32,970 bases of DNA from Planctomycetota bacterium (lineage in GTDB: Bacteria > Planctomycetota > JAJSAM01). Below are positions 1 through 32,970 of the stretch, piece after piece. The DNA is taken from NCBI GenBank assembly GCA_025459285.1, contig JALOQY010000013.1, positions 1 through 32,970 of the forward strand, read 5' to 3'. Made by a program: the position numbers and the translations under genes. The first letter of the stretch is position 1. Every line of letters starts with the position of its first letter. The notes beneath the pieces are model-generated. The model made no database searches. It had not been told where the DNA came from and worked only from the letters and a program-made list of their open reading frames with translations.

Positions 1-1
1 C

Positions 2-82
2 TTCGACCGGCTCCGCAAGGTCGAGTCCTCCTCGCTCCTTGCGCTGCTCGCGCCTCGTCCCGGCGCGGCTCGCGGGGGATGA
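2..82 (+). CDS. Possible C-terminal tail of a gene cut by the window edge
   Basis: An open frame runs in from the left edge and stops with TGA at 80-82, giving a 26-residue tail that begins FDRLRKVESSSLLALL. The stop lies 4 nt from the stop of the converging minus-strand gene, a spacing typical of real convergent genes. The fragment is too short to assign to a family, and in DNA this GC-rich an open frame of this length can arise by chance. Confidence 0.2.
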   Translation, partial: FDRLRKVESSSLLALLAPRPGAARGG

Positions 83-86
83 TTGC

Positions 87-767
87 TCACGCTCTCAGAC
101 GGTCGATTGTCCACGGGGGAAGGTCGAGCCGGCCCAGCGCGGCATGCAGGGTAGCGCGCGCCAGCCAGGCCGTGGCCACGGCATCTCCGGGGCCGACCCG
201 GGTGCCGCTTTCCCATGGAGGGGGCGAGTCGCCGCGGCGGGTGATATGGTCCAGGGCCTCCTGCGCACTCCTGCGGAACAGGGGCGAGGCGGTCAGGCGC
301 CAGGCCTCGACCATCGCCGCCGTGGCGATGGCATGCGCGAGCGGGAAGACGGTAGCCTCGGGCGGGCCGAAGCAGCCACCGGGATTCTGCACGCCCTTCA
401 AGTACCGGAGGCCGCGCTGCACCACCGACCGGTGCTCGCCGTGCTTCGGCATCTCTCCCTGCGCGAGGAACGCGAGGATCGCGAGGCCGGTGGCGGGGAG
501 GTCCGCCGGACCCTCGGGGTCGCCGTCGCGCGCGAAGCCCCCGTCGGGCCGCTGGTGCACCGAAAGCCAGTCGAGCGCGGTCGGCGGCCCGCGGGGACGG
601 CGGCCTCTGGCGGTCGGGTGCTCGCACCGGGTCGCGGTGTCCTCTACCAGGCCCGGGAACCACGGATCTTCCTGCCTGTGCTCAGCGGCGGTCGCACTTC
701 CGCTCGCCATCGCGAGTGCTCCGAGGACCAGAATGCCCGTCGGCGACCGGAAGAGGTTCGCACCCAC
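87..767 (-). CDS. Secreted prenyltransferase/terpene-cyclase-like repeat protein
   Basis: About 226 residues from a GTG start. The N-terminus looks like a signal peptide (FRSPTGILVLGALAMASGS, then ATAAEH). The mature part carries alpha-toroid type repeats: ALDWLSVHQRPDGGF near residue 70 and GLRYLKGVQNPGGCFG near 125, followed by helices with AHAIATAAMVEAW. These match the QW-like repeats of the squalene-cyclase/prenyltransferase repeat family, but it is far shorter than a real cyclase (over 600 aa) and shows no catalytic DxDD motif. A binding or structural role is therefore more likely than cyclisation. The frame stays open upstream to about 986, but that part looks non-coding and the signal peptide argues for the GTG at 767. 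It lies about 340 nt downstream of the PPC gene on the same strand and may be a separate unit. The family call is fairly secure; the function is unknown. Confidence 0.7.
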   Translation of the reverse strand: MGANLFRSPTGILVLGALAMASGSATAAEHRQEDPWFPGLVEDTATRCEHPTARGRRPRGPPTALDWLSVHQRPDGGFARDGDPEGPADLPATGLAILAFLAQGEMPKHGEHRSVVQRGLRYLKGVQNPGGCFGPPEATVFPLAHAIATAAMVEAWRLTASPLFRRSAQEALDHITRRGDSPPPWESGTRVGPGDAVATAWLARATLHAALGRLDLPPWTIDRLRA

Positions 768-1044
768 TTTCCTCTGAACGGACCATCTCCCATCTGGTTC
801 ACCCCGAACTGCCCCGACCGCGAACCGGAGGGCTGCCGGCATGCGGTCGGGTGTGCGGCTTGGCTGGCGCAGGAGCGGGTCGTCGCCGGCTGAGGGTCGA
901 TCGTGCGTTTCCTGGCCGACATGGGTCTCCCGATGTCGGTGGTCCGAGGTGCATCTCCTGCCCGGCGGCCCGAACCCGCCCGACACGAGTCAGGCCGGTC
1001 TCGCCGCCCGGTGCGGCGCGGGTGCCCCCTGCCGCACCGGGGCA

Positions 1045-1116
1045 GAAAAGTGAAAAGGTACGTACGTCCCCTAACGGATCGAAAAGTGAAAAGGTACTTA
1101 CGTCCCCTAACGGATC
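1045..1116. repeat. Tandem 36-bp direct repeat overlapping a stop codon
   Basis: Two adjacent 36-bp units, 1045-1080 and 1081-1116, differ at one base (GTACGTACG versus GTACTTACG). On the minus strand each unit reads GATCCGTTAGGGGACGTA, then GTACCTTTTCACTTTTC. The unit at 1081-1116 contains the last codons and the TAG stop (1107-1109) of the PPC-domain gene, so the duplication copied the gene tail together with the element. The core (GGGGACGTA...ACCTTTTCACTTTT) resembles, from memory, an interspersed repeat seen between genes in several bacterial phyla. That recollection is unverified. The adjoining 768-1044 stretch shows no gene. Confidence 0.85.
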
Positions 1117-3485
1117 TCGAAGGGGATGGCGGGGAGGGTGCCGAGGTAGGCGCGGTCGGACTGGGCGGCCTTCTTCGCGCCGGCGCGGGGGGGGGCGGCG
1201 GCGTAGGCCTCCACGATCAGGTTGCCGGCGGTGCCGGGCTTCGCATCCGGGGCGGCGGCGAGGACGAGGACGACGCCGCCCTGCCGGATCCCCACGTCCC
1301 GGATCGAGATCCCCGGCGGGGGCTCGAAGAGCTCGAGGGCCACGCCGGCCAGCGAGCGGAGATCGTTGCCGCGGACCGCGACCGTGGCGATCCCGCCCGG
1401 CGCGAGCCGCACCGGGCCCGCGGATTCCAGTGCCGGGAGCGGGCCGCCCCGCCGCTGGCCCATCACCAGCGCCACGAACTCCCGGGTCGGGACGAGGTGC
1501 CGGTAGCCGAATGCCTGCATCTGGTCCTCGGCGGGGGAGACGGGCCGCCGCGCGACCTCGCCGGCGATCTCCGCGCGGGCCTCGAACCGCAGGGAGACCG
1601 GCCCCCGGGGCGGGTCGGCGGGCGCCATCAGGGTCAGGCGCACGCGGTCCACCCCCGCCGGGATCCGCCCGCCCGACAGGGCGAAGCCCTCGTGCCCTCC
1701 GGCGACGGTGAGGTCGATGGCCCCCGCGAAGCCGTCCCGCCGGACCGCCGTGGCGGTGAGCGTCGCGATCCCACCGGCCATGACGTTCACCGCCGACGGG
1801 TCGAGGATCACCGCGAAGTCCGGACGCGGGGGCGAGATCCGCAGGCGGTAGGCGTACTCCGGACCGCCGTGGGCCTGGGCGTCGGCGAGCTGCACGCAGT
1901 AGGTCCCGTCCGCGGGGAGCCGGAACCGGAGGAGCGAGTCCGCGTGATGGGTGACGAGGCCGGCCGCCCTGTCCTCGCAGTCGTCGTTGAAGGCGAGGAT
2001 CCGGCCTCCGCCATCGGTGATGCGGACGAGAGAGTCGAGAGGGGAACCGAGCCGGCGGGCGTGGACCTCGGCCACCACCTCGTCGCCCGCCATCCCCCGG
2101 AAGGAGAAGTAGTCGAGGTCACCCTCCGCGGCGATGCGGCCGTTCACGACGACCGGCGGCGACAGGGGCTGCGCCGTGCCGAAGGCGTCGTTCGGCTCGG
2201 CCTCGAAGGTCTCCGGCAGATCGCCCACGGCGTACGTCACGCGGTTCGTGACGCCGGAGGCGGTCAGCCAGATGGCCTCCCGGATCGGACCGCCCTCGGG
2301 ACGCGTATCGAGGGACAGCTCGCCGCGCGGGAGGTTGAGCCCGTCGAGGGCCGCCACCGCCTCCTCGCCGGCCCGGCCCCCGAGCGGGTAGATCCGCGTC
2401 ACGAACGGCACTTCGCCCACGGTGATGCGGTAGACGAAGTCCTCGCGGCCGCGGTAGATCGAATCGCGCACGACCAGTTCGTACTCGCCGTCCTCCGGCA
2501 CCGTGCAGAAGAGCACCGGGTCGGGGTCGAACCGCCAGTCGTCCCCGTAGCCGATCTCCCGCCCCTTCGCGTCGCGCAGCGCGATCACCGCCTGGAACCA
2601 GCCCGGCACCGCGTCCGCGATGTAGGGGACGAGCTTGCGCGCCTCCGCCGCGACGACGAGAGACTGGCCCCGCTTCGCCCGGAATCGGAAGCGGTCGACG
2701 TCCTTCCAGGTGATCTGACCGTTCAGCACGACGGGAACCGGGTTCGAGGGCAGCCGGGAGGACTCGAAGTCGTTCGGCTCGTCCTCCACGTACTCCGGCG
2801 CAAAGCCCACCACGAACCGCAGGGGATTCGTCACGCCACCGCGCGTGACGATGCGGATCTCGCGGTCGCCGGGCGTGGCGTCCGGGGCGACCGTGACCTC
2901 GATCTCCACGCGCTCGGAGACCGGACCGCGCCGGTTGGCCCGCTGCACCGGGTCGAAGAACTCCTCGGTCACCTTCTTCAGCTCGCGCAGGTTCAACTGG
3001 TCGATCTTCTTCAGGAGCGGGTGGTCCGGCAGTTCGACCGGCGGTTCCGCGGGCTCCTCCGGGGCCGCGGCCCCTTCCTTGCCCTTGCCCCTGCCCTTCC
3101 CCTTCTCCTTCGCCGCCCCGCGTCCGGGGGCGCCCGGGCGATCCTCGCGGCGGCCGGCGGCGGGGCCGGACGTCCGCCCGGAGACGATCCGCTCGGCGGC
3201 TTGCCGGAGCATCTGGCCGATGGCCCGGGCCTGCTCGGGTTCGAGCTGCGGCATGGGCGGGATGTGACGGACGACCCGCGCGGCGATCCCCTCTCCGGAG
3301 ACGTGGACCGACACCGGCCCGCGCAGGTTCTGCCCGCCGGCCTGCACGAGGAGGGTCGTGCCCCGCTGGCCTCCCGCCGGGAAGAGATAGCCGATCCACG
3401 GGTCGCGGCTGGCCGGGGCGCCGTGGGCCGCGCCGAGGGACGACGCGAGGAGCGCGACGGCGAAGAGACGCACGATGGCTCTCAT
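1107..3485 (-). CDS. Secreted PPC-domain protein of the DUF1501/DUF1553 gene set
   Basis: 792 residues with a clear signal peptide (VRLFAVALLASSLGAAHGA). An N-terminal module (YLFPAGGQRGTTLLVQAGGQNL) is typical of Planctomycetota proteins encoded next to DUF1501 genes. A basic, low-complexity segment (EKGKGRGKGK) lies near residue 130. Two pre-peptidase C-terminal (PPC) beta-sandwiches follow, at about 250-360 (DRFRFRAKRGQSLVVAAEAR ... DGEYELVVRD) and about 445-555 (LDYFSFRGMAGDEVVAEVHA ... DGTYCVQL). The C-terminus contains further Ig-like strands. No catalytic domain is visible, so a binding or scaffolding role outside the cytoplasm is likely. The ATG lies 1 nt after the DUF1501 stop, with GGAG 10 nt upstream. 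It is the last gene of the coupled operon, and its stop lies inside the 36-bp repeat. Confidence 0.85.
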   Translation of the reverse strand: MRAIVRLFAVALLASSLGAAHGAPASRDPWIGYLFPAGGQRGTTLLVQAGGQNLRGPVSVHVSGEGIAARVVRHIPPMPQLEPEQARAIGQMLRQAAERIVSGRTSGPAAGRREDRPGAPGRGAAKEKGKGRGKGKEGAAAPEEPAEPPVELPDHPLLKKIDQLNLRELKKVTEEFFDPVQRANRRGPVSERVEIEVTVAPDATPGDREIRIVTRGGVTNPLRFVVGFAPEYVEDEPNDFESSRLPSNPVPVVLNGQITWKDVDRFRFRAKRGQSLVVAAEARKLVPYIADAVPGWFQAVIALRDAKGREIGYGDDWRFDPDPVLFCTVPEDGEYELVVRDSIYRGREDFVYRITVGEVPFVTRIYPLGGRAGEEAVAALDGLNLPRGELSLDTRPEGGPIREAIWLTASGVTNRVTYAVGDLPETFEAEPNDAFGTAQPLSPPVVVNGRIAAEGDLDYFSFRGMAGDEVVAEVHARRLGSPLDSLVRITDGGGRILAFNDDCEDRAAGLVTHHADSLLRFRLPADGTYCVQLADAQAHGGPEYAYRLRISPPRPDFAVILDPSAVNVMAGGIATLTATAVRRDGFAGAIDLTVAGGHEGFALSGGRIPAGVDRVRLTLMAPADPPRGPVSLRFEARAEIAGEVARRPVSPAEDQMQAFGYRHLVPTREFVALVMGQRRGGPLPALESAGPVRLAPGGIATVAVRGNDLRSLAGVALELFEPPPGISIRDVGIRQGGVVLVLAAAPDAKPGTAGNLIVEAYAAAPPRAGAKKAAQSDRAYLGTLPAIPFEIR

Positions 3486-3486
3486 C

Positions 3487-4842
3487 TCAGACGATCTCCG
3501 TGAGCCGCTCGAATTCCTTCGTCCCGTCCTTCGCCGGCGGCAGGACCGGCACGTCGAGCCCCGAGGGGTTCGGCATCCTCGCGAGCGGATCGATCCCCAG
3601 GAGCCCGTAGATGGTCCCGATGAGATCGCGGGGGTGGACCGCCCGGTCCGCGGGCTCCTCGCCCTTCGCGTCGGAGGAGCCGACCACCTGCCCCCCCTTG
3701 AACCCGCCGCCCGCCACGAACGCGCAGAAGCAGGGGCCGAAGTGGTTGCGCCCGCCGTTCCACGGCTCCTCCCACTGCACCTTCGGCGTGCGCCCGAATT
3801 CCCCCGACCACCAGACGATCGTGGTCTCGAGGAGTCCGCGCTCCGACAGGTCCCCGAGCAGGGCGGCGAGCCCCTTGTCCATCTCCGGGAGCTTCTGGTT
3901 CATCGTCTCGAAGTGGCGCTTGTGGGTGTCCCAGCCCTCGTAGTTGAGGGAGATGAAGGGCACGCCGAGCTCCACGAGTCGCCGGGCCGCGAGGCAGGCC
4001 TGCCCGAACCGGTTGCGGCCGTAGCGCTCGCGCACCTCGTCCGGCTCCTGGTTGAGGTCGAAGACCTTGCCGGCGTCGCCGAGGATCATCTCGTAGGCCT
4101 TCTCCTCGCAGCGGTCGAGGGCCGCGAAGCGCGGGTCCGCGGGCATCGCGCGGCCCAGCGTGTCGAGGGAGTGGAGCAGCTCGCGCCGCGCCTTCTGCCT
4201 CTCGTCGGTGATCCCCTCGGCGACGATCCCCTCCACCGCGAACCGCCGCTGGTTCGGGTCGCCGCCGGTGACGAAGGGCTTGTGCTTGAGCCCGAGGAAG
4301 CCGACCTCCGAGAACCGGCCGAGTGGCCGCGTGAGCACGACGTAGGGCGGAATCTCGGCCTTGTATCCGTGGTCGTACCCCTTGAAGGCGGAGACCACCG
4401 CGCCGACGCTGGGGTAGACGAGCCGGTCGTCACCGGGCGTGTGTCCGGTCTGGACGATGTAGGCCGCCGTCTCGTGACCGTTCACCCCGTGGGTCATGCT
4501 GCGGAGGATCGAGTACTTGTCGGCCTGCGCGGCGAGGAGCGGGAGGAGCTGGCCGATCCGGATCCCGCTGACGTTGGTCTCGATCGGCTTGTTGAGCGGG
4601 CCGGTGTAGTCGGAACCGGCCTCCGGCTTGGGGTCGAACGTATCGACGTGGCACGGTCCGCCCCACATCCAGATCTGGATCACCGACTTCGCCTTCGGAG
4701 CCGGCTTCGCCGCTGCCGGGGGCTCCCCGGCGGCCAGCACCTTCGGGCCGGCGTGGCCGGCGAGGGCGAGCCCCGCTCCGGCCGCGGCGAACCACTTCAG
4801 CGCCTCGCGCCGGGTGAGGCAAGGGAGGTCGTTCTTGCTCAT
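3487..4842 (-). CDS. DUF1501 family protein with a Tat signal
   Basis: About 451 residues. The N-terminus has a twin-arginine signal (LTRREALKWFAAAGAGLALA), so it is probably exported folded. The body matches DUF1501: IQIWMWGGPCHVDTFDPKP, then SILRSMTHGVNGHETAAY, and later TTIVWWSGEFGRTPK with GRNHFGPCF and the AVHPRDLIGTIYGLLGIDP ending. The family belongs to the alkaline-phosphatase/sulfatase superfamily fold, but the substrate is unknown. Two ATGs are possible. The one at 4848 leaves only 2 nt after GAGGAG, while 4842 leaves 8 nt, so 4842 is preferred. It lies 12 nt downstream of the DUF1553 gene and 1 nt upstream of the PPC gene. This pairing is one of the most repeated gene neighbourhoods in Planctomycetota. 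Confidence 0.93.
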   Translation of the reverse strand: MSKNDLPCLTRREALKWFAAAGAGLALAGHAGPKVLAAGEPPAAAKPAPKAKSVIQIWMWGGPCHVDTFDPKPEAGSDYTGPLNKPIETNVSGIRIGQLLPLLAAQADKYSILRSMTHGVNGHETAAYIVQTGHTPGDDRLVYPSVGAVVSAFKGYDHGYKAEIPPYVVLTRPLGRFSEVGFLGLKHKPFVTGGDPNQRRFAVEGIVAEGITDERQKARRELLHSLDTLGRAMPADPRFAALDRCEEKAYEMILGDAGKVFDLNQEPDEVRERYGRNRFGQACLAARRLVELGVPFISLNYEGWDTHKRHFETMNQKLPEMDKGLAALLGDLSERGLLETTIVWWSGEFGRTPKVQWEEPWNGGRNHFGPCFCAFVAGGGFKGGQVVGSSDAKGEEPADRAVHPRDLIGTIYGLLGIDPLARMPNPSGLDVPVLPPAKDGTKEFERLTEIV

Positions 4843-4854
4843 GGCCATCGCTCC

Positions 4855-6420
4855 TCAGTGCCGGAAGAGGAACTCCTTCGTGTTCACCAGGGCCCAGACG
4901 AGGTCGGAGAGGACCTGGCCCGGGCTGAGCCCCGGTGTCCGGGCGTACTTCTCGACGACCGCGATCTCCTCGGTGGTCGGCTCGCGGGAGAGCACGAGGA
5001 GGTAGAGCTGCCGCACGAACTCCCGGGGGTTCGATCGGGCGGCGAGGCCGAGCCGCCGCAGGTTCACGCTCCGGTCGATGCGTCCCTGCACGTCGGTCGA
5101 GTTCAGGAGGAACCGCCGCTGGGCCTCGGTGGGCTTGAGGGACCGCTCCGACTCGAGGCCGGTGTCGCGCCCGGGCCGGCCGAACAGCTCGAGGAAGGAG
5201 CTGGTGATGCTGCCGTCGGACAGCACGATGGACCGCTCCTCCTCGGGGATGTAGGTGAACGGCTCGGGGATGGGGCTCGAGTACGTCTCGCCGGAACCCG
5301 TGATCTTGCACAGCGCGTCGATCAGGACCTCGGCGTCGAGCTGGCGGACGATGTAATGGGCGAAGAGCGTCTCGGACTCCGGCCGGCGGTCCCGCGGGAC
5401 CGGGGACTGCTGGTACGTGGCGGAGTTGAGGATCAGGCGGAAGAGTGCCTTCAGGTCGTAGCGCGCCGCGACGAACTCCTTCTCGAGGTTCCCGAGGAGT
5501 TCCGGGATCGACGGCGGGTTGTCGGGCCGGATGTCGTCCGGCTCGTGGATGACGCCGCGGCCGAGGAGCCACGCCCACACGCGGTTCACGATGTTCCTCG
5601 CGAACCACGGGTTCCCGGGGGCCAGGAGCCAGTCGGCGAAGACCGCGCGCGGGTCCTCGTCGGGGGCGATCCGCGCCACCTGCCCGTCGGGGAAGGTGGC
5701 GGTGAGGAACTCCGTCGCCGCGGGGTTCGCGAAGACGATCTCCTCCTTCCACTCCAGCGTCCTCTTGAAGGCCACCCGCGAGAAGAAGGGTGCGAAGCCG
5801 TTTCGCATCTCCGCGGGCCAGGTCTCGACGCGGCTTCCCATGAAGGTGAGCGCGACGGCCTGGGCGAGACCCTGCGGGTCGCGGCTCTGGACGCCCCGCC
5901 AGAAGTTCACGGGAGGCTCCCGGAAGTTGCTGCCGCTCCTCGTGAGGAGGTCCCGGGCCACCCGGTCGAGAGGCCGGTTCTCGCGGAGGAAGTCGCGGAT
6001 CCACCGGTGGTAGGCCTGCACGGCATTCGGCCACAGGTTGATGGGGAACTCCGCCTTCACCCGGAGGATGTCGCACCACTTGAGGGACTGGTAGTCGGCG
6101 TACTCCGGCCGTTCGAGCAGGGCGTCGATCAGGGCCTCGCGCTTCGAGGACCTCCGGTCGGCGAGGAAGGCGGTCACTTCCGCGGGGTCGGGCAGCGTCC
6201 CGATCACGTCGAGGAAGACCCGGCGGACGAAGACCTGGTCGGAGCAGGGCGGCGCCGGTTCGATCCCGCGCCGGCGGCAGGCCGCGCGGACCGGGGAATC
6301 GATCGGGTGGGTCGCCACGCCGGCCGCCGGCCCCTCGAAGGGGTTGCCGGCCCGGGGCTGGGCGCCCATGGTCCCGAGCGGGAGGAGGACGGCCAGGACG
6401 GCGAAGGTCCATCGCTTCAT
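4855..6420 (-). CDS. DUF1549/DUF1553 domain protein
   Basis: About 521 residues with a signal peptide at MKRWTFAVLAVLLPLGTMGA. The N-terminal half matches DUF1549 (FVRRVFLDVIGTLPDPAEV, REALIDALLERPEYADY, KWCDILRVKAEF). The C-terminal half matches DUF1553 (WLLAPGNPWFARNIVNRVWA, GRGVIHEPDDIRPDNPPS, LFRLILNSATYQQS, ending in LVWALVNTKEFLFRH). The biochemical role of this family is unknown. It is thought to act outside the cytoplasm with its DUF1501 partner. No N-terminal cytochrome-c-type domain (CxxCH) is present, unlike many longer relatives. The ATG at 6420 overlaps the stop of the upstream chorismatase-like gene (ATGA) and is supported by the signal peptide. The frame is open further upstream, but that stretch is antisense-like. 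Confidence 0.9.
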   Translation of the reverse strand: MKRWTFAVLAVLLPLGTMGAQPRAGNPFEGPAAGVATHPIDSPVRAACRRRGIEPAPPCSDQVFVRRVFLDVIGTLPDPAEVTAFLADRRSSKREALIDALLERPEYADYQSLKWCDILRVKAEFPINLWPNAVQAYHRWIRDFLRENRPLDRVARDLLTRSGSNFREPPVNFWRGVQSRDPQGLAQAVALTFMGSRVETWPAEMRNGFAPFFSRVAFKRTLEWKEEIVFANPAATEFLTATFPDGQVARIAPDEDPRAVFADWLLAPGNPWFARNIVNRVWAWLLGRGVIHEPDDIRPDNPPSIPELLGNLEKEFVAARYDLKALFRLILNSATYQQSPVPRDRRPESETLFAHYIVRQLDAEVLIDALCKITGSGETYSSPIPEPFTYIPEEERSIVLSDGSITSSFLELFGRPGRDTGLESERSLKPTEAQRRFLLNSTDVQGRIDRSVNLRRLGLAARSNPREFVRQLYLLVLSREPTTEEIAVVEKYARTPGLSPGQVLSDLVWALVNTKEFLFRH

Positions 6421-7616
6421 GCCGGGCCCTCGTTCAGGGGGGAGTCCGGGGTCGCCGGACATTCTACCGGATCCTCGGTGGCGCGGGTCAGCAGCGCCCC
6501 CTCGATTTCCACGAGCAACTCCCGGCGGCAGACGTCGGCGCGGACGAAGAGCGCGGGGACCGGACCGAAGGCTCGCTCGCACTCCTTCCGGACCGCGGGG
6601 ATGTCGGCAGCATGCTTCACGTAGGCGCGGAGATAGCCGGGCGGACGGTCGCCGAGGATGGCGCGGATATTGTCGAGGGAGATCCGCGTCTGCGTCGCGA
6701 CATCACTGCCGCCCACGCTCCTCTCGCCGAGGATCGCCGCCGTCCCCGAGACGAAGACCGTCGTCTCTCCGCCTCGCGCGACGAGCTTCCCGCGCTCGAA
6801 CTTCGGGGGTGTCTTCCCCTCGCAGACGCCGAGGGGGGCGCCGACGAGCACGCCCTCGGAGTAGCGGTGGGCGTCCACCTGGCGCGGGTTCGAGAGCGCC
6901 TCGATCCGGACGTCGGCCGGCGCCTTCGAGGCGATGAATTCGATGAGGACCCCACCGGCGGCCTGGCCGATGGCGGTGGACGCCGGGTAGCCATTCGGGA
7001 ATGCCGCGCGGTCGAAGCGCGCCGATCGCACGTCGCTGAACGCCTGGTAGGCCTGGCAGCCCGGGCAGCCCTCGAGGTCGAGCAGCCGTTCCACGTAGTT
7101 CCACTGGCGCAGCACGTGGCCGTAATCCAGGCCCTCCGCGGCGAGGATCGCCTCCATGCGGGCGAATGCCCGCCGTGCGCGGGCGGCGGTGGTGGCGGGA
7201 CCGGGCCCCGAGACGAGTCCCGCGGCATGGACCTGGCGGACGCCGGCGCCCGTGATCACCGTGTAGGGCACGGCTCCCGACGACCGCCGGTGGACCCGGA
7301 GGCCCGGGACGCCGAAGGGCAGGAGGGCCAACTCGAGGGCCACGCACCGGCCACCCTCCGGGGTCTGGGCGACCACGCTCACCGGCGGGAGGCTGTCTCC
7401 GAAGACGTTGCGGACGGCGGTGACGAGGATCCTCCGGGCGTGGCGCAGGGCGGCAGCGGACCTCGCATGGACGAAGAACGTGAGGGAGAGGACGTGACGC
7501 AGGTTCCGACCGGAAAGGACGAGGCCGGTCAGGAGTCCGGCGAGGCATTCGCGGCCGCGATGATCGACCGGACCGCCGGGGGCGGGAAGCACCGCCGTGA
7601 ACTCCACCGGGATCAT
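6417..7616 (-). CDS. RidA-fold chorismatase-like protein (FkbO/Hyg5/XanB2 family)
   Basis: 399 residues with two RidA/YjgF-like halves: an N-terminal one (VLSLTFFVHA ... NVFGDSLPPVSVVAQTPEG) and a C-terminal one from about residue 130. The second half carries the landmarks I associate with chorismatases: RQWNYVERLLD, YQAFSDVRSARFD, then NGYPASTAIGQAAGGVLIEF, NPRQVDAHRYSEG, TTVFVSGTAAILGERSV and a final TQTRISLDNIRAIL. Chorismatases split chorismate into pyruvate and either dihydroxycyclohexadienoate or hydroxybenzoate. Which type this is cannot be told here. The genomic setting is strong: the gene overlaps aroA by 4 nt, and aroA overlaps DAHP synthase. GAGGAGG lies 7 nt before the ATG. The alternative is a two-domain Rid-family protein of other function. 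Confidence 0.68.
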   Translation of the reverse strand: MIPVEFTAVLPAPGGPVDHRGRECLAGLLTGLVLSGRNLRHVLSLTFFVHARSAAALRHARRILVTAVRNVFGDSLPPVSVVAQTPEGGRCVALELALLPFGVPGLRVHRRSSGAVPYTVITGAGVRQVHAAGLVSGPGPATTAARARRAFARMEAILAAEGLDYGHVLRQWNYVERLLDLEGCPGCQAYQAFSDVRSARFDRAAFPNGYPASTAIGQAAGGVLIEFIASKAPADVRIEALSNPRQVDAHRYSEGVLVGAPLGVCEGKTPPKFERGKLVARGGETTVFVSGTAAILGERSVGGSDVATQTRISLDNIRAILGDRPPGYLRAYVKHAADIPAVRKECERAFGPVPALFVRADVCRRELLVEIEGALLTRATEDPVECPATPDSPLNEGPA

Positions 7617-8911
7617 CCGTCAGCCTCCTCGCCGCGCGGGACACCGTCCTCGACCCGGCCGCCCGCCGCCGAAAGGTCTTCGAAGAACCTCGGCCAGGAC
7701 TTCGCCACGTCCGTTGCCCCCTCGATGACGACCGGGCCTCGCGCGGCCACCGCCGCGGCGGCGAGCGCCATGGCCACCCGGTGGTCGCCGTGGGAATTCG
7801 CGGTGCCGCCGGCGACGGGGCCGCCGGTGATCGACAGGGCGTCCCGGCCGAGGGAGACGCGCGCGCCGAGGCCGCCGAGTTCCCGCGCAAGGGCGGCGGC
7901 CCGGTCGGATTCCTTGTGGCGAAGTCGGCCGGTGCCCGAGAAGACGCTCGTCCCCTCGGCGTGGCAGGCGAGAGCCGCGAGCGGCGGCAGGAGATCGGGG
8001 GCGTCGTGGACGTCGAACGCGAAGGCCCGGAGCGGGCCGCGACGGACCTCCGCGCCGTCCGGCGCGCGGACGACACGGGCGCCGGCCCCGGCGAGGACGT
8101 CGAGGACCAGGCGGTCGGCCTGCGCCGAGGCGGGATCGAGCCCGGTGACCCGCATCCGGCCCCCGACCGCGCCGAGGACGAAGGAGAACGCCGCTGCGCT
8201 CCAGTCGCCCTCCACGGTGTAGGCGTCGGCCCGGGGGCGCTGGCCGCCGGGGATGACGAAGCGCTCGAAGCCATCGTTCTCGATCCGGATCCCGGCTCGC
8301 CGGAGGATGTCGAGCGTCAGGTTCACGTAGGGCCGGCTCGCGAGGTCCCGGACGAGGAGGCGCGAGTCCGCGCGGGCGCAGGGGAGGGCCAGGAGGAGTC
8401 CGGTGAGGAGTTGGGAGCTGACCGCGCCGTCCACCGCAGTCTCCCCCCCGACGAGGGGACCGTGCACGGTCACCGGCGGGAAGCCGCCCAACGTCCGGCA
8501 TCGCGCGCCGAGGGCCGTGAGCGGCTCCTCCACCGCGGCCACGGGGCGCCGGAGGAGCGAACCCCGCCCGGTGAGCATGATCTCCCCGAGGGCGAGGGCG
8601 GCGATGGGCGCGAACATCCGGAGGCAGAGCCCGGATTCACCGCAATCGAGGAGGCGCTGGCGGGGCGCGATGCCTCCGCGAATCCGCACCTCCTCCGGTG
8701 CGGCGGCGATCGTGGCTCCGAGGCCTTCGGCGACGCGGAGTCCCGCGGCGGCGTCGTCGCAGAACGTGGGGTTCCTGATGCGCGACTCCGCGTCGCCGGC
8801 GAGGAGCGCGACGGCGGTGAGGCGGAGCATCACGCTCTTCGAGGGCGGCGCGACGATGGTCCCGTCGATGGTGGAGGGGTGGATCGTCCGGGTCGAGGGG
8901 GGGCGCGTCAT
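7613..8911 (-). CDS. aroA: 3-phosphoshikimate 1-carboxyvinyltransferase (EPSP synthase)
   Basis: 432 residues, full length. It joins shikimate-3-phosphate and phosphoenolpyruvate to make EPSP, the sixth step of the shikimate pathway, in the cytoplasm. Family landmarks are in order: [18 protein letters not shown] (phosphate-binding Lys/Ser), [16 protein letters not shown] in place of the GNAGTAMRPL of E. coli, [49 protein letters not shown], then [34 protein letters not shown] and [12 protein letters not shown]. The [10 protein letters not shown] variant marks a lineage away from the E. coli type. The start and the stop both overlap neighbouring genes by 4 nt, so expression is almost certainly coupled to DAHP synthase and to the chorismatase-like gene. 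Confidence 0.95.
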
Positions 8912-9732
8912 GCTCCGGCGCCCTCCGGGGATGCGAGCCAGGCGACGAGGGACAGCACGGCGCGGGCGATGGCCGCGAATTCCTCCGGCGTGACCTGCTG
9001 GCCGCGGTCGCTGGCGGCCAGCGCCGGGTCCGGGTGGACCTCGATCAGGAGGCCGTCGGCGCCCGCCGCGGCGGCGGCGAGGCTCATCGGCTTGACGAGG
9101 GCCGCCCGGCCCGTGGCGTGGGACGGATCGACGATGACCGGCAGCGGAGAGACGGCCATTGCCGCGGGGACGATGGCGAGGTCGAGGGTGTTCCGGGTGG
9201 CGGTCTCGAACGTGCGGATGCCGCGCTCACAGAGGATCACGTCCTCGTTGCCGCCGTCGAGGACATACTCGGCGGCGGAGAGCCACTCGGCCAGCGTCGC
9301 GCTCATGCCGCGCTTCAGGAGCACGGGCTTGCGGATCCGCCCGAGCTCCCGGAGCAGCGTGAAGTTCTGCATGTTCCGGGAACCGACCTGCAGGACGTCG
9401 GCGCAGGCGGCCACGGCCTCGATGTGGCGGGCGTCCATGACCTCGGTGACGATCGGCAGGCCGGTCTCGGCCTTCGCCGCCGCGAGGATCCGCAGCCCCT
9501 CCTCTCCGAGGCCCTGGAAATCCCGCGGAGACGCGCGGGGCTTGTAGGCGCCGCCGCGGAGCATGTGGGCGCCAGCTTCTTTCACGAGGCGGGCCGTGCG
9601 GATCGTCCGCTCCTCGGTCTCCACGGCACAGGGGCCGGCGATGAGGACGAAGTCCCTTCCCACGGCGCGCCCGCCGACGGTCACCGTTCGCCGGGCCGGT
9701 CGCGCCGGCGCACCACATTCCGGATCACTCAT
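8908..9732 (-). CDS. aroF: 3-deoxy-7-phosphoheptulonate (DAHP) synthase, type I-beta core
   Basis: About 274 residues. It condenses phosphoenolpyruvate and erythrose-4-phosphate into DAHP, the first shikimate-pathway step. The KDO8P/DAHP synthase-like core is complete: [112 protein letters not shown] and [16 protein letters not shown]. There is no fused N-terminal ferredoxin-like or ACT regulatory domain and no chorismate mutase domain, so feedback control by aromatic amino acids would need another mechanism. An ATG at 9732 and a GTG at 9741 are both possible, and neither has a good Shine-Dalgarno. It is the first gene of the operon, downstream of a sigma70-like promoter. Confidence 0.93.
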
Positions 9733-9763
9733 CGCTCGCACCGCTTCGCGCGCGGTCTCCCAG

Positions 9764-9793
9764 GGTATCGGCCGCGGAGAGCATGGGGGTCAA
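9764..9793 (-). promoter_or_regulatory. Putative sigma70 promoter for the aro operon
   Basis: On the minus strand TTGACC (9788-9793) and GATACC (9764-9769) are separated by 18 nt. The -35 box matches consensus at 5 of 6 bases, the -10 box at 3 of 6. The position leaves a leader of roughly 25 nt before the DAHP synthase ATG. It is a weak prediction from sequence alone. Confidence 0.35.
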
Positions 9794-9943
9794 ACCCTCC
9801 GGGGACGAGGAAGTTTCGTCCGCCGACCGGAACATCCTACCCCATGGCGCGCCCCGCGGTTTCACGCCGGCCGCGCGTCCGGCGCGGACGGAGGTGCGAA
9901 GCGGATCTCGAGTGCATCCGCTGGTCGTGACTTCCCCTCATCC

Positions 9944-9998
9944 AAATCGAAATCGAAATCGGTATCGGTATCGGTATCGCAATCGGTATCGCAATCGC
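9944..9998. repeat. Hexanucleotide array, downstream end of element A
   Basis: About nine imperfect 6-bp units of the ATCGAA / ATCGGT / ATCGCA type on the plus strand. Read along the element (minus strand) they are TTCGAT-type, the inverse of the array at its other end. The two arrays therefore form degenerate terminal inverted repeats. Confidence 0.9.
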
Positions 9999-10017
9999 AA
10001 CCCCCCTCCCGCCCTCC

Positions 10018-10245
10018 GTACCCGGCAGGCTCCTCGCCCACCTGGAAGCCCCTTCCACCCAACCGGCTGAGCATGGCGGCCATGCGATCCGACATCCTTT
10101 TGCGGGCCGGGCTCTCGGCTTCGTCCAGGGCCTCGCCAACGACCAGGACATCCTGAATGGCGGCGCACTCCAAGTGGTCGAGTCGTGGGCCTTCTCGAAA
10201 GGTCACGCCACGAAGCCGATGCGAGCTGATGGGCATCGAGTTTCT
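10018..10245 (-). pseudogene. Remnant of an S23-family four-helix-bundle protein (copy A)
   Basis: The N-terminal KLDAHQLAS and, after a frame change and an internal deletion, LECAAIQDVLVVGEALDEAE followed by RMSDRMAAMLSRLGG can be read. This is the start and the C-terminal helix of the S23 (23S rRNA intervening-sequence protein) family. The middle, including the family's SIPLNIAEGNGK-like segment, is missing, about 130-140 nt relative to copy B. The break lies at about 10172-10186, where short similar sequences (CTTGACC / CTCGGCC in the intact form) could have recombined. No intact start or stop is evident. Normal family length is about 115-125 residues. Confidence 0.75.
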
Positions 10246-10264
10246 CGTGTTCTGGGGCCGTGGT

Positions 10265-10326
10265 TTTTCGATTTCGATTTCGATTTCGATTCCGATTTCG
10301 ATTTCGACTCCGATCCCGATTTCGAT
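10265..10326. repeat. Hexanucleotide array, upstream end of element A
   Basis: About ten 6-bp units, mostly TTCGAT on the plus strand with TCCGAT and CCCGAT variants. Along the element (minus strand) it reads ATCGAA. It translates into dipeptide strings in some frames, which are meaningless as protein. Confidence 0.92.
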
Positions 10327-10428
10327 TGTCCGGACTGACGGTCACGAATCCCGATCTGGCCTTCGGGCTCGTGGGCGCCTCCGGCGTCGCGGCGGTGGAC
10401 CGATGGTCGGTGGTAGGATCTGGGGGTC

Positions 10429-11910
10429 ATGGCGAAGTACGCCCTGGGGATCGCTGTCGTGCTGGCCGGCGCGGGACTGCTCCTGTGGTCGCGCGCGACT
10501 CCATCGGAAGCCCCTCCTGCGCCGGAGACCGGCGTGGCGGACGGGGGACTTTCGGCCGCGGGCGAGGGCCCGGCCGAGTCTCCTGCCGGAAGGGGAGCCC
10601 CTTGGCGGCTCGTGGTCTTTGTCACCGACTCGTCGGGGAAGCCGGTGGAAGGGGCCACGGCCTGCTTCGGCGACGATCGGTGGGAGTTCCTTCTCGGTCC
10701 GTCCGGCCCGGACGGCTTCCTCGAGGGCATCGTGGCCGGTCACGGCAGGCTCTCCGTCTTCGGGCCGGACCGGGGCTCCCGTGCCTTCGTCGAGGGGCTG
10801 GGTACGGAGTCCACGGTCGGGAAGGAGGTCGCCGTCCGCCTTGTTCCGGGAGTGCCGATCACGGGGCGTGTCGTGGTGCCGGCGCGGGAGGGGGTTACTC
10901 CCATGAAGGCGCACGTCCGGGCGGAACTCCTCGAGGACAAGGACTGGGCGACCGTGGAGTGGGCCCTGGCGGGGGAGGACGGTGCCTTCGAGTTCCCGTC
11001 GCTCCCACCCGGGCGCTACGCGCTCACCGCCTTCCCCCGCAATGAGTCGGCGGGACAGTGGGAATCCGACCTGGAGCCCACTCTCGCCGAGGCCGGAGCC
11101 CGCGGAGTCGAGGTCCGACTCGTGCGCGTTGCGAGCCTCCACGTGCAGATCGTCGAGGCGGGAGAGGATCCGCCGGAACCCGGCCCGGTGGATGTGTTCC
11201 TGTGGGATCCGGGCGGCGCGCTCGTCGCGCAGCGGCTGGGGGTGTTGAGATTCCATGGCCTGGTGTTCCGGATCGCCGCCGGCCGCAAGTATCGCGTCAC
11301 GGTGGAGTGCCCCGGCTGGCGGCAGGAGGGCACGGGTGAACTGGAGATCCCCCCGGGAGCGCCCGAGGCCGAGGTGACCGTTCCCCTCCGTGTCGACGAG
11401 GACCCCGGGGCGACCCTCGAGATCATCCTGCACGACGAGCGGGGGGAGCCGGTCCAGCGGATCGGCATCGGGGTGAAGCAGGATCGCTGGCCGCAGATGA
11501 CTCGGCCCCGGAGCCTCGGGGAGACCGGCTGCCGCCTGGCTCTCTCGCCCGGCAACTGGTGCGTGAAACTCGCCCCCGATGGAGCCCGGGACTCCGGGGA
11601 GCCGTGGCTCACCCAGGTTCTCGACGTGGACCTCGGACCGGGCGAGACGCTCGTGCGCGAGGTCACGGTCGTCCGCGGTGGCTGGGCCCGGTTCCTGTAC
11701 GAGGACGAGGACCGGGCGGAGCTCGTCGTGATCGAGGGGCCCGAGTGCCCGGAGCTCTCGATGGACGGCCGGTACAGCCTCGTTCCTGGCGGCCGGTGCG
11801 TGCTAGCCACGGGCCATTGGATCGTGGAACTGCGGCGGCGCCTGGCCGATCCCGTCCGGAGGGACTTCGACCTCTCTGCCGGGGAGAGCGTGGAGATCGA
11901 CTTCCGGTGA
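10429..11910 (+). CDS. Membrane-anchored carboxypeptidase-regulatory-like domain protein
   Basis: 493 residues. An N-terminal membrane anchor or uncleaved signal (YALGIAVVLAGAGLLLWSRA) is followed by a Pro/Ala/Gly-rich linker to about residue 57. A chain of transthyretin-like beta-sandwich repeats follows: LVVFVTDSSGKPVEGATACF, ITGRVVVPAREGVTPMKAHV with FEFPSLPPGRYALTAFPR, LHVQIVEAGEDPPEPGPVDV, and LEIILHDERGEPVQRIGIGV. The GKPVEGA and LPPGRYALTA patterns are hallmarks of CarboxypepD_reg-like modules. No enzymatic domain is present, so an extracytoplasmic adhesive or structural role is likely. The ATG is preceded by a GGGGGT stretch. The gene is first in a plus-strand group and lies about 100 nt from element A. 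Confidence 0.72.
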   Translation: MAKYALGIAVVLAGAGLLLWSRATPSEAPPAPETGVADGGLSAAGEGPAESPAGRGAPWRLVVFVTDSSGKPVEGATACFGDDRWEFLLGPSGPDGFLEGIVAGHGRLSVFGPDRGSRAFVEGLGTESTVGKEVAVRLVPGVPITGRVVVPAREGVTPMKAHVRAELLEDKDWATVEWALAGEDGAFEFPSLPPGRYALTAFPRNESAGQWESDLEPTLAEAGARGVEVRLVRVASLHVQIVEAGEDPPEPGPVDVFLWDPGGALVAQRLGVLRFHGLVFRIAAGRKYRVTVECPGWRQEGTGELEIPPGAPEAEVTVPLRVDEDPGATLEIILHDERGEPVQRIGIGVKQDRWPQMTRPRSLGETGCRLALSPGNWCVKLAPDGARDSGEPWLTQVLDVDLGPGETLVREVTVVRGGWARFLYEDEDRAELVVIEGPECPELSMDGRYSLVPGGRCVLATGHWIVELRRRLADPVRRDFDLSAGESVEIDFR

Positions 11911-11954
11911 GCGGGCTTCTTGCCCCCGCGCCACCGGCCCGCGAGACTGTCCGG

Positions 11955-12428
11955 ATGACGGCGGAAGGACAGAATCGCCCTGACCGCGCGCGGCCGCACG
12001 CCTCGCGCCTTCTCCGCGGGGTGCTGTTCGCGGCGGGGTGCCTCTGCGTCGTCCTCGGCGCCGTGGGGGCCTTCCTCCCCATCCTACCCACCGTCCCGTT
12101 CCTGCTCCTCGCCGCGGCCTGCTACGCGCGGTCCTCCGAGCGCTTCCACCGCCGGCTCCTTTCGAGCCGCATGTTCGGCGCCACGCTGCGCGCATGGGAG
12201 GATCACCGGTGCATCCCGGTCCGGGCGCGACGCGTCGCGCTGGCCCTGGTCCTGCTGGCCTTCGGCTCCTCCGCCGCGCTGCACCTCCATCGGCCGATCA
12301 TCGCCGCGGCCCTCGTCGCCGCGGGTGTCCTGGCCTTCGCCCTGGTCGCGCGCATCCCCCGGTGCGGATGCGCCGATCCGGCACCGGTCAAATCCGGCCG
12401 AAAGTCGCCCCCCCCGAACGGCCGATAG
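11955..12428 (+). CDS. YbaN/DUF454 family inner membrane protein
   Basis: 157 residues from the ATG at 11955. The core matches DUF454: LLRGVLFAAGCLCVVLGAVG, then FLPILPTVPFLLLAAACYAR, SSERFHRRLLSSRMFGATLR and WEDHRCIPVRARRVAL, followed by one or two more membrane helices. The IPTTPF-like sequence and the HRWLxxHxxFG-like segment are the family's signature. The cellular role of YbaN is not established. An in-frame GTG at 11907 overlaps the previous stop (GTGA) and would add 16 residues. The ATG is preferred because those extra residues do not look like part of the family. It is probably co-transcribed with the upstream gene. Confidence 0.85.
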   Translation: MTAEGQNRPDRARPHASRLLRGVLFAAGCLCVVLGAVGAFLPILPTVPFLLLAAACYARSSERFHRRLLSSRMFGATLRAWEDHRCIPVRARRVALALVLLAFGSSAALHLHRPIIAAALVAAGVLAFALVARIPRCGCADPAPVKSGRKSPPPNGR

Positions 12429-12433
12429 AAAAT

Positions 12434-12478
12434 CGCCGGCGGTCAGGCCGGGCGGACGAAAGTTCGGCTCCGCCGGCG
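12434..12478 (+). promoter_or_regulatory. Inverted repeat between the DUF454 gene and the next start
   Basis: A perfect 9-bp inverted repeat, CGCCGGCGG (12434-12442) and CCGCCGGCG (12470-12478), encloses 27 nt that contain a second small palindrome (CGAAAGTTCG). It ends directly against the Shine-Dalgarno GGGGAG of the following gene. It could attenuate transcription or translation. There is no U-run, so it is not a classical terminator. Confidence 0.4.
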
Positions 12479-12488
12479 GGGAGAACGC

Positions 12489-14423
12489 ATGCCGTTGAAC
12501 GGGAAAGGCGGAGGGGGACCTCCGGGGCTTCTTCTCGCGGATGCCTGGGCGACCTTTACCAAGGTCGCCGCGGTGTTTCCCGAGTCGTGCCGCCTCGTGC
12601 GTCAGGCCTTCACGGCGATGCAGGAGGGATTGTCCGCCGTGTTTTCCCCGGCGGCGGAGACGGCATCGGGCCGGCTTGCCGTCCTCTTCCGCGGGAACAC
12701 GATGGAGGTCGGGGGCGGAACTGTGGACTTGGCGCCGGGCACCAACCTGGCGTGGCTCGCGGACCGGGTCCGGGAGTCCGCGCTCCTCGGGGTCGCGTTC
12801 CACCCGGAGGTGGATCTGGACTCCCTGATGCGGTTCACGCGCCGGCTCCTGTCGAACCGTTTGCGGGAGGTGCGGGAGCCCGGTTTCGAGGAGCTCTGGC
12901 CCGAGACCTACCGGGGGGTCGATCTCATCGACCTGCGGTTCACGGGTACGTTCGAGGAATCGGCACCGGCGGGGAGTTCGCCACGCGCCACCCGGCCGGC
13001 GAGCCCGGAGACGCCGCCGGCACCGGAAACCGACGGCGACGAGGCGCTGGCGCGCCTGCTGGAAGGGGATCCCCGGGTCCGGGCCGCGCTCGCCGCACTC
13101 AAGTCGACGATCGCCCGCCAGGGTGCGGAGGGGGGGGCGACCCGCGAGCTCGACATCCTCTCCCTGATCGTGAGGCATACCCCTCACGACCTGACCGGAG
13201 ACCCCGGGGTCGCGGCACGGATCGCACTCGAGGCCATTGGAGAACTGCGCCGGAGGGTGGAAGCCGGTCCGTCCAGCCCGGAAATCGTTCCCGTGATGAC
13301 CCGCAACGCGCTCGAGGCGAGCCGGGTGCTCCTCGGCCGATCGGACCCCGGGTCGGGGGAGAGCACGGCGGCAGCGGATCCCGCCCCGATCATCATCGGG
13401 GACCGGGATGCCGCGATCGAGGACGATCCGGAGGCGCTGGTCGCCGAGATCGCGGCCCTGCCGCCTCCTTTTGCCGGTCGTGTCGCGCTGCGCGACGCGA
13501 TGGGACCCGGTGAACCGCTGGCCGTCCTGCTGCACTTCCTCGCCGACCCCGCCGAGGCGGTCGCCGGCGAGGCGGCGAGGAGACACGTCTTTCGCCTGCT
13601 GGCCGAGCCGGCAGCCGAGGTGGGAGTGGTCCTTCGCCGAAATCTCTCCGTCCCGTGCAACATCGACGACGAAGAGGCGAGAGGCCGCCGGGAGCGACTG
13701 GCGGGCTTCCTTCGCGAAGCGCACTTCTCGCACTTGCTCCGGACCTTCGAAATCGTGTCCGTCAAGGGTGTCCTCGAGAGCTTCCCCGCAGGCTTCGGGC
13801 TGTTCCTCGACTCCGTCGATCCGCAGTTCGATGCCGAGATGGCGGAACTGGAGCGGGTCCTCGAGGAGCTGGGACGTGATCGGATCCTCGCCGCCCGGCA
13901 GGTCCTCGTCCATCGCGAGGGGCTCCTCGATCCGGCGCGGGCCGGAAAGGCGCTCGCCCTCAGCTCTCCGGCCGCTCTGCCGCTGATCCGGATCATCGTC
14001 GAGGAGGGAGGGGCGACGCTGCGGAAGAGGGTGGCGACGGCCCTCGCCCGGATCCGGGGAGATGAGCCAGCGGCCTGCGCGCTGCGGTTCGTGCACGATC
14101 CCGCGGATCTCCCCCGCACGTACCTCGTCGGGCTCACGGACGAGCCCCCCGGCTCCGGGAACCGGTCGGTCTTCCGCCGGACCGTCGCCAGCATCCTCTG
14201 CCGGTTCGTGCGGGGGACCACGGGGTCTCCCGCGGAGAGCGACGCGAGGTGCGCGGCCATCTTCCACCTCGCCCTATTCCGTGAACCCGAAGCCGAGGCG
14301 CTGCTCTCGGCGCTCGCTCGCGGGCAGCGGACGGGGCTTCTCTCGCGGGAGCCCCGGGCGATCCGCGAAGCCGCTCGATCCGCGCTGAGCACGGGGCCGG
14401 CCCGGCTCTTCGAGGGAGGGTGA
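12489..14423 (+). CDS. Large helical protein of unknown function, partner of the HD-GYP gene
   Basis: 644 residues with no signal peptide or membrane helix. Residues about 15-125 form a helix-rich domain (FTKVAAVFPESCRLVRQAFT, then LAVLFRGNTMEVGGGTVDLA and FHPEVDLDSLMRFTRRLLSN) that resembles the N-terminus of the downstream HD-GYP protein in layout. A Pro/Ala-rich linker follows near 155-180. The remainder is alpha-helical with HEAT-like spacing (EAVAGEAARRHVFRLLAEPA, AELERVLEELGRDRILAARQ, ALPLIRIIVEEGGATLRKRV, AIREAARSALSTGPARL). No catalytic motif is recognised. GGGGAG precedes the ATG at 12489. The stop lies 2 nt before the ATG of the HD-GYP gene, so the two products are probably made together. 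I infer a scaffold or sensor role. Confidence 0.8.
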   Translation: MPLNGKGGGGPPGLLLADAWATFTKVAAVFPESCRLVRQAFTAMQEGLSAVFSPAAETASGRLAVLFRGNTMEVGGGTVDLAPGTNLAWLADRVRESALLGVAFHPEVDLDSLMRFTRRLLSNRLREVREPGFEELWPETYRGVDLIDLRFTGTFEESAPAGSSPRATRPASPETPPAPETDGDEALARLLEGDPRVRAALAALKSTIARQGAEGGATRELDILSLIVRHTPHDLTGDPGVAARIALEAIGELRRRVEAGPSSPEIVPVMTRNALEASRVLLGRSDPGSGESTAAADPAPIIIGDRDAAIEDDPEALVAEIAALPPPFAGRVALRDAMGPGEPLAVLLHFLADPAEAVAGEAARRHVFRLLAEPAAEVGVVLRRNLSVPCNIDDEEARGRRERLAGFLREAHFSHLLRTFEIVSVKGVLESFPAGFGLFLDSVDPQFDAEMAELERVLEELGRDRILAARQVLVHREGLLDPARAGKALALSSPAALPLIRIIVEEGGATLRKRVATALARIRGDEPAACALRFVHDPADLPRTYLVGLTDEPPGSGNRSVFRRTVASILCRFVRGTTGSPAESDARCAAIFHLALFREPEAEALLSALARGQRTGLLSREPRAIREAARSALSTGPARLFEGG

Positions 14424-14425
14424 CC

Positions 14426-15823
14426 ATGTGCCGGGAGTCTGGCATCGACATCGTGGCGGAAGTGGAAAACGCCACGGTCACGGATCTGGCCGAGGAACTG
14501 AGCTCGCTCATCCTGCAGGCCCGCTTCTTCGGCCGCGGTCACCGCGTGATCGCGGAAGGCATCGATCTGGTCCTCCGGATCTGTGCGCGGCTCCATGCGG
14601 CGCGGAGAGGGGGGCCGGTCACCATCGGCTGCGCGGACGGCCTGCTCTTCGCGGACTCGCGACCCCTGCTGCGAGCCGACCGGGCCGCGCAGAAGCTGCG
14701 GCCGTTCCTCGAGTCGCTGGGCGCCGGCGGCATCACCATGGAGCCGGAGTGCGGCGCTGAGGACCTCCGGGCCCTGCTCGGACTGGCGGAGTGCCGGAAG
14801 CCGGAGGAACTGGGCGTGGCGGGCGCCAACCGCGAACTGGCGGCAAACGGGACCGGAGGGATCCGCATTCTCCCGCTCTATTCCGAGACCCCTTCCCTCG
14901 AGGGGGACCGCGAAGCACCCCAGGCGGCCCAGAGGATCGTTACCGTGTCGGAACGGGTGTACGAGGGGCTGTTCGACCACCTCACGGAGGTCATGCTGCG
15001 GCTCGTCCGCGGAGAGCTCCACTTCCTCGAAGAGACGCAGGCCGAGGTGGAACGGACCCTGTCCCGGCTGAGCGAGGATGCCGCGTCGGTGTTCGACACG
15101 ATCCAGCGCGAGACGTCCCGCTCGGACGTCTTCCAGTTCCGGCACTCGATCCGCGTCGGCTGCCTGGCGCTGGAGTTCGCCCGCGCGTTGACCGATGACC
15201 GCGAATTGCTGCTGAGGCTCGGCACGGCCGCACTCCTGCACGATGTGGGGAAGCGCGACGTTCCGCCGGAGGTGCTGCGGCATCCCGGCCGACTCTCCGG
15301 CGAGATGCTCGAGGCGATGCGCCAGCATCCCCGTTACGGGGCGCGACTGCTCCTCCGCATGCCGGACAGCGACCCGCTGGCGGTGGCGATCGCCTTCTGC
15401 CACCATCGCCGCTCGGACGGAGGCGGCTACCCCGAGAGCGTGGACCTCGCGGAGCTTTCGCTCGCGACGCACGTCGTCAAGATCTGCGATGTCTACGAGG
15501 CGCTGACCGCCGAGCGTCCCTACAAGCCGCGGATGACGCCCCGTCGCGCCTATCGTGTGATGATCGGCATGTCCGGTCAGCTGGACCCGGCCCTTCTCCA
15601 CCGGTTCATCGACGTGGTCGGCGTCTGGCCGGTGGGGGAGCGGGTCCGGCTCCGGAGCGGGGCCGTGGGCCGGGTCGTGGCACAGACCGGATGCCATGAT
15701 CGGCCGGTGATCCGACTGGAGGGGGAGCGCGACCCGGTGGACCTGCGCGGAGCCCGCGGGGATGACCTCGGACCGGTCGCCGGATGTCCCGTGGAACATC
15801 CCGAGGAGCAGCCGGTCTCCTGA
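14426..15823 (+). CDS. HD-GYP-like phosphohydrolase with an N-terminal sensor-type domain
   Basis: 465 residues. The C-terminal half is an HD-GYP-type domain: FRHSIRVGCLALEFARAL, then LLHDVGKRDVPPEVLRHPG near residue 270, AIAFCHHRRSDGGGYPES near 330, VVKICDVYEALTAERPYKPR and a final RHAYR-like segment (TPRRAYRVM). Such enzymes hydrolyse cyclic di-GMP or a related cyclic dinucleotide. Here the signature HHExxDGxGYP reads HHRRSDGGGYP, with Arg replacing Glu, so activity is uncertain. The N-terminal 110 residues (ILQARFFGRGHRVIAEGIDL, VTIGCADGLLFADSRPLLRA) are not a receiver domain and share a layout with the N-terminus of the upstream gene. The ATG at 14426 follows GGGAGGG by 5 nt, better than the GTG at 14420. 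Confidence 0.88.
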   Translation: MCRESGIDIVAEVENATVTDLAEELSSLILQARFFGRGHRVIAEGIDLVLRICARLHAARRGGPVTIGCADGLLFADSRPLLRADRAAQKLRPFLESLGAGGITMEPECGAEDLRALLGLAECRKPEELGVAGANRELAANGTGGIRILPLYSETPSLEGDREAPQAAQRIVTVSERVYEGLFDHLTEVMLRLVRGELHFLEETQAEVERTLSRLSEDAASVFDTIQRETSRSDVFQFRHSIRVGCLALEFARALTDDRELLLRLGTAALLHDVGKRDVPPEVLRHPGRLSGEMLEAMRQHPRYGARLLLRMPDSDPLAVAIAFCHHRRSDGGGYPESVDLAELSLATHVVKICDVYEALTAERPYKPRMTPRRAYRVMIGMSGQLDPALLHRFIDVVGVWPVGERVRLRSGAVGRVVAQTGCHDRPVIRLEGERDPVDLRGARGDDLGPVAGCPVEHPEEQPVS

Positions 15824-16077
15824 CACAAGAGATCGAGTGGGGGGGCTCCGGCGTCGGATGGTCGATCCCGGCGAGTGGAGAGAAGCGTTCAGGCGGGATC
15901 GCTTCGTGGCCCGATGGAGGATCGTGTCCATGCGCTCCTCCTCCGATGCGCCGATCCGACGATCGCCGCGGTCGGTGCAGATCCTGACCGGCGCCGCACG
16001 GCGCGCGTCGGGCAGCGGGTCCGGAATGGCGGGCGACCCGGTATGATGACCCGGGCGCCATGCGCCGGGAGGGAACC

Positions 16078-18969
16078 ATGCTGGACCTCGAGACGATGCG
16101 GTTCGCCGAAGTCACCGCGCCGCCGGCCCTCGTGATCGCGGGGGAGACCGCCGCTCGCGGGCTCGACCTGACCCACCTCGCCGTCACCGCGCGGATCCGC
16201 GGTCTCGCCGCGGAGACCACGATGCTGATGACGTTCCGCAACCCCCACGACCGGGTCCTCGAGGGCGAACTCGTCTTCCCGCTGCCGGAGGGGGCGGTGG
16301 TCTGCGGCTACGGCCTCGACGTCGAGGGGGAGATCGTGGACGGCGTCGTCGTGGAACGCGAGAAGGCGCGGGTGGTCTTCGAGACCGAGGTCCGCAAGGA
16401 CCTGAAGAAGGACCCCGGCCTGGTGGAGCACGTGAGGGGGAACGTCTTTCGCACGCGCGTCTATCCGCTGCCGGCGCGCGGGGAGCGGCGGGTGAAGGTC
16501 ACCTTCGTCTCCGACCTCCTCGATCGCGACGAAGCGGCATTCTACGTCCTCCCCCTGAACGTGCCGGCGCCACTCGGGGCATTCGACCTCGAGGTCTCGG
16601 TGCCCGCCGATCTGCCGGCGCCCGTCGCGCTGGGCGGAGGGTTTGCATTCCCCGACTTCCACCGCGAGGGCGAGTCCCTGGTGGCAAGGGCGAAGCTCGT
16701 GAACGCGAAGCCGGCGAGGCTCGTGGTGGGGTTGCCCGACCTGCCCGACCGGTACGCGGCGGTGGAACGCGGCGAAGACGGCGGGACGTACTTCTGTCTC
16801 TTCTGCCGCCCGCCGGAGACGGCCGCGCCGCCCGCGGCGCCGCCGGGGCGCATCGGACTCCTCTGGGATGCGAGCCTCAGCCGGGCGAGGGCCGATCGGA
16901 CGAGGGACTTCCGGCTCCTCGACGCGATTCTCAGGAAGTTCGGGCACGTCACCGTGGATCTCCTGGTCTTCCGCGAGCGGGCGGACCCGGTGCGGACGTT
17001 CCGGGTGACCGACGGCGATGGCGGGGAACTCCTCGCCGCCTTGCGCGACGCGCCCTGCGACGGCGGGACGGACCTCCGCGCGATCGCCGCGGCGCCCGGC
17101 GGGTGCGATCTCCACCTCCTCTTCTCGGATGGCCTCGCGTCCGTCGGGACCGATCTTCCGGCGCCTGTCGCCGCGCCGCTCTTCGCGCTTTCCGGCGCCG
17201 GGGAGTGCGATGGTGGAGTGCTGCGCCACCTCGCGGAGCGGAGCGGAGGGGCGTACCTGCCGCTCGCCTCGCTGACCGATGACGCCGTCCTCGATGCGCT
17301 CACGCGACCCGTCTTCCGCTACCTCGGCGCCACGGGCGAACTGGACGCCGTCGAGGAGCTTCGCCCCTCCGCCGGGACCCCGGTGACGGGGCGCTTCCGG
17401 CTCACCGGGAGGCTCGTCGGACCGAAGGCCTCCCTGGAACTGGCATTCGGCCACGGTACGCGCACCGCGGCCGGGATCGGCTTCACGGTCCACGCGCGCG
17501 GCGCCGCGCCGGGCACCGTCATCCCTCGGATCTTCGCGGCGGAGAAGGCGGCCGAACTCGCGGTCCGTGCCGACCGGAATGGTGCCGAGCTGCTGGATCT
17601 CGGGCGGCGCTTCGGCCTCGTGACCCCGAATGCGTCGCTGCTCGTCCTGGAGACGCTGGATCAGCACCTGTCCCATCGGATCGAACCCCATCCGTCCCGC
17701 CGGGCTCTGCGGGACGAGTATCTAAAGGCCGTTACGGTCGCCGCCGGGGACGAGGAGCGGCGGGTCCGGGACAAGCTCTCGCGACTCACCGGGCAGTGGC
17801 GGGAGCGGGTCCGCTGGTGGGAGGAGGAGCACGTTCCGCGCAAGGAGCCCATGGAAGAGGAGAAGACGGGCCGGCACCGTTTCCTCGCCCGCATGGGGCC
17901 TGCGCCCTCCCCGCCGGTCGCGATGCCGGAGGCGCCGGCCTTCGCGATGGCGATGGCGGCGCCCAGGGCGGAGATGGCGGACAGGGAATGCGGGGCCGGG
18001 GCAGGCGCGCCGCCGGAGGCCGAGCCCGTCGCCAACCGGCCCCGCTCCGCCGGGGTCTCCGTGGCCCTGAAGCCCTGGGACCCGGCGACGCCGTACCTCG
18101 ACGAACTGAAGCGAGCCGGCGCCAGGGGTGCCTACGCCCGTTATCTCGACCTGCGGGCCGAGTACGGCGCCAGCCCGGCCTTCTACCTCGACTGCGCCCA
18201 CTTCCTCCTGCGCGAGGGCCTCCGCGACGAGGGGCTCCGGGTGCTGTCGAGCATCCCGGAACTGCGGCTCGGCGATCCGCAGCTCCTGCGCATCGCGGCG
18301 TACATGTTCGACGAGGCGGAGGAGATCACCGCCGCCGCCGAGCTCTTCGAGGAGATCCTGCGGCAGAGACCCGAGGAGCCGCAGAGCCACCGCGACCTCG
18401 CGCTCACCCTCGCGCGCCGGGGCGAGTTCGCGCGCGCCGCGGAGCTCCTCGCGCACGTGGTCACCGGCGAGTGGGACGAGCGCTTCGCGGAGATCGAGCT
18501 GACCGCGCTCATGGACCTGAACGGGATGCTCGCCCGCGCCGCCCGTGAGGGCCGGTCCGTGCCGCCGCCGGCCCTGCCGGCCGAATTGCTCGTGATCCTC
18601 GACTGCGATGTGCGGGCGGTGCTGGCGTGGGACACCGACCTGACCGACGTCGACCTGCACGTGGTGGAGCCGAACGGCGAGGAGTGCTACTTCGCCCACC
18701 AGCGGACGGGCGGCGGCGGGTTCCTGAGCCGGGACTTCCGGCAGGGCTACGGGCCCGAGGAGTATTTCCTGCGCCGGGCCCCCGCCGGCACCTACGCCGT
18801 GCGGGCGAAGTACTTCGCGTCCGCGCGGCAGGACCTCTCCGGCGCGACGACGCTCCGGCTGCACTTCTTCACGAACTACGGTCGGCCGACGGAGAAGATG
18901 CTGCTGACGACGCTGCGCCTTGCGGAGCCGAAGGAGATCGTGGACGTCGCGGCGATCGACTTTCGCTGA
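16078..18969 (+). CDS. VIT-VWA-TPR-DUF2135 multidomain protein
   Basis: About 963 residues. A VIT domain (about 20-145) includes TMLMTFRNPHDRVLEGELVF, PLPEGAVVCGYGLDVEGE and RVYPLPARGERRVKV. A von Willebrand A-like domain starts near 257 with a MIDAS-type DASLS, a later GGTDL and an FSDG. A Pro/Ala/Met-rich linker comes next, then TPR-like helices (about 660-810: LDCAHFLLREGLRDEGLRVL, AAELFEEILRQRPEEPQSHR). A C-terminal DUF2135/YfaP-like beta domain starts near 842 (AVLAWDTDLTDVDLHVVEPN ... RAPAGTYAVRAKYF). No signal peptide is evident, which is odd for VIT-VWA proteins and suggests a cytoplasmic location or a non-classical route. GGGAGGG lies 4 nt before the ATG at 16078. A TATGAT -10-like box sits at 16042-16047. 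The intergenic 15824-16077 shows no gene. Confidence 0.88.
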   Translation: MLDLETMRFAEVTAPPALVIAGETAARGLDLTHLAVTARIRGLAAETTMLMTFRNPHDRVLEGELVFPLPEGAVVCGYGLDVEGEIVDGVVVEREKARVVFETEVRKDLKKDPGLVEHVRGNVFRTRVYPLPARGERRVKVTFVSDLLDRDEAAFYVLPLNVPAPLGAFDLEVSVPADLPAPVALGGGFAFPDFHREGESLVARAKLVNAKPARLVVGLPDLPDRYAAVERGEDGGTYFCLFCRPPETAAPPAAPPGRIGLLWDASLSRARADRTRDFRLLDAILRKFGHVTVDLLVFRERADPVRTFRVTDGDGGELLAALRDAPCDGGTDLRAIAAAPGGCDLHLLFSDGLASVGTDLPAPVAAPLFALSGAGECDGGVLRHLAERSGGAYLPLASLTDDAVLDALTRPVFRYLGATGELDAVEELRPSAGTPVTGRFRLTGRLVGPKASLELAFGHGTRTAAGIGFTVHARGAAPGTVIPRIFAAEKAAELAVRADRNGAELLDLGRRFGLVTPNASLLVLETLDQHLSHRIEPHPSRRALRDEYLKAVTVAAGDEERRVRDKLSRLTGQWRERVRWWEEEHVPRKEPMEEEKTGRHRFLARMGPAPSPPVAMPEAPAFAMAMAAPRAEMADRECGAGAGAPPEAEPVANRPRSAGVSVALKPWDPATPYLDELKRAGARGAYARYLDLRAEYGASPAFYLDCAHFLLREGLRDEGLRVLSSIPELRLGDPQLLRIAAYMFDEAEEITAAAELFEEILRQRPEEPQSHRDLALTLARRGEFARAAELLAHVVTGEWDERFAEIELTALMDLNGMLARAAREGRSVPPPALPAELLVILDCDVRAVLAWDTDLTDVDLHVVEPNGEECYFAHQRTGGGGFLSRDFRQGYGPEEYFLRRAPAGTYAVRAKYFASARQDLSGATTLRLHFFTNYGRPTEKMLLTTLRLAEPKEIVDVAAIDFR

Positions 18970-18979
18970 TCCGGCGGCG

Positions 18980-19205
18980 TGGAGAGCGGCGGGAGGACGG
19001 CCGGGACGGTGCGGCGGGCGCCGTCGCGGGCCCGCAATGCGTCTTCTTCCGAGCAGAAGTCGGAGGGCGTGAGGTCCTCGGCGCCCAAGCAGGCCAGTTC
19101 GCGGTCCCGCCGGAGGTCCCGGGAGATGCGCGCGAGATCATCCACCGACCCGAGGACCGCAGCGGGGAGCCGGTCCCGTTCGGCGCGGAGGACATCCGAG
19201 CGATG
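18980..19205 (-). pseudogene. Possible truncated minus-strand ORF, weakly HEPN-like
   Basis: A minus-strand frame starts at the inner edge of element B's array and reads ERDRLPAAVLGSVDDLARIS, then LGAEDLTPSDFCSEEDALRA and RDGARRTVPAVLPPL. The spacing of DDLARI, the SEEDALRA helix and the final helix is reminiscent of the C-terminal part of HEPN-domain proteins (toxin-antitoxin partners). The resemblance is from memory and weak. It lacks its own start (the array replaces it) and runs on, antisense, into the VIT gene without a clear stop. If real, it is a gene truncated at its 5' end by element B. Confidence 0.22.
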
Positions 19206-19210
19206 TGACC

Positions 19211-19241
19211 ATCGAAATCGAAATCGAAATCGGAGTCGAAA
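19211..19241. repeat. Hexanucleotide array, upstream end of element B
   Basis: About five units of ATCGAA type with one GGAGTCGAA variant. It corresponds to 10265-10326 of copy A and is shorter. Confidence 0.88.
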
Positions 19242-19263
19242 CGACACGGGCCCTCGACACGCG

Positions 19264-19560
19264 AGACTTGATCCTCATCGGCTCGCCATCGGCTGCGTGA
19301 CGCCGGTTTTCGAGAAGGCCCACGACTTGACCGGCGTTCATCGGTCGGCAAGAGACCGATGGCTTTGCGCCAGCCAGTACATTCCATTGAGCATCGCCGA
19401 AGGCAATGGGAAGACCGCCGGTGCGGATCGACGCCGGTGTTTCGAGATCGTGCGTGGCTCGGCCTTGGACGAAGCCGAGAGCCCGCCCGCAAGGGGGTGT
19501 TGGATCGCATGGCCGCCATGCTCAGCCGACTGGGCGGGGGGGCTTCCGGGTGGGCGAGGA
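19264..19560 (+). pseudogene. Remnant of an S23-family four-helix-bundle protein (copy B)
   Basis: One frame gives LDPHRLAIGC, PVFEKAHDL, YIPLSIAEGNGKTAGADRRR and CFEIVRGSAL, the core of the S23 four-helix-bundle family (usual form SIPLNIAEGNGKR ... RFFEIARGSALEC). Exactly 45 nt are then missing relative to copy A: the 15 residues ECAAIQDVLVVGEAL, between GGCCTTGGA and GGCCCTGGA. A one-base loss (CCCGCCCGC versus CCCGGCCCGC) then shifts the frame, so DRMAAMLSRLGG is read in a second frame. Copies A and B combined give about 106 residues, close to the family length. Both are inactivated. Confidence 0.82.
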
Positions 19561-19582
19561 GCATGGCAGGTGCGGAGGGCCT

Positions 19583-19634
19583 GATTCCGATGCCGATCCC
19601 GATCCCGATAGCGATTTCGATTTCGATTTCGATA
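19583..19634. repeat. Hexanucleotide array, downstream end of element B
   Basis: About eight TTCGAT / CCCGAT / GCCGAT units. It is inverse to the upstream array and equivalent to 9944-9998 of copy A. Confidence 0.9.
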
Positions 19635-19675
19635 TGGATGAGGGGAAAGCAGAACCAGCGGAGGCGCTGGAAACA

Positions 19676-20017
19676 TCACCGATGGACGGCGGGGGCGTGG
19701 TCGGGGATGCGGTCGGTGTGGTACTGGCCGGTGTCGAGGATGGCCAGCAGCACGAAGAGGACCACGCAGCCCAGCGCGGTGAGGAAGACCACCGCGTTCA
19801 GCGGCCGGTCCCACCGGAGGTGCATGAAGTAGAGCGCCACGAACGTGGCCTTCACCACGGCGATGGCGAGCGCCACCACGACGTTCAGCCGGCCGAGGTC
19901 GACATACGTCACGCCCACGGTCACCCCGGTGAGCACGATGAGCAACGCGCCCACCCCGAGGAGGAGGCGCAGGGGAACGACGTGCACGTGCGGCTCGGCG
20001 GCGGCGTGGTTCTCCAT
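19676..20017 (-). CDS. ctaF: Cytochrome c oxidase subunit IV (prokaryotic type)
   Basis: 113 residues with three predicted membrane helices: LRLLLGVGALLIVLTGVTVG, LNVVVALAIAVVKATFVALY (ending FMHLRW) and VVFLTALGCVVLFVLLAILD. The VVKATFVALYFMHLRWD segment is the signature of the small prokaryotic COX4 family of caa3/bo-type oxidases. The His-rich N-terminus (ENHAAAEPHVHVV) is typical too. It is the last gene of the act-cox operon. TGAGGAG, formed by the coxIII stop and what follows, acts as its Shine-Dalgarno upstream of the ATG at 20017. The role is assembly and stability of the oxidase rather than catalysis. Confidence 0.92.
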   Translation of the reverse strand: MENHAAAEPHVHVVPLRLLLGVGALLIVLTGVTVGVTYVDLGRLNVVVALAIAVVKATFVALYFMHLRWDRPLNAVVFLTALGCVVLFVLLAILDTGQYHTDRIPDHAPAVHR

Positions 20018-20027
20018 GGCGGACTCC

Positions 20028-20876
20028 TCAGTGGATCAGGTAGAGCAGGGGGAAGAGGAAGATCCAGATGACGTCCACGAGGTGCCAGTAGAGCCCCCCG
20101 AGGTCCACCGGCAGCCAGTACGAGGGCGAGAACGCCCCGCGCCGGGCCCGGAAGAAGAGCCACGCGATCACGATCATCCCGGCGATCACGTGGAGGCCGT
20201 GGAGGCCGGTCATCACGAAGTAGATCCCGAAGAAGAGGTGGACGCTCTTCCGGCCGGCCTCGGCGGCGACCTCCCGTGTGGGCGGTGGCGCCAGGCCCTC
20301 GGGACCGGCGGCGGACGGCACGAGGCGCGGAGCGTCGGCGGCGCCCGGAGGGGGAGCCGGCGCGCCGGCGGGGGCCGGATCGGCGGGCGCCGGGGCCGGC
20401 GGGGCGTCGGGCGGCGCGTCCGCGGGCGCAACGGGGACGCGGCCCGCGCCGGTCTTCTCCGCCGCCGGCTGGAAGTGCCGTCCCGGCAGCAGTCCGTCCC
20501 GGATCTTGTGGCTGTACTCCACGTACTTCACGCCGAGGAAGCAGCACGCGAAGAGGAAGGTCGCCGCAAGGAAACCCAGCAGGGCCCTCCGGTTCCCGAG
20601 CTGCGCCGCGCGGACGGCGAGCGCCATCGTCACCGAGGAGACGATGAGGACGATCGTGTTGAGACCACCGAGAGACTTGTCGAGGTAGCGATGCCCGGCG
20701 AGGAAGACCTCCGGCTGATTGGCGCGATAGACGGCGTACCAGCAGAAGAGCCCGCCGAAGAGCAGCACCTCCGTCACGAGGAACAGCCACATGCCGAGCT
20801 TGCCGGCCTCGAACTGCTGGCGGGGCGTCTCGTAGTGGTGAGCGAGGTGCGCGGGGTGGTCCGGGGCGTGGCTCAC
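20028..20876 (-). CDS. ctaE: Cytochrome c oxidase subunit III with a Pro/Ala-rich insert
   Basis: 282 residues from a GTG that overlaps the coxI stop (GTGA), with AAGGAGG 8-9 nt upstream. The family core is clear: [20 protein letters not shown] ([12 protein letters not shown]), [40 protein letters not shown], then [24 protein letters not shown], and the ending [20 protein letters not shown]. Between the third and fourth helices, residues about 136-208 are a low-complexity Pro/Ala/Asp linker ([20 protein letters not shown]) not present in typical subunit III. The insert keeps the frame, and the helices on both sides are intact, so the protein is probably functional. Subunit III stabilises the oxygen-reducing core. 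Confidence 0.93.
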
Positions 20877-22534
20877 GAGGAACCCTCCTTCGCCGCCGGC
20901 CGGAAGCCGTCGGAAGCCTCGTCGTACACGAGGCCGGCGAGGTCGTAGGGATCGCCGACGTGCGGCGCCTCGACGAAGTTGTGGAGCGGAGGCGGGGAGG
21001 ACGTCTGCCACTCCATGGTCGCCGCCCCGAACGGGTTCGCGGCGGCCTTCTTCCCGCGGAAGATCGCGTGCACGAGCGTGAAGAACGCGATGAGGAAACC
21101 GATCGAGAGGAAGTAGCCGCCCAGCGTGGAGAGCACGTGGAGCGACTCGAATTCCGGCGGATAGTTGTAGTAGCGGCGCGGCATGCCGCGCAGACCGAGG
21201 ATGAACTGCGGGAAGAAGGTGACGTTGAAGCCGATGAAGACGACGACCGCGGAGACCTTCCCCCAGAACTCGACGTACATGCGCCCGAAGAACTTCGGCC
21301 ACCAGAAGAACAGGGCGCCCATGAGGGCCATGACGGGCCCGCCGAACATCGTGTAGTGGAAGTGCGACACCACGAAGTACGTGTCGTGGACGTGGATGAC
21401 CGTCGCCAGGGCCCCGAGGAACAGGCCGGTGAGCCCACCGATCCCGAACAGGAAGATGAAGCCGAGGATCCACAGCATCGGGGTCTTCAGCACGATGTTG
21501 CCCCGGAACATCGTGGCCAGCCAGTTGAAGACCTTCACCGCCGAGGGGATCGCCACGCTGAAGGTGAGCGCGGAGAAGATCGTGTTCGCGAGCGGGGACT
21601 GGCCGCTCGTGAACATATGGTGGCCCCACACCAGGAACGAGAGGAAGGCGATGGCGATGCTCGAGCCGGCGATGAAGCTGTAGCCGAAGATGTGCTTGCG
21701 GGAGAAGACGGAGATCACCTCGGAGACCACGCCCATCGCCGGCAGGATCATGATGTAGACCGCGGGATGGGAATAGAACCAGAAGAAGTGCTGGTAGAGC
21801 ACCGGGTCTCCCCCCAGGGCGGGGTCGAAGATGCCCACCCCCACGACTCGCTCGACGATGAGGAGGATGAGCGTGATCCCGAGCACCGGCGTGGCGAGGA
21901 CCTGGATGATCGCGGTGGCGTACAGCGCCCAGAGGAGGAGCGGCATCCGGAACCAGCCCATCCCCGCGGGCCGGAGCTTGTGGATCGTGACGATGAAGTT
22001 GAGGCCGGTGAAGACGGAGGAGAAGCCGAGGATGAACGCCCCCATGGTCATCGGCACGACCGCGGTGGAGGTCTCCGTGCTGTAAGGGGTGTAGAAGGTC
22101 CAGCCCGTGTCGACGGCGCCGATGAGGATGGAGGCGAGGGCGAAGAGCGAACCGACGACGTAGAGCCACCAGGAGGCGAGGTTCAGCCGCGGGAAGGCCA
22201 CGTCCTTCGCCCCGAGCATCAGGGGCAGGACGAAGTTCCCGATCACCGCCGGGATGCCCGGGATGATGAACAGGAAGATCATCACCGCCCCATGGAGCGT
22301 GAACATCTGGTTGTAGGTCTGCGCGTCCATGATCGTGCGCTGGGGAGTCAGCAGTTCCGTGCGCACGAGGAGGGCGAACAGCCCCCCGAGCAGGAACGAC
22401 GCCATGACGCTGACGAGGTAGAGGACCCCGATCCGCTTGTGGTCCAGCGTGAAGATCCAGGACCTGATCCCCCGGCCCTCCTGGAGATAGCTCCGGGGCT
22501 CGGCCCCGGGAACGGCGGCCTCGACGGTGCTCAT
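20873..22534 (-). CDS. ctaD: Cytochrome c oxidase subunit I, A2-type haem-copper oxidase
   Basis: 553 residues, 12 or more membrane helices. It reduces oxygen at the haem-Cu-B centre and pumps protons. It shows [20 protein letters not shown] (low-spin haem His), [20 protein letters not shown] (Cu-B His and the cross-linked Tyr), [13 protein letters not shown] (Cu-B His pair), and [17 protein letters not shown] (haem ligands). The D-channel glutamate of GHPEVY is absent and replaced by the YSHPAVY arrangement, which defines the A2 subtype found in many caa3 oxidases. The K-channel-type segments look normal. The ATG lies 1 nt after the coxII stop, with GAGGAG 7 nt upstream, and the stop overlaps coxIII. 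Confidence 0.96.
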
Positions 22535-22535
22535 C

Positions 22536-23715
22536 TCACTTCTCCTCGGCGAGAGTCTTCAGGAACGCGATGACGGCGTCGATCTCCCGGTCGGTGAGCC
22601 GCCCGCGGTACGTCGGCATCACCGGGTCGAAGCCCGAAACGATCTTCGCGTTGGGGTCGAGGATCGACTCCCGGATGTAGTTCTCCTCCACCGTGACCGG
22701 CGGCCCCTGGCGCATGGCATGGGTCTTCCCCCAGATGCCCTTGAAGGTCGGCCCCACGTTGGCGCCGCCGTCGACGGAATGGCAGGACCGGCATCCGCCC
22801 TTCCGCTCGTAGATGTAGCGGCCGGCCTCCGTGAGGTCCGGCGCCCGGGACAGGGCGTCGGGGAAGGCGTCCACGAGGAGGAATCGGTTCAGTCCGATGC
22901 GATCGTCGCCCGCCGGCGGGGGATCCGCGGCGAGGAGTTGTCGCGCCTCCTCGGAAACGGCGACGCCCGCGAACCTCGCCTCGTCGTAGATCGGATCCCC
23001 GGTGAGGACGGCGTTCAGATCGTCGACGACCACCTTCCGGAGTTCCTCGGAAACCGCTCCGCCCGGCCACGCCGAGATCTTTTCCCGCGTCTCCGGGGCG
23101 AGCCTCTCGAGCAGCCAGACGCGGACCGGCGCGCCGCCGGTCTTCAGCGCACGGAGGAGTCCCGCCGCGTCCGTCAGGTCCGCGGGGCGGAAGACGGGGG
23201 AGAGCATGTTGCTCGCCTTCTTCAGCCAGTCCTCGTACCCCCCCGGCGGATGGACGACGACCGTGGTGAGCATGTCGGAGTGGCCGGTGCCGCAGTACTC
23301 GGTGCACAGGAGCGGGAACTCGCCGATCTTCGTGGCCTTGAACCAGGCCTTGTTGTAGCGGCCCGGCACCACGTCCATCTTCATCCGGAAGGCCGGGATC
23401 CAGAGGCTGTGGATCACGTCCTCGGAGGGCCCGGAAGCCGACCCAGAAGATCGCCACGACCACGAGGAAGGGGATGACCGTCCAGACGATCTCCACGACG
23501 TTGTGGCTCTTCGGGGCGGGCTTCGGTTCGTAGCCCTTCCGTCGCCGGTAGCGGACCGCGAAGAGGACCATCAGCCCCACGATGAGCGCGAAGAAGAAGG
23601 CCGAGATCCAGAAGATGAACTGGAAGACGAAGTCCACCTCGGAGGCCGTGGCCGATCCGGCGTCCGGCAGCCAGAACGTCGGCCCCGACTGCGCGAGGAC
23701 CGTGAGCAGGTTCAT
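22536..23715 (-). pseudogene. ctaC: Cytochrome c oxidase subunit II (caa3 type), broken by deletion and frameshift
   Basis: The 5' part (ATG at 23715, overlapping the SCO1 stop) encodes the signal/first helix and TM2: VDFVFQFIFWISAFFFALIV ... VVEIVWTVIPFLVVVAIFWV GFRAL. A different frame then continues with DVIHSLWIPAFRMKMDVVPG, CTEYCGTGHSDM (Cu-A ligands), and a C-terminal cytochrome c domain (GGCRSCHS, later DPVMPTYRG). The join is at about 23420-23432. By family comparison roughly 50-60 residues are lost, including the strand with the W-x-W aromatic patch that accepts electrons from cytochrome c, and the reading frame changes. A segment of about 115 residues between the Cu-A and haem domains (VRVWLLERLAPETREK ... 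GLNRFLLVDAFPDAL) is extra compared with common caa3 subunit II. Either a true disabling mutation or an assembly error is possible. Confidence 0.88.
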
Positions 23716-24530
23716 CGGGTCGTCCTCCGGCGGCGGAGCCACACGGGCAGGAGCAGCGCCGCGAGCAGCACGAGCACCGCGACCCCGGCGACCCGCATGA
23801 TCGTCATCGCCTGGAAGCTGTAGCGGCCGCTCTCCTCGTCATAGTGATAGCACCACAGGAGCAGGCTGTCGATCGTCCCGCCCTGCTTGCCCTCCGAGGC
23901 CTCGGCCAGAGAAAGACGCAAAGTCTGGGGATCGAACTGGACGCCCCGGATCGCCCGGGAGAGGACGCCCCGCGGCGTCAGGATGAAGATCGCCGCCCCG
24001 TGGGCGTACTGACCCGACTTCTCGTCGTAGCGGTAGTAGAAACCGACGGAGTCGGTGACCGCCCGGATGTCCTCCTCCCGGCCGGTGAGGAAGTGCCAGC
24101 CCCGGTTCGCCGCCGGACGGCCGTAGGCCTTCACGTAGTTCTGCTTCTTCAGCTTCGCGAGCTGCGGGGTCTCCTTCGGGTTGATGGAGATCGTCACGAC
24201 CTCGAACTCCTTCCCGGGATCCCAGGAGAGACCCTTCAGTCCGTCGAGAAGCGCGTTCAGGACGAGGCCGCAGAGCATCGGGCAGGAGTAGTAGCCGAGA
24301 TTCAGGAGCACCGGCCGGTTGGCGCCGAAGTAGTCACCGAGGCGCACGGCCTTCCCCGTCTCGTCCACGAAGGGCCGGTCGAGCGGCACCTGGGTCCCGG
24401 GAACGGGGCTGATCTCGACACCTTCGAGTTCCGCCGGCCGCGGCTCGGCCCGCTGGCCGCGGGCGGGGGCCGCGAGCAGCGCGAAGGCGAGGGCCGCGAC
24501 GGCCGCGTGGACCGATCGGAGGGGCTTCAC
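23712..24530 (-). CDS. SCO1/SenC copper chaperone for cytochrome oxidase
   Basis: 272 residues. Signal peptide HAAVAALAFALLAAPARG. The thioredoxin-like core has NRPVLLNLGYYSCPMLCGLV with the copper-binding CPMLC near residue 84, FEVVTISINPKETPQLAKLK, and the third ligand His in GQYAHGAAIFILTPRGVLSR near 176. A C-terminal membrane helix (VAGVAVLVLLAALLLPVWL) tethers it to the membrane. SCO proteins deliver copper or reduce the Cu-A cysteines of subunit II, and the adjacent gene is subunit II, overlapping by 4 nt (ATGA). The start also overlaps the previous stop. The family is clear. Confidence 0.94.
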   Translation of the reverse strand: MKPLRSVHAAVAALAFALLAAPARGQRAEPRPAELEGVEISPVPGTQVPLDRPFVDETGKAVRLGDYFGANRPVLLNLGYYSCPMLCGLVLNALLDGLKGLSWDPGKEFEVVTISINPKETPQLAKLKKQNYVKAYGRPAANRGWHFLTGREEDIRAVTDSVGFYYRYDEKSGQYAHGAAIFILTPRGVLSRAIRGVQFDPQTLRLSLAEASEGKQGGTIDSLLLWCYHYDEESGRYSFQAMTIMRVAGVAVLVLLAALLLPVWLRRRRTTR

Positions 24531-24838
24531 TTGCCGCCTCCCTTCGACTGCGCCTCCAGGACGAGAAGCTCCATGGCCCGCTCGATCGGGATCCGCACGA
24601 GGCCCTTCTCGCGATCCGCATAGCCGTAGCTCGCGAGCTTCTCCTCCTGCTCCTCGATCGTCTGCCGGAGTTCCTCCGCTGGACCGGAGGCGGCCTTCCG
24701 GGCCAGTTCCCCCTCGGTGGCGGAGTTGAAGAGCGCGGTCAGGGCGATCACGGTCGCCACCGTGAGCAGGATGCCCACGGCGCCCACCGCGAGGATCTTC
24801 CCGACCTTCGTCTCGTCCTGGGGTCGTTCGGTGTCCAT
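24527..24838 (-). CDS. Small single-span membrane protein in the act-cox operon
   Basis: 103 residues. A short polar N-terminus (MDTERPQDETK) precedes one membrane helix, VGKILAVGAVGILLTVATVI ALTALF. A charged, probably coiled-coil stretch follows (LRQTIEEQEEKLASYGYADR), then the tail VRIPIERAMELLVLEAQSKG. The IPIERAMELLV motif is, from memory, a recurring end of small proteins in act-cox loci, but I cannot assign a named subunit. The start is 1 nt after the actF stop, and the stop overlaps SCO1. Its position suggests an accessory subunit or assembly factor linking complex III and the oxidase. Confidence 0.82.
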   Translation of the reverse strand: MDTERPQDETKVGKILAVGAVGILLTVATVIALTALFNSATEGELARKAASGPAEELRQTIEEQEEKLASYGYADREKGLVRIPIERAMELLVLEAQSKGGGK

Positions 24839-24839
24839 C

Positions 24840-26006
24840 TCAGAGGTTCTCGAAGGAAAGGGCCTCGGGGAGGCGCGGGTCGCGCGCCGGCAGCAGTGCG
24901 GTCTTCGACATGCGGAAGAGCAGGGCCGCCACGAAGAGCCCGCCGATCCCGAAGAAGCAGAAGACCTCGGCGAGCCCGAATTCGGTGGAGACGATGAAGA
25001 AGCAGTCGAGGAACCGGCCCACCAGGATCCACGCGGCGATCCCCGCAAGCAGGGCGGGCGTGCGCTTCGGCCGGCGTGGCAGCAGCGCGAGGAACGGCAG
25101 TGCGAACTGGCCGAGGACGAGGAAGAGCCCGATCCCCGCCGCGGAGCCGTGCTGGCGGTCGAGGTACCACCGCGTCTCCTCCGGGATGTTCGCGTACCAG
25201 ATCAGCATGTACTGGGAGAACGCGATGTAGGCCCAGAAGACGAGGTAGCCGAAGAGCTGCTTCCCCATGTCGTGGTAGTGCTCGGTCGTCACCGAGCGGG
25301 TGAGCCGGCCGGAGGATTGGAGGAGGTACACCGCGATCACGAGGACCGCGAAGAAGGCCACGAGACCGCCGGAGAAGTAGTAGACGCCGAAGATCGTGGA
25401 GAACCAGTGCGGGTCCCGGGACATCAGGAGGTCGAAGGCCGCCATGGTCACCGTCAGCGCGTAGAGGATCATCGCCGCTGGTGCGAACCGCTGCATCCGG
25501 TGGGTGAGCGCGACGTCGCCGGAGGCGTCCTGGCGCGCGGAGTTCGCGAGGAAGAAGCGTGAAAGCACGACCCAGACGGCGAAGCAGATGCCGGCCCGGG
25601 CGGTGAAGAACGCCGGGTCGAGCCACGCACTCTTCTCCCGAAGGAGCGGGTCTTCACCGGGGTGGGTCCAGTGGTAGAGGTCGGAGAGGCCCACGATCAC
25701 CGGCACGAAGAGCACGGCGAGGGGGAGCACGTTCGCGGCGAGATTCTCCGCGATCCGCCGCACCGTGACGCTCCAGCCGGAGCGCGTCAGATGCTGGATC
25801 AGGACGAAGAAGAGCGCGCCCAGCGAGATCGAGAGCCAGAAGGCGAGGCTTGCGAGGTAGCCGGCGAGGAACCGCGGGAAGCCCTCGATCAGGACGCCGG
25901 CGCCGAGGGCGGCGACGCCCACGAACGCGCAGGCGATCGCCGGGACGACCATGCCCCGGCCGATCCGGATCTCATCGTCGGGGATGGCCACGTGGGTCGC
26001 TTTCAT
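24840..26006 (-). CDS. actF: Alternative complex III subunit ActF
   Basis: 388 residues and about ten membrane helices. Landmarks: FLAGYLASLAFWLSISLGAL FFVLIQHLTRSGWSV, HWTHPGEDPLLREKSAWLDP, ALTVTMAAFDLLMSRDPHWF STIFGVYYFSGG, FGYLVFWAYIAFSQYMLIWY ANIPEET, and FLDCFFIVSTEFGL. Together these are distinctive of ActF, the NrfD-like membrane subunit that pairs with ActC in alternative complex III. The LTRSGW, SRDPHWFST and QYMLIWYANIPEE signatures make the call secure. The ATG at 26006 overlaps the actE stop (ATGA). The frame is open upstream, but that part is antisense-like. Confidence 0.95.
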   Translation of the reverse strand: MKATHVAIPDDEIRIGRGMVVPAIACAFVGVAALGAGVLIEGFPRFLAGYLASLAFWLSISLGALFFVLIQHLTRSGWSVTVRRIAENLAANVLPLAVLFVPVIVGLSDLYHWTHPGEDPLLREKSAWLDPAFFTARAGICFAVWVVLSRFFLANSARQDASGDVALTHRMQRFAPAAMILYALTVTMAAFDLLMSRDPHWFSTIFGVYYFSGGLVAFFAVLVIAVYLLQSSGRLTRSVTTEHYHDMGKQLFGYLVFWAYIAFSQYMLIWYANIPEETRWYLDRQHGSAAGIGLFLVLGQFALPFLALLPRRPKRTPALLAGIAAWILVGRFLDCFFIVSTEFGLAEVFCFFGIGGLFVAALLFRMSKTALLPARDPRLPEALSFENL

Positions 26007-26644
26007 CGGAGCGCCTCCCGGTACTCCGGAGGAACATCGGCCTCGGTGGCGTGTTGGCTGCGTCGGAGCGCGAGGACGTAGGCCACGATCGCCCAGCGGT
26101 CCGGAATCGGGATCTGGGGGCCGTAGGCCGGCATGTTCCGGATGCCCGTGCGGATCGTGTTGTAGAGATGGCCGGGGGGGCGGGAGAACGCCGGCTCCGC
26201 GTGGAGGTCGCTCGGCGGCGTCCACGTGCCCTCCTCCAGCGATTCGGCGCGGAGCGCGACGGGACCGCGGCCGTCGCCGGTGAGTCCGTGGCACGTTGCG
26301 CAGAAGATGCCGAACCGCTCGCGGCCCCGTGCGAGGAGGTCGGCGGTGATCGGGACGGGGACCTCGGCCACGAATGCCTCACCGACCTTGCCGAGGGTCA
26401 CGGCGTCGTCCGGGAGGAGTTCCCCGCGGGCCACGGTGCCGGGGATCGGATGGCGCATCGCGCGGCCGTCGGCGAAGACCGGGTTTCCCTGCTGAGCCTT
26501 GAACTTCGGCTGGGCGTCCATGTCGAAGAAGAGGTGAACGGCCGGCTTCTTCGACTTCGAGACCCTCGCGTTCAGGGCGAAGGCGAGCGGGACGAACGTG
26601 GCCGCCACGAGGACCGCCACGATGGGTTTCACGAAGCGCGGCAT
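26003..26644 (-). CDS. actE: Alternative complex III subunit ActE, monohaem cytochrome c
   Basis: 213 residues. An N-terminal membrane or lipid anchor region (VKPIVAVLVAATFVPLAFAL) is followed by a cytochrome c fold with one haem site, RFGIFCATCHGLTGDGRGPV, and a likely methionine ligand in IRTGIRNMPAYGPQIPIPDR. The segment MDAQPKFKAQQGNPVFADGR is typical of ActE. It probably passes electrons from the ActA/ActB haems to the oxidase. No Cys is placed for a lipobox, so it seems anchored by the helix. The ATG is 1 nt after the actCD stop, with GGAGGG 8 nt upstream. Confidence 0.94.
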   Translation of the reverse strand: MPRFVKPIVAVLVAATFVPLAFALNARVSKSKKPAVHLFFDMDAQPKFKAQQGNPVFADGRAMRHPIPGTVARGELLPDDAVTLGKVGEAFVAEVPVPITADLLARGRERFGIFCATCHGLTGDGRGPVALRAESLEEGTWTPPSDLHAEPAFSRPPGHLYNTIRTGIRNMPAYGPQIPIPDRWAIVAYVLALRRSQHATEADVPPEYREALR

Positions 26645-26645
26645 G

Positions 26646-28627
26646 TCAGCGGCCCTCCGCGGGGTGCTCGGCGAGGTACTCGACCGAAAGCGGGGACAGC
26701 GAGGCCAGGAACGGCCCGGTCCTCTCCGCCGAGAACCTCGGATCGGCGGCGTCGATGCCCACGAAGAAGCGGTCCTTCGTCACCCGCCGGAAGCGCTCGG
26801 AGAGGAACGACGGGTGCCAGAAGCGGGGGAGGCGATTCGCCGCGAGCATGCCGAAGAAGGCTCCGAAGGCCGCGAAGAGGATCGTCAGCTCGAAGCTCAC
26901 CGGGATCGCCGCGGGCAGCCCGAAGAGCGGTTTCCCGGAGATGATGAAGGGGTAGTCCACGGCGTTCGTGAACCACTGGAGGGCGAGCCCCAGGGCCGCG
27001 CCGGACAGGCCGCCGCCAAAGACGAGGAGCGGCAGGCGCGAGCGCCGGATCCCCATGGCCCGGTCGAGCCCGTGGACCGGGAACGGGGAGTAGGCGTCGA
27101 AGTCCCGGTAGCCCTCCTCCCGGACCCTCCCGCAGGCGATCCGGAAGGTCTCGGGGTCCGCGAACTCCGCGACCGCGCCGAGGCAGCCGGCGGGGACCGG
27201 GGGGACCTCGGGGCGGGCGGCCGGCGCCGGCTCCGGTTCGGGGAGGATCGCCTTCACCTCCGCCATGGCCATCATGGGGAGCCACCGCACGAACAGGAGG
27301 AACAGGTGGAAGAAGAGGCCGAACGTCCCGAGGAAGGTGAGCCAGTCCACCCAGGTCGGTGTGTAGTGACCCCAGGAACTCGGCAGGAAGTCCCGGGAGA
27401 GCGAGGTCGTGACGATCACGAACCGCTCGAACCACATGCCGATGTTCACGAGGATGGCGATCACGAACAGCGCCTTGACGTTCTTCCGGATGCGGCGGCT
27501 CCAGAGGAACTGCGGGACGAAGACGTTGCAGAAGACCATCGACCAGTAGGCCCACGAGTAGGGGCCGAGGGCGCGGTTGAGGAACGCGAACCGCTCGTAG
27601 GCGTTGCCGGAGTACCACGCCATGAACAGCTCGATCGAGTAGGCGAAGCCCACGATGGAGCCGGTGACGAGGATGATCCGGGCGATGTTGTCGAGGTGCC
27701 GGGCGGTGACGAAGCTCTCGAGGGAGAACCACTTCCGCGCCGGGATGATGAGCATCAGCACCATCGCGAAGCCGCTGAAGATCGCGCCGACCACGAAGTA
27801 CGGCGGGAAGATGGTGGTGTGCCAGCCGGGGATCTGCGAGACCGCGAAGTCGAAGCTCACCACGGAGTGGACGGAGAGCACGAGGGGCGTGGCGAGCGCG
27901 GCGAGGAGCAGGTAGGCCACCTCGTAGCGGTGCCAGTGCCGGTGCGAGCCGCGCCAGCCGAGGGAGAAGAGGCCGTAGGCGATGCGCTTCACCTTCGTGG
28001 TCGCGCGGTCCCGGAGGCTCGCGAGGTCCGGGATCATCCCCATGTACCAGAAGAGCAGCGACACCGTGGCGTAGGTGCCCACGGCGAAGACGTCCCAGAC
28101 CAGGGGGCTCCGGAAGTTCGGCCACATGCCCATCTGGTTCGGAAGCGGGAAGACCCAGTAGAGCATCCAGACGCGCCCCACGTGGATCGCCGGGAAGATG
28201 CCGGCGCACATGACGGCGAAGATCGTCATGGCCTCGGCGAAGCGGTTGATGCTCGTGCGCCACTTCTGTCGGAAGAGGAACAGGATCGCGGAGATCAGCG
28301 TGCCGGCGTGGCCGATGCCCACCCAGAAGACGAAGTTGATGATCGCGAAGCCCCAGCCCACCGGCCGGTTGATGCCCCACACCCCGAGCCCGGTGAAGAC
28401 GAGGTAGCCGATCATCAGGAGGAGCAGCGTCACGAGGCCGCCGGAAGCGAGGAAGGCGATCTTCCAGGCGGTCGGGGTCTCCTTCCGCTCGGCGATCCCG
28501 CAGATCGCGTCGGTCACCGAGGCGTAGTCGTGGCCGTCGAGGACGAGGTCCGCGCGGCGGGCCGGGTCCTCGACGGTGTTGTCGCGGGATGGGGAGGTGT
28601 CGCGGGAGACGGGCACGACGGACGCGG

Positions 28628-28631
<4 letters not shown>
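26646..28631 (-). CDS. actCD: Fused alternative complex III subunits ActC and ActD
   Basis: 661 residues. Residues about 1-455 are the NrfD-like quinone-binding membrane protein ActC ([84 protein letters not shown], and [20 protein letters not shown]). A Pro/Ala/Glu-rich linker ([18 protein letters not shown]) lies near 460-475. The C-terminal part is ActD (DUF3341): [40 protein letters not shown], two helices, [20 protein letters not shown], and a final [16 protein letters not shown]. No stop separates them. In most organisms actC and actD are separate genes. The GTG at 28631 overlaps the actB stop and follows GGAGGT. Confidence 0.95.
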
Positions 28632-31479
<2,848 letters not shown>

Positions 31480-31483
<4 letters not shown>

Positions 31484-32151
31484 CGGTGGCACGTGGAGCA
31501 GTCGGTGGAGGGGTCCACGCCGAGTTCCCGCCGGATCCGCTCGCCGGTCTCCCGGGCGTCGCCGTCGGGCATCCAGTCCATCTTCGTCACCGCTTCCGGG
31601 GGCCGGAGCCAGGGGGCGGGATCGCGATGGCAGTCGAGGCACCAGCCCATGGAGAGCGGCTCGTGCTGGTACACGACCTCCATCCGGTCCACGCGGCCGT
31701 GGCAGGAGACGCAGCCCACGCCCCGCCGCACATGGGCCTCGTGGCTGAAGTAGGCGTAGTCCGGCAGGTCGTGGACCCGGACCCAGCGGATCGGGAGGCC
31801 GGTCCGGTGGCTCGAGAAGACCGGGGCGAGCTTCTCGCTCGTCGTGCGGACCGTGGCGTGGCAGTTCATGCAGGTCGCGGTGGGGGGGACGGCGGCGTGG
31901 GACGAGGATTCCACGCCGTCGTGGCAGTACCGGCAGTCGATACCCAGTTCGCCGGCGTGGAGCCGATGGCTGTAGGCGACGGGCTGATCGGGCTGGTAGC
32001 CGACGTTCAGCGTCGAGGGGGAACCCGCGTACGCGAGCATGAAGACGGCGAAGACCACGCCGCCCGCGAGCAGGAGCCCGAGGAGCTTCACGAACCGGTC
32101 GAACCACCGGGGGAAGATCGGCCCCGGGGGCGCCTGTGGAGCGTCATTCAT
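31480..32151 (-). CDS. actA: Alternative complex III subunit ActA, pentahaem cytochrome c
   Basis: 223 residues. One N-terminal membrane helix (LLGLLLAGGVVFAVFMLAYA) anchors a periplasmic domain with five CxxCH haem sites: CRYCH, CMNCH, CVSCH, CLDCH and CSTCH. Other family landmarks are QPDQPVAYSHRLHAGELGID and HDLPDYAYFSHEAHVRRGVG, whose His residues serve as distal ligands. It is the first gene of the operon and receives electrons from ActB. The leader upstream of the ATG at 32151 has only a poor Shine-Dalgarno. The frame is open further upstream, but those residues lack family character. Confidence 0.95.
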
Positions 32152-32231
32152 GGGTGCACCGAGATGGTCGGGAAGCCGCGGGAGGAGTCGGGAAACCGCG
32201 GGATCGCCCAAGTCCACACTGGAGTCCCGCG

Positions 32232-32260
32232 ATGGTATCGGCGCCGGCGACCGCGTGCAA
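32232..32260 (-). promoter_or_regulatory. Putative promoter P1 of the act-cox operon
   Basis: On the minus strand TTGCAC (32255-32260) and TACCAT (32232-32237) are 17 nt apart, the optimal spacing. The -10 box keeps TA..AT (4 of 6) and the -35 box keeps TTG (3 of 6). It would start transcription about 75 nt upstream of actA. Confidence 0.35.
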
Positions 32261-32299
32261 GAAAGGGGGAAAAAACGACACTGCGGCCGGGTCCGGCGA

Positions 32300-32364
32300 C
32301 GGGAGGGTGGGCGGGTCGCCCCTCCCGGCCCGCCATGCCCCCCCCGCGTCAGCGCGAGGGGGGC
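32300..32364 (-). other. Two strong hairpins in the leader region upstream of actA
   Basis: Hairpin 1 (32337-32364) pairs an arm of seven G/C bases plus CGCG around a TCAG tetraloop, 11 pairs with one C-A mismatch. Hairpin 2 pairs GGGAGGG (32301-32307) with CCCTCCC (32320-32326). On the minus strand a T6 tract lies about 25 nt beyond hairpin 2 (32270-32275). The pair may end transcription of the right-edge gene before the act-cox operon, or attenuate a longer transcript. The T-run is too far from the stem for a textbook terminator. Confidence 0.35.
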
Positions 32365-32400
32365 TTCAGACGGAGCCACTCCGGTGGGTCTGCACCCATT

Positions 32401-32439
32401 CTTCGGATTCGCACTTCTGATTCACTCTTCTGATTCACT
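32401..32439. repeat. Three consecutive 13-bp direct repeats upstream of actA
   Basis: CTTCGGATTCGCA, CTTCTGATTCACT and CTTCTGATTCACT lie head to tail. The last two are identical and the first differs at four bases. They overlap the putative P2 promoter, so they may be an operator with helical-phase (13-bp) spacing. Confidence 0.7.
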
Positions 32440-32445
32440 TGTCAA
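32417..32445 (-). promoter_or_regulatory. Putative promoter P2, overlapping the 13-bp repeats
   Basis: On the minus strand a perfect TTGACA (32440-32445) is followed after 17 nt by AATCAG (32417-32422, 3 of 6). The spacer and -10 lie inside the 13-bp repeats. If used, the transcript would carry both hairpins in its leader. Confidence 0.3.
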
Positions 32446-32578
32446 AGATCGGTACCACTTCAGGCTGCGCGCCTCCGGCCGTATTCCGCTTCCCGGGTGG
32501 CCGTCGCCGACCGCCTCCGGCTCCGGCTGCCCTGCCCGGCCGGCCAGGGCTCGAGCGTCCCCGGTCCCCGGCGCATGG

Positions 32579-32785
32579 TCAGGGCGTCGCTTGCCCGGCC
32601 TCCTCCCGGTGACTTCTGCCGGTTCTCGGATCCGGGGTGCACGATCCCGCCGCCGGCTGTCCCACGCATGGCACCACCGCCCCCGGTCCGGTCCCGGGTT
32701 CGCCAGGAAGACGCACCGGTCTCCGAAGCCGCCGTCGCGCGCCGCCGGTCTCCGAACCGCGCCGCGGGTCATTCACCCGGCGCAT
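32579..32785 (-). CDS. Doubtful small ORF with a good ribosome-binding site
   Basis: 68 codons starting at ATG (32785), preceded by GGGAGGTG at a 5-nt spacing. The product is Arg/Pro/Gly-rich (starts MRRVNDPRRGSETGG) with no recognisable family, and it overlaps the tail of the right-edge frame. High GC makes chance ORFs frequent, so the only support is the Shine-Dalgarno. The rest of 32440-32578 shows nothing identifiable. Confidence 0.15.
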   Translation of the reverse strand: MRRVNDPRRGSETGGARRRLRRPVRLPGEPGTGPGAVVPCVGQPAAGSCTPDPRTGRSHREEAGQATP

Positions 32786-32970
32786 GCGTACACCTCCCGT
32801 TCTTCGGCGATCGCGGTGGGTGGTCCACGGCTCCCGGTGCCGCCGGTTTCAGAGCCGGCGATCGCTCCTCCGCCGGCGCCCCCGGCTGATGCGGCGCCCT
32901 CCCCGGCGACATCCACCCGCCGCGTGTCGTCCATCCCCTCCGTCACCCACCGCTCCCGGACCATCTTCAG
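32773..32970 (-). CDS. Probable C-terminal tail of a gene cut by the right edge
   Basis: A minus-strand frame enters from the right edge and ends with TGA at 32773. It reads LKMVRERWVTEGMDDTRRVD, then a Gly/Ala-rich stretch, and ends AIAEEREVYACAG. Codon third positions are mostly G or C, as in the neighbouring real genes. The family cannot be told from about 65 residues. If real, it lies upstream of the act-cox operon on the same strand. Confidence 0.33.
   Translation of the reverse strand: MKMVRERWVTEGMDDTRRVDVAGEGAASAGGAGGGAIAGSETGGTGSRGPPTAIAEEREVYACAG

What the first reader, a model, noticed from the sequence alone, without database searches (positions are those of the whole stretch)
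9905..10330. Small repeated unit: S23 four-helix-bundle ORF framed by inverted hexanucleotide arrays
The (ATCGAA)n array upstream and the (TTCGAT)n array downstream are reverse complements in the same unit and frame an S23-family ORF. The same layout occurs at 19208-19672. Simple-sequence arrays acting as terminal inverted repeats of a protein-coding cassette are not a standard mobile-element design that I know of. The S23 family is best known from ORFs inside the intervening sequences of 23S rRNA, and the related Avd protein serves diversity-generating retroelements, so a link to RNA or retro-mobility is worth testing.
Basis: partly seen in the sequence, partly recalled or inferred. Interest (0 to 1): 0.85.

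Follow-up and report, generated by a model that had tools for sequence, protein, structure and literature searches.

The report
Mobile S23 gene between matched arrays
The two framed genes in this window are decayed copies of a tiny mobile genetic element, found across many bacterial phyla, in which an S23/Avd-type protein gene sits between two mirror-image arrays of 6-8 letter repeats; the long-known insertions in 23S ribosomal RNA, and probably the mysterious 7-letter repeats of cyanobacteria, look like special cases of it.

Summary
Observation confirmed, and more general than stated. The window holds two decayed copies of a unit: ATCGAA-type array, S23 gene, inverse array. This genome has 13 array-bearing contigs (14 sites), including S23-less pairs. 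Relatives with 48-84% identical S23 proteins occur in many phyla.

In 114 S23 loci (about half the genomes reached through array-bearing relatives), 74 have inverted repeats scoring >=16, against 2 of 1304 control placements. The arms are tandem arrays of period 6-8. Each locus has its own repeat unit, and the best partner of a left array is its own right array in 70 of 85 cases. Array sequence follows S23 sequence (Mantel r 0.61) even where synonymous sites are saturated.

Occupied and empty sites in close relatives show the unit, bounded by its arrays, to be an insertion: in a Pol III alpha gene (in frame, +147 codons) and at stop codons in plasmid operons; one site has a 5-bp direct repeat.

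This is the anatomy of the 23S rRNA intervening sequence (IVS), found outside rRNA. Most likely: a selfish element whose S23 protein recognises its cognate array, shaped like RAYT/REPIN. Recognition and moving chemistry are inferred. Exception: of 44 S23 loci in four genomes only one has such a pair.

The parts
10328..10335 (-). Left edge of unit 1 (unit reads on the - strand): GTCCGGAC, a worn form of the GTTGGGAC / GTCAGGAC seen at the left edge of sister copies
   Evidence: sequence; sister copies C139, C77, C30
10264..10327 (-). Unit 1 left array, ATCGAA-type hexamers on the - strand (TTCGAT on +)
   Evidence: TRF 10266-10327 period 6 score 89; pattern hits
10190..10262 (-). Unit 1 degenerate N-terminal piece of the S23 gene
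   Evidence: reading of the ORF translations (...EHEKLDAHQLASASW against consensus GHERLDVYRLAIGYVAW); inference
9901..10185 (-). Unit 1 C-terminal half of the S23 gene (consensus residues 70-158, 82% identity, no stop), running into the right array
9940..10002 (-). Unit 1 right array (ATCGAA/ATCGGT on +), inverse of the left array
9890..9939 (-). Unit 1 conserved right end after the array (GGATGAGGGGAAGTCACGACCAGCGGATGCACTC), worn attC-like
   Evidence: comparison of sister copies; attC-like sister ends
19209..19241 (+). Unit 2 left array, ATCGAA hexamers
19249..19476 (+). Unit 2 N-terminal half of the S23 gene (consensus residues 2-77, 80% identity)
   Evidence: weak Pfam PF05635 match
19523..19675 (+). 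Unit 2 C-terminal piece of the S23 gene (residues 109-157, 55% identity), other frame, overlapping the right array
19583..19634 (+). Unit 2 right array (GATCCC/CGATTT), inverse of the left array
19635..19672 (+). Unit 2 conserved right end (ATGGATGAGGGGAAAGCAGAACCAGCGGAGGCGCTGGA)
   Evidence: against sister copies

Best explanation
The finding is two decayed copies of a small mobile (selfish) element, normally about 450-520 bp: left array, S23/Avd-family gene, right array. The two arrays are matched inverse tandem arrays of a 6-8 bp unit. Shown: the layout is common for S23 genes outside rRNA; the arrays match each other and co-diverge with the protein; the protein is under purifying selection; the unit is present or absent at identical sites in close relatives; S23-less array pairs exist as derivatives. 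Inferred: the S23 protein binds its own (cognate) array as RNA stem or DNA hairpin and marks the element for movement, while cutting and joining are done by host or other enzymes in trans. In some genomes that vehicle appears to be the integron, since several units carry attC-like right ends and GTTRRR left edges. The 23S rRNA IVS would be the same element landed in an rRNA helix, where RNase III trims it. S23-less array pairs stand to it as REPINs stand to RAYT genes.
For: General layout: 74/114 S23 loci with inverted-repeat score >=16 against 2/1304 controls, arms of period 6-8; 64/73 in the window's own subfamily; 14/15 S23 genes found on plasmids, nearly all cyanobacterial, with period-7 arms. 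Locus-specific matching: own right array best in 70/85; TCG-type hexamer composition left against right, cosine 0.725 against 0.271 +/- 0.032 permuted. Array-protein co-divergence: Mantel r 0.612 against permuted maximum 0.112; arrays 49% shared although 4-fold sites differ at 0.67. Protein constraint: 90% aa identity between phyla at pS ~0.7, median pN/pS 0.19. Horizontal spread: 48-84% identical relatives in many phyla, none in 8 other genomes of the same class. Mobility: Pol III alpha gene filled in one genome and empty in a same-genus genome, with E. coli residues 575/576 separated by 147 extra residues in frame; plasmid sites L335/L350 (5-bp direct repeat TTCTA), L331/L346, L328/L343, L334/L340, L325/L349; the L335 unit alone matches two other plasmids without flanks. 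S23-less derivatives: L341 at the same site as L334, C312 and C103 in this genome. IVS parallel: heptamer array before S23p, 28-bp terminal stem, RNase III cut at the first repeat (PMC4990558).
Against: No enzyme for movement was identified. Binding of S23 to the arrays is untested; co-divergence could be simple co-inheritance with selection on the stem itself. Insertion signatures differ between sites: a 5-bp direct repeat in one, replacement of 11-42 bp or of 150-540 bp (L110/L316) in others, which does not look like one classical transposase. 44 S23 loci scored in four Planctomycetota genomes show only one array pair, having an upstream hairpin instead. The survey is not a random sample of S23 genes: about half the genomes were reached through array-bearing relatives. 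G000 itself has no recognised integron integrase.
Confidence: 0.72

Rival explanations
1. Integron gene cassettes: the unit is an ordinary cassette (ORF plus attC) moved by IntI; the arrays are passenger sequence.
For: About 12-13 of 80 relatives have attC-like right ends; L195, L188 and L194 fold as attC on the bottom strand; 7 of 13 attC-type units have GTTRRR at the left edge, against 14 of 65 other units and a 3.5% background; 12 of 33 carrier genomes have IntI over the cut-off.
Against: Most units, including the period 7-8 ones inspected on cyanobacterial plasmids, show no attC by eye; several attC-bearing genomes and G000 lack IntI; only L195 among the folded tails is strongly better than shuffles (z -5.5); the array pairing is general with or without attC.
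Confidence: 0.2
2. RNA-level device only: the arrays are a stem in mRNA (autoregulation, RNase III processing, transcript stability) kept by selection; the unit is an immobile operon gene that is occasionally lost.
For: The arms pair in predicted folds of all six units tried; units start at upstream stop codons; cyanobacterial heptamer hairpins have been proposed to stabilise transcripts or couple translation (PMC2670836).
Against: Filled/empty polymorphism with flanks 85-97% identical, an insertion inside Pol III alpha and inside a DNA methylase gene, the same unit on different plasmids without shared flanks, and 14 dispersed sites in one genome.
Confidence: 0.12
3. The matched arrays are produced by mutation alone: tandem slippage plus template switching in a quasi-palindrome copies one arm onto the other; no function.
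For: Slippage-prone repeats; array copy number varies between Coxiella strains (PMC4990558); imperfect arms.
Against: Array sequence is conserved between loci whose synonymous sites are saturated, which neutral slippage would erase; arrays occur specifically at S23 genes.
Confidence: 0.1
4. Retro-mobility: the unit RNA is reverse transcribed with S23 acting as Avd does in diversity-generating retroelements.
For: S23 matches the Avd family (phrog_3206, E 7e-11); an S23 unit sits in a broken DGR reverse transcriptase gene (G005, L110); the IVS is known as an excised RNA (PMC4990558).
Against: No RT is encoded by or consistently next to the units in the loci read; no cDNA-type signature was sought or found; the G005 case is single and may be chance.
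Confidence: 0.15
5. Coincidence of two separate repeats.
For: None found.
Against: 74/114 against 2/1304; locus-specific matching.
Confidence: 0.01

Closest known systems
23S rRNA intervening sequence (IVS) with S23p ORF (Coxiella; Leptospira and others)
   Same: S23-family ORF in the loop of a terminal inverted-repeat stem; ~430-450 nt; tandem heptamers right before the start codon; copy number of heptamers varies; long suspected to be a mobile element (PMC4990558)
   Different: Units here lie in chromosomes and plasmids outside rRNA (no 23S motif in any of 324 loci); repeat unit differs per locus; many have period 6 or 8; found at stop codons and inside protein genes
RAYT transposases with REP/REPIN sequences
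   Same: A single protein gene framed by inverse short palindromic/repeat ends, plus many gene-less end pairs; array type tracks the protein (RAYT features from my own knowledge)
   Different: S23 is a four-helix bundle without the HUH nuclease of RAYTs; ends are tandem arrays of varying unit, not fixed REP hairpins
Cyanobacterial STRR heptamer repeats
   Same: 7-bp tandem repeats forming hairpins between genes and near gene 3' ends, function unknown (PMC2670836); reported inside an RNase P RNA gene (title of Vioque 1997, seen as a reference)
   Different: The published passages read do not mention S23; the link is made here from S23 units on cyanobacterial plasmids and one S23-less derivative
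Integron gene cassettes
   Same: attC-like right end and GTTRRR left edge in a subset
   Different: Most units lack attC; they carry an inverse array pair; single dispersed copies
Avd of diversity-generating retroelements
   Same: Same protein family (phrog_3206 match; S23 solved structure 2gsc)
   Different: No template/variable repeat and no linked RT in the loci read
MITEs / insertion sequences
   Same: Inverted ends, dispersed copies, gene-less short derivatives
   Different: No transposase; ends not a fixed sequence; no constant target duplication

Membership tests
23S rRNA IVS element | S23-family (TIGR02436/PF05635) ORF inside the element | tested here: met
   TIGR02436 E 2e-16 to 5e-18 for intact relatives; decayed in the window
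23S rRNA IVS element | Complementary termini forming a stem around the ORF | tested here: met
   predicted folds pair the arms
23S rRNA IVS element | Tandem heptamer-type array before the start codon | tested here: met
   among 142 arms scoring >=16, clear period 7 in 55, 6 in 45, 8 in 14; Coxiella heptamers from PMC4990558
23S rRNA IVS element | Located in a 23S rRNA helix | tested here: not met
   no Rfam hit in 9000-20500; no 23S motif in 324 loci
23S rRNA IVS element | Excision by RNase III | not testable with these tools
   published for Coxiella and other rRNA IVSs only
Integron gene cassette | attC site at the 3' end | tested here: inconclusive
   present in a subset of relatives, worn in the window, not seen in many
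Integron gene cassette | IntI in the genome | tested here: not met
   G000 (88% complete) has only matches below the cut-off; 12/33 carriers have it
RAYT/REPIN | HUH (Y1) transposase gene | tested here: not met
   the only conserved gene is S23/TIGR02436
RAYT/REPIN | Gene-less inverse end pairs dispersed in the genome | tested here: met
   C312, C103; L341; L110 units 2 and 3
Insertion sequence / MITE | Constant-length target site duplication | tested here: not met
   5-bp repeat in L335 only; other sites replace target DNA
Cyanobacterial STRR | Tandem 7-bp repeats able to form hairpins between genes | tested here: met
   for cyanobacterial S23 units; identity with published STRR sequences not tested
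Diversity-generating retroelement | RT gene with template and variable repeats | tested here: not met
   no RT seen among the window's ORFs beside the units (by reading); one S23 unit lies in a broken RT gene elsewhere

The most novel reading that the evidence does not exclude
A widespread class of transposase-less mobile elements in which an S23/Avd protein recognises a cognate short-repeat array at both ends and thereby directs movement of the unit (and of S23-less array pairs, including cyanobacterial STRRs); 23S rRNA IVSs are the rRNA-landed members, and new array specificities arise together with new S23 variants.
Probability: 0.4. Interest if true: 0.95.

Novelty: new variant of a known kind. 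Interest (0 to 1): 0.88.

Why it matters
The rRNA intervening sequences have been known for more than 25 years without an accepted origin or a function for S23. The cyanobacterial 7-bp repeats likewise have no known function. This finding ties both to one general, apparently mobile unit, gives S23 a candidate role (recognising its own repeat array), and makes each step testable with defined occupied and empty sites. It may also explain stray low-complexity insertions in bacterial proteins and the reported association of '23S rRNA IVP' with CRISPR adaptation genes: S23 genes lie between cas6 and cas4 on cyanobacterial plasmids.

Tried and rejected
Stop depletion in the S23 +2 frame (z -11) as a sign of selection for in-frame embedding: rejected, because control genes show the same bias (observed/expected 0.78 against 0.82). 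S23 units in viral contigs, phage records and, for the window's subfamily, plasmids: none. Rfam families in 9000-20500: none. PADLOC defence families: none. A 23S rRNA setting for the sampled S23 genes: none by motif search. Literature on S23 with integrons or tandem repeats: nothing found. Integron as the general vehicle: rejected, kept for a subset. A common target duplication: rejected.

Full report
What is in the window. Unit 1 (about 9890-10335, reading on the - strand) and unit 2 (about 19209-19672, + strand) each consist of an imperfect ATCGAA-type hexamer array, remnants of an S23 (four-helix-bundle) gene, and the inverse array. Both genes are broken: unit 1 has lost the middle, and unit 2 is split over frames with a gap. 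In the unit's own direction the right array is the 3' end of the reading frame (DSDSDFDFDLDEG...), followed by ~40-50 bp of conserved sequence. Copies exist at 14 sites on 13 contigs of this 5.0-Mb, 534-contig genome; several lack S23 and keep only the array pair and ends (C312, C103). In same-family genomes the orthologous neighbouring genes (DAHP/EPSP synthase; cytochrome oxidase) have no arrays beside them; a base-for-base empty site for the window's own copies could not be shown.

Spread. A consensus of the copies finds 80 loci (48-84% identity for most) in Lentisphaerota, Verrucomicrobiota, Kiritimatiellota, Desulfobacterota, Planctomycetota, Acidobacteriota, Hydrogenedentota, Gammaproteobacteria, Chloroflexota, Riflebacteria and others, but in none of eight other genomes of the window's own class. 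S23 core sequences 90% identical in protein are near saturation at synonymous sites (pS ~0.7); median pN/pS over 794 pairs is 0.19. The protein is kept by selection.

The layout is general. For 73 of these loci the upstream 150 bp against the inverted downstream region scores 20.2 on average; 64 exceed the 99th percentile of shuffles, and 468 random placements reach at most 14. For 114 S23 loci of all kinds, drawn score >=16 against 2 of 1304 placements, and 65 score >=18 against none. The arms are tandem arrays of period 7 (55), 6 (45) or 8 (14) among clear cases; period-6 right arms lie inside the S23 frame in 30/45, period-7/8 arms in 4/69. This fits the frame-keeping nature of 6-bp units. 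The sample is not random: about half its genomes were reached through array-bearing relatives, the other part through Planctomycetota relatives of the window.

The arrays belong to each other and to their protein. The unit sequence differs between loci even inside one genome (for example G054, G053), yet each left array finds its own right array as best partner in 70 of 85 loci. For TCG-type arrays the left/right composition cosine is 0.725, against 0.271 +/- 0.032 permuted, maximum 0.400. Array similarity follows S23 similarity (Mantel r 0.612; permuted maximum 0.112) and persists (49% shared 6-mers) where 4-fold sites of the adjacent gene differ at 0.67, against 1% for unrelated S23. I infer functional constraint on the array sequence, most simply recognition by S23; this was not tested directly.

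Mobility. (i) In G041 a GGCACGGA-type unit lies in a DNA polymerase III alpha gene. A same-genus genome has 61 bp in place of 514 bp. The host frame stays open through the unit, and E. coli Pol III residues 575 and 576 are separated by 147 extra residues. (ii) L223 and L036 carry units in frame in DNA-methylase genes. (iii) In G005 a DGR-type reverse-transcriptase gene, intact in G006, is broken by one S23 unit and two S23-less array pairs that replace 540, 220 and 156 bp. (iv) On plasmids, 14 of 15 loci (all cyanobacterial but one from Riemerella) show the array pair, arms of period 7. Near-identical plasmids are empty: L335/L350 with a 5-bp direct repeat TTCTA inside a stop codon; L331/L346 and L347; L328/L343-L345; L334/L340 and L342; L325/L349. 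L341 is an S23-less derivative at the L334 site. The L335 unit alone, 418 bp, matches two other plasmids without flanks. Same-strand units start at the upstream gene's stop codon, from the annotated coordinates. Polarity (gain rather than loss) is inferred; for the polymerase it is close to certain, because solved homologues lack the insert.

Vehicles. A subset of the window's subfamily has attC-like right ends and a GTTRRR left edge (7 of 13, against 3.5% background; 14 of 65 among other units), and L195 folds as a textbook attC. IntI is present in 12 of 33 carriers over the cut-off but not in G000. Integrons therefore look like one vehicle among others.

Known relatives. The Coxiella 23S rRNA IVS has an S23 ORF, a 28-bp terminal stem, three heptamers (GACAGAT) before the start codon with variable number, and RNase III cleavage at the first repeat; a mobile origin has been proposed (PMC4990558). 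The units here share that anatomy but lie outside rRNA. S23 matches DGR Avd and the solved S23 structure 2gsc. Cyanobacterial STRRs are 7-bp repeats forming hairpins between genes, of unknown function (PMC2670836). That they derive from S23 units is my proposal, supported but not tested on chromosomes.

Limits. Forty-four scored S23 loci of G009, G021, G051 and G031 show a single array pair; they have a strong hairpin upstream of the gene instead. No moving enzyme was found. Insertion scars vary. S23-array binding and any RNA step are hypotheses.

Noticed in passing
L063-L106 (G009, G021, G031, G051): High-copy S23 genes without array pairs but with a strong hairpin upstream that covers the ribosome-binding site (CTCCTTCC...GGAAGGAG); possibly a different S23 element type or autoregulated copies.
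   Followed up: partly
L326 and L330: S23 units sit between cas6 and cas4 of CRISPR operons (type I-D in Anabaena sp. 90) on cyanobacterial plasmids, which may explain '23S rRNA IVP' among reported CRISPR adaptation associations (PMC10910872).
   Followed up: partly
L110 (G005) against L316 (G006): A DGR-type reverse transcriptase gene with a neighbouring Avd-like gene is intact in G006 but broken in G005 by three array-framed units.
   Followed up: yes
L017 (G000:C114) and L027 (G000:C521): Another dispersed repeat family (GGGGACGTTGGTAACTTGTCAACTTGCC...) flanks two array sites of this genome.
   Followed up: no
window 1045-1116: Nearly perfect 36-bp direct duplication GAAAAGTGAAAAGGTACGTACGTCCCCTAACGGATC (TRF 97% matches, score 137).
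   Followed up: no
window 32400-32439: 13-bp tandem repeat TCTTCTGATTCAC, about three copies.
   Followed up: no
L040 ORF and L223/L036 ORFs: The same host ORFs also hold short S23-less array insertions in frame (EEGRHEGTEARRHEERN; WSVDSD...TTNHQ), a likely source of odd low-complexity stretches in database proteins.
   Followed up: partly

Follow-up and report, generated by a model that had tools for sequence, protein, structure and literature searches.

The window analyzed here, a stretch of 32,970 nucleotides from the genome of a Planctomycetota bacterium (contig JALOQY010000013.1), carries an ordinary operon for an alternative complex III (ACIII) and a caa3-type oxidase, whose subunit II gene, coxB/ctaC (23715-22536, minus strand), is short by 146 nt as assembled. 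We consider it somewhat probable that the deposited sequence is wrong at the junction created by this lesion, and that the coxB of the organism itself is intact. The operon is collinear with contig C9 of a relative from the same family (G002), and its parts in the window are as follows:

20034-20933 (extent of the match), minus strand: subunit III region, intact; full-length single-frame match to G002, 55% identity
20873-22534, minus strand: coxA, subunit I, intact; PF00115, E=8e-151, over 1-435/436; 78% identity to G002 over the full length
22536-23426, minus strand: coxB/ctaC second fragment, with CuA ligands and cytochrome c domain; PF00116, PF00034, PF13442
23424-23427, minus strand: junction; 1 nt between the two parts, where G002 and eleven other loci have 147 nt, with a switch of frame
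23425-23715, minus strand: coxB/ctaC first fragment, with TM1 and TM2, ending FWVGFRA(L); PF02790 (COX2_TM), E=3.7e-13
23712-24530, minus strand: SCO1-like copper chaperone gene, intact; open frame inside a full-length match to G002
24527-32379, minus strand: Act genes for alternative complex III, lying upstream of those for the oxidase, all in single frames; full-length matches to G002:C9

The names of the Act subunits were assigned by sequence character and order, and the SCO1-like label likewise reflects the character of the sequence rather than a profile match. coxB is the only split gene; the others are each recovered as a single, full-length, one-frame match to G002, which bears out the initial annotation in its statement that every other gene of the operon is intact.

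The first coxB fragment (P0002) opens at an ATG at 23715 in frame -1 and shares 61-62% identity with residues 24-125 of the G002 homologue; past the junction, its frame continues out of register to 22531. The second (P0001) starts with SEDVIHSLWIPAFRMKMDVVPG... in frame -2, runs to a stop at 22536 and is 55% identical to residues 175-466. Both map to a single 474-codon frame of G002, with an overall identity of 56%. Between them, they preserve several features of a caa3-type subunit II: (i) the two N-terminal TM helices (COX2_TM); (ii) the CuA ligand set (H...CxExCxxxHxxM), formed by DVIHS and CTEYCGTGHSDM in the second fragment; (iii) a fused C-terminal cytochrome c domain with a CxxCH motif (CRSCH), detected by PF00034 and PF13442 in the second frame. 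Two other features are lacking, namely a complete CuA cupredoxin domain, with PF00116 (COX2) matched over positions 62/65-115 of 120 only (the match in G002 starts at 44), and one continuous reading frame, which is broken at 23424-23427. No further lesion occurs in 297 codons, and the two parts of coxB are conserved relative to G002 (62% and 55%) like most of the neighboring operon genes (52-60%); hence, nothing suggests that the gene has been decaying for long.

Since two significant pieces of one gene adjoin each other in different frames, chance is not at issue. The start position of the Pfam match, surveyed across 294 genomes of the phylum, is a poor control, since many intact homologues begin at positions 44-56; instead, we used the DNA spacing between aligned columns, in homologues that came from GTDB genomes as well as from the genome search. 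At the junction the minus strand reads ...TTC TGG GTC GGC TTC CGG GCC / C / TCC GAG GAC GTG ATC CAC..., such that FWVGFRA is followed by SEDVIHS in a shifted frame and the FRA-to-SED spacing is 1 nt. In G002 and eleven further loci (L004, L007, L014, L017, L032, L033, L035-L038 and L040) this spacing amounts to exactly 147 nt; in the remaining measured homologues it is 138-252 nt, with a minimum anywhere of 138 nt. The figure of 146 nt assumes that the intact gene of the window has the 147-nt spacing; being equal to 48 codons plus 2 nt, it entails a shift of the reading frame. None of the 48 loci in a second reading, some of them common to the first, has lost the segment, and about 50 homologues have been covered in all, with G002 furnishing the only same-family subunit II homologue found. 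The lesion and the loss of frame described by the initial annotation are thus directly observed in the assembled sequence; its estimate of 50-60 lost residues is slightly high, the DNA spacing giving 48-49.

The missing 48-49 residues, whose counterpart in G002 is YMKLTVPPSNAYEIQVVGQKWKWLFEYPNGWVDDRLHVPGDRAILLTMR, belong to the CuA cupredoxin domain, of which they form the first half; they hold its initial strands as well as the W-x-W motif. This region, VVGQKWKWLFEYPNG in G002, is gone from the subunit II of the window, just as had been claimed. We take the W-x-W motif of G002 to lie at the same position as W121 of Paracoccus and W104 of the bovine enzyme. This tryptophan has been proposed as the electron entry site, a proposal that is both recounted and disputed in PMC5286356. 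In caa3 enzymes electrons enter via the fused cytochrome c domain, which lies near ActE in the Rhodothermus marinus supercomplex (PMC5928083). Since subunit II thus comes with a cytochrome c domain fused to it as the usual point of entry, the earlier description of the lost part as a cytochrome-c docking region is only partly apt: what is missing is the initial half of the CuA domain with the W-x-W motif, while the fused domain is intact downstream, albeit out of frame. Judging from the known fold, loss of the first CuA strands and of the frame would abolish the CuA center. Translated as written, the gene would yield TM1 and TM2 followed by out-of-frame residues; the CuA domain would remain unfolded and the oxidase would receive no electrons. 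The expectation that a genuine lesion would disable the oxidase is, in this respect, soundly reasoned.

It strikes us as extremely improbable that coxB nevertheless functions in its present form, whether a shortened CuA domain arises through ribosomal frameshifting or hopping or the two fragments are made as distinct polypeptides. Each fragment retains an open frame and conserved sequence, and the second holds the whole set of CuA ligands; however, the second fragment has neither a membrane anchor nor a signal, the nearest start codon to its beginning is a GTG inside DVIHS, and the arrangement is seen in no relative. A change of frame would put the reading frame right but would not bring back the 48-49 residues kept by every homologue examined; programmed frameshifting or hopping is rejected, as the missing residues would stay missing.

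The wider genome (G000; 5.03 Mb in 534 contigs, 88.5% complete) bears on whether the lesion is real. In a profile search of the whole assembly, the COX2 and COX1 of the window were the sole matches to these domains; neither a second heme-copper oxidase nor a second copy of subunit II was found in it, and cytochrome bd had no match there. The missing piece of coxB is on none of the other contigs, a comparison for which the initial annotation had called. The NrfA-family matches cover only short segments within large frames and offer nothing firm on nitrite as an acceptor. Cytochrome bd is present in both family relatives, G001 and G002, and COX1 is found once in G002 and not at all in G001 (79% complete); incompleteness of the assemblies may explain these differences among the three genomes. 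As both relatives hold cytochrome bd, another oxidase may sit in the missing 12% of G000. Hence, the earlier claim that complex III would be left without this partner holds for the genes found in the assembly, but not necessarily beyond them, given an assembly that is 88% complete and relatives that carry cytochrome bd.

A real, recent 146-bp deletion, carried by the strain or by a fraction of its population and leaving the oxidase dead and the electrons of ACIII rerouted or idle, is a serious possibility, although not the one we favor. The presence of cytochrome bd in both relatives and the lack of a COX1 match in G001 count in its favor, as do the clean junction within the contig, without a repeat to explain a collapse, and the rarity of frame breaks in the sampled part of the assembly. 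However, the operon displays no other lesion or decay, neither bd nor a second heme-copper oxidase was found in G000, and the deletion is common to no relative examined. If true, oxidase loss would be at an early stage here, in a lineage with relatives that possess cytochrome bd as well. The stronger version, in which an ACIII-caa3 lineage has just lost oxidase function through a single fixed 146-bp deletion, thereby offering a snapshot of a switch from heme-copper respiration, appears unlikely.

We infer instead that the lesion is an artefact, with the stretch probably lost at the library or assembly stage, either through a short overlap that bridged a gap in coverage or through a chimeric fragment. 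The assembly is fragmented and incomplete, and on another of its contigs a gap of 29 N next to a run of poly-G suggests joins over poor sequence elsewhere. Moreover, the remaining operon genes are full length, the coxB fragments are as conserved as their neighbors, the roughly 50 homologues all retain the segment, and a real loss of coxB would be costly, since the COX1 and COX2 of the window are the only ones found and no cytochrome bd was detected. Against an artefact, the junction is clean, lies about 9.5 kb inside the contig without any N, has no repeat to drive a collapse, and is surrounded by GC content ordinary for JALOQY010000013.1. Our weighting of artefact and deletion is a matter of judgement, not computation. 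Classical repeat collapse is unsupported, as none of the 10-base words at the junction is found again on its other side in the assembled gene; if the lesion is artefactual, the likelier cause is a chimeric fragment or a faulty join across a coverage gap. Accordingly, the assembly collapse that had been raised as the main alternative survives as an artefact, which we favor, but not as a collapse of repeats.

A general control was provided by approximately 260 sampled matched pairs from G000, among which a single other convincing frame break was encountered, in a fragment of a transposase at the end of a contig; the remaining flagged pairs, as far as inspected, are antisense frames or neighboring genes. 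This indicates that the assembly is not generally error-prone, and we reject the idea that it is error-ridden throughout. Contig C29 of G000 (L130) has, at its end, a transposase-like gene (9859-10308) whose frame is interrupted at about 9985.

The window also contains repeats away from coxB. Two degenerate inverted copies of an element of 400-odd bases lie at 9908-10327 and 19211-19671, with arms 74-84% complementary, and are edged by hexanucleotide arrays of the ATCGAA/TTTCGA type. One frame of the element is reminiscent of a four-helix-bundle protein of the 23S rRNA IVS type, but NCBIfam gave it no match. Such arrays are rare in the sampled contigs of G000 (four in 608 kb, three of them in the window), and those sampled from G002 have none. 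At 1045-1116, downstream of the first gene, are two 36-base tandem copies, 97% alike, of GAAAAGTGAAAAGGTACGTACGTCCCCTAACGGATC.

The practical import is one of caution: an automated reading would call the only heme-copper oxidase found in this organism broken, or drop its subunit II, and automated annotation could wrongly score the organism as unable to use the heme-copper route to oxygen. Whether artefact or deletion, the lesion is private, affects a gene and an operon that are both already known, and involves no new mechanism or kind of system. It resembles the apparent pseudogenes of draft genomes, which carry an internal deletion or a frameshift, be it true or technical, in being a single internal lesion of a conserved gene in one assembly only, and the coxB of the window has no feature that distinguishes it from them. 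The closest counterpart of the system itself is the caa3 oxidase behind the Act cluster of Rhodothermus marinus (PMC5928083), with which it shares the two TM helices, the CuA ligands and the C-terminal cytochrome c domain of subunit II, as well as the location of this subunit, which follows the Act genes and adjoins subunits I and III; it departs from that system in its assembled coxB, where the CuA domain lacks 146 nt and the frame is broken.
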